A DNA stretch of 52,821 nt, taken from positions 1 to 52,821 of the forward strand of contig CALXBE010000014.1 in the NCBI GenBank assembly GCA_944386495.1, written 5' to 3'. Numbering within the stretch: the first letter of the stretch is position 1; each line of letters opens with the position of its first letter. Positions 1-52,821 of the stretch are shown here, in pieces. Position numbers and translations under genes: made by a program. This stretch comes from an uncultured Gemmiger sp. Lineage in GTDB: Bacteria > Bacillota > Clostridia > Oscillospirales > Ruminococcaceae. The notes beneath the pieces are model-generated. The model did no database searches. It had not been told where the DNA came from and was given only the letters and a program-made list of their open reading frames with translations.

Positions 1-1
1 T

Positions 2-67
2 GACCATTCAATATATGAAGCAGGTACTCAACTGGTAGATATGATTTATTTGCAGAAAAAAATATAA
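2..67 (+). CDS. possible 3' end of a truncated, unidentified gene
   Basis: Frame 2 is open from the window edge to a TAA at 65-67 and would encode 21 C-terminal residues ending LQKKI. The stretch is AT-rich (att, tat, aaa, ata codons), unlike the CTG/CGG/GCC-rich genes that follow, so it may be the end of a transferred or mobile-element gene. Another frame (frame 3) ends at 36-38. The fragment is too short to assign a family, and it may not be coding. Confidence 0.25.
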   Translation, partial: DHSIYEAGTQLVDMIYLQKKI

Positions 68-90
68 ATTCTGATTTGTCGAACAGATAC

Positions 91-215
91 TAAGGGCGCA
101 CTTCTATACAGGGTAATCCCCATATGTGCGCTCGGTGAGACCGAACACCCCGGACACCTGAATGTCCGGGGTGTTTTGCGTCACTATGTTCCGAGCAAGG
201 GACTGCATCCCTTGC
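91..215. other. structured non-coding stretch with stacked hairpins
   Basis: No convincing gene lies between 68 and 402. The sequence folds into consecutive hairpins. GCGCAC (96-101) pairs with GTGCGC (126-131). A perfect 13-bp stem lies at 144-156/163-175 with loop CCTGAA. GCAAGGGA (195-202) pairs with TCCCTTGC (208-215). The word GAACACCCC occurs twice (from about 143 and 294). This could be the border of a mobile element or a pile of terminators from an upstream unit; the sequence alone does not decide. Confidence 0.5.
144..179 (+). terminator. strong hairpin, possible terminator
   Basis: A perfect 13-bp GC-rich stem with a 6-nt loop ends in TTTTG. The T-tract is short, so it may be a structural element instead. 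Confidence 0.45.
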
Positions 216-241
216 GCCTCGAAAGCGGCTATCCACATAAG

Positions 242-283
242 GCAAAAGGCGCGACCACTTTCATCACGCCTTTTGCTTTTGTT
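242..283 (+). terminator. Rho-independent terminator
   Basis: GCAAAAGGCG (242-251) pairs with CGCCTTTTGC (267-276) and is followed by TTTTGTT. It closes a transcription unit entering from the left. Confidence 0.65.
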
Positions 284-298
284 ACTGTCTTACGAACA

Positions 299-326
299 CC
301 CCGCTAAATTCCGGGGGGCTTTTTTC
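299..326 (+). terminator. Rho-independent terminator
   Basis: CCCCG (299-303) pairs with CGGGG (312-316), followed by GGC and a run of seven T. It lies just upstream of the promoter of the next gene and insulates it. Confidence 0.55.
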
Positions 327-339
327 CCTATAAAAGACT

Positions 340-368
340 TTGCATTTACAGAGATGGTGTGATACAAT
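340..368 (+). promoter_or_regulatory. sigma-A promoter of the SGNH hydrolase gene
   Basis: TTGCAT (340-345), a 17-nt spacer, and TACAAT (363-368). The start codon lies about 28 nt past the predicted +1. Confidence 0.7.
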
Positions 369-402
369 GAGGGCAGTATGACATCAGAAGGGGGGAGGAA
401 CT

Positions 403-1410
403 GTGAAGCACTCCGCACCAAAGAAAACAACGAAAATTGCAGGCCAGAAGCGGCTTTTGAAAAGGTTATCCGTGGCTCTGCTTTGCGTGGTGGCGGTTAC
501 TGCCATAACGGCAGGATGGAGGTTTGAACTGATCCCGGTTCCCGGATTCCTGACCGAACAGGAGGCTCAGACAGACAGCGAGACGGCTCCCACCCCTACC
601 CCCGGCCAGGAGCAGGCGGCGGAACCAACTGCTGAACCTACCGCCACTCCCACTCCCGCACCCACTCCCACTCCGGTCACCGTTGATGAAACGGGAGTGG
701 CCCGGATTTTCCCCGACCTGGATAAGGAAGCCTGGAATAAAAGCGAGCGGGTGGAACAGACCCTGGATGCCGGATACCACAATACGGATTTCCGGATGGT
801 CAGTGTGCCGGAAAGCAGCCCCGTGGAGCTGGATTACTTCAATGATGTGGCATTTTTGGGCGACAGCATTACCCAGGGCCTCTACATTTACGACACGGGG
901 CTTCCCAATGCCAAGTTCTTCGCCTACAAAAACAGCGGCCCGGACAGCATTGTAAACCGCTCCACCCTGAAAAATATTACCGGTACTGAAGAGGTGGCTT
1001 TGGACGCCTTGGCGGCCTGCGCCCCTAAGGCGGTCTATGTAATGCTGGGAATGAACTCCCTGCGGGGGAACGGCGACGAGCGGTACTTTACCTACTATTC
1101 CCAGATGCTGGACATGATGCGGGAGGTGCTGGGACCGGATGTCCCCATCTATGTGGAAAGCATGACCCCCACCACCGCCGAAACTGGTGCAGAGAGACCG
1201 GCTCTTTCCAGTGAATATGTGTATAACATCAACTGTCTGCTGGCCACTCTGGCTATGGAAAAGGGATGTTATTTCCTGAATGTCTATGATTATATGCTGG
1301 ACAGCACAGGACATATGGACCCGGCCTACGCTGCCGGAGACGGAATCCACATGAACCCCACCGGCTATGCCCGCTGGGTGGAATGCCTGCGGACCCATGT
1401 GGTCACCTGA
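403..1410 (+). CDS. membrane-anchored SGNH/GDSL-family hydrolase
   Basis: This 335-residue protein starts at GTG, preceded by a GGGGGGAGGA ribosome site. A lysine-rich N-terminus and one membrane segment (about 20-40) are followed by a long Thr/Pro linker of PTPTP repeats (about 55-95), then an extracytoplasmic SGNH esterase domain. Visible catalytic blocks are GDSITQG with the nucleophile Ser155, a GMNS block near 217, and DGIH (Asp313, His316). The family removes acyl or acetyl groups from peptidoglycan, polysaccharides or lipids, but the substrate cannot be read here. The gene has its own promoter and a strong terminator and is monocistronic, convergent with the EamA gene. Family assignment is firm; substrate is unknown. 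Confidence 0.85.
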   Translation: MKHSAPKKTTKIAGQKRLLKRLSVALLCVVAVTAITAGWRFELIPVPGFLTEQEAQTDSETAPTPTPGQEQAAEPTAEPTATPTPAPTPTPVTVDETGVARIFPDLDKEAWNKSERVEQTLDAGYHNTDFRMVSVPESSPVELDYFNDVAFLGDSITQGLYIYDTGLPNAKFFAYKNSGPDSIVNRSTLKNITGTEEVALDALAACAPKAVYVMLGMNSLRGNGDERYFTYYSQMLDMMREVLGPDVPIYVESMTPTTAETGAERPALSSEYVYNINCLLATLAMEKGCYFLNVYDYMLDSTGHMDPAYAAGDGIHMNPTGYARWVECLRTHVVT

Positions 1411-1411
1411 G

Positions 1412-1455
1412 AAAAAATCAAGCGCTGCAAGGATTTTCCTTGCAGCGCTTTCATT
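1412..1455. terminator. bidirectional terminator
   Basis: A perfect 13-bp stem, AGCGCTGCAAGGA (1421-1433) with TCCTTGCAGCGCT (1437-1449). T-rich sequence lies on the + side and an A-run (1412-1417) serves as the T-tract for the reverse strand. It separates the convergent SGNH and EamA genes. Confidence 0.85.
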
Positions 1456-1461
1456 ATGTCT

Positions 1462-2388
1462 TTATTCGGAACTTTCCGCAGCTTTCAAAGGCGGAGAAGC
1501 GGGGCCCTTCCAGGCCAGCAGAAGGCCCATGGCAAGAATCATCCCGAAGGCCACCCAGTCCATGGAAGCCAGGGGAGTGCCCAGCCAGAAGAAGGTGGCC
1601 AAAGCGGCGCTGACCGTCTCCACACAGGCAAACATGCTTGCCTTTACTCCGCCGATCCAGCAGACACTTTGCAGGTAGAGAGTGTAGGGGATGGCAGTGC
1701 CCAGAACAATAATGTAAATCACCCCTGCCAGGGCACCGGAATCCAGGGTAACAGGGGTTTCCCAGACCCGGGCGGTCACGCCCAGAATCAGCCCGCCCAG
1801 AAGCATGGCGCTGCCGATTACAGGGATGCTGCCGTATTCCTCAATGAGGCTTCCGGGCAGGAGGGTGTAAAGCATAAGGGCCACGGCACTGATAAGCCCC
1901 CAGAACAGTCCCTGGGGAGTAAGGGCCAGGTTTCCCGGGTCCCCGTGGGTGGCCAGCAGGAACACCCCGCCAATGGCAAGGACCAGGGCAATCTCCTCCC
2001 GCAGCCGGGGAAGCCGCCGCTCCTGGCAGCAGGCCACAATGAGGATAAGGGCCTGTCCCAGATATTGCAGGGCAGTGCCGGTGGCCGAGTTGCTGTACCG
2101 GATGGCGGTGAAGTAGGTGTATTGGCAGAACATCAGCCCGGCCACCGCAAAGGTGACGAGCCGGATGACTTTCCTGGGGCGGGAAAACAGTCCGGCCAGC
2201 TGGGGCCGGTATTTGGCAACTGCCAGGGTGAGCAGGAGTACTCCCGCAAAAATCATCCGGATGGCGGTAAGCCAGGTGGTGTCCACCCCTTTCTGGGCAA
2301 AAAGATACTGCCCTATGGTGCCGGAAAGCCCCCAGAAACAGGCGGCGGTCAGAGCCATAATGATACCGATAAACTGACGGGATTTCAT
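1462..2388 (-). CDS. EamA/DMT-family drug-metabolite transporter
   Basis: This integral membrane protein has about ten hydrophobic segments in two EamA repeats; the first opens with the FWGLSGTIGQY region typical of these carriers. I chose ATG at 2388 (308 residues) over the upstream GTG at 2400. Only the ATG has a well-spaced Shine-Dalgarno (GAGAGGTGA, 8 nt), which overlaps the stop of the preceding dehydrogenase gene and suggests translational coupling. Family members export amino acids, nucleotide-sugar-like metabolites or drugs. As the last gene of an aminopeptidase/2-hydroxyacid dehydrogenase operon, amino-acid or hydroxy-acid efflux is a reasonable guess but unproven. Confidence 0.85.
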   Translation of the reverse strand: MKSRQFIGIIMALTAACFWGLSGTIGQYLFAQKGVDTTWLTAIRMIFAGVLLLTLAVAKYRPQLAGLFSRPRKVIRLVTFAVAGLMFCQYTYFTAIRYSNSATGTALQYLGQALILIVACCQERRLPRLREEIALVLAIGGVFLLATHGDPGNLALTPQGLFWGLISAVALMLYTLLPGSLIEEYGSIPVIGSAMLLGGLILGVTARVWETPVTLDSGALAGVIYIIVLGTAIPYTLYLQSVCWIGGVKASMFACVETVSAALATFFWLGTPLASMDWVAFGMILAMGLLLAWKGPASPPLKAAESSE

Positions 2389-2403
2389 GGAAACTGTCAC
2401 CTC

Positions 2404-3396
2404 TCAGAGATCGGCCTTCAGCTCATGGGGGTCTTCCTGCCCCGAAGCCATCAGGTAAAGACTGCGGAAGTTCCCCTCCACCATGCTCCGGACATTCAGG
2501 TCGGTGTAGAAGGCAGTGTGAGGGGTGAGGACCACATTGGGGAAGGACCGAAGGATGGCCATCTGGCGGTTGCAGATCACATCTCCGCTCCGGTTGTAGT
2601 AATAAAGGCCGTTCTCCTCCTCCAGTACATCCAGCCCGGCGGCTCCCACCTTCCCGGATTCCAAGGCATCAATGAGGGCGGAGGTGTCCACCAGGGCACC
2701 CCGGGCGGTATTCACCAGAATCACCCCGTCCCGGCACTTGGCGAAAGCCTCCCGGTCCAGAATGTGGGTGGTCTGGGGGGTGACGGGGCAGTGGAGGGTA
2801 ATGATTTCACTCTGGGCCAGCAGCTCGTCCAGAGAGACATACCGGCATTTCCCTTCCAGCTTGGGATTGGGATAGGGGTCGTAGGCAAGAATGGGGCAGC
2901 CGAAGCCCTGGAGATGTTCAATGACACAGCTGCCAATGCTGCCGGTGCCGATGACACCTACGGTGGTCCCGGGCAGCTCCCGGCCCATTTTCCCTTTCAG
3001 GCTGTAATCCTGTACCTCGCTCCGTTTGAGCTGGTGACCCAGCTGCCGCAGGGACATGAGAATGAGCATAATGGCAAAGTCGGCCACTCCGCTGGGAGGG
3101 TAGCTGAGATTGCTTACCCGAAGTCCCAGGGCATGGGCCCGGGCCAGGTCCACATGGTTGTACCCGATGGAATGACAGCAGAGGTATTTCACACCCTGGG
3201 CGGCAAAGGCTTCCACCATGAGAGCGCTCATGTCGCAGGGGGTAAAGCTGATTCCGTCTGCCCCGGCTGCCAGATGGGCGTTCTCCAGGGAGGGGTATTC
3301 GGTGGTATAGTCAAATTCAATGCCGTATTTTTGGGAACATTCACGGGCAATTTCAAGCTCGTCAAACTCCCGCATGCAATAGAAAAACAGTTTCAT
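2404..3396 (-). CDS. D-2-hydroxyacid dehydrogenase (D-lactate dehydrogenase/VanH-like)
   Basis: A cytoplasmic NAD-dependent enzyme of 330 residues that interconverts 2-oxoacids and D-2-hydroxyacids. It shows the Rossmann motif GVIGTGSIGSCVIE and the family's catalytic triad, Arg232 (NTARGALVD), Glu261 and His293 (LTPHTA). The 29- and 61-residue spacings from Arg to Glu and from Arg to His match those I recall for Lactobacillus D-lactate dehydrogenase. The SIGYNHVD and VADFAIMLILM regions also resemble VanH, but no D-Ala-D-Lac ligase or VanX is nearby. ATG 3396 is preferred over ATG 3402 because AAAGGTGA abuts the latter. It sits between the aminopeptidase (12-nt gap) and the EamA gene. Confidence 0.88.
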   Translation of the reverse strand: MKLFFYCMREFDELEIARECSQKYGIEFDYTTEYPSLENAHLAAGADGISFTPCDMSALMVEAFAAQGVKYLCCHSIGYNHVDLARAHALGLRVSNLSYPPSGVADFAIMLILMSLRQLGHQLKRSEVQDYSLKGKMGRELPGTTVGVIGTGSIGSCVIEHLQGFGCPILAYDPYPNPKLEGKCRYVSLDELLAQSEIITLHCPVTPQTTHILDREAFAKCRDGVILVNTARGALVDTSALIDALESGKVGAAGLDVLEEENGLYYYNRSGDVICNRQMAILRSFPNVVLTPHTAFYTDLNVRSMVEGNFRSLYLMASGQEDPHELKADL

Positions 3397-3408
3397 TTCC
3401 ATTCACCT

Positions 3409-5184
3409 TTATCCTTGGATGGGCTGAGTCTTTTTCTCCAGGAATTCCCGCTCCCGGGAATTCAGATAGGGGGCAAGGGTCTGCCGGACCCAGCCATGAT
3501 ATTGATTGATCCATTCCTTCTCTTCCCGGGTGAGCAGCTCCGTTTTCACGGGGGCCAGGTCGTAGGGGCAGCAGGTGAGGGGCTCAAAGCCCAGGAACCG
3601 GCCATATTGGTTGACCGCTTTCTCCACACAGACCAGCTCGTTCTCGATTCGAATCCCCAGCCAGTCAGTCTCATAAACGCCCGGCTCGTCGGTGACTACC
3701 ATGCCGGGACGGAATACCACCTCATTTTTGGGGGAGAGCCGCTGGGGGCCTTCGTGGACACTTCCCACAAAAGCTACCCCGTGACCGGTGCCGCACCGGT
3801 AGTTGATCAGGTGGGCCCAGAGGGGACCCCGGGCAAAGGTGTCCAGGGCAAAGCCGGTGCAGTAGTCCAGGAAAACCGCCCGGGCCATGGCAATATGGCT
3901 TTGAAGGACCCAGGTATAGAAGTCCCGTTCCTGGTCGCTGACCGGACCCATCTGGTAGGTCCGGGTAATATCGGTGGTGCCGTTCCGGTACTGGCCACCG
4001 CAGTCCACCAGCAAAAATCCTTTGGGCTGGATGGCGTTGTGGTCCTGGGCGGTGGCCTGGTAATGCATCATGGCTCCGTTGGGACCGTAGGCGGCAATGG
4101 TGTGGAAGCTGTCCATAAGATACCCGGGCCGGGCAGCCCGGCGGGCGGCCACCATCCCGTCAATGTCATACTCGGTCAGGGGCTGGCCGGAGGCCATCTT
4201 CTCCTCCAGATCTATCCAGAACTGAACCATGGCCACTCCGTCCTGGATGTGGCAGTCCCGCAGGCTTTCCAGTTCTTTCTCCGTTTTCACTGCCTTGAGC
4301 AGGGGAATGGGGCTTTCCTTTACCACCGGGGTAAGGGACGGGTTTTCCTGAATCACCTTTACAATGTCGTAATTCAGGGTGTCCGGGTCGGCTAGCACCG
4401 AAAGGGGCTGGGCACATTCCTTCAGCCAGGAGGAGAGCCCCAGGTAGGGGAAGAACTTCACTCCGGCTTCCTCCAACTGAGTGCGGGCAGCGGGGTCCAG
4501 GCGGCTGTCCTCCATAAAGAGGAGGCAGCTCTGGGGCAGCACCAGCCCGAAAGCGGCGGCGTAGGGGGTGCAGGCCACATCGGCAGCCCGAAGATTCAAA
4601 AGCCAGGCCAGCTCGTCCAAAGCGCCTACCACCAGGGCCTGGGCCCCGGACTCCTTCAGTTTTTCCCGGACCAGGGCCAGCCGCTGGGCGGGGGACTGAC
4701 CGGTGACGGATTCAGGGAGCAGCCAGGCAGGGGTGGAGGGCAGGGAAGGCCGGTTCTCCCAGAGGGGAGCGGCAATATCCCGGCTGACCAGGGTGATGCC
4801 CTTTTTCTCGAACCCGCGGGCAGTGGAGCAGGGGGTGGAAAATCCGTCAAAGCCGCAGACCTGCCCCTCTTTCAGCCGGGCAGCCAGCCAGTCCTCCCGG
4901 GTGGGTACCCCGGGATTTCCCATCTTCATCACCTGGATGGAGGTGCCGGCGGTCTCCTTGTCCGCCTGGACAAAAAAACGCCCGTCCACCCAGAGGGCAG
5001 TCTCTTCCCGGGTCAGCACCAGGGTGGCATTCTCCCCGGTAAAGCCGGAGAACCAGGCCACCGTTTTCCAGGCATCAGGAAGGTATTCCCCGCAGTGGGG
5101 GTCAGAGCAGGTAATAAAATAACCGTCCAAGCCGGCGGCTTCCATAGCCCGGCGGAGGGCGGAAAGTCTTTTTTCCACAGTCAT
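3409..5184 (-). CDS. M24B Xaa-Pro aminopeptidase (aminopeptidase P-like)
   Basis: A 591-residue metallopeptidase that releases N-terminal residues before proline. Two creatinase-like N-terminal domains precede a C-terminal pita-bread domain. The dinuclear-metal ligands are visible: Asp in LLVDCGGQY and in TTDITRTY, His in GTGHGVAF, Glu in TDEPGVYE and in RIENELVC. This is the long three-domain form (~590-600 residues) found in Clostridia and eukaryotes. ATG 5184 is preferred over ATG 5190 because AGGAAG lies 6 nt from the former and abuts the latter. It is the first gene of the reverse operon and has a good promoter. Confidence 0.9.
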   Translation of the reverse strand: MTVEKRLSALRRAMEAAGLDGYFITCSDPHCGEYLPDAWKTVAWFSGFTGENATLVLTREETALWVDGRFFVQADKETAGTSIQVMKMGNPGVPTREDWLAARLKEGQVCGFDGFSTPCSTARGFEKKGITLVSRDIAAPLWENRPSLPSTPAWLLPESVTGQSPAQRLALVREKLKESGAQALVVGALDELAWLLNLRAADVACTPYAAAFGLVLPQSCLLFMEDSRLDPAARTQLEEAGVKFFPYLGLSSWLKECAQPLSVLADPDTLNYDIVKVIQENPSLTPVVKESPIPLLKAVKTEKELESLRDCHIQDGVAMVQFWIDLEEKMASGQPLTEYDIDGMVAARRAARPGYLMDSFHTIAAYGPNGAMMHYQATAQDHNAIQPKGFLLVDCGGQYRNGTTDITRTYQMGPVSDQERDFYTWVLQSHIAMARAVFLDYCTGFALDTFARGPLWAHLINYRCGTGHGVAFVGSVHEGPQRLSPKNEVVFRPGMVVTDEPGVYETDWLGIRIENELVCVEKAVNQYGRFLGFEPLTCCPYDLAPVKTELLTREEKEWINQYHGWVRQTLAPYLNSREREFLEKKTQPIQG

Positions 5185-5216
5185 AACCATCTTCCTTGTG
5201 TTCTGTATTTTTATTC

Positions 5217-5244
5217 ATTGTAGCACAACTGAGACAGGGTTCAA
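5217..5244 (-). promoter_or_regulatory. promoter of the aminopeptidase operon
   Basis: On the reverse strand TTGAAC (5239-5244), a 16-nt spacer, and TACAAT (5217-5222). It is divergent from the CobW promoter. Confidence 0.7.
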
Positions 5245-5285
5245 GATGGCGGGGTGGAAAAAATTATTTTGGGACTTGACAAACT

Positions 5286-5294
5286 TGGTATAAT
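5286..5294 (+). promoter_or_regulatory. extended -10 promoter of the CobW cluster
   Basis: TGGTATAAT (5286-5294) fits the TGnTATAAT extended -10. A perfect TTGACA at 5276-5281 is only 7 nt away and therefore cannot serve it as a normal -35. I saw no convincing Zur palindrome between 5295 and 5346. Confidence 0.5.
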
Positions 5295-5355
5295 ATAAGA
5301 ATAAGAAGAATTTTTACTTTTCTATAAAGTGTAATAGAACAGGAGCATGGATTTT

Positions 5356-6513
5356 ATGACTAAAATCAACATTTTCTCCGGCTTTTTGGGAGCCGGTAAA
5401 ACTACCCTGATCAAGCGCCTTATTTCCGAGGCCTTTGCCGGGGAGAAGCTGGTCCTTATTGAAAACGAGTTCGGTGAGATCGGGGTGGACGGCGCCTTTT
5501 TGCAGGAGGCCGGCATTCAGGTCACCGAGATGAACTCCGGCTGCATCTGCTGCAGCCTGGTAGGCGACTTCCGGAAAGCCCTCCATCAGGTGGTGGAGCA
5601 GTATCATCCCGACCGTATCCTCATTGAGCCCTCCGGCGTGGGCAAGCTCAGCGATGTGACCCGGGCTGTGGAGAGCGTGGCTCAGGATGACCCCGAAGTC
5701 TCCCTCAACGCTTTCGTCACTGTGGCCGATGTGAACAAGGTCAAGCTGTATATGAAGAACTTTGGCGAATTCTACAACGACCAGGTAGAGCACGCCAGCG
5801 CCATCTTCCTCAGCCGTACCGGCACCGCTGCCCCTGAAAAGATTCAGAAGGCCGTGGAACTGCTCCGGGAGAAGAATCCCAAGGCTACCATCATTACCAC
5901 CGACTGGTCTCAGCTCACCGGTCAGCAGCTCCGCAGTGCCATGAAGACCCAGGAGGACTTTGTGGCTGAGCTGCTGGAACAGGCCCGGGCTGCCAGCCTG
6001 GCCCACGAGGCAGAGCATGAGCATGAACATCATCACCATGACGGTGAGTGCTGCCACCACGACCACGATCATGACCATCACCATGAGGGCGAGTGCTGCC
6101 ATCACGACCATGAGCATGAGCATCACCATGAGGGCGAGTGCTGCCACCACGACCACGATCATGACCATCACCACGAGGAGGGCCATGTACACCACTATGA
6201 CGAGAATGGGGTGTGCAGCTGCGGCCATCATCACCATCATGCGGACGAAGTCTTCACCAGCTGGGGCCAGGAGACTGCCCGCAGCTACACCAAGGCCGAG
6301 CTGGAGTTTGCCCTGAAGGCCCTGGACGAGGGCCAGGTGGGAACCATTCTCCGGGCCAAGGGCGTGGTAGCCGGTGACGGCACCTGGTATGAGTTTGACT
6401 ATGTGCCGGGCGAGTACGAGATCCGTACCCGTTCCGCTGATGTGACCGGACGGCTCTGTGTGATCGGCAGCCAGCTGGACAAACAAGCTGCCGCCGCACT
6501 GTTCGGACTGTAA
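5356..6513 (+). CDS. CobW/COG0523 GTPase with His/Cys-rich metal-binding insert
   Basis: A G3E-family GTPase of 385 residues, predicted to act as a metallochaperone for zinc or another transition metal in the cytoplasm. It shows Walker A GFLGAGKT (9-16), the metal-site motif CICC (63-66), EPSGVG and TVADVNK switch regions, and a CobW C-terminal domain (about 298-385). Between them (about 217-296) lies a very His/Asp/Glu-rich insert with three 15-residue repeats, each carrying GECC, plus CSCGHHHHH. This is a likely metal store or sensor. ATG 5356 is chosen over ATG 5347, which sits 1 nt after AGGAG. It is followed after 27 nt by a second GTPase-like gene. Confidence 0.9.
   Translation: MTKINIFSGFLGAGKTTLIKRLISEAFAGEKLVLIENEFGEIGVDGAFLQEAGIQVTEMNSGCICCSLVGDFRKALHQVVEQYHPDRILIEPSGVGKLSDVTRAVESVAQDDPEVSLNAFVTVADVNKVKLYMKNFGEFYNDQVEHASAIFLSRTGTAAPEKIQKAVELLREKNPKATIITTDWSQLTGQQLRSAMKTQEDFVAELLEQARAASLAHEAEHEHEHHHHDGECCHHDHDHDHHHEGECCHHDHEHEHHHEGECCHHDHDHDHHHEEGHVHHYDENGVCSCGHHHHHADEVFTSWGQETARSYTKAELEFALKALDEGQVGTILRAKGVVAGDGTWYEFDYVPGEYEIRTRSADVTGRLCVIGSQLDKQAAAALFGL
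6037..6171 (+). repeat. three tandem 45-bp repeats inside the CobW gene
   Basis: Units at 6037-6081, 6082-6126 and 6127-6171 are nearly identical and in frame. Each encodes a 15-residue block of the pattern H-D/E-G-E-C-C-H-H-D-H followed by more His with Asp or Glu. Exact 45-bp periodicity suggests slippage-type expansion, so copy number may vary among strains. Confidence 0.9.
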
Positions 6514-6540
6514 TTTGTTGACACAGAGGGATTGAAATCA

Positions 6541-7521
6541 ATGGCAAAAAAGACCATTCCTGTCTACCTGTTCGTAGGCTTTTTGGAAAGCGGAAAAACC
6601 AAATTTATCCAGGAGACCATGGAGGACCCCCAGTTTGACAGCGGGGACAAGACCCTGCTGCTGGTCTGCGAGGAAGGGGAGGAAGAGTATGACCCCGATG
6701 CCTTCGGCTTTGGGGGAGTGACCGTAAAATACCTTACCGACCGCTCCCAGCTCAACCGGGCCACCCTGGAACAGATGGAGAAGGAGAGCGGCTGCGGCCG
6801 GGTAGTGCTGGAATACAACGGTGTCTGGACCCTGCAGGAGCTGGGCGAGGCCATGCCTCCCCGGTGGCTGGTCTACCAGTGCATTGCCACTGCGGACGGA
6901 ACCACCATCAAGACCTACGCCGGTGACAACGCCATGCGGAGCCTGCTGCTGGATAAAATCTCCCGCAGTGAGCTGCTGGTCATCAACCGGGCAGAGGCCG
7001 TGGACAACCAGGAGGATCACCAGATGATCCATAAGCTGGTCCGGATGGCCAGCCGCCGGTGTGATATTGCCTATGAGTATGCTGGCGGTCAGGTGGCCTA
7101 CGATGACATCCCCGACCCGCTGCCCTTCGATATTGATGCTCCTGTCATTGAGATTCCCGACGACTGCTATGGAATCTGGTATATGGACTGGATGGACGAC
7201 CCCGCCAAGTATGACGGGAAGACCGTCCGGTTCCTGGCCCAGGTCTGCCACAGCGACAAGGTAGGGAAGGACGCGTTTGTCCCCGGCCGGTTCGCCATGA
7301 CCTGCTGTGCGGACGACATTCAGTTTATTGGATTCCCCTGCCGGATGGAGGGTGCAAGAAAGCTCCGCCAGCGGGATTGGATCAAGGTAACTGCCCGGTG
7401 TAATGTAAAATTCCACCCGGTTTACCAGGGCCAGCTGGAGGACAGCAAAGGCCCCGTCCTTACAGCGCTGGAGGTGGTCCCGGCTCCGGCACCTGCGGAG
7501 GATGTAGTACCCGTGTCCTGA
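6541..7521 (+). CDS. CobW-like GTPase fused to a TIGR03943/YcgQ-like domain
   Basis: 326 residues. The N-terminal half is a divergent P-loop GTPase: Walker A GFLESGKT (13-20), LLVCEEGEEEYD, VINRAE as the NKxD equivalent. It lacks the CxCC metal motif of its neighbour. From about residue 210 it carries a beta-rich domain with CHSDKVGKDAFVPGRFAMTC, Cys255-Cys256 and ADDIQFIGFPC. This matches my recollection of the C-terminal part of YcgQ/TIGR03943 proteins, which normally accompany YcgR permeases and CobW in zinc-responsive loci. ATG 6541 is preferred over TTG 6532 by Shine-Dalgarno spacing. The role is probably metal delivery or membrane-transporter partnering, which is an inference. Confidence 0.75.
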   Translation: MAKKTIPVYLFVGFLESGKTKFIQETMEDPQFDSGDKTLLLVCEEGEEEYDPDAFGFGGVTVKYLTDRSQLNRATLEQMEKESGCGRVVLEYNGVWTLQELGEAMPPRWLVYQCIATADGTTIKTYAGDNAMRSLLLDKISRSELLVINRAEAVDNQEDHQMIHKLVRMASRRCDIAYEYAGGQVAYDDIPDPLPFDIDAPVIEIPDDCYGIWYMDWMDDPAKYDGKTVRFLAQVCHSDKVGKDAFVPGRFAMTCCADDIQFIGFPCRMEGARKLRQRDWIKVTARCNVKFHPVYQGQLEDSKGPVLTALEVVPAPAPAEDVVPVS

Positions 7522-7549
7522 AATCTTACCAAAGAAAGGAAAGATCCCT

Positions 7550-7864
7550 ATGAAGATGATCCACAGATTGTTGGCCGTTGGAGTAGGCATGGCAGCGGCC
7601 TTCACCGCTTACCGGCTGATCAAGGTGAACCAGCCGGAGGAGGACGAAGAAACAGAAATCTTTATGCCTCAGGAAAATGCAAAGGAGCTGGAGGAAGAGC
7701 GGGCTCAGGGCAGAGTCTGGTCAGATTCTCCTTCTCCCAACCCTAACCCGGTCACCCTGGGAAGCCAGGAAGCACCCCGGGACGAGGATGGAAAATTTGA
7801 TCCCACCCGCATTGCCTCTCCCGAGGACTTTGGGGACTGGGACGATCTGGGCTGCCAGGGATAA
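7550..7864 (+). CDS. small acidic single-pass membrane protein, function unknown
   Basis: 104 residues: one N-terminal hydrophobic helix (about 5-23), then an acidic, Pro/Glu/Asp-rich tail with no recognisable domain. A good Shine-Dalgarno (AAAGGA) precedes the ATG. It lies 28 nt after the GTPase-fusion gene and before a terminator, so it belongs to the metal-GTPase transcript. I recognise no family. A membrane anchor or adaptor for the two GTPases is conceivable but unsupported beyond position. Confidence 0.7.
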   Translation: MKMIHRLLAVGVGMAAAFTAYRLIKVNQPEEDEETEIFMPQENAKELEEERAQGRVWSDSPSPNPNPVTLGSQEAPRDEDGKFDPTRIASPEDFGDWDDLGCQG

Positions 7865-7876
7865 GGCAGAAACAGC

Positions 7877-7916
7877 AGGGCACCGCCGTCAGGCGGCTGC
7901 CCTTTTCCTGTTTTTT
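7877..7916 (+). terminator. Rho-independent terminator of the CobW cluster
   Basis: AGGGCA-CCGCC / GGCGG-(C)-TGCCCT (7877-7903) with a GTCA loop, then TTTCCTGTTTTTT. Confidence 0.85.
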
Positions 7917-7938
7917 CGGGGGAGAAACTCTCAAGAAC

Positions 7939-7964
7939 ACTTTACAACTTTACAAAAGTAAAGT
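7939..7964. promoter_or_regulatory. putative his-operon operator
   Basis: A perfect palindrome ACTTTAC-AAAA-GTAAAGT (7947-7964) fills the space between the -35 and -10 boxes. A third ACTTTAC half-site lies just upstream (7939-7945). The position predicts repression. The binding protein is not encoded in this window; a TrpR-superfamily HisR/YerC regulator is a candidate by pathway. Confidence 0.55.
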
Positions 7965-7969
7965 ATAAT
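7941..7969 (+). promoter_or_regulatory. sigma-A promoter of the histidine operon
   Basis: TTTACA (7941-7946), a 17-nt spacer, and TATAAT (7964-7969). The leader is short (about 48 nt) and holds no T-box or His-codon leader peptide that I can see. Confidence 0.8.
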
Positions 7970-8023
7970 AATTCAGTCCTCTTTTGTAGGAAACCAAGCT
8001 ATTAGGTAAAGGATGACAAGGTT

Positions 8024-9601
8024 ATGGAATTGGATCTGTGCAGTCTGAGCAGAGGCGAAAGTACAGCGCTTCTTTTGCGGGAAAGATTGGAAAAGCAGGG
8101 GTACCACTGCTATCGTATGGGCCGGTTTGAGGAATACAGCCTTTACCAGCAGTATGCCCGGTTCCTCAGCACGGAACAGGTCATTACCTTCACCGATTTG
8201 GACGGGCGGCTGCTGGCGGTCAAGCCGGATGTGACCTTGAGCATTGCCAAAAATGCTCAGCCCCAGCCCGGCCAGTGCAAGAAATATTATTATCAGGAAA
8301 AGGTCTACCGGCCCAGCCGGGAAAGCCATACCTTCCGGGAAATCAACCAGATGGGCGTGGAGTGTATCGGGGCGGTGGATAACAGCCTGGTTACCCAGAT
8401 CATCCGGTTGGGAATTGACGCCCTGGCACTTACCGGCTGCGATTTTGTGCTGGAAGTAGGGCACATGGGCTTTATCACCGGGCTATTGGAAGGACTGCAG
8501 GTCCCGGAAGAGATTCGGGGGGCCGTGCTGGAATGCCTTCGGAACAAGCAGGGGCATATTCTGGCCGAGTATGCCCGGCAGGGAAAACTTTCTCATGACT
8601 GTGCCGCCACCCTTCAGCGGGTCATTCTGCTGGAAGGGGAACTGGGCCCGGTGCTGGACCAGGCCCAGGCCATGGTCCTCAACACCAAAATGCAGGCAGC
8701 CCTGGACCAGCTGGAGGATATTGCAGGTATTCTGGGACATATCTCCCAGAAGGTCCGCCTTTCCCTCCGGCTGACCGGCGAGATGGAATACTACAACGGG
8801 GTGGTTATGGCCGGGTATGTAAAGGGCCTGCCCCGGTGTCTCCTCAAGGGGGGACAGTATGACCTGCTGGCCCGGCAGTTCACCCCCGGGGCAGGAGCCA
8901 TGGGCTTTGCCCTCTATCTGGACGAACTGGACGGCCTGAAAGAATCCGACGATACCTCCCCGGAGGAACCGGTGGTTCTGAATGTGGCCCTGCCCAAGGG
9001 CCGGCTGGGGGATAAGGTGTACGCCCTCATGGAAAAAATCGGGTACGGCTGCCCGGAGGATTACCAGGACAGCCGGAAACTGGTGGTGGAGAACCCTCAG
9101 GCGGGAATCCGGTACTTCCTGGTCAAGCCCAGCGATGTGGCGGTTTATGTGGAGCACGGAGCCGCCGACATCGGAATTGTAGGAAAAGATATTCTGGTGG
9201 AATCCGGGGCAGATGTGGACGAGCTGCTGGATACAGGGCTGGGCAAATGCAGAATGTGCGTGGCCGGGCCCAAGGACTTCCAGGAGGACGAAAGCCGTCC
9301 CCTTCGGGTAGCCACCAAGTTTGTGAACATTGCCAAGGACCACTTTTCCGGGAAAGGCCGGGTCATTGACATTATCAAGCTGAACGGAAGCATTGAGCTG
9401 GCTCCCATACTGGGGCTCTCCGATGTGATCGTGGATATAGTGGAGACTGGGACCACCCTGAAAGAGAACGACCTGGCAGTGCTGGAGGAGTTTATGCCCA
9501 TCAGCGCCCGGGTGATTGCCAACAAGTCCACCAGCAAGTTCAAGGAGACCCAGCTGAAAACCCTGCTGGCCAAGCTGGGGGAGGTACTGAAACATGATTA
9601 A
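8024..9601 (+). CDS. hisZG: fused HisZ-HisG ATP phosphoribosyltransferase (regulatory + catalytic)
   Basis: 525 residues joining two normally separate subunits. Residues ~1-310 are HisZ, a histidyl-tRNA-synthetase paralogue that gives histidine feedback control (YYYQEKVYRPSRE and FREINQMGVE resemble class II motif 2). Residues ~319-525 are the short-form HisG, which condenses ATP with PRPP in the first histidine step: VALPKGRLGDK, PSDVAVYVEHGAADIGIVG and the PRPP loop VETGTTLKEND near 475. HisZ is shorter than stand-alone versions. The frame is open through the junction, so this is a true fusion. It is first in the his operon; its last codons overlap the hisD start by 8 nt. Confidence 0.93.
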   Translation: MELDLCSLSRGESTALLLRERLEKQGYHCYRMGRFEEYSLYQQYARFLSTEQVITFTDLDGRLLAVKPDVTLSIAKNAQPQPGQCKKYYYQEKVYRPSRESHTFREINQMGVECIGAVDNSLVTQIIRLGIDALALTGCDFVLEVGHMGFITGLLEGLQVPEEIRGAVLECLRNKQGHILAEYARQGKLSHDCAATLQRVILLEGELGPVLDQAQAMVLNTKMQAALDQLEDIAGILGHISQKVRLSLRLTGEMEYYNGVVMAGYVKGLPRCLLKGGQYDLLARQFTPGAGAMGFALYLDELDGLKESDDTSPEEPVVLNVALPKGRLGDKVYALMEKIGYGCPEDYQDSRKLVVENPQAGIRYFLVKPSDVAVYVEHGAADIGIVGKDILVESGADVDELLDTGLGKCRMCVAGPKDFQEDESRPLRVATKFVNIAKDHFSGKGRVIDIIKLNGSIELAPILGLSDVIVDIVETGTTLKENDLAVLEEFMPISARVIANKSTSKFKETQLKTLLAKLGEVLKHD

Positions 9602-10880
9602 GATTTACGATTTCGATAAAGTAAGCCCTCAGGAAATTCTCAACCGGGACCTGCGGGCCGAGAAAAATGTGGAGGAAGTGGTGGACGCCATCATCGAGGA
9701 TGTCCGCCAAAGAGGGGATGAAGCCCTCATAGAGTACGCCCGAAAATTTGACGGGGCCGCTCTTGACTCGGTCCAGGTGACCCAAGAGGAGCTGGACCAG
9801 GCCATGGTCCAGACCGACCCGGAGTTCATCAAGACCCTGGAGATGGCTGCTGAGAATATCCGGGAATTCCACCGCCGTCAGGTCCACAAGGATATGGTTT
9901 ATAACGGCCGGGAAGGGGTTGTCCTGGGGCAGAAATACACCCCCATTGAGAAGGCTGGCGTTTATGTGCCGGGAGGCACTGCCGCCTACCCTAGCACTGT
10001 ACTTATGGATGTGATTCCTGCCCAGATTGCCGGGGTGTCTCAAATCGTAATGACCACTCCTGCGGGCAAGGACGGAAAGGTGAATCCGGTCATCCTGGCT
10101 GCCGCCCAGGTGGCAGGGGTGACCCAAATTATCAAAGCGGGGGGAGCCCAGGCCATTGCAGCCCTGGCTTACGGTACCCAGACCGTCCCCGCTGTGGATA
10201 AAATCGTAGGCCCCGGAAACATCTATGTAGCCACTGCCAAGCGGAAGGTGTTTGGGAAGGTGAGCATTGACATGATTGCCGGTCCCAGCGAAATTCTGGT
10301 GCTGGCTGACGGCACCTGCAACCCGGCCTGGGTGGCCGCCGACCTGCTCAGCCAGGCCGAGCATGACAAGCTGGCCAGCGCCGTACTGGTCACCGACAGT
10401 ATGCCTCTGGCCCTGGCGGTTCAGCAGGAGCTGGAAAAGCAGCTGCCCCTGCTCCCCCGGGAGGAGATTGCCCGGACCAGCATTGAGACCAACGGAAAAA
10501 TCGTGGTCACCACCGATATGTCCAAGGCGGTCCAGGCAGTCAACCTGATTGCCCCGGAGCACCTGGAAATCTGCACCGACCAGCCCTTTGCCCTTCTCCC
10601 CAGCATTAAAAATGCGGGAAGCATTTTCCTGGGTAAGAATGTCCCCGAGGCCCTGGGGGATTACTTTGCCGGACCCAACCACACCCTGCCTACCAGCGGT
10701 ACCGCCCGGTTCAGCAGTCCTTTGAGTGTGGACGATTTTGTCAAGAAATCCAGCTTTATCTATTATGACCGCTCTGCCCTGGAAAAGGTCCAGGAACGGG
10801 TAGCGGACTTTGCCATGCGGGAGGGGCTTCAGGCCCACGCCCGGAGTGTGACCATCCGGTTTGAGGAGGAAAAACAATGA
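9594..10880 (+). CDS. hisD: histidinol dehydrogenase
   Basis: 428 residues, normal length. It catalyses the last two steps, histidinol to histidinal to histidine, with NAD and zinc. Visible signatures are IVGPGNIYVATAKR, the SQAEHD metal/catalytic segment and AGPNHTLPTSGTARF with the catalytic His. Both ends overlap neighbours (8 nt with hisZG, 4 nt ATGA with hisC), indicating tight translational coupling. Confidence 0.97.
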   Translation: MIKIYDFDKVSPQEILNRDLRAEKNVEEVVDAIIEDVRQRGDEALIEYARKFDGAALDSVQVTQEELDQAMVQTDPEFIKTLEMAAENIREFHRRQVHKDMVYNGREGVVLGQKYTPIEKAGVYVPGGTAAYPSTVLMDVIPAQIAGVSQIVMTTPAGKDGKVNPVILAAAQVAGVTQIIKAGGAQAIAALAYGTQTVPAVDKIVGPGNIYVATAKRKVFGKVSIDMIAGPSEILVLADGTCNPAWVAADLLSQAEHDKLASAVLVTDSMPLALAVQQELEKQLPLLPREEIARTSIETNGKIVVTTDMSKAVQAVNLIAPEHLEICTDQPFALLPSIKNAGSIFLGKNVPEALGDYFAGPNHTLPTSGTARFSSPLSVDDFVKKSSFIYYDRSALEKVQERVADFAMREGLQAHARSVTIRFEEEKQ

Positions 10881-11947
10881 GCCGCTTTTTTACCAAGACC
10901 CTGGAGGAGCTGGAACCCTATGTGCCGGGGGAACAGCCCCAGAACCAGAAATACATCAAGCTGAACACCAACGAAAACCCCTATCCGCCCAGCCCCTGGG
11001 TGAAGGAGGTGCTGACAGCGGACGAGGCGGACAAGCTCCGGCTTTATTCCGACCCCACCTGTAAAACGCTGGTGGACGCCCTTTCCGCCCGGTACGACCT
11101 GGAGCCGGACCAAATCATGCTGGGAAACGGCAGCGATGAGGTGCTGGCCTTTGCAGTCCGTGCCTTCTGCGATGAGAATACCCCTCTGGTTTTTCCGGAT
11201 GTGACCTATGGCTGCTATCCCATCTGGGCCAGCCTTAACCGGATCTCCACCAAAATCATTCCTTTGGAGGAGGATTTCTCCATCGACCCCACCAAGTACT
11301 ATAACGCCGGGGGAACCATCGTTCTGGCCAATCCAAACGCGCCTACCGGTATGGCCCTCACCCGGGACCAGATGGAGGGAATCCTGAAAAACAATCAGGA
11401 AAATGTGGTGATTGTGGACGAGGCCTATGTGGATTTCGGGGCGGAAAGCTGCCTGAATCTTATCCCCTACTACGATAATCTGGTGGTGGTCCAGACTTTC
11501 AGCAAGAGCCACAATCTGGCAGGAGCCCGGGTGGGCTACGCCATGGCCCAGGCTTCCCTCATTGAGGACCTGAATCGAATCAAGTTCAGTTTCCACCCCT
11601 ACAACATCAACCGGCTTTCCATGCTGGCGGCAGCCGCCAGCATCCAGGATGTGGCCTACTTCCGGAACTGCTGTGAGAAAATCATCCGCACCAGGGAGGA
11701 AACCGCCAAAACCCTGAAAGAGATGGGGCTGGAAGTGCTGCCCAGCAAGGCAAACTTCCTCTTTGCCCGGACGGACCGGATTCTGGGGGCGGACCTGTAT
11801 AAATCCCTGAAAGCCCGTGGAGTGCTGGTCCGTCACTTCGGAAAACCCCGCACCGCACCCTATGTGCGTATCACCATAGGCACCGACGAGGAAATGAAAG
11901 CATTTTTGAATATCCTGGGGGATCTGCTCCGGGGACAAGGAGCTTAA
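10877..11947 (+). CDS. hisC: histidinol-phosphate aminotransferase
   Basis: 356 residues, class I/II PLP-dependent aminotransferase converting imidazole-acetol phosphate to histidinol phosphate. It shows the N-terminal KLNTNENPYPPSP, LANPNAPTG, VDEAYVDF and the PLP lysine Lys210 in FSKSHNLAGARVGY. It starts on the ATGA shared with the hisD stop and ends 1 nt before hisB. Confidence 0.96.
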   Translation: MSRFFTKTLEELEPYVPGEQPQNQKYIKLNTNENPYPPSPWVKEVLTADEADKLRLYSDPTCKTLVDALSARYDLEPDQIMLGNGSDEVLAFAVRAFCDENTPLVFPDVTYGCYPIWASLNRISTKIIPLEEDFSIDPTKYYNAGGTIVLANPNAPTGMALTRDQMEGILKNNQENVVIVDEAYVDFGAESCLNLIPYYDNLVVVQTFSKSHNLAGARVGYAMAQASLIEDLNRIKFSFHPYNINRLSMLAAAASIQDVAYFRNCCEKIIRTREETAKTLKEMGLEVLPSKANFLFARTDRILGADLYKSLKARGVLVRHFGKPRTAPYVRITIGTDEEMKAFLNILGDLLRGQGA

Positions 11948-11948
11948 T

Positions 11949-12539
11949 ATGCGGACAGTTACTGTGGAACGAAATACCAGGGAAACCCAGATTTCCCTTA
12001 CCCTGGGCCTGGACGGGACCGGAAAGGTCCGGATAGATACTGGCTGTGGATTTTTGGACCATATGCTGGAACTGTTTGCCCGCCATGGCCGGTTTGACCT
12101 GGACCTGAAATGCAAGGGGGACCTGAATGTGGACGCCCACCACACCACCGAGGATGTGGGGATCGTTCTGGGAAAAGCCTTTGCCCAGGCATTGGGGGAT
12201 ATGCGGGGAATCACCCGGTACGGCAGCTTTATCCTGCCTATGGATGAGGCCCTGGTCATCTGCGCTGTGGACATCAGCGGCCGGGCCGCCCTGGGCTACC
12301 AGGTGGAGCTGCCCGCCGCCCGGGTGGGGGATTTTGACACGGAGTGCGCCAAGGAATTCTGGTGGGCTCTGGCCCGGAATCTGCCGGGGACCCTCCACTT
12401 CAAACAGCTGGCAGGGGAGAACGCCCACCATATTCTGGAAGCCTGCTTCAAGGGAATGGGACGGGCCCTGGGTCAGGCAGCGGCCCTGGACCCCAAACTG
12501 GGGGATGAGATCCCCTCTACCAAGGGGCTGCTGGTATGA
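11949..12539 (+). CDS. hisB: imidazoleglycerol-phosphate dehydratase
   Basis: 196 residues, the monofunctional HisB of Gram-positives without the phosphatase domain. That activity is supplied by hisK at the operon end. The manganese-binding histidine motifs GFLDHML, DVDAHHTTED-type (NVDAHHTTED) and NAHHILEACFK are intact. AAGGAG precedes the ATG, and its end overlaps hisH by 4 nt. Confidence 0.97.
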   Translation: MRTVTVERNTRETQISLTLGLDGTGKVRIDTGCGFLDHMLELFARHGRFDLDLKCKGDLNVDAHHTTEDVGIVLGKAFAQALGDMRGITRYGSFILPMDEALVICAVDISGRAALGYQVELPAARVGDFDTECAKEFWWALARNLPGTLHFKQLAGENAHHILEACFKGMGRALGQAAALDPKLGDEIPSTKGLLV

Positions 12540-13144
12540 TCGGGATACTGGATTACGGGGTGGGCAACCTGTTCAGCCTGTCCAGCAGCCTGAAGGCTCT
12601 GGGCCAGGAAGTGACCGTTACCGCCGATCCCCGGGAACTGGACCGGGCAGACCGTATCATTCTGCCGGGGGTCGGCGCCTTTGGGGACGCCATGTCCAAA
12701 CTGGAACAGACCGGCCTGGTGCCGGTAGTCCGGGAGATGGCATCCCAAAAGCCTCTGCTGGGCATTTGCCTGGGCATGCAGCTTCTCTTTGAGGAAAGCC
12801 TGGAATATGGCCGCCATAAAGGGCTGGGATTCATCCCCGGTCAGGTGGCTCCCCTTCGCCCTGACCTGAAGGACCAGGGATTGAAAGTCCCGCACATGGG
12901 CTGGAACGCCCTCCATATTTTGAAGGACGACCCTCTCTTCCAATATATCCAGGAGGGGGAACATGTCTACTATGTACACAGCTATTACGGCAAAGACTGC
13001 ATGGAAAGCACCCTGGCCACCAGCGATTACTCCATCCCGGTCACCGGAGTGGTACGCCAGGGCCTTGTGTGGGGCTGCCAGTTCCACCCGGAAAAGTCCG
13101 GGGATACGGGCCTGAGAATCCTGAAAGCCTTCAGCCAACTCTAA
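12536..13144 (+). CDS. hisH: imidazole glycerol phosphate synthase, glutamine amidotransferase subunit
   Basis: 202 residues, class I glutaminase that feeds ammonia to HisF. The triad is intact: Cys78 in GICLGMQLLFE, His184 and Glu186 in CQFHPEKSG. The oxyanion segment PGVGAFGDAM is present. It starts within the hisB stop (ATGA) and is followed by hisA after 12 nt. Confidence 0.97.
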   Translation: MIGILDYGVGNLFSLSSSLKALGQEVTVTADPRELDRADRIILPGVGAFGDAMSKLEQTGLVPVVREMASQKPLLGICLGMQLLFEESLEYGRHKGLGFIPGQVAPLRPDLKDQGLKVPHMGWNALHILKDDPLFQYIQEGEHVYYVHSYYGKDCMESTLATSDYSIPVTGVVRQGLVWGCQFHPEKSGDTGLRILKAFSQL

Positions 13145-13156
13145 GGAGGAATCCCT

Positions 13157-13870
13157 ATGTATATTCTCCCCGCCATTGACCTGCGGGCTGGCCAGGTGGT
13201 CCGGCTCTATCAGGGAGACTACGACCAGATGACCGTTTACGGTCAGGACCCGGCGGCTCAGGCCCTGGCTTTCCGTCAGGCGGGAGCCAGCCAGCTCCAT
13301 CTGGTAGACCTGGACGGGGCCAAGGACGGCACCACCGCCAACTATGAAAGCATCCGTTCCATTGCCGCTCTGGGCGGCTTCTCCATTGAAGTGGGGGGCG
13401 GAATCCGCACCCAGCAGAGAATCGAGGACTACCTTGCCCTGGGAGTGGAGCGGTGTATTCTGGGCACTGTAGCGGTGGAGGATTTCGACTTTACTGCCCG
13501 GATGGCTAAAGAGTACGGCTCCCATATTGCGGTGGGAGTGGATGCCCGGGATGGCTATGTAGCCATCAAGGGTTGGAAGGAACTGAGCGGGGAGAAGGGA
13601 ATCGACTTCTGCCGCCGGTTGGCGGATGTGGGGGTCAGTACCGTTATTTACACCGACATCAGCCGGGACGGCGCCATGGCCGGAACCAATCTGGAGCTCT
13701 ATCGCCAGCTCACTGCCATCCAGGGGCTCAACATCATTGCCAGCGGGGGAATCAGCTTTGAACCGGAGCTGACCCAGCTGAAAGAGATGGGGGTCTGGGG
13801 GGCTATTCTGGGCAAATCCCTCTACACCGGAGCATTGAATTTAACGAATTGTATAAAAATTGCAGAATAA
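13157..13870 (+). CDS. hisA: ProFAR isomerase
   Basis: 237 residues, TIM-barrel enzyme isomerising ProFAR to PRFAR. Asp8 (LPAIDLRAG) and the second catalytic Asp in YTDISRDGAM are present, as are the phosphate-binding VGGGIRTQ and ASGGIS loops. A very strong AAGGAGG Shine-Dalgarno precedes the ATG. There is no sign of a PriA-type dual role, and the trp genes are absent here. Confidence 0.96.
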   Translation: MYILPAIDLRAGQVVRLYQGDYDQMTVYGQDPAAQALAFRQAGASQLHLVDLDGAKDGTTANYESIRSIAALGGFSIEVGGGIRTQQRIEDYLALGVERCILGTVAVEDFDFTARMAKEYGSHIAVGVDARDGYVAIKGWKELSGEKGIDFCRRLADVGVSTVIYTDISRDGAMAGTNLELYRQLTAIQGLNIIASGGISFEPELTQLKEMGVWGAILGKSLYTGALNLTNCIKIAE

Positions 13871-13889
13871 TACAAAGAGTTGGTAAGCT

Positions 13890-14645
13890 ATGATTACAAA
13901 ACGGATTATTCCTTGTCTGGATGTGAAAAACGGCCGGGTGGTCAAGGGGGTCAACTTTGAAGGGCTCCGGGACATGGCCGACCCGGTGGAGATGGCCCGG
14001 ATGTACAACCGGGCCGGGGCAGACGAGCTGGTGTTTTATGATATTACCGCCAGCTATGAAGGCCGCACCCTCTTTACCGACATCCTCACCCAGGTGGCCC
14101 GGGAGATTTTCATCCCTCTGACGGTGGGAGGAGGAATCAACACCCTGGAGGACTTTGACCGGGTGCTGAAATGCGGTGCAGACAAGGTCAGTGTCAACAG
14201 CGGCGCCATCCGGGACCCGGGGCTTATCTCCCGGGCCGCCCGCCGGTATGGGGACCAGTGCGTGGTCCTCAGCGTGGATGTAAAGCGGGTGGATGGGCAG
14301 TTCCGGGTCTTTGCCAAGGGAGGCCGGGAGGACACCGGGCTGGATGCTCTGGACTGGATCGTGCAGGGAGTGAAAAACGGCGCCGGGGAAATCTGCCTTA
14401 ACAGCATTGATACCGACGGAGTGAAACAGGGGTTTGACCTGGAAATGCTGGATGCCGTGGCAGCTTTGGTGGATGTGCCCATCATTGCCAGCGGCGGGGC
14501 AGGCTGCAAGGAGGATTTCCTGGAACTGTTCCACCACAAAGGAATGGATGCAGGTCTGGCCGCCAGCATTTTTCATGCCCAAAAAGTTCCCATTGGGGAG
14601 TTGAAAAAATACCTCCGATATAATAATATAGAGGTAAGACTTTGA
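13890..14645 (+). CDS. hisF: imidazole glycerol phosphate synthase, cyclase subunit
   Basis: 251 residues, TIM barrel that converts PRFAR plus ammonia to imidazole glycerol phosphate and AICAR. The catalytic residues are Asp11 ([12 protein letters not shown]) and Asp130 ([10 protein letters not shown]); the phosphate loops VGGGINT and ASGGAG are intact. It lies 19 nt after hisA with a weak ribosome site, so it probably depends on coupling. Confidence 0.97.
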
Positions 14646-14679
14646 AGAGTGCCCCGGAGCGCCGGGGGGAGTTGACAGT

Positions 14680-15315
14680 ATGGATTTGAAATTTGATGAA
14701 AAGGGTCTGATTCCGGCCATTGTCCAGGATCACTACACCAAGCAGGTGCTGACCCTTGCCTATATGAACCGGGAAACCCTGGCTCTTACCATTGCGGAAA
14801 AGCGGACGGTTTTCTGGAGCCGGAGCCGTCAGGAAATCTGGCGGAAAGGGGAGACCAGCGGAAACATCCAGCGGGTGGTCTCCATCACTGCCGACTGTGA
14901 CGGGGATGCCCTGGTGGTGGAGGTGGTCAAGGACGGACCTGCCTGCCACACCGGAGCGGAAAGCTGTTTCTTCAATGAAGTCTATGTTTCGGATGAGCTG
15001 AAACCCTTCGCCTGGGAAGGTCTTTACCAGATGCTGAAAGGCCGGAAGGACACCCCCAAGGAGGGCAGCTACACCACCTACCTGTTTGAAAAAGGGATGG
15101 ATAAGATCCTGAAAAAGGTAGGGGAGGAATCCACCGAGGTGATCGTCGCCGCCTGTAAGCGGGACAAAGAGGAGACCATTTATGAAATCGCCGACCTGGC
15201 TTATCATGTAATGGTACTCATGGTAGAAATGGGAATCACGGTGGAGGATATCACCAAAGAAGAAGAAAAGCGCCATGTGATTGACCACAAGGTCAAGCAA
15301 GAAAGGATGCAATGA
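14680..15315 (+). CDS. hisIE: bifunctional phosphoribosyl-AMP cyclohydrolase / phosphoribosyl-ATP pyrophosphatase
   Basis: 211 residues. The N-terminal HisI domain (~1-115) carries the zinc/metal motifs [10 protein letters not shown] and [13 protein letters not shown], and FWSRSRQE. The C-terminal HisE helical domain (~118-211) carries [10 protein letters not shown] and the [11 protein letters not shown] segment. The fusion performs steps 2 and 3. GGGGGAG lies upstream of the ATG, and its stop overlaps the hisK start. Confidence 0.96.
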
Positions 15316-16139
15316 TGGCAGACTATCGCAGCAGCAGCGTACACAACCATTCCAACCTTTGCGACGGAAAATCCAGCCTGGGAGATATGGCTTATGCCTC
15401 CTGGCAGGCCGGGGTCCAGACCCTGGGCTTCTCGGGCCACAGCCATACCCCCTGCGACCTGGAATACTGCATGAGCCCCGGACGGACTGCTCAGTACAAG
15501 GCAGAAATTGCCCGGCTGAAAAAGCAGTATGCCGGAAAGATGGACATTCTCTGCGGCCTGGAGTGGGACGAATTTTCTGATACCGAACCCAGCTGGTATG
15601 ACTACTGGATCGGAAGCGTTCATTATATTCAGGGACCCAAGACCGGCAAATACTACGAAATTGACTGGCGTCCTCAGGACCTGCTGGAATGCCTGCAGGA
15701 GGAGTTTGAGGGCAACGGTCTGGCCATGGCAAAACATTACTTTGACCATGTGGCCCAGGTGGCAGCCAAGCAGCCCACCATTCTGGGGCACTTTGACCTG
15801 ATCAAAAAGCTGAACTGCACCGGCAGTTTCTTCGACGAGGAGAGCGCCGAGTACAAGGAAGTTGCTCTGGATGCCCTGCGCCGTGCCTTCGAGGACTGCA
15901 AGGTGCTGGAAATCAACACCGGCGGCGCTTACCGGGGCTACCGGAATGATTTCTATCCCGCCCTCTTCCTGCTGGAGGAGTGGAAGAAGCTGGGAGGCCA
16001 GGTGGTCATCACCGGAGATGCCCACGACACCAAGTCCATTCTCTGGGGCTTTGAGGAAGCCGCAGCCTACGCAAAACAGGCTGGCTTCACCCACAGCGTT
16101 ATCCTTACCGCCAAGGGCTTTGAGGAAGCAGAGCTGTAA
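15312..16139 (+). CDS. hisK: histidinol-phosphatase, PHP family
   Basis: 275 residues, metal-dependent PHP phosphoesterase removing phosphate from histidinol phosphate. Metal ligands are visible in [35 protein letters not shown] and TGDAHDTKS. It begins ATGATG overlapping the hisIE stop and is followed by a terminator, ending the operon. It complements the monofunctional HisB, so the window holds a complete pathway from PRPP/ATP to histidine. Confidence 0.93.
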
Positions 16140-16150
16140 TCTGATATTGA

Positions 16151-16188
16151 AAAAGGACCATCCCTCAAAAGATGGTCCTTTTTGTTTT
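16151..16188 (+). terminator. Rho-independent terminator of the histidine operon
   Basis: AAAAGGACCATC (16151-16162) pairs with GATGGTCCTTTT (16171-16182), followed by TGTTTT. Confidence 0.88.
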
Positions 16189-16250
16189 AGAAAGGTAGCA
16201 GGGCAGATGGTTGCCGCCCTTGCACCGGAAAGGAAAATCCCTCCCATAAA

Positions 16251-16289
16251 CTAAAAACAGGCCGCCGCTGATTTTTCAGCGACGGCCTG
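16251..16289 (-). terminator. terminator of the dehydratase/activase operon
   Basis: A 14-bp stem with one mismatch (16258-16271 with 16276-16289, TTTT loop). Reading the reverse strand, TTTTTAG follows it. Confidence 0.75.
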
Positions 16290-16348
16290 CCGTATTTTAA
16301 GAAATATGGGTGGGACCCTTTTTCTCTGCTTTAGAAGAAAAAGCCTTT

Positions 16349-17665
16349 TTACAGTGCTTCTGCAAAGGAATGCTCTACTTTGGGAGTCTCCATAAAATCT
16401 ACAGGCTCAGCCTGAGCGGGGGATTCCAGCCGCTCCCGGGCTACGGCCAGCATCAGCTTGATCCGGTTTTCCTGGTTTACCCGGGTGGCACTGGGGTCGT
16501 AGTCGATGGGGGTGATGTTGGCATTGGGGTGCAGGGCGCGAATCTTGTTGACCATTCCCTTGCCGGCAATGTGGTTGGGCAGACAGCCGAAGGGCTGGGC
16601 GCAGACAATATTCTCATATCCGCTCTCCACCAGTTCAATCATCTCGGCGGTGAGAAGCCAGCCCTCGCCCATCTTGTTCCCGATTCCGATGATTCCCTTG
16701 GGCAGCTGGGTCAAGTCCTTGAACCGGGCAGGGGCATGGTACCCATACCGGCGGAGGGTTTCACAGATGACTGCTTCCACACCGTCCAGATAGTTCAGGA
16801 GCAGGTCGGGAAGCCATTTCTTGAGGGGGTTCCCGCCGTACAGCCGGATATCTTCGCTCATGTTGAAGGCGCAGTACTCCACAAAGCCCATAAGGCCGGG
16901 CAGGTTGACCTCGCAGCCTTCGCTTTCCAGGAACTTTTCCAGGTCATTGTTCCCCAGGGGACTGTATTTTACATAAATCTCGCCTACCACACCTACCTTT
17001 ACCTTGGGTATCCGGGTCACGGGAATGGAGGCAAAGTCGGCGGCAATCTGGGGGAACCGGGCTTTCATGGCCCGGGCGGAGAACTTGCCCCGCTCCTTCA
17101 GGTCGGCGCCCAGAATCTCCACCCATTTATCTACCATGGCCTGGGTCTGGCCGGGATTGTTCTCATAGGGCTTGGTCTGGTTCCGCAGGGTCACCAGGAA
17201 ATCCCCGTAGAAGATACCGGCAATGGTCCGGCGGAGCAGGGGAAGGGTCAGCTGGAATCCGCTGTCCTTTTCCAGGCCGCTGAAGTTGAGGCTGGCCACC
17301 GGAACCTGGGGGTATCCGGCTTTTACCAGCGCCTTTCGGAGCAGGTGGATGTAGTTGGAGGCCCGGCAGCCGCCGCCGGTCTGGGTAATGAGAAGGGCGG
17401 TGCGGTCCAGGTCATATTTTCCGCTGTTCAGGGCATCCAGAAACTGGCCAATGACCAGCAGAGCAGGGTAGCAGGTGTCGTTGTGAACATATTTCAGACC
17501 CATCTGAGCCACTTCGCTGCCGCAGTTGCCCAGGATTTCCACCTTGTATCCTGCCCATTCCAGGGCATACTGGATCAGGCGGAACTGAGTCACCGCCATG
17601 TTGGGAATCAGGATGGTGTGGGTCTTTTTCATTTCAGGGGTAAATTTGGGATAATGCATTTCCAT
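16349..17665 (-). CDS. 2-hydroxyacyl-CoA dehydratase-like component (HgdB/DUF2229-associated family)
   Basis: 438 residues resembling the catalytic iron-sulfur half of 2-hydroxyglutaryl-CoA dehydratase-type enzymes. The likely [4Fe-4S] cysteines sit in NDTCYPALL, TGGGCRASNY and AQPFGCLPNHIAG, in the usual order. It lies 12 nt after the activase gene, in one transcript. In many Clostridia I recall activase, DUF2229 and this dehydratase part as one ~1400-residue chain; here they are two proteins. The family performs ATP-driven radical dehydrations or difficult reductions. The substrate is unknown and no acyl-CoA pathway genes flank it. Confidence 0.75.
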   Translation of the reverse strand: MEMHYPKFTPEMKKTHTILIPNMAVTQFRLIQYALEWAGYKVEILGNCGSEVAQMGLKYVHNDTCYPALLVIGQFLDALNSGKYDLDRTALLITQTGGGCRASNYIHLLRKALVKAGYPQVPVASLNFSGLEKDSGFQLTLPLLRRTIAGIFYGDFLVTLRNQTKPYENNPGQTQAMVDKWVEILGADLKERGKFSARAMKARFPQIAADFASIPVTRIPKVKVGVVGEIYVKYSPLGNNDLEKFLESEGCEVNLPGLMGFVEYCAFNMSEDIRLYGGNPLKKWLPDLLLNYLDGVEAVICETLRRYGYHAPARFKDLTQLPKGIIGIGNKMGEGWLLTAEMIELVESGYENIVCAQPFGCLPNHIAGKGMVNKIRALHPNANITPIDYDPSATRVNQENRIKLMLAVARERLESPAQAEPVDFMETPKVEHSFAEAL

Positions 17666-17677
17666 AAAACAAGAACC

Positions 17678-20602
17678 TCAAACTTGGGGGGAACGCTCAT
17701 CCAGAGCTGCGAAGAGGCTCCGCAGTCGGATATTGACCGCTCCCAGATTGCTGATCTCGTCGATTTTCAGCTGGGTATACAGCTTACCGCCAGCCTGAAG
17801 GATCTCCCGGGTCTCGTCGGTGGTAATAGCGTCCACGCCGCAGCCGAAACTCACCAGCTGGACCAAGTCCATGTCGGGCTGGGTGGTGCAGTATTTGGCG
17901 GCGGCATAAAGACGGCTGTGGTAGGTCCACTGGTTGAGAACCGTGGTGGGGAACTTTTCCACCAGGCAGCTGATGCTGTCCTCGGTGACCACAGCGGCGC
18001 CGTGACGGAGAATCAGTTCATCTATCCCGTGATTTACCTCAGGGTCCACATGATAAGGCCGGCCGGCCAGCACAATGATCCGCTTGCCTTCCTTCCGGGC
18101 CTGGTCAATGATTTCCCGGCCCCGGGTGCGGATCTGGTCCATGTGGTGCTGGTACTCGGCATAAGCGGCCTGGGCAGCCTGCTCCACCTCCTTGTGGGTG
18201 ATCTTCTTATCCGGGAATTCCCGCTGAAGCACCCGGGTCATGGTTTTCACAAAGTCTTTGGGACGATGAATTCCCAGGTAATCGTAAATAAACTTGGTCC
18301 CGGCCAGTTCCGGGCAGTTGCCTGCAATCACTTCCGGATAGTAGGCTACCACCGGGCAGTTGTAATGGTTGTCTCCCAGCCCTTCGTCCAGGTTGTAGGA
18401 CAGGCAGGGGTAGAAGATGGCATCCAGACCCATCTGGGCCAGGGCGTTGATATGTCCGTGGGCCAGCTTGGCAGGGAAACAGGCGGTATCACTGGGAATG
18501 GTTGCCTGTCCGGCCAGATAGAGCCCCCGGCTGCTGAAGGGACTGGTATGAACGGCAAAGCCCAGCTTGGTAAACAGGGTATGCCAGAAGGGCAGCAGTT
18601 CATACATATTCAGGCAGAGGGGAATTCCAATGCTGCCCCGGGTGCCGGGAACCGGCTTGTAGCTGGCCAGCAGGTCCCGCTTGTACTGGTACAGGTTCAA
18701 CTCGCTGCTCTCTGCCTTTCCGGTGACCGGACGCTCACAGCGGTTTCCACTGATGAACCGGCTGCCGTCCGAGAAGGTGTTGATGGTGAGCTGGCAGTGG
18801 TTGCCGCAGCTCTGGCACTGAACATTGGCCACCTTCTGGCTGAAGTTCCGGAGCTGCTCCAAATCAAGCAGGGAACTTACCTGACCGGGAGCGGCCTTCT
18901 TCTGGCCGTACAGGGCAGCGCCGTAGGCGCCCATCAGACCGGCAATGTCGGGGCGGATGACCTCCACCCCCATCTCCTTCTCAAAGGCACGGAGGACTGC
19001 TTCGTTGTAGAAGGTACCTCCCTGGACCACAATGTTCCGGCCCAGCTCCTCGGGGCTGGAAGCCCGGATGACCTTGTACAAGGCGTTTTTCACCACGCTG
19101 ATGGAAAGGCCGGCGGAGATGTTCTCAATGGAAGCACCGTCTTTCTGGGCCTGCTTGACGCTGCTGTTCATGAAAACGGTGCAGCGGCTGCCCAGGTCCA
19201 CTGGGCTGTCTGCAAACAGGCCCAGTGCGGCAAATTCTTTCACATCGTAGCCCAAAGCCTGGGCAAAGGTCTGCAAAAAGCTGCCGCAGCCGGAGGAACA
19301 GGCTTCGTTGAGGAAGATGTTGCTGATGGCCCCATCTTCGATTTTGAAGCACTTCATGTCCTGGCCGCCGATGTCGATGATGAAATCCACATTGGGCATA
19401 AAATACCGGGCGGCGGTAAAGTGGGCAACAGTTTCCACCAGACTGTAGTCACAGTGGAAGGCATTCTTGACCAGCTCTTCCCCGTAGCCGGTGGTGGTGA
19501 CACTGGCGATCTGCAGGCCAGGATGAGCCTCCATGATCTGGAGCAGCACTTCCCGCAGCAGCTTGAGGGGGCTGCCCAGGTTAGGCTGATAACTGGTGAA
19601 CAGGATATTCCGATCCTGGTCGATGCAGACTACCTTCAAGGTGGTGCTGCCGCTGTCAATGCCAATGTGGACAGGGCCGCAGTCCGCAGAGAAGGGGACG
19701 CAGGGAACGCTGGCTTTCAGGTGCCGGGCATGGAATGTCTCATACTCCTCCTTGTTGGCAAAGAGGGGGGGCTGGCTGGCATAGGTGGCGGTGGCCCGGT
19801 ACTGATCCAGCCGCTGGGCAACCTCCGCAAGATCCTGTTCCTGGTCGCTGTAGAAAGCGGCGCCCATGGCAACAAAGAGAAGGCTGTTCTCGGGGCAGCG
19901 GCCTTCCAGGTGAAGTGCCTGGTCAAAGCTCTGTCGGAGTACACTGCTGAAGGTCAGGGGGCCTCCCAGATACAGCACCTTTCCCTTGATGGGCCGGCCC
20001 TGGGCAAGGCCGGCAATGGTTTGGTTGACCACTGCCTTGTAAATGCTGGCGGCAATGTCTCCGGGCAGAGCTCCCTGGTTGATAAGGGGCTGAATGTCGC
20101 TTTTGGCAAACACGCCGCACCGGCTGGCAATGGTATAGGTTTTGGCAGCCTTGGAAGCTGCCTCGTTCATTTCATCGGCCTCCATCTTCAAGAGGGTGGC
20201 CATCTGATCAATAAAGGCTCCGGTGCCGCCGGCGCAGCTGCCGTTCATCCGCACTTCGGTGCCGTTTGTAAGAAAGAGGATTTTTGCATCCTCACCGCCC
20301 AGTTCGATGACACAGTCAGTGTCCGGCTCCAGCCGGTTGACAGCCACCCGGGTGGCAAACACTTCCTGTACAAAGGGAACCTGGCAGCTGTTAGCCAATC
20401 CCATCCCGGCGCTGCCGGAAATGGCCAGAGAAGCCTTTCCGCCGGGAACCTTATCGCGGGCCAAGGAGCGCAGCAACTCCTGGGCACTTTCCAAAATATG
20501 GCTGTAGTGCCGCTGGTAACTGGAATGCACCAGCCGGTCCTTCTCGTCCAGAACCACACACTTGATGGTGGTGGAACCGATATCCAGACCTACTTTCATC
20601 AT
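17678..20602 (-). CDS. double BcrAD/BadFG activase with DUF2229 domain (dehydratase activator)
   Basis: 974 residues from ATG 20602, which follows a GGAGGAAGGA ribosome site; the longer frame to 20638 has none. Two ASKHA ATPase domains lie in tandem: ~1-260 (GLDIGSTTIK; cluster cysteines Cys123 in NGSCAGGTG and Cys162 in SRCGVF) and ~310-575 (GIDSGSTTLK, ACSSGCGSF, GSRCTVFM). A DUF2229/HgdB-like region (~630-970) follows, with SDTACFPAK, YPCLSY and VSFGCGVDA. Such activators hydrolyse ATP to inject a low-potential electron into the dehydratase partner, encoded just downstream. Oxygen sensitivity is expected. The substrate is unknown. Confidence 0.85.
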   Translation of the reverse strand: MMKVGLDIGSTTIKCVVLDEKDRLVHSSYQRHYSHILESAQELLRSLARDKVPGGKASLAISGSAGMGLANSCQVPFVQEVFATRVAVNRLEPDTDCVIELGGEDAKILFLTNGTEVRMNGSCAGGTGAFIDQMATLLKMEADEMNEAASKAAKTYTIASRCGVFAKSDIQPLINQGALPGDIAASIYKAVVNQTIAGLAQGRPIKGKVLYLGGPLTFSSVLRQSFDQALHLEGRCPENSLLFVAMGAAFYSDQEQDLAEVAQRLDQYRATATYASQPPLFANKEEYETFHARHLKASVPCVPFSADCGPVHIGIDSGSTTLKVVCIDQDRNILFTSYQPNLGSPLKLLREVLLQIMEAHPGLQIASVTTTGYGEELVKNAFHCDYSLVETVAHFTAARYFMPNVDFIIDIGGQDMKCFKIEDGAISNIFLNEACSSGCGSFLQTFAQALGYDVKEFAALGLFADSPVDLGSRCTVFMNSSVKQAQKDGASIENISAGLSISVVKNALYKVIRASSPEELGRNIVVQGGTFYNEAVLRAFEKEMGVEVIRPDIAGLMGAYGAALYGQKKAAPGQVSSLLDLEQLRNFSQKVANVQCQSCGNHCQLTINTFSDGSRFISGNRCERPVTGKAESSELNLYQYKRDLLASYKPVPGTRGSIGIPLCLNMYELLPFWHTLFTKLGFAVHTSPFSSRGLYLAGQATIPSDTACFPAKLAHGHINALAQMGLDAIFYPCLSYNLDEGLGDNHYNCPVVAYYPEVIAGNCPELAGTKFIYDYLGIHRPKDFVKTMTRVLQREFPDKKITHKEVEQAAQAAYAEYQHHMDQIRTRGREIIDQARKEGKRIIVLAGRPYHVDPEVNHGIDELILRHGAAVVTEDSISCLVEKFPTTVLNQWTYHSRLYAAAKYCTTQPDMDLVQLVSFGCGVDAITTDETREILQAGGKLYTQLKIDEISNLGAVNIRLRSLFAALDERSPQV

Positions 20603-20663
20603 AGTTTCCTTCCTCCAATGTAAAAGGGCCTTTGCCAAAAAACGACAAATTCACCTCCTATAC

Positions 20664-20693
20664 ATTATATAGGAAGGGCAAAGGAAAAATCAA
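20664..20693 (-). promoter_or_regulatory. promoter of the activase/dehydratase operon
   Basis: Reverse strand: TTGATT (20688-20693), an 18-nt spacer, and TATAAT (20664-20669). An extra GGAGGTGA lies in the leader at about 20651-20658 without a usable start after it. Confidence 0.65.
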
Positions 20694-20742
20694 TGAGCGC
20701 ACTCCACGAAAAAATAGGAACAATTGTAAAAAAATTATGAAG

Positions 20743-20774
20743 AAAAGCGCCATTCCAGGGGGAATAGCGCTTTT
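20743..20774 (-). terminator. terminator of the LuxR-type regulator
   Basis: AAAAGCGC-(C)-ATTCC pairs with GGAAT-(A)-GCGCTTTT around an AGGG loop. It lies 15 nt past the regulator stop on the reverse strand; the T-tract is moderate. Confidence 0.65.
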
Positions 20775-20788
20775 GAAAGAAAAATTTT

Positions 20789-23200
20789 TCAACTGTGAAG
20801 AAGCTGATCCAGCGCCTGGGGAAGTTCCCGGCGGGAATGTATGTCCAGCTTGGAAAAGATATTTTTCAGGGTGCTTTTGATGGTGTTCTCGCTGATGTCC
20901 AGTTTCTGACTGATCTCCCGGTTGTACATACCCTGGGCGGCCAGGGTGGCAATTTCCACCTCTCTGGGGGTAAGTCCCGCGGAGTTCTGGCTGGCCAGAC
21001 GGACAGGAATTTCCATAGTGGAACCAAACTGGTCTCCCAACTGGGGAATCTGTTCCCGGCAGGGTTCCCAGTCAGGCTGGACCCGGGCCAGAATCTCTTC
21101 CAACCGGCTGTACAGCTCCACAAAGGGCATCACCAGGCCGTCGGGGCGGGCCAGACGGATGGCTTCCTGTAAGTAATATTCCGCCCGGCGGGGGTGGTTC
21201 AGTCCCTGGCTGGCCATGGCCAAGGCCAGATGACCGTACAGCCGGACCGGCAGAGTGTTGGAGGAACGGACCAGTTCCCGCTCCAGGCTGAGCACCTGGG
21301 TATGCTTTCCCAACCGGCAGAGGATAAGGGCCTGGCAGGCCAGGGCCAGGGGCTTGAGGGGGGCGGAAAGCCGGACCTGGTCCCACTCTCCCTGACGAAT
21401 CCAGGCAGGCGGCTGTCCCGGGTGCTGGCTGGAAGCCCAGAACCAGCCTTCCAGAATATCCAGTCCTGCAAGGCAGGGACCCTGGCGGCCATCCAATTCT
21501 TCCAGCCGGCTCCGGGCCTGGTCCAGAAGATTTTTCAGCTTTTCCACCTTTCCGTTGGCGAAAAGAATGCGGGCTTCCAGAGCGGTGGCCCCCAGCAAAA
21601 GGTGGGGGAGCCGAGTCCCCTGGGCCTGACGGCGGAGGCGGTGAGCCAGAATCTGGGACTCCTCCAGGTCACCGGAGAAATATAGCAATTCTCCCCGGGC
21701 CAGGTCTCCCAGTCCGGTGAGGGGAAGGGGAGCGCTGGGATATTTGGATTCCCCTTTTTGGAACAGCTCTGCGGTCTGGGAAAGCCCCTCTCCTTTGCCC
21801 CAGATGCTCAAAAGACTGGGGGAACCGTACAGGCCGCCGGCATATTCCAGAGGAACCGAGCAGCCTCCCGGCAGGGAAGTGGTCACCCGCTCCAGCTGAG
21901 AGAAGAAAAGGGCAGGCTGACAGGACAGGCAGCCTTCGGTCAATACAAAGGTGGCATCCAGGCCGGCGGCCAGTTCCGGGTCAGAGACTTTCTGGCGGGC
22001 CTCCTGATAAAGCTGGCGGCACTGGGCGGCAGGCCCATCAATGCCATAGGCTGAAAAGAGCCAGAGAAAATGAAGAAGAGCAGCGGGATGGTTCGTCAAT
22101 TCGGGAATCTGACAGCAGGTCAGCCAATCCCGGGCGGCCCAGGGGTCCAGCGCCGCTGCCTGAGAACGGGTCAGACAGTCCATACTGTGGAGAAGAGCCT
22201 GGGACTGACCGCCCCGGGCAAAGCAGGCCAGAGCCTGTCCGGCCTTGCCCTGACTTTCATACCACTGACCGTGCCGGAGATAGATTTCCCCCTGGTCCCG
22301 GCGGCCTTTGAGCTGGCTGGTGAGAAGAGCGGCCAGAAGGGGATAGAACCGGTATTCGCCCTCTTCCAGGTCATGCTGGAGGAAAAATCCCTGGTCTACA
22401 AGCCGTTCCAGCAGGGGAGCGGCATCCCCCTCCTGCCAGAGGAACCGGGCCTGTTCCAAAGTAAAGCCGTCCCCGCAGGGGGCCAGCAGATAGACGAACC
22501 GGCCCAGAGGAGCTTCCAGCTGGTCCACCTGGGTCATGAGAAACCGGGGCAGGGCTGCGCTGAGACGGAGCTGCCCGGTCCGCACAAAGTCGGTGAGCAT
22601 CAGGAACACCGCCATCATCCAGCCCTGGGTGGCGGCGTAGAGGGTGTGGGCCTGGACAGTGGACACCCGGACCTGACAGCTGCGGCAGAAGGGGATGATT
22701 TCCTTTTCATCCAGGAGAAGGTCCCGGTCCTGAATCAGCAGGACCTGCCCTTTGCAGACCGGCTCGCTGTCCTCACTGAAAACCCGGTGGCGGGAGCAGA
22801 TCATGATTTTCAGCCGCTCGGGAAGGGCCAGCGCCAGTTCCAGGAGCCGCTGGCTCAGCTGGGGAGACTGGGCTTTCTGGTAATCATCGATCAGGACCAG
22901 CACCGGACCTTTCCGGCAGATGGCACCGGCCAGAACGGGCAGGGGCGACTCCGGGTCAAGACCGGGGGCCAGCTGATTGCAAAAGCGGATCCAGAAGGTG
23001 TCCGGGTTATATGTATCCAGGTTCATCCGGAAAGCCTGCCCCTTGAAATGCCGGGCCAGATATCCGGCGGCCACGGTTTTTCCACAGCCCACCGGAGCCC
23101 AGAGCAGGATCATAGGGTAGTCCGGCAGCTGGGCGGCCAGGACTTTCAGCCGGGGAGTGATATAAGGTTTTCTGGGGCGGGGCTGCTGATTATTTTCCAT
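20789..23200 (-). CDS. MalT-like (LAL) LuxR-family transcriptional regulator
   Basis: 803 residues. An N-terminal STAND-type ATPase has Walker A APVGCGKT (35-42) and Walker B VLVLIDDYQ (~115). A long middle of TPR-like helices (~300-720) follows, then a LuxR-type HTH at the C-terminus (TPREVEIATLAAQGM, then ISENTIKSTLKNIFSKL). This is the architecture of inducer-gated activators such as MalT. The start follows TTGGAGG at 9 nt. It is divergent from the isomerase-like gene and BMP transporter operon, making those its most likely targets, with a sugar or nucleoside inducer. That link is inference. Confidence in the family is high. Confidence 0.88.
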   Translation of the reverse strand: MENNQQPRPRKPYITPRLKVLAAQLPDYPMILLWAPVGCGKTVAAGYLARHFKGQAFRMNLDTYNPDTFWIRFCNQLAPGLDPESPLPVLAGAICRKGPVLVLIDDYQKAQSPQLSQRLLELALALPERLKIMICSRHRVFSEDSEPVCKGQVLLIQDRDLLLDEKEIIPFCRSCQVRVSTVQAHTLYAATQGWMMAVFLMLTDFVRTGQLRLSAALPRFLMTQVDQLEAPLGRFVYLLAPCGDGFTLEQARFLWQEGDAAPLLERLVDQGFFLQHDLEEGEYRFYPLLAALLTSQLKGRRDQGEIYLRHGQWYESQGKAGQALACFARGGQSQALLHSMDCLTRSQAAALDPWAARDWLTCCQIPELTNHPAALLHFLWLFSAYGIDGPAAQCRQLYQEARQKVSDPELAAGLDATFVLTEGCLSCQPALFFSQLERVTTSLPGGCSVPLEYAGGLYGSPSLLSIWGKGEGLSQTAELFQKGESKYPSAPLPLTGLGDLARGELLYFSGDLEESQILAHRLRRQAQGTRLPHLLLGATALEARILFANGKVEKLKNLLDQARSRLEELDGRQGPCLAGLDILEGWFWASSQHPGQPPAWIRQGEWDQVRLSAPLKPLALACQALILCRLGKHTQVLSLERELVRSSNTLPVRLYGHLALAMASQGLNHPRRAEYYLQEAIRLARPDGLVMPFVELYSRLEEILARVQPDWEPCREQIPQLGDQFGSTMEIPVRLASQNSAGLTPREVEIATLAAQGMYNREISQKLDISENTIKSTLKNIFSKLDIHSRRELPQALDQLLHS

Positions 23201-23268
23201 CCGTTACTGCCTCCAAGGGGGTTTGGGAATGTAAACTTCCGAGAGTTTCATCCTCTTTTCTGGTATTC

Positions 23269-23277
23269 AGTATAGCA
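23269..23277 (-). promoter_or_regulatory. extended -10 promoter of the LuxR-type gene
   Basis: The reverse strand reads TGCTATACT, an extended -10. No good -35 is visible. Confidence 0.5.
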
Positions 23278-23436
23278 TAACCGGAACCAAAAAGCACCCG
23301 TTATTTGGCGAAGAGGGAGGGGAAAGGACCGGAAATAAGTCTTACTTATATTTTTGGGCTGTTTTTCCCGGAACCCGAATAAAAAGACATTTTGTCCAGT
23401 TTGTATGGTAATGAGGGGAAAGTTGTCTCTTTTTCA

Positions 23437-23465
23437 TTGAAAAGGTCAAAAAAACATGATATACT
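23437..23465 (+). promoter_or_regulatory. promoter of the isomerase-like/ABC operon
   Basis: TTGAAA (23437-23442), a 17-nt spacer, and TATACT (23460-23465). Confidence 0.75.
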
Positions 23466-23486
23466 TCACTTAGTATCACCAGAAGT

Positions 23487-23523
23487 GGGGATTGTGAAAG
23501 CATATCCCCGGGACAGCAGTCCC
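23487..23523 (+). other. two adjacent hairpins in the leader
   Basis: GGGGAT (23487-23492)/ATCCCC (23504-23509) and, with no gap, GGGAC (23510-23514)/GTCCC (23519-23523). They sit in an ~80-nt 5' UTR between promoter and GAGAGG ribosome site. They match no riboswitch consensus I know; they may stabilise the mRNA. Confidence 0.4.
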
Positions 23524-23551
23524 AATACGAGTAAAGAGAGGTAACCGAACT

Positions 23552-24742
23552 ATGACTGGGAATATCTATTACATCCAGAGCCCCAACCTGAACAGTGAGG
23601 AGATTCGTCAGGCCAACATGGGTCTGCTGAAGCAGCTGTCCGAGCAGGCAGGCGTGGAATTGAAAGTGGGAGAGCTGGAAGATCTTCAGCCCGACGGCTT
23701 CAATATGGTATTCGTAGGCGGCGGCGGATGCGAGAACGAGTTCAAGATCCGCTGCACTCAGATGCCCCAGCCCATTATTCTGCTCACCTGTGGAAACAAT
23801 AACTCCCTGGCAGCTTCCATGGAGATCCTTTCCTACCTGCGCCAGCGTGACATCCCCTCCGAGATCATTCACGGCAGCATGGAGGACATGGCACAGCGGA
23901 TTCAGACCCTGAGCCGGGTATTTGCCGCCAAGCAGAAGGTCAAGCATCTCCGTCTGGGCCGCCTGGGCCGTCCCAGCGACTGGCTCATCTCCAGCGATGT
24001 GGATGCCGTTCAGAGCGAGCTGACCAACGGAATCCAGATTCTGGACATCCCCATGCTGGAACTGATGGAGGAAATCAAAAAGCATACCTATGAGCCCAAC
24101 CAGTACACCCAGATGGTGCTGGATGCAGCCTTCAGCCGGAAGGATGTGGACCTGGCTCTGGATATTTATGGCGGCATGAAGCGTATCTGCCAGAAGTACA
24201 AGCTGGACGGAATCACCGTCCGGTGCTTTGACCTGCTCCAGCCGGTCAAGAATACCGGATGTGTGGCCCTGGCTATTCTGAACGCCGAGGGAATCTATGC
24301 CGGCTGTGAGGGCGATACTCCTGCCCTTATCTCCATGGCAGTGCTGGGTGAGCTGACCGGTCAGCCCGTGTTTATGTGCAACCCCAGCCGAATCGAAAGC
24401 CGGAAGGGCGAGATCGTTCTGGCCCACTGCACCCTGCCTCTGAATATGCCCACCAGCTTCCAGCTTATGACCCATTACGAGTCCGGCCTGGGCGTTGCCT
24501 TCCGTGGCGTTATCCCCACCGGAGATGTGACCGTCTTCAAGTGCAGCGGCCTGCTGGACCGTTACTTTGCATCCAAGGGCCAGCTGATTGAGAATCTGGA
24601 CGAGGCCACCCTCTGCCGTACCCAGATCCGTATCAAGATGGACGGGCTGGACTACTTCACCACCCGCTCCATCGGCAACCATCATTGCGTCATCTGCGGA
24701 GATTATGTGGACCTGGTAGACGAGTTCTTCAAGTACCTGTAA
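23552..24742 (+). CDS. L-fucose/L-arabinose isomerase superfamily protein
   Basis: 396 residues, cytoplasmic. The C-terminal half (~230-396) resembles fucose-isomerase-type folds: VRCFDLL, AGCEGDTPALISMAVLGELT, a CNPSRIE segment, AHCTLPLNM and FRGVIPTGDVTVFKCSG. The N-terminal ~150 residues are a flavodoxin-like/Rossmann domain (VFVGGGGCENEF, TCGNNNSL). Such enzymes interconvert aldoses and ketoses using a divalent metal. The exact sugar cannot be read. Codon use (CGT Arg, GGC Gly) is like the highly expressed genes here. It is first gene before a BMP-type nucleoside/sugar ABC transporter, so it probably processes the imported sugar moiety. Confidence 0.65.
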   Translation: MTGNIYYIQSPNLNSEEIRQANMGLLKQLSEQAGVELKVGELEDLQPDGFNMVFVGGGGCENEFKIRCTQMPQPIILLTCGNNNSLAASMEILSYLRQRDIPSEIIHGSMEDMAQRIQTLSRVFAAKQKVKHLRLGRLGRPSDWLISSDVDAVQSELTNGIQILDIPMLELMEEIKKHTYEPNQYTQMVLDAAFSRKDVDLALDIYGGMKRICQKYKLDGITVRCFDLLQPVKNTGCVALAILNAEGIYAGCEGDTPALISMAVLGELTGQPVFMCNPSRIESRKGEIVLAHCTLPLNMPTSFQLMTHYESGLGVAFRGVIPTGDVTVFKCSGLLDRYFASKGQLIENLDEATLCRTQIRIKMDGLDYFTTRSIGNHHCVICGDYVDLVDEFFKYL

Positions 24743-24781
24743 TCCGGCGCAACCATACAGAATCTAAGAGGAGGGATCTCT

Positions 24782-26320
24782 TTGGCAAACGATCATATCG
24801 ACATGAATGTCAAGGTCGTGGAAATGCGGGATATCGTCAAAAAGTTTGGAGACTTTGTGGCCAATGACGGTATCAATCTCACTGTCCATAAAGGTGAGAT
24901 CCACGCGATCCTGGGCGAGAACGGCGCAGGAAAAAGTACCTTGATGAATCAGCTCTACGGCATGTTTCCGCCCACAAGCGGACAAATTCTGGTCCATGGC
25001 AAGCCGGTGGTGCTGGATAACCCCCAGAAGGCCATCAAAGCCGGGATCGGAATGGTTCACCAGCACTTCATGCTGGTGCCCCCCTTCACCGTCACCGAAA
25101 ATATTGTCCTGGGAATGGAGCCGGTCAAGGGCGTAAAGCTGGATATGGTCAAAGCCAGACAGGATGTCAAGGAAATCAGTGAAAAGTACGGTCTCTCCAT
25201 TGACCCGGATGCCAAAATCGAGGATATCAGCGTGGGCATGCAGCAGCGTGTGGAGATCCTCAAGGCCCTTTACCGGGGCGCTGAGACTCTGATTCTGGAC
25301 GAGCCTACCGCCAGCCTGACTCCTCAGGAAATCAATGAGCTGATCCACATTATGCACAGCCTCACCGAGGACGGAAAATCCATCATCCTGATTACCCACA
25401 AGCTGAAGGAGATCAAGGCTTCCGCTGACTACTGCACCATTATCCGCCTGGGCAAGTACATTGATACGGTCAAGGTCGCGGATGTGACCGAAAACGATTT
25501 GGCCAGCCTGATGGTGGGCCGGAAGGTGACCTTTACGGTGGATAAGCCCCCTATGAAAGCAGGGGAGCTGGTCCTGGATGTAAAGGACCTTCACGGTGTG
25601 GACTACCGCGGGGTGGAAATTCTCAAGGGACTTTCCATCCAGGTCCGCAAGGGTGAGATCCTGGGCATTGCCGGTATCGACGGCAACGGTCAGACCGAAA
25701 TGGTGGAGATCATTACCGGTCTGCGGAAAGCTACGGGAGGACAGGTGCTGGTCAACGGGGTGGATGTAATGAACAAGCCGCCCCGGTTCGGCTTTGAACA
25801 TGGGGTGTCCAGTATCCCTGCCGACCGGCAGAAGCACGGTCTGGTGCTGGATTTCTCGGTGGCGGAGAATATGATTCTCCAGAATTACGCCCAGGAGCCC
25901 TTCTCCAAGAAGGGAATCCTGGACCAGAAGGCCATTGGGAAATACACCCGGGAAGCCATGGAAAAGTACGATATCCGTCCCCGGGATGCTGTGCGGAAGG
26001 CAGCCAGGACCTTGTCCGGCGGCAATCAGCAGAAGGTGATTATCGCCCGGGAAGTGAACAATGACAAGGACCTGCTCATTGCAGTCAACCCTACCCGGGG
26101 CCTGGATGTGGGCGCCATTGAGTATGTTCACAAGTATATTATCGACCAAAGAAACAAGGGTAAGGCAGTTCTCCTGGTCAGCTTTGAGCTGGACGAGATC
26201 ATGTCCCTGTCCGACCGCATCGATGTTATTTTTGACGGAAAGATCAGCGGCAGCGTGACCGGGGACCAGGCGGATGAAGAGACCCTGGGAATGATGATGG
26301 CAGGAGGAAAAGCAGAATGA
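24782..26320 (+). CDS. ABC transporter ATPase, nucleoside/simple-sugar (NupO/YufO type)
   Basis: 512 residues with two fused nucleotide-binding domains. The first has Walker A GENGAGKST, signature SVGMQQRVEIL and Walker B LILDEPTASLT. The second has a degenerate Walker A (GIDGNGQT) but intact LSGGNQQKV and PTRGLDVG, as usual in this family. I accept TTG 24782 as start because AGGAGGG lies 6 nt upstream; the next ATG at 24803 has no such site. It energises uptake through the two downstream permeases. The end overlaps the next gene (ATGA). Confidence 0.92.
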   Translation: MANDHIDMNVKVVEMRDIVKKFGDFVANDGINLTVHKGEIHAILGENGAGKSTLMNQLYGMFPPTSGQILVHGKPVVLDNPQKAIKAGIGMVHQHFMLVPPFTVTENIVLGMEPVKGVKLDMVKARQDVKEISEKYGLSIDPDAKIEDISVGMQQRVEILKALYRGAETLILDEPTASLTPQEINELIHIMHSLTEDGKSIILITHKLKEIKASADYCTIIRLGKYIDTVKVADVTENDLASLMVGRKVTFTVDKPPMKAGELVLDVKDLHGVDYRGVEILKGLSIQVRKGEILGIAGIDGNGQTEMVEIITGLRKATGGQVLVNGVDVMNKPPRFGFEHGVSSIPADRQKHGLVLDFSVAENMILQNYAQEPFSKKGILDQKAIGKYTREAMEKYDIRPRDAVRKAARTLSGGNQQKVIIAREVNNDKDLLIAVNPTRGLDVGAIEYVHKYIIDQRNKGKAVLLVSFELDEIMSLSDRIDVIFDGKISGSVTGDQADEETLGMMMAGGKAE

Positions 26321-27387
26321 GCAAACTTGAAAAGATATTGCAAAGCGCTTTTTTCCGGACTCTGCTGTCCATTCTGATTGGATTTGCGGTGGGAGCAATC
26401 TTCCTTCTGGCGGTAAACATCAGCCCGGTGGAAGCCTACGAAAAACTCTTCACCAGCATTTTCTCCAGCCCTAAAAGCCTTTCCTACTGCGTGGTTTACG
26501 CTACGCCCTTGATTATTCTGGGCCTTTCGGTGGCCTTCTCCTTCCGGACCGGCGTGTTCAACATCGGTGCTGAAGGTCAGTTTGTGGTGGGCAGTATGGC
26601 CGCCTGTGTGGTGGGCATTCTGGTTCCCGCACCCCCTGTCATTCTGCCCATCCTCTGCATTGCGGCGGCTGCCATTGCCGGTGCCCTGTGGGGCGTTATT
26701 GTGGGCTTCCTCAAGGTGAAATGGGGAATCAACGAAGTGCTTTCCATGATTATGTTCAACTGGATCGCCTTCTACCTCTCCAACTATATTGCCGACATTC
26801 CCCTCATTAAGAGCGACGGAAATGCCGAAGCCACCAAAAATGTACAGGAGGCGGCCATGATCCTGCTGCCTGAAAGCTGGATCAAGGGGCTGGGGCTCTG
26901 CAACAGTGCCAGCTGGGGTATTTTCATTGCGGCAGCGCTGGCCGTGATGGTCTATGTCATCATTGAGAAAACCGCCTTGGGCTACCGCCTCAAGGCTGTT
27001 GGATACAATCGGGACGCAGCCGAGTACGGCGGTATCAACGCCAACCTCTCTATTATGACAGCGCTGGCTATTTCCGGCGCCATGAGCGGCATTGCCGGCG
27101 CCACCAACCTGCTGGGAATCGGCCAGCGTATCGCCATTTTCTCTGCCCAGGAATCCTACGGCTTCCAGGGAATCATTGCAGCCCTTATCGGCGCCAACAA
27201 TCCTCTGGGCGTTTTCGTGGGCGGCCTGTTCTATGGCGCCATCAAGTATGGCGGCAGCCGACTGAACATTATCGGAGCTCCCTCCGAAGTGGTCAACGTC
27301 ATTATGGGAACCGTCATCTTCCTCATTGCCATCAGCCATATTTTCAACTTCCGGCTGAAGAAAAAGAAAAAAGGAGGGGACAAGTAA
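26317..27387 (+). CDS. ABC transporter permease (NupP/YufP type)
   Basis: 356 residues of the BPD_transp_2 family, with about eight to ten membrane segments and the conserved GVFNIGAEGQF region followed by the EAA-like MIMFNWIAFYLSNY segment. The lysine-rich tail RLKKKKKGGDK is cytoplasmic. It overlaps the ATPase gene by 4 nt and abuts the second permease with no gap. It pairs with the next gene to form a heterodimeric channel for nucleosides or related sugars. Confidence 0.92.
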   Translation: MSKLEKILQSAFFRTLLSILIGFAVGAIFLLAVNISPVEAYEKLFTSIFSSPKSLSYCVVYATPLIILGLSVAFSFRTGVFNIGAEGQFVVGSMAACVVGILVPAPPVILPILCIAAAAIAGALWGVIVGFLKVKWGINEVLSMIMFNWIAFYLSNYIADIPLIKSDGNAEATKNVQEAAMILLPESWIKGLGLCNSASWGIFIAAALAVMVYVIIEKTALGYRLKAVGYNRDAAEYGGINANLSIMTALAISGAMSGIAGATNLLGIGQRIAIFSAQESYGFQGIIAALIGANNPLGVFVGGLFYGAIKYGGSRLNIIGAPSEVVNVIMGTVIFLIAISHIFNFRLKKKKKGGDK

Positions 27388-28335
27388 ATGGATAATCTTA
27401 TCAACAACCTGGGAATTCTGGTTTATGCCACACTCCTTTATACAGCCCCTCTGCTCTACGCTGCCATGGGCAGCTGTTTCTCGGAAGTGTCCGGCGTGGT
27501 GAACATCGGTATCGAGGGAATGATGACCATGGGGGCTTTTACCGGCGCCGCTGTGGCCTACTTTACCGGTAACCCCTGGCTTGGATTCCTCTGTGCCGGA
27601 CTGTCCGGAATGGCTTTTGCGCTGCTCCACGGGGTGGCCACCGTTAAGTTTGGCGCAGATCAGACCATCTCCGGTACTGCCATCAACTTCTTGGCCCCTG
27701 GCGTGGCCATTGTCACCGCCAAGGCTATTTTCAATTCTTCGGACACCATTCCCCTGGAGCCCACCAGCAAAATGCCCATCCTTTTTTCAGGGGTCTTTTC
27801 CTCGGGCACTCCCTGGTCCAACTTTATGAAGAATGTCTTTTCCACCTACGCCTCCACTTACCTGGTGTTTGTGGTGCTGGTGGTAGTTTGGTTCGTCTTC
27901 TACAAAACCCGGTTCGGTCTCCGGATGCGGGCCTGCGGAGAGCACCCCATGGCCTGCCAGAGCCTGGGCATTGATGTGCACCGTACCCGGATGATCTGTG
28001 TCTGTCTCAGCGGATTTTTGGCCGGCCTGGGCGGCGCCTGCATGACCATGGCTACCAGCAACCAGTTCCGTCCCACTTCTATTGTGGGCCAGGGCTTTAT
28101 TGCCATTGCCGCTGTCATTTTCGGCAAGTTCCGTCCCCAGGGTGCCATGATCGGCTGCCTCCTCTTTGGCCTTTGCTCCGGCCTGCGGGTGGTCATCGGA
28201 TCCAGCAGCCTGAACATTTCCGTTCAGCTCCTCTCCATGATCCCCTATGTGGTCACAGTCATCGTGCTCATCTTCTTTGTGGGCAAGTCCCATGTGCCTG
28301 CCGCCAACGGAAAACCCTTTGTAAAAGCGAAATAG
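27388..28335 (+). CDS. ABC transporter permease (NupQ/YufQ type)
   Basis: 315 residues, second BPD_transp_2 permease. It carries GVVNIGIEGMMTMGAF and GFLAGLGGACMTMATS, signatures of BMP-associated transporters. It starts directly after the stop of the first permease and ends at a terminator, so the substrate-binding lipoprotein downstream is made from a separate promoter. Confidence 0.92.
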   Translation: MDNLINNLGILVYATLLYTAPLLYAAMGSCFSEVSGVVNIGIEGMMTMGAFTGAAVAYFTGNPWLGFLCAGLSGMAFALLHGVATVKFGADQTISGTAINFLAPGVAIVTAKAIFNSSDTIPLEPTSKMPILFSGVFSSGTPWSNFMKNVFSTYASTYLVFVVLVVVWFVFYKTRFGLRMRACGEHPMACQSLGIDVHRTRMICVCLSGFLAGLGGACMTMATSNQFRPTSIVGQGFIAIAAVIFGKFRPQGAMIGCLLFGLCSGLRVVIGSSSLNISVQLLSMIPYVVTVIVLIFFVGKSHVPAANGKPFVKAK

Positions 28336-28348
28336 TATTACTTTTCCG

Positions 28349-28378
28349 GGTCCCCGGCTCAACGCCGGGGACCTTTTT
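28349..28378 (+). terminator. Rho-independent terminator after the permeases
   Basis: GGTCCCCGGC (28349-28358) pairs with GCCGGGGACC (28364-28373), followed by TTTTT. Confidence 0.88.
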
Positions 28379-28481
28379 CCTTTCCCGGAAAATTCCGCTG
28401 TTTCAAAAGGTTTCTGGACCTTTTTCAAGGAAAGTAAAAGACCTTTCATAATTTTGTAATTTGTGAGTAAAGGCTTTTGGG

Positions 28482-28510
28482 TTGAAAAATGTCGCCTAAA
28501 CTGGTACACT
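28482..28510 (+). promoter_or_regulatory. separate promoter of the BMP lipoprotein gene
   Basis: TTGAAA (28482-28487), a 17-nt spacer, and TACACT (28505-28510) preceded by TGG (extended -10). A separate promoter fits the need for binding protein in excess over transporter. Confidence 0.75.
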
Positions 28511-28520
28511 GATGTTAAGT

Positions 28521-28538
28521 CAGGGAAAAACTTCCCTG
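28521..28538 (+). other. 5' leader hairpin of the BMP gene
   Basis: CAGGGAA (28521-28527)/TTCCCTG (28532-28538) with AAAC loop lies at the predicted mRNA 5' end, where it could protect a highly expressed message. Confidence 0.45.
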
Positions 28539-28568
28539 CAAAACAAATACATAAGGAGATAAAGAAAC

Positions 28569-29651
28569 ATGAAAAAGCTGATTGCACTTCTGCTGGCTGT
28601 TGTCATGTGCCTGAGCCTGGTTGCTTGCGGCGCTTCCAACGACACCGCTGCTGACGACGCAGCTACCAATGATGCAGCTGCTACCGATGAGGCTGCTGAA
28701 GGTGAAGCTACCGGCGAAACCATCAAGATTGGCATGGTTACCGATGTGGGCGGTGTAAACGACCAGTCCTTCAACCAGACTTCCTGGGAAGGTCTGCAGG
28801 CCCTGGCTGCTGAAGATCCCACCTTTGAGGTGAGCTACCTGGAGTCCAAGACCGACGCTGACTACGCTTCCAACCTCCAGACCTTTGTGGATGAAGGCTA
28901 CGACTTGATCATCAGCGTAGGTTACATGCTGGCCGACGCTACCCGTGCTGCTGCTGAGGAGTACCCCGAGCAGAAGTTTGCCATCATTGACGATAACACT
29001 TGCGCTGACCTGCCCAATGTTGCCTGCCTGATGTTTGCTCAGGAGCAGTCCTCCTACCTGGTAGGTGTTGTAGCCGGCCTGGCTACCGAGACCAACACTG
29101 TTGGTTATGTTCAGGGCATGGTTTCCGAGTCCATGAACCAGTTCGGCGTTGGCTTCATTTCCGGCGTTCTGTCCGTCAATCCTGAGGCCACCGTTCTCCA
29201 GTACAACGTAAACAACTTCGCTGACGCTCCCGGCGGTTCCACCGCTGCCACCAACATGATCACCAACGGCGCTGATGTTGTGTTCCACGCTGCTGGCGGC
29301 ACCGGCAACGGCGTTATCGAAGCCTGCGCTACCAATGGCGTTTACGCCATCGGTGTTGACACCGACCAGAGCCCCCTGGCTCCCGAGTATGTGCTGACCT
29401 CCGCTATGAAGCGGGTGGACAACGCTGTTCAGGACATTTCCAAGGCTGTTAAGGACGGCACCTACACTGCTGGCACCCACCTGTACGACATGACCAACGG
29501 CGGCGTGGACATTGCTCCCACTCAGGACCTCCTGACCGAGGAAATGATCGCTGCTGTTGAGGAGGCCAAGGCTGGCATTCTGGACGGTTCCATCGTGGTT
29601 CCCACCACTGCTGAGGAAGTGCCCGAGTTCACTCTGGCCAACGCTGAGTAA
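28569..29651 (+). CDS. BMP/PnrA-family substrate-binding lipoprotein
   Basis: 360 residues. The signal peptide ends in lipobox LVAC (Cys20), then an acidic Ala/Asp/Thr linker (~22-48), then the BMP domain: IGMVTDVGGVNDQSFNQ, DLIISVGY, FHAAGGTGNGVIEA and AIGVDTDQSP. PnrA relatives bind purine nucleosides; the ligand here is inferred from that family. AAGGAG lies 10 nt before ATG. Ala codons are mostly GCT, unlike ordinary genes in the window, consistent with very high expression. It is the extracellular receptor for the ATPase and permeases just upstream. Confidence 0.93.
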   Translation: MKKLIALLLAVVMCLSLVACGASNDTAADDAATNDAAATDEAAEGEATGETIKIGMVTDVGGVNDQSFNQTSWEGLQALAAEDPTFEVSYLESKTDADYASNLQTFVDEGYDLIISVGYMLADATRAAAEEYPEQKFAIIDDNTCADLPNVACLMFAQEQSSYLVGVVAGLATETNTVGYVQGMVSESMNQFGVGFISGVLSVNPEATVLQYNVNNFADAPGGSTAATNMITNGADVVFHAAGGTGNGVIEACATNGVYAIGVDTDQSPLAPEYVLTSAMKRVDNAVQDISKAVKDGTYTAGTHLYDMTNGGVDIAPTQDLLTEEMIAAVEEAKAGILDGSIVVPTTAEEVPEFTLANAE

Positions 29652-29673
29652 TCAGAGTTTGATCCTTATTTTT

Positions 29674-29709
29674 CCGGGCAGAGGGAAACCTCTGCCCGGT
29701 TTCTGTTTA
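29674..29709 (+). terminator. Rho-independent terminator of the BMP gene
   Basis: CCGGGCAGAGG/CCTCTGCCCGG with GAAA loop (29674-29699), then TTTCTGTTT. Confidence 0.88.
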
Positions 29710-29710
29710 A

Positions 29711-29750
29711 AAATAAAAAGCTGTCCGTCTCAATGGCGGACAGCTTTTTT
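29711..29750. terminator. second, bidirectional terminator
   Basis: AAAAAGCTGTCCG (29715-29727) pairs with CGGACAGCTTTTT (29737-29749). T- and A-tracts on both sides serve the BMP gene and the reverse dnaI-like gene. Confidence 0.85.
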
Positions 29751-29762
29751 GCTGCGTAAGAA

Positions 29763-30743
29763 CTATCCTTTTTTCAAACTTTGCCGGACCCGAAGATCCT
29801 GACCAAAGAATCGAATCATTTTGCAATTGCCCAGGATTCGGCTGGCGATTTTTTCGGTATACCGGCTTTGAATCACGCCAGGGTCGGTGATGTTGGTGGT
29901 GTAGATGGTGGCCCGGTGTGTGAGAAGCCGATGATTTACCAGTTCGTACAAGGCGCTGGTGGTGTAGCTGTTGAGGAACTCAGTGCCCAAATCGTCCAGA
30001 ATCAGAAGGTCAGCCTCTTTCACCGTATCCATCCAGAGGGAATCGCCCTCCTGAAAATGCTCCCGGTCCAGCTGAGCCATAAGATCGGCGGCACTGGCGT
30101 AGATCACATCATATCCCTGGTTCAGGACCCGGTCCGCAATGCTGAGAGCCAGCTTGGTCTTGCCCAGACCGGCGCTTCCGGTAAAGAGGAGGTTTCGGCT
30201 GTCAGGAGTAAATTCCTGGGCATACTTCTGGGCAAAGGCCAGCATTTTCCCCATGTATTCCCGAAGGTTCCCGCCCAGTTCAGGGTCGATTCCATTGGGA
30301 TACTTTTCCAGGGAGAAGGAAGAAAAATCCGAAAGCTGAAGGGGAGAGGAACGGTTGATTTCCTCCCGGCGCAGAACCCGCACCCGCTGGTGGACACACT
30401 GACAGGTGAGCCCCTGACTCTTTCCTGTATCTTTGCAGATGGGACAGGTATACTTGGGCTCCAATGCGTTTTCAGGATAACCTGCAGAGGCCAGCAGAAC
30501 CTTTTTCTCAGAGGCGATCCGGGCAACTGCTTCCAGGGCGGCGGCCCGCTTGGCAGTATCTCCTTCCAATGCGGCCAGCATAGCCTGGCTGCCCTGACGG
30601 CGGGCTTCGTCCTCCAGCGGCTTCAGGCCGGGAAGAGCCTGATAAATCTTTTCATTATCCTGGTGGGCCTGCATAACAGCCCGCTGACGGTTGTCTGATG
30701 CCCAGTCCCGGGCCAGACGGTAAAGTTCATCCCTGCTTTTCAT
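29763..30743 (-). CDS. DnaC/DnaI-like helicase-loader ATPase
   Basis: 326 residues. An N-terminal helical region precedes a zinc-binding CPICKDTG...CQC cluster (around 100-115). The C-terminal AAA+ domain has Walker A GSAGLGKTK and Walker B LLILDDLGTE, plus TTNITDPGVI (sensor 1). This matches DnaI-type loaders that place replicative helicase on DNA. The DnaD-domain protein is encoded divergently 280 nt away, supporting a primosome role; a phage-type loader is less likely in this context. AAAGGAGA precedes ATG by 7 nt. Confidence 0.88.
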   Translation of the reverse strand: MKSRDELYRLARDWASDNRQRAVMQAHQDNEKIYQALPGLKPLEDEARRQGSQAMLAALEGDTAKRAAALEAVARIASEKKVLLASAGYPENALEPKYTCPICKDTGKSQGLTCQCVHQRVRVLRREEINRSSPLQLSDFSSFSLEKYPNGIDPELGGNLREYMGKMLAFAQKYAQEFTPDSRNLLFTGSAGLGKTKLALSIADRVLNQGYDVIYASAADLMAQLDREHFQEGDSLWMDTVKEADLLILDDLGTEFLNSYTTSALYELVNHRLLTHRATIYTTNITDPGVIQSRYTEKIASRILGNCKMIRFFGQDLRVRQSLKKG

Positions 30744-30771
30744 GATGATCTCTCCTTTGGGAGAAAATGTG

Positions 30772-30812
30772 CTATTAAAAAACCGAAGTGCGGCGGCTTG
30801 CTACACTTCGGT
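30772..30812 (-). terminator. terminator following tRNA-Gly
   Basis: ACCGAAGTG (30782-30790) pairs with CACTTCGGT (30804-30812). On the reverse strand TTTTTTAATAG follows. I see no separate promoter between it and dnaI, so read-through may express dnaI. Confidence 0.75.
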
Positions 30813-30816
30813 ATGC

Positions 30817-30890
30817 TGGAGCGGATAATGGGAGTCGAACCCACCTATTCAGCTTGGGAAGCTGACATTCTACCGATGAATTATATCCGC
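30817..30890 (-). tRNA. tRNA-Gly (anticodon CCC)
   Basis: The reverse strand folds as a cloverleaf: acceptor GCGGATA/TATCCGC, anticodon stem TCAGC/GCTGA with loop TTCCCAA (anticodon CCC), T-arm with GGTTCGACTCC, discriminator T, and encoded CCA (30817-30819). It reads GGG codons. Confidence 0.93.
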
Positions 30891-30909
30891 ACTTCTTCTG
30901 GACAAATCT

Positions 30910-30938
30910 AGTCTACCAAAATTCAGAAACCTTGTCAA
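30910..30938 (-). promoter_or_regulatory. promoter of tRNA-Gly
   Basis: Reverse strand: TTGACA (30933-30938), a 17-nt spacer, and TAGACT (30910-30915). Confidence 0.75.
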
Positions 30939-30982
30939 GAGAAAGTTTGGGGGTGAAAATGCTACCACTCCCAGGCGATTTG

Positions 30983-30991
30983 TGCTATACT
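30983..30991 (+). promoter_or_regulatory. extended -10 promoter of the DnaD gene
   Basis: TGCTATACT with no clear -35. It lies inside the longer open frame, arguing for the downstream start. Confidence 0.5.
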
Positions 30992-31024
30992 ATGGGAGCA
31001 AATGGAGAGATGGGAGGGCATTTC

Positions 31025-31924
31025 GTGGAATATGCACTGAAGGAAATCCAGGGGGACAGCCGTGCGGTGCCCCAGCTGGTATTCAATCAGCTTCAGCGGG
31101 CAGATGGAGACTCTGTACGGGCCGCCCTCTACCTGGTTGCGGGGGGAAGCACTGACCCCAAACAGATGGCCCGGGAACTGAGACTGAAAAGTGTCCGAGC
31201 GGCGGAAAATATTCTTCAGTTCTGGGCAGGGGCGGGGCTCCTGGAGCCTAAAAACGCTCCCTGCCTGGAGGAGCCTGCCCCGGTATTAGACACCCGCCAA
31301 ATCAATCTGGCGGCCATGCGGGACCCCATGGTGGCCACCCTTATGGAGGAGGTCCAGGCCCACTTTGGAAAAATTCTCAGTCACAGTGAAATGCAGCGGC
31401 TGGCAGGGCTGTACCTTCAGGAAGAATATCCCTTGGATGTGATTCTGATTTGCTGCGCCTACCTGGCGCAGAGCGGGAAACGGACGGTGGCCCGGCTGGG
31501 CAGCGAGCTGGCCCGGTGGCGGGAAAATGGAGTGGAAACCGGGGAACAGGCAGAGAGATATCTGGTCCTGCTGGAGCGGCGGAGAAAAGAGGAGGAGGCT
31601 GTTGCCCCCCTCTTTGGAATAACGCCCCAGGATCTGACCCTGGCCCAGAAGCGTTCTATTTACAGCTGGTTTGAGGATTGGAATTTCTCCCTGCCTATGA
31701 TTCGGGAGGCTCTGGTCCACGCTGAGGATAAAAATACCATCCGGTATGTAAACGGGATTCTTCGCTCCTGGCACAGCCAGGGATATACCCAGCCTTCCCA
31801 GGTACAGGGATCGGGTGTATTGCAGGGCAGCAATATTACCTCTACCGCTGCACAGCCCACCCAGGCATCCAGCTCCATTCAGGCAATGTTCAGTCAGGAC
31901 TGGAACCAGGCTTTTGAGGACTAA
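31025..31924 (+). CDS. DnaD-domain replication initiation protein
   Basis: 299 residues from GTG 31025, which has GGGAGGG 6 nt upstream; the longer frame from 30932 runs through the promoter. The N-terminus (~1-80) is a winged-helix-like segment (MARELRLKSVRAAENILQFW). The C-terminal half has two DnaB_2/DnaD-type helical repeats, the second ending IRYVNGILRSWHSQGY, the signature YxxxILxxW. DnaD proteins remodel DNA and recruit the helicase loader at origins or restart sites. The divergent dnaI-like gene is the expected partner. Confidence 0.85.
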   Translation: MEYALKEIQGDSRAVPQLVFNQLQRADGDSVRAALYLVAGGSTDPKQMARELRLKSVRAAENILQFWAGAGLLEPKNAPCLEEPAPVLDTRQINLAAMRDPMVATLMEEVQAHFGKILSHSEMQRLAGLYLQEEYPLDVILICCAYLAQSGKRTVARLGSELARWRENGVETGEQAERYLVLLERRRKEEEAVAPLFGITPQDLTLAQKRSIYSWFEDWNFSLPMIREALVHAEDKNTIRYVNGILRSWHSQGYTQPSQVQGSGVLQGSNITSTAAQPTQASSSIQAMFSQDWNQAFED

Positions 31925-31938
31925 AGGAGGAACAGAGA

Positions 31939-32325
31939 ATGCTGGAACTGGAAAAGCTGCCGGTTTATCTCTACTTCAAAAACGGAAACACCTACTCCGG
32001 CGCCCATGAGGGCATGCGGTATCAGATTCGTCAGGGAGGCAGACCGGACCCGGATGACCCGTCAGGAAAGAAAAAAATCCCTTACCTGGAGGTTCGGGCC
32101 TGGCCGGAACCCTGGAGCATTGAACACACCGACCCCGCCAAAATTTCCACCCGGGAATTTTCTCCCGACCTGGCGGGGCTGGAACAGGGGGTGAATTGGC
32201 TCAAGGAACTGCTGATCTCCCGCCGGGAGGATTGGGAGAATATTCCCTCCATCCTGGATTGTCAGCCCTGGAGACCGGCTCCTGAACCGGAGGAGACAGA
32301 AAAAGACACCCCGCCTTGGGAATAA
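31939..32325 (+). CDS. conserved-looking small protein, function unknown
   Basis: 128 residues, soluble, with no signal peptide or membrane segment. Aromatic-rich N-terminus (PVYLYFKNGNTYSG), a central Lys/Pro loop (SGKKKIPYLEVRAWPEPWS) and a Pro/Glu-rich tail. AAAGGAGG lies 8 nt before ATG, and the gene follows the DnaD gene after 14 nt, so the two are cotranscribed. I recognise no domain; a replication link is suggested only by position. Confidence 0.7.
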   Translation: MLELEKLPVYLYFKNGNTYSGAHEGMRYQIRQGGRPDPDDPSGKKKIPYLEVRAWPEPWSIEHTDPAKISTREFSPDLAGLEQGVNWLKELLISRREDWENIPSILDCQPWRPAPEPEETEKDTPPWE

Positions 32326-32362
32326 AAAAAGAATGCCCACCGGTTGTGCGGACCGGTGGGCA
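32322..32362 (-). terminator. intrinsic terminator of the small-RNA candidate
   Basis: TGCCCACCGGT (32334-32344) pairs perfectly with ACCGGTGGGCA (32352-32362). The reverse strand continues TTCTTTTTTTATT. The + strand has no T-run after the hairpin, so it does not serve the upstream + gene well. Confidence 0.8.
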
Positions 32363-32423
32363 CCAAGGAAAGAGGGAAAGATAAGAAAGATGCTAGGCAT
32401 CTGCAAATTAGCGTTTTCTCATT
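32322..32423 (-). ncRNA. candidate trans-acting small RNA, ~100 nt, CU-rich
   Basis: The reverse strand holds a full small-RNA gene and no reading frame of substance. A promoter (32430-32458) gives a predicted 5' end near 32423. A hairpin AGATGC-CTA-GCATCT lies at 32388-32402. A 25-nt unpaired pyrimidine tract (32363-32387) includes UUUCCCUCUUUCC. A perfect intrinsic terminator ends at a T-run. The C/U-rich loop could pair with AAAGGAAG-like ribosome sites, as FsrA/RoxS-type RNAs do. It is divergent from a LysR gene with overlapping promoters. There is no expression proof. Confidence 0.55.
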
Positions 32424-32450
32424 GACTTCATTATACCGCAGGAGTACAAT
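32422..32450 (+). promoter_or_regulatory. promoter of the LysR gene
   Basis: TTGACT (32422-32427), a 17-nt spacer, and TACAAT (32445-32450). It overlaps the reverse promoter completely, so only one can be occupied at a time. Confidence 0.75.
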
Positions 32451-32458
32451 TTAGTAAA
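32430..32458 (-). promoter_or_regulatory. promoter of the small-RNA candidate
   Basis: Reverse strand: TTTACT (32453-32458), a 17-nt spacer, and a perfect TATAAT (32430-32435). Confidence 0.65.
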
Positions 32459-32479
32459 ACGCTTTATTTTCAGGTCAAA

Positions 32480-32496
32480 GGTGAAATAAATTCACC
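32480..32496. promoter_or_regulatory. putative LysR box
   Basis: GGTGAA-ATAAA-TTCACC is a perfect dyad containing the T-N11-A core of LysR-type sites. It lies in the leader of the LysR gene, downstream of its -10, where binding would repress. Confidence 0.5.
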
Positions 32497-32518
32497 ACAT
32501 GGAGGAGGGGGAGCGGTT

Positions 32519-33391
32519 ATGACCTTACTGGATTATCAGGTGTTTTGGGAGATCAGTCACCTGGGCAGCTTTGCCGCCGCAGCCAAAAAGCTCCATCTGA
32601 CCCCTTCGGCCATCAGCCACGCAGTAGCCGGAATGGAGCGGGAATGTGGATTCAGCCTGTTTCAAAGAGCCAAGAACGGCGTTTCTTTGACCAGCGGAGG
32701 GCGGAGGCTTCTGCCCGCAGCCCAGCAGGTACTGGCCAGCCAGGAATCCTTTCGCCAGACCCTGGAGGAAATCAACGGACTTGCCCGGGGCCATGTGTCC
32801 ATCGGCACCTTCAACAGTGTCTGCACCACCTGGCTGCCGCCTCTGATAAAACTGTTCCGGAGCAGGAATCCCGGAATACAGGTGGAAGTTTATCAGGGAA
32901 GCTATCAGGATGTGGCCAACTGGCTGAAAGAAGGTGTAGTGGACCTGGGAATCTTGTCCGAAGATGCAGCTGCGGAATTCCAGTTTACCCCTCTCAGCCG
33001 GGATAAATTGGTCTGTGTGGTGCCGGACAATTTCACTCCCGCAGCGGGGGACCATATCCAGGTGGAGGAACTGGAAGGACAGCCTTTTGTCCTGCAAAGT
33101 TCAGGCTCCAATGTGGATATCCGGGACTTCTTCAAACGACATCATATGGAGCTTCAGGTCAGCTGCCATGTGCAGGATGACCAGGCCTGTATTGCTCTGG
33201 TGGAGAGCGGGCTGGGGATCTGTGTGGTCCCGGAACTGGTTCTGAAATGCTTCGCCCGGCCTATCCGGGCCTATCCCATCCGACCGGAGGAGTACCGGGT
33301 CATTGGCTTGGCAGTGATGGCCGGGACCACCCTGACCCCCGCAGCCCGGGAACTGAGCAAGGCTATCTGTTCCGTGGGAGAGCTGTCATAA
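32519..33391 (+). CDS. LysR-family transcriptional regulator
   Basis: 290 residues. The N-terminal winged HTH (3-62) shows SFAAAAKKLHLTPSAISHAVAGME. The periplasmic-binding-like effector domain (~90-290) includes IGTFNSVCTTWLPPLI and VPELVLKCF. GGAGGAGGGGG precedes ATG. No metabolic gene is divergent from it; the only divergent unit is the small-RNA candidate, suggesting a regulator/small-RNA pair like OxyR/oxyS in layout. The effector is unknown. Confidence 0.93.
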   Translation: MTLLDYQVFWEISHLGSFAAAAKKLHLTPSAISHAVAGMERECGFSLFQRAKNGVSLTSGGRRLLPAAQQVLASQESFRQTLEEINGLARGHVSIGTFNSVCTTWLPPLIKLFRSRNPGIQVEVYQGSYQDVANWLKEGVVDLGILSEDAAAEFQFTPLSRDKLVCVVPDNFTPAAGDHIQVEELEGQPFVLQSSGSNVDIRDFFKRHHMELQVSCHVQDDQACIALVESGLGICVVPELVLKCFARPIRAYPIRPEEYRVIGLAVMAGTTLTPAARELSKAICSVGELS

Positions 33392-33401
33392 AAACTTTAT
33401 C

Positions 33402-33448
33402 AAAAACGAAAAAAGCCAGACCAAGTTGTGACCCTTGGTCTGGCTTTT
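33402..33448. terminator. bidirectional terminator between LysR and glycosyltransferase genes
   Basis: AAAAGCCAGACCAAG (33411-33425) pairs with CTTGGTCTGGCTTTT (33434-33448); an A-run precedes it for the reverse strand. Confidence 0.85.
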
Positions 33449-33458
33449 GCTGTATCTC

Positions 33459-34427
33459 TCAGGATTGCTGCTCTTCCCAGGTACGCTCACTGATAATGTA
33501 CCGGGGACGGGCTTTGGTTTCCATATAGATTTTTCCGATGTATTCTCCAATGACTCCCAGACAAAGCAGCTGAACACCGCTCATAAAGCAGAGGATGGAA
33601 ACGGTACTGGCCCAGCCCGAGACGGTATGTCCCATAAGGCTGGTTATCACTGCCCAGATCACTCCTAAAAAGCTGATGAATGAGACCAGAGCGCCGAACC
33701 CGGTGATCAGTCGGATGGGCTTGACACTGAGGCTGGTGATTCCGTCAAAAGCCAAGGCCAGCATTTTTTTCAGGGGGTAATGGCTCTCCCCAGCGATCCG
33801 CTCTGCGCGCTCATAGTAGACGCTGGTACTCTTGAACCCAACCAGGGGAACCATTCCCCGGAGGAAGATGTTCACCTCTTTGAAGTTGGCAAACTCCTGC
33901 AGCACCCGGCTGGAGATGAGCCGGTAGTCGGCGTGATTGAAAACGCACTCGGCCCCCATCCAGTTCATAAGGTGATAGAATCCTTCGGCGGTGAACCGCT
34001 TGAAGAAGGTGTCAGTGTCCCGTTTGCTGCGAACCCCGTACACCACTTCACACCCATCCAGATAGGCATCTACCATCTTGTCCATGGCGTTGATGTCGTC
34101 CTGGCCATCACAGTCAATGCTGATGGTAATGTCGCACCGGTCTTTGGCCTCCATCAGTCCAGCCAGAACTGCGTTCTGATGACCCCGGTTCCGGCTCTGG
34201 CTGATCCCCAGAAAATGAGGATCTTCTTTTGCAAGCTGAGAGATGATTTCCCAGGTCCGGTCTTTGCTGCCGTCGTTTACAAACAGGACTCGGCTGTCAG
34301 GAGAAATTTTCCCGGCGGCTTCCAGGGTCTCCAGCTTTTCCCGGAACATTTTGCAGGTGATGGGAAGCACCTCCTGCTCGTTGTAGCAGGGAATTACAAT
34401 GTAAAGGCAGGGAATTTTCTGTCTCAT
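33459..34427 (-). CDS. GtrB/DPM1-like family 2 glycosyltransferase
   Basis: 322 residues from ATG 34427 (AAAGGAAG 7 nt upstream). The GT-A domain (~1-225) has VIPCYNEQEVLP, FVNDGSKDRTW, the metal-binding SIDCDGQDD and a later YRLISSRVL. Two membrane helices follow (~230-300). Relatives transfer a sugar from a nucleotide donor to undecaprenyl or dolichyl phosphate for export to the cell surface. It is second in a transcript with the Crp/Fnr regulator, only 14 nt apart. No flippase or GtrA partner is adjacent. Confidence 0.88.
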   Translation of the reverse strand: MRQKIPCLYIVIPCYNEQEVLPITCKMFREKLETLEAAGKISPDSRVLFVNDGSKDRTWEIISQLAKEDPHFLGISQSRNRGHQNAVLAGLMEAKDRCDITISIDCDGQDDINAMDKMVDAYLDGCEVVYGVRSKRDTDTFFKRFTAEGFYHLMNWMGAECVFNHADYRLISSRVLQEFANFKEVNIFLRGMVPLVGFKSTSVYYERAERIAGESHYPLKKMLALAFDGITSLSVKPIRLITGFGALVSFISFLGVIWAVITSLMGHTVSGWASTVSILCFMSGVQLLCLGVIGEYIGKIYMETKARPRYIISERTWEEQQS

Positions 34428-34441
34428 AATAAAACTTCCTT

Positions 34442-35131
34442 TCAATGGGCTGCCTGATTGGCCAAAGCTGCTTTGTCCAGCAGCTTGAAGCTGCTCTTGT
34501 ACAGTTCAATGAGTCCCTCGTTCTGCATCCGGTTCAGTTCCCGGCTGAGAGCGCTTCGCTCGCAGTTGAGATAATCAGCCAGCCCTGCCCGGTTGAGGGT
34601 GATGGAGAAAGTATCTTTTCCCTGGCGGGCCGCTTCGTCCAGCAGCCAGGTGCAGAGCTTGGCCCTGAGACTTTTCAAAATCAGAAGGTCAACTCTCCGG
34701 TTGAGGGCAAAATATTTCTCGCTGATGGTGGCTACCAGATTCTGCATAAGCTGGTTGTGGCTGTAATGAAGGGAATGGCAGGGATGGATGATTTTCTGGT
34801 AAGGGAAGAAGACTGCTTTGCAGTCGGTGCGGGCCAGAATGGTCACCGGACTTTTCAGGGAACTGCCGCTGAGCACATCCCCGAAAATGTCCCCGGCGCT
34901 CAGATGGGTGATAAGGACCTCGGCACCGTCGGGAGTGTTTTTGATTCCGTCTGCCTGACCTTCCAGAATGATTCCAATGTCGTGGCTTTCATATCCGAAC
35001 AGAAGCAGAATCTCGCCTTTGCGGAAGGTTTTTACCTGAGGACGGAAGCATTGGAGCAATTCCTCAAGCCCCTGCAGGGAAATTCCCCGGAACAGGCTGG
35101 TAGACATGAGTATAGGATAATATTCCTCCAA
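34442..35131 (-). CDS. Crp/Fnr-family transcriptional regulator
   Basis: 229 residues from TTG 35131, which has GAGGAGGGG at 5 nt; upstream ATG 35179 has no ribosome site and lies inside the promoter. The N-terminal cyclic-nucleotide-binding-like beta-roll (~10-120) is followed by a dimer helix and a C-terminal HTH with CERSALSRELNRM as recognition helix. Its Glu/Ser/Arg pattern recalls FNR-type readers of TTG half-sites. The N-terminal cysteine cluster of FNR is missing, so this is not a classical oxygen sensor. Two GTTGC-N4-GCAAC palindromes upstream are the likely binding sites. Confidence 0.88.
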   Translation of the reverse strand: MEEYYPILMSTSLFRGISLQGLEELLQCFRPQVKTFRKGEILLLFGYESHDIGIILEGQADGIKNTPDGAEVLITHLSAGDIFGDVLSGSSLKSPVTILARTDCKAVFFPYQKIIHPCHSLHYSHNQLMQNLVATISEKYFALNRRVDLLILKSLRAKLCTWLLDEAARQGKDTFSITLNRAGLADYLNCERSALSRELNRMQNEGLIELYKSSFKLLDKAALANQAAH

Positions 35132-35152
35132 AAAGACCCCTCCTCTATGATT

Positions 35153-35166
35153 GTTGCCTAAGCAAC
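35153..35166. promoter_or_regulatory. Crp/Fnr-type operator, site 1
   Basis: GTTGC-CTAA-GCAAC has the 5-4-5 spacing of Crp/Fnr sites. It lies about +6 to +19 of the predicted regulator transcript, a repression position. Confidence 0.6.
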
Positions 35167-35177
35167 GGACTGAATTC

Positions 35178-35206
35178 ATTATACTCTAAAATATCTGGAA
35201 ATACAA
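35178..35206 (-). promoter_or_regulatory. promoter of the Crp/Fnr-glycosyltransferase operon
   Basis: Reverse strand: TTGTAT (35201-35206), a 17-nt spacer, and TATAAT (35178-35183). Predicted +1 is near 35171. Confidence 0.72.
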
Positions 35207-35225
35207 GGGAATCTGTTTTTCTGCC

Positions 35226-35239
35226 GTTGCGGCGGCAAC
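35226..35239. promoter_or_regulatory. Crp/Fnr-type operator, site 2
   Basis: GTTGC-GGCG-GCAAC has the same arms and spacing as site 1. Its centre (35232.5) is 41.5 nt upstream of the predicted ABC-operon start (class II activator position) and 61.5 nt upstream of the predicted regulator start. Confidence 0.65.
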
Positions 35240-35267
35240 TGACAGAAAATCTAAAGGAAGATAGAAT
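35239..35267 (+). promoter_or_regulatory. promoter of the ABC-transporter operon
   Basis: CTGACA (35239-35244), a 17-nt spacer, and TAGAAT (35262-35267). The -35 box touches operator site 2. Confidence 0.65.
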
Positions 35268-35325
35268 AAAAAGGTCTTGATATGATTATTTCCATCTGAG
35301 GATGGATGAAAGGAAGAAAAGAATC

Positions 35326-36363
35326 ATGAAAAAAGTACTCTCTCTTTTGCTGGCCCTGACCCTTTGTCTGGGGCTGGCTGCCTGCACAGCCCAACAGGAA
35401 CAGACTCCCCCGGCGGCGGAACAGACCCCCGCAGTGGAAGAACCTGTCCAGGAGACCGAGGCTGACCCGGTCACCTGCCGTATTGCGGGCCTGAAAGGTC
35501 CTACCACTATGGGCCTGGTCAACCTGATGAAGAAGGCCGAGGAAGGCCAGACCCAGCAGGCATATGAATTCAGCGTTTACGGAACTGCCGATGAGATCCT
35601 GCCTCTTCTCCTTCAGGGAGAACTGGATGTGGCAGCCATCCCTGCCAACCTGGCTTCCACCCTCTACGCCAAGACAGAGGGACAGATTCAGGCTATGGCA
35701 GTGAACACCCTGGGGGTGTTGTATGTAGTGACCACCGATGACTCCATCCAGTCCCTGGAGGACCTGAAAGGCCGGACTGTTCTCAGCACCGGAAAGGGAA
35801 CTACTCCTGAATACCTGTTCCGGTATCTTCTCAACCAGGCGGGAATTGACCCGGACAAGGACCTGACCCTGGATTACAAGAGCGAGGCCACCGAGGTGGT
35901 GGCTGCCATGCAGGCAGACAGCAGCTATCCTGTTGCCGTCCTGCCCCAGCCCTATGTGACTGCTGCACAGGCTCAGATGGAAAACCTGCGGGTGGCAATC
36001 AGCCTGACCGATGAATGGAACAAGTACAGCGAGAATCCCCTGATTACCGGTGTGACTGTGGTCCGGGCCGAGTTTGCCCAGGAGCATCCTGAGGTGATGG
36101 AGGCTCTGGCGGCCGACTACAAGGCCAGCGTGGAAGCTGCCTGCAATGACCTGGAGACCACTGCTGCCCTCTGCGAGGAGTACGGTATCGTTGCCAGCGC
36201 AGCCATTGCCCAGAAGGCTCTGCCCGCCTGCAACATTGTCTATATGGACGGGGAAGAAATGAAGGAAGCCCTGGAATTCTATCTCCAGGTCCTCTATGAT
36301 GCAGATCCTGCCAGCGTGGGAGGCGCCCTGCCCGGGGACGATTTCTACCTTGCAGCTTCTTAA
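35326..36363 (+). CDS. ABC transporter substrate-binding lipoprotein (NMT1/SsuA/ThiY-like)
   Basis: 345 residues from ATG 35326, chosen over ATG 35302 because AGGAAG is 9 nt upstream. The signal peptide ends in lipobox LAAC (Cys20), followed by a Gln/Pro/Glu linker and a type II binding-protein fold: RIAGLKGPTTMGLV, LLLQGELDVAAIPANLAS, SLEDLKGRTVLSTGKGT. Family members bind sulfonates, nitrate, thiamine precursors or similar small ligands, and the ligand here cannot be read. It is first gene of a three-gene importer under the putative Crp/Fnr site. Confidence 0.87.
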   Translation: MKKVLSLLLALTLCLGLAACTAQQEQTPPAAEQTPAVEEPVQETEADPVTCRIAGLKGPTTMGLVNLMKKAEEGQTQQAYEFSVYGTADEILPLLLQGELDVAAIPANLASTLYAKTEGQIQAMAVNTLGVLYVVTTDDSIQSLEDLKGRTVLSTGKGTTPEYLFRYLLNQAGIDPDKDLTLDYKSEATEVVAAMQADSSYPVAVLPQPYVTAAQAQMENLRVAISLTDEWNKYSENPLITGVTVVRAEFAQEHPEVMEALAADYKASVEAACNDLETTAALCEEYGIVASAAIAQKALPACNIVYMDGEEMKEALEFYLQVLYDADPASVGGALPGDDFYLAAS

Positions 36364-37102
36364 AAAGGCCTGGCCGGTCCTTTTCTGGGTGGCAGTATGG
36401 CAGCTGCTGGCCCTGGTGATTGGGCATACCATTCTCCTGCCGGGACCCTGGGAGGTGCTGAAAGCACTGGTGGAGCTGGCGCCTCAGGGTGAGTTCTGGG
36501 GCAGAATCGGATACAGCGGACTGAGGATTCTGTCGGGATTCTTTTTGGGCCTGACAGCAGCCGCAGCCCTGGCGGGCATCAACCATTGGCTGCCCTGGAC
36601 CGAGCAGTTCACCCGCCCTCCTCTCCAGTTTATCAAGGCGGCGCCGGTGGCGGGCTTTATCATCCTGGCCCTGCTTTGGGTGGGGAGCCGGAACCTGGCA
36701 GTGCTGATCAGTTTTCTCATGGTACTGCCGGTTTTGTACGGCGCTATCCGGGGAGGAATGGAAAAGGTGGACCGGCAGCTGCTGGAAATGGCCCGGGTGT
36801 ATGGGCTGCCTTTGTCCCGGCAGCTGGTCCATATCTGGCTGCCCGGGCTGCTGCCTTCTTTCCGGCAGGGATGCGGGGTGGCGCTGGGCCTTTGCTGGAA
36901 AAGCGGCATCGCCGCGGAAGTCATCGGACTGCCCCCCGGAAGCATGGGGGATGCCCTCTATCAGGCCAAAATCACCCTGAATATCCCCCAGGTGTTTGCC
37001 TGGACCCTGGTGATCATCCTGATTTCCTTTGCCTTTGAGAAGGGAGTTCTCTGGATTTTGGACCGGGTGACTGCCCCCTTTGCAATGGAGGTAAGAGGAT
37101 GA
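36350..37102 (+). CDS. ABC transporter permease (SsuC/TauC/ThiX-like)
   Basis: About 250 residues with six membrane helices and a BPD_transp_1 domain, including the EAA loop (MARVYGLPLSRQLVHIWLPG). The start is uncertain. TTG 36350, 14 nt inside the preceding gene, puts the first helix near the N-terminus as in relatives; ATG 36296 would add 18 polar residues lying over the binding-protein gene. It ends overlapping the ATPase gene by 4 nt. Confidence 0.87.
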   Translation: MQLLKKAWPVLFWVAVWQLLALVIGHTILLPGPWEVLKALVELAPQGEFWGRIGYSGLRILSGFFLGLTAAAALAGINHWLPWTEQFTRPPLQFIKAAPVAGFIILALLWVGSRNLAVLISFLMVLPVLYGAIRGGMEKVDRQLLEMARVYGLPLSRQLVHIWLPGLLPSFRQGCGVALGLCWKSGIAAEVIGLPPGSMGDALYQAKITLNIPQVFAWTLVIILISFAFEKGVLWILDRVTAPFAMEVRG

Positions 37103-37656
37103 GAACGGAACACCTTTGGAAAAGTTATGAGGGCCGCCCCATTACTCGGGACCTGACCCTCTCCATTGACCGGCCCACCCTCCTGACTGGACCCAGCGGG
37201 GAAGGAAAGACCACTCTTCTCCGGCTTCTTCTGGGGCTGGAGGAACCTGACCAGGGACGGGTATTTCTGGAAGGAAAGCCGGGAGTGGTATTCCAGGAGG
37301 ACAGGCTGATTCCTCACCTGACCCCGGAGCAGAATATCCGGCTGACCGCCGGAAGGGAGATTCCAAACCGGGAACTGGAAGAAGGCTTCCGGGCTCTTTC
37401 CCTGGGCGGGGAGGTGCAGTCTCAGCCTGCTGCCCGGCTCAGCGGGGGAGAAAAGCGAAGGGTAGCACTTCTTCGGGCGCTCCTTTGCCAGGCAGACTGC
37501 CTCCTTCTGGATGAACCCTTTACCGGGCTGGACCCGGAAACAGGAGCCCGTGCGGCGGACTTTACCCGGCAGAAGGTGGGCCAGAGGCCCTGCCTGCTGG
37601 TCTGTCATGACCGGGAATTGGCGGCCCGTCTGGGATGGCCGGAAATACGGCTTTGA
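37099..37656 (+). CDS. ABC transporter ATPase (SsuB/TauB/ThiZ-like, short)
   Basis: 185 residues, shorter than the usual 230-260, yet all motifs are present: Walker A GPSGEGKTT, Q-loop VVFQEDRLIPHLT, signature LSGGEKRR, Walker B CLLLDEP, H-loop VCHD. The C-terminal extension of typical members is lacking. GGAGG precedes the start, which overlaps the permease stop. It completes the importer. Confidence 0.9.
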   Translation: MRTEHLWKSYEGRPITRDLTLSIDRPTLLTGPSGEGKTTLLRLLLGLEEPDQGRVFLEGKPGVVFQEDRLIPHLTPEQNIRLTAGREIPNRELEEGFRALSLGGEVQSQPAARLSGGEKRRVALLRALLCQADCLLLDEPFTGLDPETGARAADFTRQKVGQRPCLLVCHDRELAARLGWPEIRL

Positions 37657-37661
37657 ATCAG

Positions 37662-37705
37662 CTAAAAAGAAAAAGACCCGTTTCCTTTACTGGAAACGGG
37701 TCTTT
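37662..37705. terminator. bidirectional terminator
   Basis: AAAGACCCGTTTCC (37672-37685) pairs with GGAAACGGGTCTTT (37692-37705). It ends the ABC operon and, via the A-run at 37664-37674, the reverse PRTase-like gene. Confidence 0.85.
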
Positions 37706-37711
37706 GAAATT

Positions 37712-38347
37712 TTAAAGAGCGCTGTATCCGTAGCTGTTTACCAGGGCATCCAGCTTCTGTCCCTTCTTGCAGAGGGGGCAGTTGAGGGAGTCGTAGCTTT
37801 CGTAGTCGGGCAGGTCCCGCAAATCAAAGATAGACTGTACCGGGAACCCGCAGGCCTCGTCCAGCATACTGTAAATGCTGCAAACCCCCACCGGGTTGCC
37901 GCCGTAGTAACGAATGGCTTCCACGCTCCGTTTGATGGTGTAGCCAGTGCTGACACTGGCAGCCAGAACGAGAACATGCTTGCCGGCAATGGCATGCTTA
38001 AGATTGTCCCGGAACATAAGCTGGTTATTGTTGTTGTTTTCCGGTTCCACCACATAAATGCTGTGATGGCTGTTGATGCTCAGAAAACCGCTCTTGGTCA
38101 GCTCGTGTGCCAGGAACGCTCCAATGAGCCCTGTGCCGTCCAGACAAAAGATGGTGTCTATAATGGTGCTGGTGCTGTAATGGGTGGAAAGTTCCAGGGC
38201 GGCAGCCCGGGCATCGCTGAGCCGGGTCTTCTGGTCGGTCACATCCACATAGTAGTTGATGTGGCTGTGGTTGGTGGCAAAGTGGCCATGGGCTACTTTC
38301 AGGTATACTTTTCCTTTGCGGGTGGGCAGCTTGACGGTGTTGATCAT
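37712..38347 (-). CDS. orotate-phosphoribosyltransferase-like protein with altered PRPP loop
   Basis: 211 residues from ATG 38347 (GGAGG 9 nt upstream; ATG 38368 has none). A type I PRTase fold is suggested by DTIFCLDGTGLIGAFLAHEL and VLVLAASVSTGYTIKRS. In the latter, the two acidic residues normally binding PRPP-ribose (as in VLVVDDVxxTG) are replaced by Ala-Ala, so catalysis is doubtful and a regulatory or binding role is possible. A C-terminal CPLCKKG may bind metal. It is monocistronic with its own promoter. Confidence 0.7.
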   Translation of the reverse strand: MINTVKLPTRKGKVYLKVAHGHFATNHSHINYYVDVTDQKTRLSDARAAALELSTHYSTSTIIDTIFCLDGTGLIGAFLAHELTKSGFLSINSHHSIYVVEPENNNNNQLMFRDNLKHAIAGKHVLVLAASVSTGYTIKRSVEAIRYYGGNPVGVCSIYSMLDEACGFPVQSIFDLRDLPDYESYDSLNCPLCKKGQKLDALVNSYGYSAL

Positions 38348-38409
38348 CTGTTTTTTCCTCCCAAACACAAAAAGGAATTTTCCCCCGCAGGAGAAAAAAC
38401 CTTTTTTTT

Positions 38410-38439
38410 ATTGTACTATGAACAAACGGGAAAAAACAA
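38410..38439 (-). promoter_or_regulatory. promoter of the PRTase-like gene
   Basis: Reverse strand: TTGTTT (38434-38439), an 18-nt spacer, and TACAAT (38410-38415). The leader also holds a TTTTCTCC/GGGGAAAA hairpin. Confidence 0.55.
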
Positions 38440-38494
38440 GAACTGGAATATCCAAAATTTGGAAGAAAAGTTTAGTAAAAGATACAAGAAATGG

Positions 38495-38535
38495 AAAAAT
38501 AAAAAACCGGGCAGCAGAGATTTTCTGCTGCCCGG
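38495..38535 (-). terminator. Rho-independent terminator of rny
   Basis: CCGGGCAGCAGA (38507-38518) pairs with TCTGCTGCCCGG (38524-38535). The reverse strand then reads TTTTTTATTTTT. Confidence 0.9.
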
Positions 38536-38551
38536 AAATGATTCGGGAAAC

Positions 38552-40105
38552 TTATTTGGCAAACTCTACGGCCCGGCTTTCCCGGATTACATTTACCTTG
38601 ATCTGACCGGGATAATCCAGCTCATCCTCGATCTTCTTGGTAATGCTCCGGGCCAGCAGGATCAGGCTGTCGTCATTGATCTGGTCGGGCTTGACCATAA
38701 TGCGAACCTCGCGGCCGGCCTGAACGGCAAAGGCGCTTTCCACGCCCTCAAAGCTGCAGCTGATCTCTTCCAGGTTCTCCAGACGCTTGATATAGCTTTC
38801 CAGGTTCTCCCGGCGGGCTCCGGGACGGGCGGCGCTGATAGCGTCTGCAGCCATAACAATGAAGGCCAGGGGAGTCTTGGGCTCCACATCGTTGTGATGG
38901 GCTTCCACTGCATGGATGACGGCGGGATTCTCCTTGTACTTCCGGCAGATGTCCACGCCGATCTGTACATGGCTGCCCTCGATTTCGTGGTCAAGAGCTT
39001 TGCCGATATCGTGGAGCAGACCGGCACGGCGGGCCTGCTGTACATTCAGACCCATTTCAGCAGCCATAAGACCGCTGAGCCAGGCAACCTCCACACTGTG
39101 GTTGAGTACATTCTGGCCAAAGCTGGTGCGGTATTTCAGCCGTCCGATCAGCTTGGTCAAGTCGGGATGAAGGCTGTGGATTCCCAGCTCCATAACGGCG
39201 TGTTCGCCGTCCCGCTTCATCTGCATTTCCAGATCCCGGCGGCATTTCTCCACCACTTCCTCAATCCGGGCGGGGTGGATGCGGCCGTCCCCAATCAGCT
39301 TTTCCAGGGCCATCCGGGCAACTTCCCGGCGGGTCTGGTCGAAGCTGGAAAGGGTAATGGCTTCGGGGGTGTCATCGATAATCAGGTCTACGCCGGTGGC
39401 GGTTTCCAGAGCCCGGATGTTCCGGCCCTCACGGCCAATGATCCGGCCCTTCATCTCGTCACTGGGCAGGCTTACTACGCTGACGGTGGCATCGCTGCTG
39501 TGGTCGGCGGCGCAGCGGGCAATGGCCTGACCAATGATCTTCCGGGCCATGGTTTCGGCTTCGTCCTTCAGATTGGTCTCATAGGCGGCTACCCGCATGG
39601 CCTTTTCGTGGACCAGTTCCTCGTCCAGCTTGGCCAGAAGCACCTCTTTGGCGTCATCCTGGGTCATGCCGGCGATGGTCTCCAACTTATCCATCTGGCG
39701 GGCCTTGATCTGCTCTACCTCGCCCAGCCGGGCTTCCACCAGCTGAGAGCGGCTTTTCAGGTCCTCTTCCTTCTTTTCCAGGGCAGCGGTCTTCCGGTCC
39801 AGGTTCTCTTCCTTCTGGTTGAGACGGTTTTCCTGGCGGCTGATCTCGCTCCGCCGCTCCTTGATTTCCTTGTCGGCTTCCGCACGCAGCTTGAAGGCCT
39901 GTTCCTTGGCTTCCACTACGGCTTCCTTGCGTTTCTGGCTGGCGGTTTTAATGGCGTCGTTGACGATGCGCTTTGCTTCCTCTTCGGCACTGCCGATCAT
40001 GCTCTCTGCTTCGGTCTGGCGTTTTCTGTAACCAAAACGAAAGCAGATGTAACTGGAAACGATTGCGGCAACGACAGCCAGGCCAGCAATGATCCATGCT
40101 GTCAT
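38552..40105 (-). CDS. rny: ribonuclease Y
   Basis: 517 residues, the usual size. One N-terminal membrane helix (~4-24) anchors the enzyme. A long charged coiled coil (~28-200, [11 protein letters not shown] onward) is followed by a KH RNA-binding domain ([15 protein letters not shown]) and an HD hydrolase domain ([20 protein letters not shown]). RNase Y starts decay of many mRNAs in Firmicutes. GAGGAG precedes the ATG by about 9 nt. It has a promoter ~245 nt upstream and thus a long leader. Confidence 0.97.
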
Positions 40106-40348
40106 TGGTTGTCACTCCTCAAAATTCATTGGAGAGCGCACCGTTTTGGTCAGTTCCATCTGCTTGATTTTAAACGCAGTGATTCCTTTTTCAGGGCATA
40201 ACATGCCCGGTCTTTATTATCCGAAAACCGGCCCGAAGCCGGGAAAAATAAACACAAAAATCTATAGAACCATTCTCCCGGCCGCCCCTGAAAACAGGCG
40301 GAAAACCAGGAAAAAGCAAATCCAAAACAGTACGCTCATTAGTACCTA
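40106..40348 (-). promoter_or_regulatory. long structured 5' leader of rny
   Basis: There is no credible gene in this stretch. The reverse-strand RNA can form CCGCCTG-TTTT-CAGGGGCGG, CCCG-GCTT-CGGG, GGGCAT-GTT-ATGCCC and CTGC/GCAG hairpins. It matches no riboswitch I know. Autoregulation of RNase Y through its own leader is possible. Confidence 0.45.
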
Positions 40349-40354
40349 CTTAAT

Positions 40355-40383
40355 ATATTAAACGGCACAAAGAGGATTGTCAA
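40355..40383 (-). promoter_or_regulatory. promoter of rny
   Basis: Reverse strand: TTGACA (40378-40383), a 17-nt spacer, and TAATAT (40355-40360). Confidence 0.7.
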
Positions 40384-40439
40384 GGAAAACTGTAAATACT
40401 TTGTAAGGGCCCGGAACAGGAAATTTCTTGGGTTTCCCG

Positions 40440-40468
40440 TTGACAAGGCGGGGAAAAGGGACTATAGT
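40440..40468 (+). promoter_or_regulatory. promoter of the thrS leader
   Basis: TTGACA (40440-40445), a 17-nt spacer, and TATAGT (40463-40468). Confidence 0.85.
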
Positions 40469-40474
40469 AATGGT

Positions 40475-40742
40475 AATCATCCATCTCGACAAATGCGTGG
40501 AAACAGACAAGATTTTTGCCATGACAAGGCAACAGAGAGGGCTGCATTCTGGTGCGAGCAGCCTTACCTTGAGGCGGAAATTACCACTGGTGAGCAGCAG
40601 GGGAGAACCCCTGCCGGGCAGGCCCGTTACAGCCGGAATGAGTGGCGGCTGAACCGTAAGGTCCAGGCGCAATCAGGGTGGAACCGTGGAGCTATTGAAC
40701 GCTTCATCCCGTTATGCAGTGCGGGATGGAGCGTATTTTTTT
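40475..40742 (+). promoter_or_regulatory. T-box riboswitch (threonine)
   Basis: The leader contains the T-box sequence AGGGTGGAACCGTGG (40675-40689), followed by terminator CGCTTCATCCCG/CGGGATGGAGCG (40700-40733) and a T-run. A specifier region with ACC-ACT (40583-40588), both Thr codons, lies in stem I. Uncharged tRNA-Thr should stabilise the antiterminator and allow thrS expression; charged tRNA leads to termination. Confidence 0.92.
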
Positions 40743-40774
40743 GCCCTCTACAGGGCCGGAAAGGAGAAATTGTT

Positions 40775-42709
40775 ATGGTAAATGTAGATTTGAAAGGAAC
40801 TGTCCGTCAGGTAGAGGCGGGCACTACCGTGGCTGATATTGCCAAGAGCATTGGCATGGGCCTGTACAAGGCCGCTACCAGCGCCAAGCTGGACGGAGAA
40901 CTGGTGGACCTTCGCACCCCTGTGGAGAAGGACTGCAAGCTGGAAATTCTCACTTTTGAGGACGAGGAGGGCAAGCATGCCTTCTGGCACACCACTGCCC
41001 ACATTATGGCTCAGGCGGTGCAGCGGCTGTTCCCCGGCACCAAGTTCGGCATCGGTCCTGCTCTGGAGGACGGCTTCTATTATGATATGAAGGGGGAGCG
41101 TCCCTTCTCCACCGAGGACTTTGCCGCCATCGAGGCTGAGATGAAGAAAATCGTCAAGGCTGACATTCCGGTAGAAAAGCGGTTCATCACCCTGGAGGAA
41201 GGCCGTGAGATTTTTGCCGGCCAGGACTACAAGCTGGAACTGCTGGAAGAGTACGCTGAAAAGGGCTGGCAGCTCTCCATCTATACTCAGGATGACTTCA
41301 CCGACCTGTGCGCCGGTCCTCACCTCATGAGTACCGGTTCCGTCAAGGCCATCAAGCTGACCAAGGCTTCTTCCGCTTACTGGCGGGGAGATGCTTCCAA
41401 GGACAGCCTGACCCGTATCTACGGCATTTCCTTCCCCAAGGCTTCTCTGCTGGAGGAGTACCTGAAACAGCAGGAGGAAGCTCTCAAGCGGGACCACAAT
41501 AAGATCGGCCGTGAGCTGGAGTATTTCACCACCGTGGATTCCATCGGCCAGGGCCTGCCCGTCATGCTGCCCAACGGCGCCCGGACCATCCAGCTGCTTC
41601 AGCGTTGGGTAGAGGACACTGAGCGCAAGCGGGGCTACCTCCTCACCAAGACCCCCCTCATGGCAAAGCGGGATCTGTACAAAATCAGCGGTCACTGGGA
41701 TCACTACCTGGATGGCATGTTCATCCTGGGCGACCCCTACGATGAGACCAAAGAGTGCTTTGCCCTCCGTCCCATGACCTGCCCCTTCCAGTACCAGGTC
41801 TACCTGAACCGGAAGCGGAGCTACCGTGACCTGCCCATGCGGCTGGGTGAGACTTCCACCCTGTTCCGGAACGAGGATTCCGGCGAGATGCACGGTCTGA
41901 TCCGGGTACGCCAGTTCACCATCAGCGAGGGCCACATCGTTCTCCGTCCCGACCAGCTGGAGGAGGAGTTCAAGGGCTGCCTGGAGCTGGCCCGGGAAAT
42001 GCTGGGCACTCTGGGCCTGGCCGAGGATGTAAGCTACCGGTTCAGCCAGTGGGACCCCAACCGGAAGGATAAGTACGAGGGCACTCCTGAGCAGTGGGAG
42101 GAAGCCCAGGGTCTGATGAAGAAGATTCTGGACCACCTGGGAGTGGACTACAAGGTAGGCATTGACGAGGCTGCCTTCTATGGTCCCAAGCTGGACATTC
42201 AGATCAAGAATGTGTTCGGAAAAGAGGACACCCTCATCACCATCCAGATCGACATGCTGCTGGCTCAGAAGTTCGGCATGGTTTACACCGGTGAGGATGG
42301 TCAGGAGCATACCCCCTATATCATCCACCGTACTTCCATTGGCTGCTACGAGCGTACCCTGGCCCTGCTGCTGGAGAAGTACGCCGGTGCTCTGCCCACC
42401 TGGCTCATGCCTACTCAGGTCATGATCGTGCCCATTACCGAGCGCGCCCATGAGTATGCCCGTCAGCTGGTTTCCAAGCTGGAGGAGTACGACATCCGGG
42501 TAGAGGCTGACTACCGCAGTGAAAAGATGGGCTACAAGATTCGGGAAGCCCAGCTCAAGAAGATTCCTTATATGCTGGTAGTAGGCGACAAGGAAGTGGA
42601 GGAAGGTACTGTTTCTGTCCGTGCCCGGAAAGAGGGCAAGGGCGGTACCATGACCGTGGACCAGTTCCTGAACCAGATCACCACCGAGATCCGCACCAAG
42701 GAAAAGTAA
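40775..42709 (+). CDS. thrS: threonyl-tRNA synthetase
   Basis: 644 residues. An N-terminal TGS domain (1-60) is followed by the editing domain (HTTAHIMAQAV; TDLCAGPH), the class II catalytic core with zinc ligands in RPMTCPFQ, GEMHGL and IIHRTSIG, and the anticodon-binding domain from ~545. It charges tRNA-Thr. The frame is open upstream through the T-box, but AAGGAG before ATG 40775 and the MVNVDLKG start mark the true beginning. Arg codons are largely CGT, as in other strongly expressed genes of this window. It is monocistronic. Confidence 0.97.
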   Translation: MVNVDLKGTVRQVEAGTTVADIAKSIGMGLYKAATSAKLDGELVDLRTPVEKDCKLEILTFEDEEGKHAFWHTTAHIMAQAVQRLFPGTKFGIGPALEDGFYYDMKGERPFSTEDFAAIEAEMKKIVKADIPVEKRFITLEEGREIFAGQDYKLELLEEYAEKGWQLSIYTQDDFTDLCAGPHLMSTGSVKAIKLTKASSAYWRGDASKDSLTRIYGISFPKASLLEEYLKQQEEALKRDHNKIGRELEYFTTVDSIGQGLPVMLPNGARTIQLLQRWVEDTERKRGYLLTKTPLMAKRDLYKISGHWDHYLDGMFILGDPYDETKECFALRPMTCPFQYQVYLNRKRSYRDLPMRLGETSTLFRNEDSGEMHGLIRVRQFTISEGHIVLRPDQLEEEFKGCLELAREMLGTLGLAEDVSYRFSQWDPNRKDKYEGTPEQWEEAQGLMKKILDHLGVDYKVGIDEAAFYGPKLDIQIKNVFGKEDTLITIQIDMLLAQKFGMVYTGEDGQEHTPYIIHRTSIGCYERTLALLLEKYAGALPTWLMPTQVMIVPITERAHEYARQLVSKLEEYDIRVEADYRSEKMGYKIREAQLKKIPYMLVVGDKEVEEGTVSVRARKEGKGGTMTVDQFLNQITTEIRTKEK

Positions 42710-42712
42710 TCA

Positions 42713-42756
42713 AATCTAAAAAGCCCCCTGTCCATCGGACAGGGGGCTTTCTTTTT
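42713..42756. terminator. bidirectional terminator of thrS and the cupin operon
   Basis: AAAGCCCCCTGTCC (42720-42733) pairs with GGACAGGGGGCTTT (42737-42750), with T- and A-runs on both sides. Confidence 0.88.
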
Positions 42757-42765
42757 GAACGCGGT

Positions 42766-43203
42766 TTATTTCAGGGCGTCGTATTCTTCCGGGGTCACAG
42801 GTTCCAGCCACTGGTTGGAGGTCTCGGTGCCGGGAGCCTCAAAGGCAATGTGGGAGAACCAACTGTCGGCTTTGGCCCCGTGCCAGTGCTTTACATTGGC
42901 GGGAATGGTGATGACCATACCAGGGGTCAGGCTGACGGCTTCCTTCCCTTCCTCCTGATACCAGCCCTCTCCTGCGGTGCAGATAAGGATCTGTCCGCCG
43001 CCTTCCTTGGCCCTGTGAATGTGCCAGTTGTTCCGGCATCCCGGCTCAAAGGTCACATTGGCCAGAAAGACAGGGCATTGACCGGCCTGGGTTAGAGGGT
43101 TCAAATAGGACTTGCCCACAAAGTACGGAGCGTAGGCGGTGTTCTCCTGGCCCAGTCCAAAAACATTTTCCCGGGCAAACCGTTCATAATCAGAGTGTTT
43201 CAT
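42766..43203 (-). CDS. cupin-domain protein
   Basis: 145 residues, a single conserved beta-barrel. The metal-binding histidines are visible in NNWHIHRAKEGGGQ (motif 1) and KHWHG (motif 2), with SLTPGMVITIPANV between. Such small cupins often accompany carboxymuconolactone-decarboxylase-like proteins, exactly as here (13-nt gap). The substrate is unknown; roles in aldehyde or peroxide handling are proposed for similar pairs. AAAGGAGA precedes ATG by 6 nt. Confidence 0.88.
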   Translation of the reverse strand: MKHSDYERFARENVFGLGQENTAYAPYFVGKSYLNPLTQAGQCPVFLANVTFEPGCRNNWHIHRAKEGGGQILICTAGEGWYQEEGKEAVSLTPGMVITIPANVKHWHGAKADSWFSHIAFEAPGTETSNQWLEPVTPEEYDALK

Positions 43204-43216
43204 AAGGTGTCTCCTT

Positions 43217-43975
43217 TCAATCGGTTAAAATCTCCCGCCCGGCATTCAGGGCATTGAAAAGACGGGGAAAGCCCATATATCCGCTGGCATGGACCAGGGC
43301 ACAGACCAGCTCTTCCCGGGTGTTTCCGGCTTTCAGGGCTCCTTCCAGGTGGCTTTTTACCTGAAGGTCGGCGCCCCCCAGTGCGGCCAGCAGGACAACG
43401 GTGAGAAGTTCCCGGGTCTTTCTGTCCAGCCCGGAACGGGTATGGAAATCTCCAAAGCAGAGCTGGGTGAGGAACCGGGGAACGGCCTGGGCAAATTCTC
43501 CTGGAAGCCAGGTGTACTTCCGGGCAATCTCGTCCCCATAAAGAGGAGCCTGGAGCGCCAGCCCCTTCTCATACCGCTCCTGGGAATCCTGGATGTTCCC
43601 CTGACTGGGCAGGGGAAGAGGAATGTTATTCCGGGCAAAAACCTGGTTCATGGTCTGGATGGCGTTGAGAGTCTTGGGAAAGCCAATGAAGGGGGCGCAC
43701 TGGTAGATAGCTTCCCGAATTTCCACCGGAGTGCAGCCTGCATTCAGCCCGGCCTGAACATGGGCGTCCAATTGAGGCAGGGTGCTGACGGTGGTCAGGA
43801 CTGTAATGGTCACCAGCTCTCTCATCCGGTTGTCCAGGCTGCCTACATAACACACATCGCCAAAAATAAACCCCTGCAAAATCTGCATGAACTCAGGGTC
43901 AGTGCCTTCATCCCCGGCGGCAGGAATGTGGAAGAGTTCCTCCACCTTTTCCGCAGTTCGTTCTTTTCGATTCAT
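43217..43975 (-). CDS. carboxymuconolactone decarboxylase-family protein, two-domain
   Basis: 252 residues made of two tandem CMD/AhpD-like helical domains (~30-125 and ~150-250). They are seen as parallel segments RELVTITVL...HVQAGLNAGCTPVEIREAI and RELLTVVLL...HLEGALKAGNTREELVCAL. The CxxC of AhpD peroxidase partners is absent; single Cys residues remain. AGAGAGG precedes ATG. It is first gene of the operon with the cupin, under one promoter. Function is likely redox or decarboxylation of small molecules, unproven. Confidence 0.88.
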   Translation of the reverse strand: MNRKERTAEKVEELFHIPAAGDEGTDPEFMQILQGFIFGDVCYVGSLDNRMRELVTITVLTTVSTLPQLDAHVQAGLNAGCTPVEIREAIYQCAPFIGFPKTLNAIQTMNQVFARNNIPLPLPSQGNIQDSQERYEKGLALQAPLYGDEIARKYTWLPGEFAQAVPRFLTQLCFGDFHTRSGLDRKTRELLTVVLLAALGGADLQVKSHLEGALKAGNTREELVCALVHASGYMGFPRLFNALNAGREILTD

Positions 43976-44052
43976 CTCAATACCTCTCTTCCGTTGGGGC
44001 AGGGGAGGGGAGAACAGCTCCCTTTCTCCGCCCTGTCTGATTTTTCATCTCT

Positions 44053-44082
44053 ATTATGACAAGGGGAAAAAGGAAAGTCCAA
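44053..44082 (-). promoter_or_regulatory. promoter of the CMD-cupin operon
   Basis: Reverse strand: TTGGAC (44077-44082), an 18-nt spacer, and CATAAT (44053-44058). Confidence 0.6.
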
Positions 44083-44120
44083 TACCTGTTTTTTATCCCG
44101 CCCCATTCATTCTGGGCATA

Positions 44121-44156
44121 GAAAAAAGAAAAACCGGGAGAGAAGGTATCTCTCCC
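44121..44156 (-). terminator. Rho-independent terminator of gltX
   Basis: GGGAGAGA (44136-44143) pairs with TCTCTCCC (44149-44156). The reverse strand continues GGTTTTTCTTTTTTC. Confidence 0.82.
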
Positions 44157-44173
44157 AGCGGGATTATAAGGTA

Positions 44174-45631
44174 TTAACCTTTCAGCTTTTCCAGGGCAGC
44201 CTTCAGCCGCTCCATAGTCAGTTCCCGGCCCAGGTAAGCGGCGATTTCAGTGCCGCCGCCAGGGGTCCGGTTCTTTCCGGACAGGGCAATGCCCAGGGGA
44301 TAGAGCAGCCAGCCGTTCTTCTTTTCCAGGGCCTCGGCCTTGGCCTTGCAGGCTTCAAAAATGGCATCCTTGGTCCAGGTGTCCAGACCGGAGAGGACCT
44401 CCTCCAGGGCGGCCAGGGCTTCCAGAGCGCTTTCGGGGGTGGTCTTCTGCTTCTTGTTCTGGTACAGCTCCAGGTCATAGTCGGGCATCTGGTCAATAAA
44501 GTCCAGCTGCTCGGGAATCTCCCCCAGAACCTCGCACCGGTTGTGGAGGCACTGGCAGAGGAGAGCCATATCCACGGGACGATGGACAGCCTGCTCCACC
44601 CAGGGCTTGGCCACTTCCAGGAATTCCTCCTCGCTCAGACGGCGGATGTATTCCGCGTTGATGGCACGGAGCTTGAGGGAATCAAAGATGGCAGGGGACT
44701 TGCTGATGTTGGCGGGGTCCCAGATCTTGATCATTTCTTCCAGGGAGAAGATCTCCTCCTCGCCCTTGGGGCTCCAGCCCAGAAGGAGAATGTAGTTCAT
44801 GACGGCCTGGCTCAGATAGCCTTTGGCCACCAGATCCTGGTAGCTGGCATCCCCGTTCCGCTTGCTCAGCTTGTTCTGAGCGTCCTTCATAACAGGAGGG
44901 CAGTGAATGTAGACAGGCAGATCCCAGCCGAAGGCCTGGTACAGCAGATTGTACTTGGGGGTGCTGCTCAGATACTCGCTTCCCCGGATTACATGGGTGA
45001 TGCCCATAAGATGGTCGTCCACCACATTGGCAAAGTTGTAGGTGGGCATTCCGTCGGTCTTGATGAGGATCTGGTCTTCCAGCTCGCTGTTGTTTACCTC
45101 AATATGGCCGTATACCAGGTCATCGAAGGAGGTGACCCCCTCAGTGGGGCACTTCTGCCGGATAACATAGGGGGTGCCGGCAGCCAGAAGACGGTCTACC
45201 TCCTCCTTGGGCAGGTTCCGGCAATGACCGTCATAGTGTCCGACAGCTTCCCCGGCAGCCTTCTGGTCGGCGTGGAGCTGCTCCAGGCGCTCGGGGGTGC
45301 AGAAGCAGTAGTAAGCCTTTCCGGCTTCCACCAGCTTCTCAGCGTATTCCTTGAACATTCCCATCCGCTGGCTCTGGATGTAGGGACCTACGGGACCGCC
45401 GATGTCGGGGCCTTCGTCCCAAATCAGGCCGGTCTGACGGCAGGTGTCGTAGATGATGTCGGTAGCACCCTCCACCAGACGGCCCTGGTCGGTATCTTCG
45501 ATCCGGAGAATGAAGGTGCCGTCGTTGTGCTTGGCCTGCAGATAGGCATAGAGGGCAGTGCGAAGATTACCCACATGCATGTAGCCGGTGGGGCTGGGGG
45601 CAAAGCGGGTTCTTACTTGATTGGTGGCCAT
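44174..45631 (-). CDS. gltX: glutamyl-tRNA synthetase
   Basis: 485 residues, class I synthetase. The HIGH motif appears as SPTGYMHVGNLRTAL (~13-27), EDTDQGR follows, and the KMSKS equivalent is KLSKRNG (~256). The C-terminal anticodon-binding helical domain is complete. It charges tRNA-Glu and, where no GlnRS exists, tRNA-Gln. GAGGA lies 10 nt before ATG. It has its own strong promoter and terminator. Confidence 0.97.
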   Translation of the reverse strand: MATNQVRTRFAPSPTGYMHVGNLRTALYAYLQAKHNDGTFILRIEDTDQGRLVEGATDIIYDTCRQTGLIWDEGPDIGGPVGPYIQSQRMGMFKEYAEKLVEAGKAYYCFCTPERLEQLHADQKAAGEAVGHYDGHCRNLPKEEVDRLLAAGTPYVIRQKCPTEGVTSFDDLVYGHIEVNNSELEDQILIKTDGMPTYNFANVVDDHLMGITHVIRGSEYLSSTPKYNLLYQAFGWDLPVYIHCPPVMKDAQNKLSKRNGDASYQDLVAKGYLSQAVMNYILLLGWSPKGEEEIFSLEEMIKIWDPANISKSPAIFDSLKLRAINAEYIRRLSEEEFLEVAKPWVEQAVHRPVDMALLCQCLHNRCEVLGEIPEQLDFIDQMPDYDLELYQNKKQKTTPESALEALAALEEVLSGLDTWTKDAIFEACKAKAEALEKKNGWLLYPLGIALSGKNRTPGGGTEIAAYLGRELTMERLKAALEKLKG

Positions 45632-45668
45632 AGAAAAACATCCTCACTTTGTAGTTTAAACTTCTTAC

Positions 45669-45697
45669 ATTGTAGTATTCGGCCGGGCTTTTGTCAA
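45669..45697 (-). promoter_or_regulatory. promoter of gltX
   Basis: Reverse strand: TTGACA (45692-45697), a 17-nt spacer, and TACAAT (45669-45674). Its back abuts the azlC promoter. Confidence 0.85.
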
Positions 45698-45704
45698 TTC
45701 TACA

Positions 45705-45733
45705 TTGACCAAAGAGATGGATTGTTCTATAAT
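45705..45733 (+). promoter_or_regulatory. promoter of azlCD
   Basis: TTGACC (45705-45710), a 17-nt spacer, and TATAAT (45728-45733). The leader is about 68 nt with no T-box. Confidence 0.82.
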
Positions 45734-45807
45734 GTCCCTCGTATGGGACCTCTGCCCTTTCAGGAGGGGTTCCGGTCCAAGGATGTCAAACGGAGTTGGG
45801 ATGAACC

Positions 45808-46500
45808 ATGAGGGATAAAACCATAGGGCATGCCTTCCGGGCCAGCCTGCCGGTCATGGCAGGATACCTGGTTCTGGGAATGGGTTTTGGGGTGCTGCTC
45901 CACGACCAGAGATACGGCTGGTGGTGGGCAGCGGTAATGAGTCTGCTGATTTATGCAGGGAGCCTGCAGTATCTGGCGGTAGACCTGATGGCGGCCGGAG
46001 CGGGAATCATCACTACAGCCCTGATGAGTCTGGTGGTGAATTTCCGGCACCTGTTTTACGGGATCACCATGCTGGAACGGTACAAGAAGGCGGGACGGGT
46101 GCGGCCCTATCTTATCTTTGCTTTGACCGACGAGACTTTCAGTCTGGTCTGTCAGGGAGACCTGCCCGACGGGGTAAGGGAAAAGGCATATTATTTCTGG
46201 GTCAGCCTGTTCAACCATTGCTACTGGATCGTCGGCAGCGTGCTGGGCACCTTTGTGGGAAATATTCTGGGCGAACACACCCAGGGCATTGACTTCAGCA
46301 TGACCGCCCTGTTTGTGATCATCTTCATCCAGCAGTGGGAAACTGCCAAGGACCACCGGCCTGCCCTTATTGGACTGGGGGTCAGTCTGGCAAGCCTTTT
46401 GATTTTCGGGCCTGACAGCTTCCTTATTCCCGGCATGGTTGGAATTACCCTGGCCCTTCTGGCCATGCGGAAGTTCCCGGCCCGAAAGGAGGGAGAATGA
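45808..46500 (+). CDS. azlC: AzlC-family branched-chain amino acid exporter subunit
   Basis: 230 residues with about six or seven hydrophobic segments. Family hallmarks are GMGFGVLLHD, SLLIYAGSLQYLAVDLM, NFRHLFYGITM and FALTDETFSL. With AzlD it forms an exporter for branched-chain amino acids or related analogues (azaleucine resistance in Bacillus). A modest GGAG lies upstream of the ATG. It overlaps azlD by 4 nt. Confidence 0.93.
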   Translation: MRDKTIGHAFRASLPVMAGYLVLGMGFGVLLHDQRYGWWWAAVMSLLIYAGSLQYLAVDLMAAGAGIITTALMSLVVNFRHLFYGITMLERYKKAGRVRPYLIFALTDETFSLVCQGDLPDGVREKAYYFWVSLFNHCYWIVGSVLGTFVGNILGEHTQGIDFSMTALFVIIFIQQWETAKDHRPALIGLGVSLASLLIFGPDSFLIPGMVGITLALLAMRKFPARKEGE

Positions 46501-46832
46501 TGCCTATTTCCCCCATTCAGTCCTGGGCGCTTATCCTGACCATGGCTCTGGTCACTGCGGGCATCCGCTTTTTCCCTTTCTGGGTGTTTCGGAAGAATAC
46601 TCCTAAGCTGGTGCTCTATCTGGGAACTGTTCTGCCCGGGGCGGTCATGGCCATGCTGGTGGTCTACTGCCTGAAAGACCTGGACCTGCTGGGCTCCAAC
46701 CATGGCCTGCCTCAAATCATCTCGGTGGGAGTGGTGGCAGTCCTCTACAAGTGGAAGCACAACACCCTGCTCTCCATTCTGGGAGGTACCCTCTGCAATA
46801 TGATTCTGCTTCAGACCATATTTGCAGTATAG
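46497..46832 (+). CDS. azlD: AzlD-family branched-chain amino acid exporter subunit
   Basis: 111 residues, three or four membrane helices, with the FPFWVFRKNTPKLVLYLGTV region and terminal membrane segment typical of AzlD. It begins ATGATG over the azlC stop. It is the small partner needed for AzlC transport. No clear terminator separates it from the trpS promoter 14 nt later. Confidence 0.92.
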   Translation: MMPISPIQSWALILTMALVTAGIRFFPFWVFRKNTPKLVLYLGTVLPGAVMAMLVVYCLKDLDLLGSNHGLPQIISVGVVAVLYKWKHNTLLSILGGTLCNMILLQTIFAV

Positions 46833-46845
46833 TTTAATGAAAAAG

Positions 46846-46874
46846 TTGTGACAGGAACAAAACTGTGGTACACT
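46846..46874 (+). promoter_or_regulatory. promoter of trpS
   Basis: TTGTGA (46846-46851), a 17-nt spacer, and TACACT (46869-46874). The leader is only ~28 nt, so trpS has no T-box, unlike thrS. Confidence 0.7.
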
Positions 46875-46909
46875 ATATAAAATAAAAACCTTTCTGAGGT
46901 GAAGATAAA

Positions 46910-47914
46910 ATGGAAGAAATGAAGAAGAAACGGATATTGTCCGGCATCCAGCCCACCGGTACTTTTACCCTGGGCAACTATATTGGGGCTGTTCGGAACT
47001 GGGCTGTCATGCAGGAACAGTTTGAATGCCTGTACATGGTGGCAGACCTCCACGCCCTCACCGTGCGGCAGGAGCCTGCTGCTCTGCGGGCCCACACCCG
47101 GGAAGCGGCTGCCATGCTGCTGGCCGCCGGCATTGACCCGGCCCGGAGCATCCTCTTTGTGCAGAGCCATGTGCCCAGCCATACCATGCTTAACTGGGTG
47201 CTCTGCTGCAATACCCAGTTCGGAGAACTGAGCCGGATGACCCAGTACAAGGATAAGTCTGCCAAACACCCGGACAATGTAAACGCAGGTCTGTTCACCT
47301 ATCCCTGCCTCATGGCTGCTGATATCCTCATCTACAACGCCGACCTGGTGCCGGTGGGGGGAGACCAGAAACAGCACCTGGAACTGAGCCGGAATATTGC
47401 CCAGCGGTTCAACAACACCTACAGCCCCACCTTCACCATGCCTGAACCCTACATCACCAAGGCGGGGGCCAAGATCATGAGCCTCCAGGAGCCCACCAAG
47501 AAGATGAGCAAGAGCGATACCAACGCCAACAGCTTTATTCTTATGACCGACACTCCCGACCAGATCATGAAGAAGTTCAAGCGGGCGGTCACTGACAGCG
47601 AAGGTGTGGTCCGGGCTGACAGCGAGAACAAGCCCGGCGTCACCAACCTGATGAGCATTTACAGTGTCTTTACCGGCAAAGAGTTCTCCCGGATCGAGGC
47701 TGAGTTTGCAGGGAAGGGGTACGGTGACTTTAAAGAAGCCGTGGCTCAGAGCGTCATTGACACCTTCCGCCCCATTCAGGAAGAGTACGCCCGCATCCTG
47801 GCCGATAAGGCCTATGTGGACCAGGTGCTCAAGGACGGCGCTGCTGCCGCCGCACGGATCGCTGACCGGACCACCGCCAAGGTGTACCGGAAAGTCGGCC
47901 TGCTGCAGCTGTGA
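46910..47914 (+). CDS. trpS: tryptophanyl-tRNA synthetase
   Basis: 334 residues, class I. The HIGH equivalent is TGTFTLGNYIG (~16-26) and KMSKS is at 198-202. SGIQPTG at the N-terminus and the LTADILIYxAD-type segment (AADILIYNADLVPVGGDQ) are present. It charges tRNA-Trp. GAGGTGA precedes ATG by 7 nt. A strong terminator follows. Confidence 0.97.
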   Translation: MEEMKKKRILSGIQPTGTFTLGNYIGAVRNWAVMQEQFECLYMVADLHALTVRQEPAALRAHTREAAAMLLAAGIDPARSILFVQSHVPSHTMLNWVLCCNTQFGELSRMTQYKDKSAKHPDNVNAGLFTYPCLMAADILIYNADLVPVGGDQKQHLELSRNIAQRFNNTYSPTFTMPEPYITKAGAKIMSLQEPTKKMSKSDTNANSFILMTDTPDQIMKKFKRAVTDSEGVVRADSENKPGVTNLMSIYSVFTGKEFSRIEAEFAGKGYGDFKEAVAQSVIDTFRPIQEEYARILADKAYVDQVLKDGAAAAARIADRTTAKVYRKVGLLQL

Positions 47915-47960
47915 TTTTTCTGGAAATAATTTACAGTATTTCCGTAAAAAACAAAAACAG

Positions 47961-48004
47961 AAAAAGCCTGGACTTCGGAGAAATGCCGAAATCCAGGCTT
48001 TTTT
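47961..48004 (+). terminator. Rho-independent terminator of trpS
   Basis: AAAAAGCCTGGA-C-TTCGG pairs with CCGAA-A-TCCAGGCTTTTT (47961-48003), one internal mismatch. Confidence 0.87.
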
Positions 48005-48035
48005 GTCGAAAAGTTCCCGGGGAATCTTTTTTCCA

Positions 48036-48068
48036 AATATTGACAATATTGGTGTAAATCGGTATACT
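48036..48068 (+). promoter_or_regulatory. promoter of the AbrB-like gene with overlapping palindrome
   Basis: TTGACA (48040-48045), a 17-nt spacer, and TATACT (48063-48068). AATATT-GAC-AATATT (48036-48050) is centred on the -35 and could be an autorepression site. The ~70-nt leader has GGATAG (48078-48083)/CTATCC (48096-48101). Confidence 0.72.
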
Positions 48069-48145
48069 TACAACAAAGGATAGTGGTTTGCGACCCTATC
48101 CTACACAATTTCTTGTCATTTCAAAGGGAAATGGAGGCATTGAGG

Positions 48146-48397
48146 ATGAAATCCACCGGTATAGTGCGAAAAACGGATTCCCTGGGAAGAATCGTGCTGC
48201 CCAAGGAACTGCGGGAGACCTTAAAGATTCAGGATAACTCTCCGCTGGAAATTTTTGTGGATGAAGATTCCATTATTCTGAAAAAATATCGCCCTGCCGG
48301 GTCCTGTGACTTTTGCGGCAGCGTAGGGGACGACTGCAAGCCTTTTGGCAAGGTGATGATTTGCGCTGACTGCCGCGCCAAGATTGCCCGGCTGTAA
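48146..48397 (+). CDS. AbrB/SpoVT-type transition-state regulator with zinc-ribbon tail
   Basis: 83 residues from ATG 48146, which has GGAGG 8 nt upstream; the longer frame from 48083 lacks one. The N-terminal swapped-hairpin SpoVT-AbrB DNA-binding domain (1-48) reads MKSTGIVRKTDSLGRIVLPK. The C-terminus has four cysteines (CDFC and CADC), a probable zinc knuckle. Such proteins regulate growth-phase genes, often including their own. The promoter palindrome fits autorepression. Confidence 0.92.
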   Translation: MKSTGIVRKTDSLGRIVLPKELRETLKIQDNSPLEIFVDEDSIILKKYRPAGSCDFCGSVGDDCKPFGKVMICADCRAKIARL

Positions 48398-48427
48398 AAA
48401 CGAAGCTCCATGAAAATTCATGGAGCT
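48395..48427 (-). terminator. terminator of the XRE regulator
   Basis: AGCTCCATGAA (48404-48414) pairs with TTCATGGAGCT (48417-48427). The reverse strand continues TCGTTTTTA. It lies between two convergent genes. Confidence 0.75.
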
Positions 48428-48431
48428 GGAT

Positions 48432-49118
48432 TTACCGGTTGATTTTTCCTTCGCAGGTGTGGATCAGATTCAACAGACAGGAGAGGGTATAGGGAGGATA
48501 CTCTTCTTCCAGACTTTTGGTGGTCATGGTAAGAGGGGAAAGGTCTTTCAGCCCGGGGGTCTTGTCATCCAGGGCTTCCCCTGCCAGCAGAGCCTTTACA
48601 TCGGCCAAAGCCAGAGAGGAAGCGGAATCGGTGTAGCCCTCCCAGCGGCCGTTGGTCAGCCCGAACATGCTGGAAGCATTCTTGGGCTGAGCAGAATAGA
48701 CCAGCCGGAACATTTTATAGATGGCCAGCATGAGATAATCCGATACACAGGCGGCCAGGGCCTTGTTCTGGCAGCTGCCCACCTTGTCAAAAAGGATGTT
48801 CAGGCTGTTGGTGATCAGTTTCTTGCTCATAATGGAGAGAGCACTGCCCCGCTTCAGATGGCTGTCTCCGACTCCCTCGCCGGGAATGTCCTCCACAGCC
48901 AGGGTCTGGCCGGTGGGTTCGGCGCTCCGCCCCAGCAGGTAATCACAGGAAACTCCGTAATAGTCGGCCACCTTTACCACAAACTCCAGGCCGCATTCCC
49001 GGATTCCTTTTTCGTAATGAGAAAGCAGGGCCTGGCTTACGCCCAGATCCTGAGCTGCCTGCTTTTGGGTCACACCCCGTTCTTTCCGCAATAGGGTGAT
49101 GATACGATTGAATTCCAT
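48432..49118 (-). CDS. XRE-family HTH transcriptional regulator
   Basis: 228 residues. The N-terminal Cro/C1 HTH (~1-62) reads RKERGVTQKQAAQDLGVSQALL followed by YYGVSCDYLLG. The C-terminal ~150 residues are helical with no family I recognise. A perfect 9-5-9 palindrome covers its promoter, so it likely represses itself. It faces the histidine-phosphatase gene divergently; related half-sites stand before that gene too. The ATG is preceded by GAGGA with very short spacing, so the exact start is slightly uncertain. Confidence 0.88.
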   Translation of the reverse strand: MEFNRIITLLRKERGVTQKQAAQDLGVSQALLSHYEKGIRECGLEFVVKVADYYGVSCDYLLGRSAEPTGQTLAVEDIPGEGVGDSHLKRGSALSIMSKKLITNSLNILFDKVGSCQNKALAACVSDYLMLAIYKMFRLVYSAQPKNASSMFGLTNGRWEGYTDSASSLALADVKALLAGEALDDKTPGLKDLSPLTMTTKSLEEEYPPYTLSCLLNLIHTCEGKINR

Positions 49119-49192
49119 TCCTCAGTCCATCCTTGTATATTTGCTGGTTCCCCAGAAAAAGCCGCAATAACACTCTTTACTACATGCCGTAA

Positions 49193-49221
49193 ATTATACA
49201 AAATGGAAAACATTTTGTAAA
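49193..49221 (-). promoter_or_regulatory. promoter of the XRE regulator
   Basis: Reverse strand: TTTACA (49216-49221), a 17-nt spacer, and TATAAT (49193-49198). Confidence 0.8.
49197..49219. promoter_or_regulatory. putative XRE operator
   Basis: TACAAAATG-GAAAA-CATTTTGTA is a perfect 9-5-9 inverted repeat lying exactly between and into the -35 and -10 boxes. Confidence 0.65.
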
Positions 49222-49340
49222 GTAAGTAAAATCCCCATATTTTTCCCCGAATTTTGACGATGAACTGGATATATGTTCCAGAAAACCCTCCGGCCCCGAA
49301 ATCTTGTGCCCGGAGCAGTTTTTGCGGAGGAAGAAAAACT

Positions 49341-49360
49341 GTTTTGTAACTATTTTGTAA
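49341..49360. promoter_or_regulatory. two TTTTGTAA half-sites before the phosphatase gene
   Basis: TTTTGTAA at 49342-49349 and 49353-49360, one helical turn apart (11 bp), repeats the half-site of the XRE operator. It suggests the regulator also acts on the divergent gene. CAGTTTTT/AAAAACTG forms a hairpin just upstream. No clear promoter is visible for the phosphatase gene. Confidence 0.4.
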
Positions 49361-49378
49361 TGATTGGAGCCTGTTTTT

Positions 49379-50035
49379 ATGAAAACTTTTAAGCTGCATC
49401 TTATCCGCCACGGCCTGACCCGGGGCAATCTGGAAGGCCTTTATATCGGTTCCGGAACAGACCTGCCCCTCTGCAAGGAGGGAAAGGAAGCACTTTCCCG
49501 GCTCCAGGACCAGTTCACCTATCCGGTGGTGGACACGGTCTTTACCAGCCCTCTCAGCCGTGCAGTGGAGACTGCCCAGATCCTGTTCCCCGCAGCCACC
49601 CATAAAATGGAGGTGCAGGATCTGCGGGAGATGGACTTTGGGGTGTTTGAAAACCGCCCTATGTCCGAGCTGGTGAAGGACCCGGAATTTGCCGCCTGGA
49701 TGGACCCTTCCAGCCATACGGTGCCGGAAGGGGCAGAGAACCGGGCGGATTTCTATCGCCGCACCGGGGATGCCCTGATGAAGATGTTCGAGTATATGAT
49801 GAAGATGGGAATCACCGAGGCTGCCTGTGTGACCCATGGGGGCGTGATCATGAGTATGCTGGCCCAGCACGCCTTCCCTCAGCGGAAGCCGGAGGACTGG
49901 ATGGCAGACCCGGGCTGCGGATACACAGTCCGGTGCGATGTCCAGATGTGGATGAGGGATGGTATGGCAGAAGCCATTGATGTGGTTCCTTATGGATACC
50001 TGGACGACCAGGAAGACCCTGAGGAAGAGGAATGA
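49379..50035 (+). CDS. histidine phosphatase-superfamily protein (phosphoglycerate mutase/CobC-like)
   Basis: 218 residues from ATG 49379, with TTGGAG 9 nt upstream. The RHG motif LHLIRHGLTRGN carries phospho-acceptor His11. Also seen are FTSPLSRAVETAQI, REMDFGVFE and the second His in VTHGGVIMSML. The family includes phosphoglycerate mutases, alpha-ribazole phosphatase and fructose-bisphosphatases. No cobalamin genes are nearby, so the substrate stays open. An acidic tail (DDQEDPEEEE) ends the protein. Confidence 0.9.
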   Translation: MKTFKLHLIRHGLTRGNLEGLYIGSGTDLPLCKEGKEALSRLQDQFTYPVVDTVFTSPLSRAVETAQILFPAATHKMEVQDLREMDFGVFENRPMSELVKDPEFAAWMDPSSHTVPEGAENRADFYRRTGDALMKMFEYMMKMGITEAACVTHGGVIMSMLAQHAFPQRKPEDWMADPGCGYTVRCDVQMWMRDGMAEAIDVVPYGYLDDQEDPEEEE

Positions 50036-50073
50036 AAAAATAAAAAGAGCTGTGCATCTGCACAGCTCTTTTT
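50034..50073. terminator. bidirectional terminator
   Basis: AAAAAGAGCTGTGCA (50042-50056) pairs with TGCACAGCTCTTTTT (50059-50073). It serves the phosphatase gene and the reverse DUF3048 gene. Confidence 0.88.
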
Positions 50074-50089
50074 TGCAGAAAAGAAAATT

Positions 50090-51151
50090 TCAGGAGAAAA
50101 CCACCGACTGGTTCCCGACGCCATAGATGCCGATATAAGTGGTGCCGGGATTGACGGTAACGGGGGCACCGTTTCCGTCTACCAGCTGGAGGGGAGCGGT
50201 GGCACTGCCCTTTATAAAACGGCAGGGGAGAGCGGTTCCACCATGGAGAAGATAGGCATCACCCTGGGACAAATCATAGTCCAGGGTCACGCCGTCATCC
50301 TTGGTTTGGGTGGAGGACATGAGAATCACCACATTGTCCACGGAAGCGGTCTTTTCCAGGTTGGGGTCGGTCCATTCTTCACCATCGCCGTATTCCAGGC
50401 GGTACTTTCCGGATTCGGAATCGTAATAGCCCCGGGTAGTGCTGCCGGAAGAATAGATGATTTCAAACTGTCCGGCAGGCTGCTCTCCGCTTTTTCCTTC
50501 TCCGAACTGGAACAAGCTGACCAGAGAACCCTGGGCAGATGCGCCATAGAGGGAAAGTCCGGAGGAAACCAGTCCCCGGTCGGTGTACCAGCAGTACTGG
50601 TCGGGGTAGCCCAGAGCCTTCCGCTCGGAATCATAGGCGAGAACGGATTTCCCGGCCAGGATTCCGTCCAGATCCTGGTAGGTAAGCAGATTCAGGATGT
50701 TGGAGGCGTACACGCTCTTCCCCATATGGACAGGAATGGCGTTGAGGGGAATCAAAAACTGAAGACCTAAATCCTGACCATAGCCAACAGGCCCCACCTT
50801 GGGCAGATCCTCCGAATTGGGGAAAACGGCGGTGATGGTGGAATAATCTCCCGAAACCAATCCCTCAATAATCAGTTCGGCCTGGGAAATCCCCCACAGA
50901 GGCCGAGCTTCCGGGTCAGAAACATAGGTGATGCCCACGGGGCGGCTGCCGGGGTAGGCTGTCTCAAGACCGGTGAGCGGGTCGGTTTCCAGGGTGGGGA
51001 TGGGGACAGGGGTGGGCGTAGGCTCCGGGGTAGGCTCCGGGGTCGCGGTAGGGGCAGCAGTAGAGGAGCCGTCCTCTCCGGTGCTCTGGCCGCAGCCGGC
51101 CAGGGCCAAAATAAAAACGAACGCCATAAAAATGGCAAGGACTTTTTTCAA
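50090..51151 (-). CDS. DUF3048 lipoprotein (YerB-like), shorter paralogue
   Basis: 353 residues from TTG 51151, with GGGAGGTG 7 nt upstream; the longer frame from 51253 includes the promoter. The signal peptide ends in lipobox LAGC (Cys20), then a Pro/Thr-rich linker (~30-50), then the DUF3048 region: DPLTGLETAYPGSRPVGI, QAELIIEGLVSGDYSTITAVF, KVGPVGYGQDL. Surface-anchored; function unknown. A second, longer paralogue lies just upstream, but terminators and promoters make them separate transcripts. Confidence 0.88.
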   Translation of the reverse strand: MKKVLAIFMAFVFILALAGCGQSTGEDGSSTAAPTATPEPTPEPTPTPVPIPTLETDPLTGLETAYPGSRPVGITYVSDPEARPLWGISQAELIIEGLVSGDYSTITAVFPNSEDLPKVGPVGYGQDLGLQFLIPLNAIPVHMGKSVYASNILNLLTYQDLDGILAGKSVLAYDSERKALGYPDQYCWYTDRGLVSSGLSLYGASAQGSLVSLFQFGEGKSGEQPAGQFEIIYSSGSTTRGYYDSESGKYRLEYGDGEEWTDPNLEKTASVDNVVILMSSTQTKDDGVTLDYDLSQGDAYLLHGGTALPCRFIKGSATAPLQLVDGNGAPVTVNPGTTYIGIYGVGNQSVVFS

Positions 51152-51184
51152 AACAAAACACCTCCCGGTTACAGGGTCGAATTC

Positions 51185-51213
51185 ATTGTACCACACCTGA
51201 GACAGCGGAACAA
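51185..51213 (-). promoter_or_regulatory. promoter of the shorter DUF3048 gene
   Basis: Reverse strand: TTGTTC (51208-51213), a 17-nt spacer, and TACAAT (51185-51190) preceded by TGG (extended -10). Confidence 0.72.
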
Positions 51214-51224
51214 GGCGAAAGACA

Positions 51225-51260
51225 AATAAAAACAGCCCCACGGACCTTTCCATGGGGCTG
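51225..51260 (-). terminator. terminator of the longer DUF3048 gene
   Basis: CAGCCCCA (51233-51240) pairs with TGGGGCTG (51253-51260). The reverse strand continues TTTTTATTT. Confidence 0.78.
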
Positions 51261-51278
51261 AAAAGTAAATCTTAAGAA

Positions 51279-52523
51279 TCAGGCGGCGGGAGTCTCGGCA
51301 GTGTCGGCGGTTTCTGCGGTACCCTCGACAGTGCCCTCGGTGGTGCCTTCTACGGGTTCTTCTACAACGGGATCGTTGCCGGTGTAGCTGCAGAAGGCGG
51401 TCTCGTCATTGTCGATGACGGCGATGTAGCACTTGCCCAGGTTGACCGTGATCTCCTCGCTGCTGTGGCTGCCGTCCTCGTTCAGGTGGTAGAGGGTGAT
51501 GGGCTCGTGAGCGGCGCCCTGACCCTTCTCCCAGTATACCTTCTCCACATTGCCGTTGTAGAAGTAGTAGCCGGTGCCGCCCTTGGCGTAATCCACACAC
51601 TGCAGGTCCTTGGCCTCGTGGCCGGGGTAGGTGTAGATGTCGGCGGAAAGAACAAATACATTGGTGAACTTCAGGGTCTCGCCGTTGAGCTCGTCCACGG
51701 TCTCCATCCAGCTGCCGCCGTTGGGGTAGTAGTACTGGCTCATGACATACTGGCCGCTGGATTCATCAAAGGAGAAAGCGGTGCGGTAGCTCTGGCTGTG
51801 CTGGATGGTGATATCCAGGGCGCTGCCGTCGGGGAGCTGCCGGGGAGAGTCATACCGGTAATCCAGCCAGTTGAAGTAGTTGTAGCTGTCAGGATTGTTG
51901 TAGGTGAAGTCCATGGGGGTGCTGTTGTTGTCAATGTACTGCTGGATGTGCTCAGCATCGGTGTACTCGGTATGCTCGTAATCCACATACTGACCGGCCC
52001 AGTTGGTACGGTTCCGATCACGATAACCGTTGCCGGCGTTCTTAGAGTTCAGCCAGTCGTAGTTGGTGGCGCGAACATACTGAGACTGTACCACGGACTC
52101 GCCATCATGGATGTAAAGAGGCTCCCAGTGAACGATCAGCTGGAAGAACTGGTCACGGGCGGAACGGATGGGGCCGACTTCCTGAATCTTCTCATAGTCC
52201 TGGAAGAGAGCCATAAAACGGGTGATGCCGCCTTCTACCTTGATTTCAAAGAGCATTTCGGCACCGGACAGGCCGCGCTGAGGCCGGGCCTGCACAATGT
52301 TGTTTACCATGACAGCGGTAAGACGAACATCGTCGTTGTAGTCTCCATCCTTGGGCTCACCGGTGAGGGGGTTGGGGTCGTAGGGAGGTTCGGGAGTGGG
52401 GGTGGGGGTAGGTGCTACGGTGGGAACCGAAGCCTCGGCCTGGGAATTGTCCTCCTTGCCGCAAGCGACCAGGAGGCTGGCGGCCATGATCAAGGCCAGC
52501 AACAGACATACAATACGCTTCAT
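51279..52523 (-). CDS. DUF3048 lipoprotein (YerB-like), longer paralogue
   Basis: 414 residues from ATG 52523 (AAAAGGAG 9 nt upstream). The signal peptide ends in LVAC (Cys21), followed by a Pro/Thr linker and the DUF3048 domain: NPLTGEPKDGDYNDD, RPQRGLSGAEMLFEI, GGITRFMALFQDY and VGPIRSARDQF. A Tyr/Asn/Asp-rich middle and an acidic Thr/Glu tail (VEEPVEGTTEGTVEGTAE) complete it. The core motif SGAEMLFE/VGPIRSAR matches typical family members better than the shorter paralogue does. Anchored outside the membrane; biochemical role unknown. Confidence 0.92.
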   Translation of the reverse strand: MKRIVCLLLALIMAASLLVACGKEDNSQAEASVPTVAPTPTPTPEPPYDPNPLTGEPKDGDYNDDVRLTAVMVNNIVQARPQRGLSGAEMLFEIKVEGGITRFMALFQDYEKIQEVGPIRSARDQFFQLIVHWEPLYIHDGESVVQSQYVRATNYDWLNSKNAGNGYRDRNRTNWAGQYVDYEHTEYTDAEHIQQYIDNNSTPMDFTYNNPDSYNYFNWLDYRYDSPRQLPDGSALDITIQHSQSYRTAFSFDESSGQYVMSQYYYPNGGSWMETVDELNGETLKFTNVFVLSADIYTYPGHEAKDLQCVDYAKGGTGYYFYNGNVEKVYWEKGQGAAHEPITLYHLNEDGSHSSEEITVNLGKCYIAVIDNDETAFCSYTGNDPVVEEPVEGTTEGTVEGTAETADTAETPAA

Positions 52524-52575
52524 GGAAAGATACTCCTTTTCTGGGCTCACCGGGAGCCCGCCAAATATTGATTTC

Positions 52576-52604
52576 ATTTTACCTGTTTCCCTATGGTTTG
52601 TAAA
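52576..52604 (-). promoter_or_regulatory. promoter of the longer DUF3048 gene
   Basis: Reverse strand: TTTACA (52599-52604), a 17-nt spacer, and TAAAAT (52576-52581). The long leader (~50 nt) ends in AAAAGGAG. Confidence 0.65.
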
Positions 52605-52664
52605 GGCATATTTGTCACAACCCACAAACTGTCAAAACAGGGGAAAAAGAATTTTTTCTTTTTC

Positions 52665-52693
52665 TTGACTTTTGCGTCCGGGACTGCTATAAT
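52665..52693 (+). promoter_or_regulatory. promoter of tRNA-Lys
   Basis: TTGACT (52665-52670), a 17-nt spacer, and TATAAT (52688-52693), with TGC before the -10. Confidence 0.88.
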
Positions 52694-52718
52694 CGTTTTG
52701 CTGTGGATTCAGCAGTAT

Positions 52719-52794
52719 GTGCCGTTAGCTCAGTCGGTAGAGCATCTGACTTTTAATCAGAGGGCCCGGGATTCGAGTTCCCGACGGCGCACCA
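52719..52794 (+). tRNA. tRNA-Lys (anticodon TTT)
   Basis: Cloverleaf with acceptor GTGCCGT/ACGGCGC (one G-T pair), D-loop with CAGTCGGTAGAGC, anticodon stem around loop CTTTTAA (TTT), T-arm GATTCGAGTTC, discriminator A and encoded CCA. Only 27 nt follow before the window ends; they hold a weak GCTTA/TAAGC hairpin. Confidence 0.97.
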
Positions 52795-52821
52795 GAATAA
52801 ACCGCTTAGGTAAGCCTTTAA

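Follow-up and report, generated by a model that had tools for sequence, protein, structure and literature searches.

The window analysed here, a stretch of 52,821 nucleotides from an uncultured Gemmiger sp. that forms part of genome G000 (81% complete), holds what is probably a two-gene module, in which a LysR-type regulator controls a divergently encoded small RNA that would in turn damp the translation of other genes. The unit by which the module is recognized consists of a LysR-type dyad, overlapping divergent promoters, a CU-rich tract, an intrinsic terminator and, usually, a 5' hairpin. It lies upstream of a LysR gene at 36/36 loci from two genera, namely the window, the sister genome G002 and 34 genomes of g55, all of which were examined. 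Sequence comparison supports the unit, the geometry of its putative sites and the constraint acting on it, and the small RNA apparently represents a real and new family. If transcribed, it would span no fewer than 36 species-level genomes, mostly of uncultured Clostridia; Rfam has no family for it, and its upstream regulator can be read. The LysR-divergent small-RNA layout itself is already described, in the GcvA/GcvB system of enterobacteria and their relatives.

The regulator, a protein of 290 residues encoded on the plus strand (32519..33391), has the Pfam HTH_1 and LysR substrate-binding (LysR_substrate) domains that place it in the LysR family. Its promoter, TTGACT-17-TACAAT (32422..32450, plus strand), overlaps that of the small RNA, TTTACT-17-TATAAT (32430..32458, minus strand), and each matches the consensus at 10/12 positions. 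The small RNA, which we infer to be transcribed, would be about 100 nt long (32324..32423, minus strand), with its 5' end assumed 6 nt past the -10 box and its 3' end predicted within a minus-strand T-run at 32324-32330. From sequence and predicted fold, it would begin with a hairpin, AGATGC-CTA-GCATCT (32388..32402, minus strand), continue into the CU tract UCUUUCCCUCUUUCCUU (32365..32381, minus strand) and end in a terminator hairpin (32332..32364, minus strand) with a stem of 13 pairs, the loop CCGCACA at 32345-32351 and CTTTTTTT directly 3' of the stem. The minus-strand promoter, short hairpin and perfect terminator with T-run from which the earlier note predicted an RNA of this length are present as it described them. 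The CU tract is unpaired in the predicted fold; its longest pure pyrimidine run is 17 nt, not the 25 nt given in the note. In the lysR leader lies the dyad IR1, TGAA-N5-TTCA (32482..32494, both strands), whose core, TGA-N7-TCA, is narrower than the dyad at 32480-32496 noticed at first. Relative to the predicted transcript starts it is centred near -65 of the small RNA and near +32 of lysR, and a second half-site, IR2 (TGAA, 32469..32472, minus strand), stands 22 bp from the IR1 half-site. An inverted repeat, AGCGTTTT at 32410-32417 and AAAACGCT at 32456-32463, flanks both promoters and is retained in G002.

Because a 5-kb scan returned an excess of promoter-like sites (9 versus 2.1 expected) and terminator-like sites (12 versus 6.0 expected), single elements of either kind are not decisive. 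What is decisive is the combination of elements and its conservation, rather than any lone element. The window and G002 differ by only 2 substitutions over the 139 bp that reach from the T-run to a point just beyond the -35 box of the small RNA. By comparison, third positions changed at 94/290 in lysR (Fisher p 3e-16) and at 28/128 in the upstream ORF (p 5e-8), and the 56-bp lysR leader has 10 substitutions and 6 gap columns (p 3e-5 for the substitutions alone). Flanking genes differ among the 20 loci viewed for neighbours (18 of the 36 plus two of g82), and the LysR gene and the small RNA stay paired in both genera. The neighbours include an Rce1-like protease, the 128-aa ORF found in the window and, at some loci, proteins that we take from their sequences to be PHP-like and L31-like.

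Both promoters recur throughout. That of the small RNA, TTTACT-17-TA(T/G)NNT, is found at 36/36 loci (one stricter pattern skipped L038), with the -10 variants TATGAT (24 loci), TATCAT (5), TATAAT (2), TAGAAT (2) and TATTAT, TATAGT and TATACT (1 each). The lysR promoter, TTGACT and TA(C/T)ANT with a spacer of 16-18, is likewise present at all 36 and overlaps it. The proposal that the two share the same 37 bp, and so compete, is borne out for the overlap; the offset of 37 bp is particular to the window's genus, and in g55 it is 45 bp (32 loci), 46 bp (1) or 48 bp (1). The distance from TGA-N7-TCA to TTTACT is exactly 36 bp at 36/36 loci (with the complete TGAA-N5-TTCA dyad at 28/36), unlike the spacing from the start codon to the -35 box, which varies from 54 to 117. 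Since the former is constant while the latter varies, the dyad is taken to belong to the promoters. A TGAA half-site at +22 from the IR1 half-site is also universal; further TGAA half-sites at offsets 13-35 occur only at +31 (19/36, the window not among them) and +15 (1/36). Relative to the small RNA, the site centres fall near -65, -43 and -34, with the 5' end predicted 6 nt after the -10 box.

These positions have close counterparts in Escherichia coli. According to passages of PMC5002191, the inverted repeats of gcvA-gcvB are centred at -65 and -43 of gcvB and those of oxyR-oxyS at -66, -44 and -35 of oxyS, and both GcvA and OxyR repress themselves while activating the divergent small RNA. 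A passage of PMC1557403 puts the activation of gcvB by GcvA at about 400-fold. The predicted site spacing here, 0/+22 at every locus and +31 at 19/36, agrees with both sets of values, and because of this likeness the dyad is best read as a LysR activation site for the small RNA. By sequence and by analogy, then, it is very probable that the LysR protein activates the small RNA. As far as the GcvA/GcvB passages describe that system, the locus shares its layout: LysR and a small RNA (here predicted) are encoded divergently from overlapping promoters, with candidate sites for the regulator at about -65 and -43 from the predicted 5' end. Autorepression and activation are known there and would apply here by extension. 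The resemblance to OxyR/oxyS drawn in the earlier note was apt, and the spacing makes it exact and extends it to gcvA-gcvB. The agreement suggests that LysR/small-RNA pairs have come to this promoter logic on more than one occasion, and the invariant spacings of 36 bp and 22 bp make control by LysR directly testable.

GcvB is GU-rich and about twice as long as the RNA described here, which is CU-rich; OxyS, at about 100 nt, is of similar length. The covariance models of both found no match at the gathering score or at E values up to 10, and no relation in RNA sequence to OxyS was seen. The LysR protein scores 73.6 bits against the NCBIfam GcvA model (cut-off 288), and among the best 25 of 52 NCBIfam models none reaches its cut-off. 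An Rfam scan of the window gave only two tRNAs at the gathering score, and a permissive scan of 32300-32530 (E up to 10) gave sub-threshold matches only. The best of these, RybB (23 bits, gathering 40) and suhB (19.6 bits, gathering 41), were far below threshold and were rejected. Eight g55 loci are similarly without an Rfam match in the small-RNA region.

For the 102-nt strand the predicted fold has an energy of -34 kcal/mol (z = -5.2), which 0/200 shuffles equal. In 36/36 transcripts the longest stretch of pyrimidines spans 10-19 nt (median 15), against a median of 6 in random 95-nt windows, of which 2.9% have a run of at least 12. A 5' hairpin is usual, formed in most other species by a different stem at the same place; L052 has almost none. 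At L038 and L043, two tandem hairpins sharing the GCACA loop precede the T-run, a pattern that a duplication of the terminator would give. MAFFT followed by RNAalifold on all 36 transcripts gave no consensus pairs, a failure that we think is due to stems of unequal length shifted by the aligner. Because the whole-set alignment yielded no consensus pair, pairs were counted on sub-alignments, with the loci sorted by eye into groups A-E. The first, A2, comprises 21 of the 23 loci with a 7-nt-loop terminator (20 distinct sequences; the bulged L014 and L057 were excluded). Here 93.6% of cells are paired, 40 cells are changed on both sides, and the covariation score of 0.578 exceeds the shuffled value of 0.253 (0/500 as high) and those obtained on sliding the alignment (at most 0.214), although pairs showing two-sided change (7) are no more numerous than in shuffles (153/500). 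The second, A3, takes in all 13 loci of the other terminator type (8 distinct) and is weaker, with 84.1% of cells paired and a covariation score matched by 28/500 shuffles. The third, A4, holds 7/8 of the group-C 5' hairpins (L032 excluded), with 95.7% of cells paired and two two-sided changes among seven sequences. Thus, most terminator stems covary, and the expectation of covariance across relatives held for the A2 terminators, only weakly for A3, and not for an alignment of the whole transcript.

These elements can be assembled into a mechanism. LysR dimers would bind IR1, the recognition site near -65, and with inducer would also occupy sites near -43 and, at 19/36 loci, near -34. The small-RNA promoter would then be switched on and lysR, with its overlapping promoter, repressed. 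The RNA would stop at its own intrinsic terminator and expose the unpaired CU-rich tract, flanked in most cases by two hairpins; pairing of the tract with purine-rich ribosome-binding sites would lower translation of the target mRNAs. This last step is, on balance, the favoured role of the tract, and is drawn from analogy with C-rich small RNAs of other Firmicutes. In passages of PMC4409812, RoxS is described as pairing with a ribosome-binding site through one unpaired C-rich region; RoxS stands under the ResDE two-component system, FsrA belongs to the Fur regulon, and CsfG is linked to sporulation. So far as those passages go, unpaired C-rich regions are common to RoxS/RsaE, FsrA, CsfG and the present RNA as a functional analogy only; the latter differs from them in its divergent LysR gene, its mixed CU tract and the lack of an Rfam match, including to RoxS/RsaE and FsrA where Rfam holds a model.

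In a search for targets, reverse complements of the CU tract had 24 matches in eight group-C genomes (8 being the own locus) versus 26 for a reversed control, and 126 matches in G000 and G002 (2 being the own locus) versus 53. The twofold excess in the latter may reflect no more than purine-rich ribosome sites and coding bias. Predicted pairing to sampled ribosome sites averaged -10.5 in group A versus -10.4 (sd 0.55) for shuffles of the same composition, and -8.7 versus -8.0 (sd 0.52) in group C. Pairing of the tract with ribosome sites is thus easy yet unspecific, and the tract is generically anti-Shine-Dalgarno. Two genes stand out as candidates, those of G000 and G002 being taken from the 30 matches with loci. 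In argB of G311 and G314, 17/18 positions pair, up to the start codon, at -24.4 kcal/mol, which would rank second of 157 sampled starts, but the gene was selected by the same search. For ilvB, the values are -24.0 in G002 and -19.6 in G000, the latter placing it only in the top 5% of 230 sampled starts; since IlvB was unmatched in 32 g55 genomes at 1e-140, there is no ilvB comparison in that genus. Both are candidate targets only and were rejected as proof.

The generic anti-Shine-Dalgarno character of the tract would also suit an RNA that is real yet works by way of a protein or of the ribosome, its CU tract, GCACA loops or both sequestering an RNA-binding protein or mimicking the anti-Shine-Dalgarno tail. 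This alternative, which fares best of those considered, is nevertheless unlikely. It draws on the GCACA element, which all 36 transcripts have on the 3' side of the CU tract (in the terminator loop where aligned) and 23/36 a second time on its 5' side, and on the loop columns, which are invariant (CCGCACA-like) while the stem varies. On the other hand, the same loop occurs in unrelated terminator-like hairpins, one in G002 and one in G064, and may be a local style of terminator, and the 5' GCACA is missing in 13/36 transcripts, including that of the window. The motif GGYCCGCACANCC is rare elsewhere, with seven matches in five genomes, three of them the small RNA itself; the second terminator type falls outside this pattern. 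A more ambitious extension of the preferred module, to which we assign a slightly lower chance, joins several of these strands: an independent GcvB-like global regulator of Clostridia, in which an amino-acid-sensing LysR would drive the CU-rich RNA, a lineage-specific tract would shut the ribosome sites of biosynthesis genes (argB being the candidate in group C and ilvB in the window's genus), and the GCACA loops would dock an undescribed RNA-binding partner.

One could also suppose that the arrangement acts only in cis, the minus-strand promoter and terminator interfering with lysR transcription and the short RNA being a by-product. Bidirectional promoters are common in bacteria, and the overlap at all 36 loci fits this idea; a conserved CU tract and a covarying terminator would, however, be superfluous for interference, and the low divergence between the window and G002 spans the entire transcript, so that we hold it improbable. 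Far less credible is a small peptide encoded by the RNA: short ATG frames exist in some species (such as MPATHIA... at some group-B loci), but the listed frames differ from group to group, and 10/36 transcripts list none longer than five residues, a count in which L033 and L048 stand in shortened form. Equally implausible is a chance promoter beside a terminator that in truth belongs to the plus-strand operon upstream. The hairpin does lie immediately behind the 128-aa ORF, but its T-run is on the minus strand, the unit persists beside other upstream neighbours, and its conservation at 36/36 loci contradicts chance.

LysR relatives at E <= 1e-40 were found in 23/297 genomes of the family, the closest beyond the window's genus being those of g55 and g82 (43-45% identical). 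In g55 the LysR was found in 34/35 genomes, all but G306 (88% complete). A sample of 394 genomes of the order, which is thin and does not list the g55 genomes, added only G772 at 1e-58 (35% identical). Among the three genomes of the window's genus, the intergenic region was matched in G000 and G002 and unmatched in G001 (77% complete). The model R1, built on the whole-set MAFFT alignment and hence on sequence only, gave a single strong copy per genome in 10 g1/g55 genomes out of 18 scanned, none in G001, and otherwise matches with E >= 0.0049. Under stricter filters, 10 of 396 family genomes passed 1e-4, nine of them g1/g55 and the tenth G064. In G064 the match fell on a terminator-like hairpin close to a tRNA-like sequence, where the listed frames include no LysR, and it was not counted; a match of the intergenic region in G119 lies inside a coding frame and was set aside as chance. 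Beyond the two genera, R1 matched none of 19 LysR loci, only the two positive controls supplied with them, and a megablast of 31900-33400 against a plasmid collection gave none.

It had been expected that promoter, CU tract and terminator would be conserved wherever the LysR is; all 36 loci agree, and three g82 relatives (43-45% identical) do not. The latter keep the dyad, two of them (L015 and L016) with the +22 half-site, while TTTACT-17-TATGAT and the terminator were not seen in them and the small RNA is absent. Since the dyad can persist without the small RNA, sites alone do not prove small-RNA control. At one g82 locus, L016, a Holin_SPP1 gene lies directly upstream, and L015 has similar letters there; an insertion may thus have removed the small RNA from these two loci.

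Among the open-access titles searched (subscription papers being outside the scope) there was no LysR-divergent small RNA for Clostridia or Firmicutes, and nothing relevant on structured RNAs of Ruminococcaceae/Oscillospira relatives or on Faecalibacterium small RNAs; the titles on C-rich small RNAs concern mostly Bacilli and Staphylococci. The earlier view that the combination is undescribed must therefore yield for the layout, known from GcvA/GcvB, and stands in this literature for the RNA itself and for a Clostridia pair.

The gene next upstream of the unit, on the plus strand (31939..32325), encodes a conserved protein of 128 residues from a family without a name, which has no match in Pfam or NCBIfam. 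As 61/110 aligned residues are identical to the protein at the same place in L014, of the other genus, common descent of the block with its counterpart there is suggested. The gene adjoins a DnaD-like gene, and the family appears small. Further along the window, at 34442-37102, a Crp/Fnr-like regulator is divergent from an ABC transporter comprising a phosphonate/NMT1-like binding protein and a permease.
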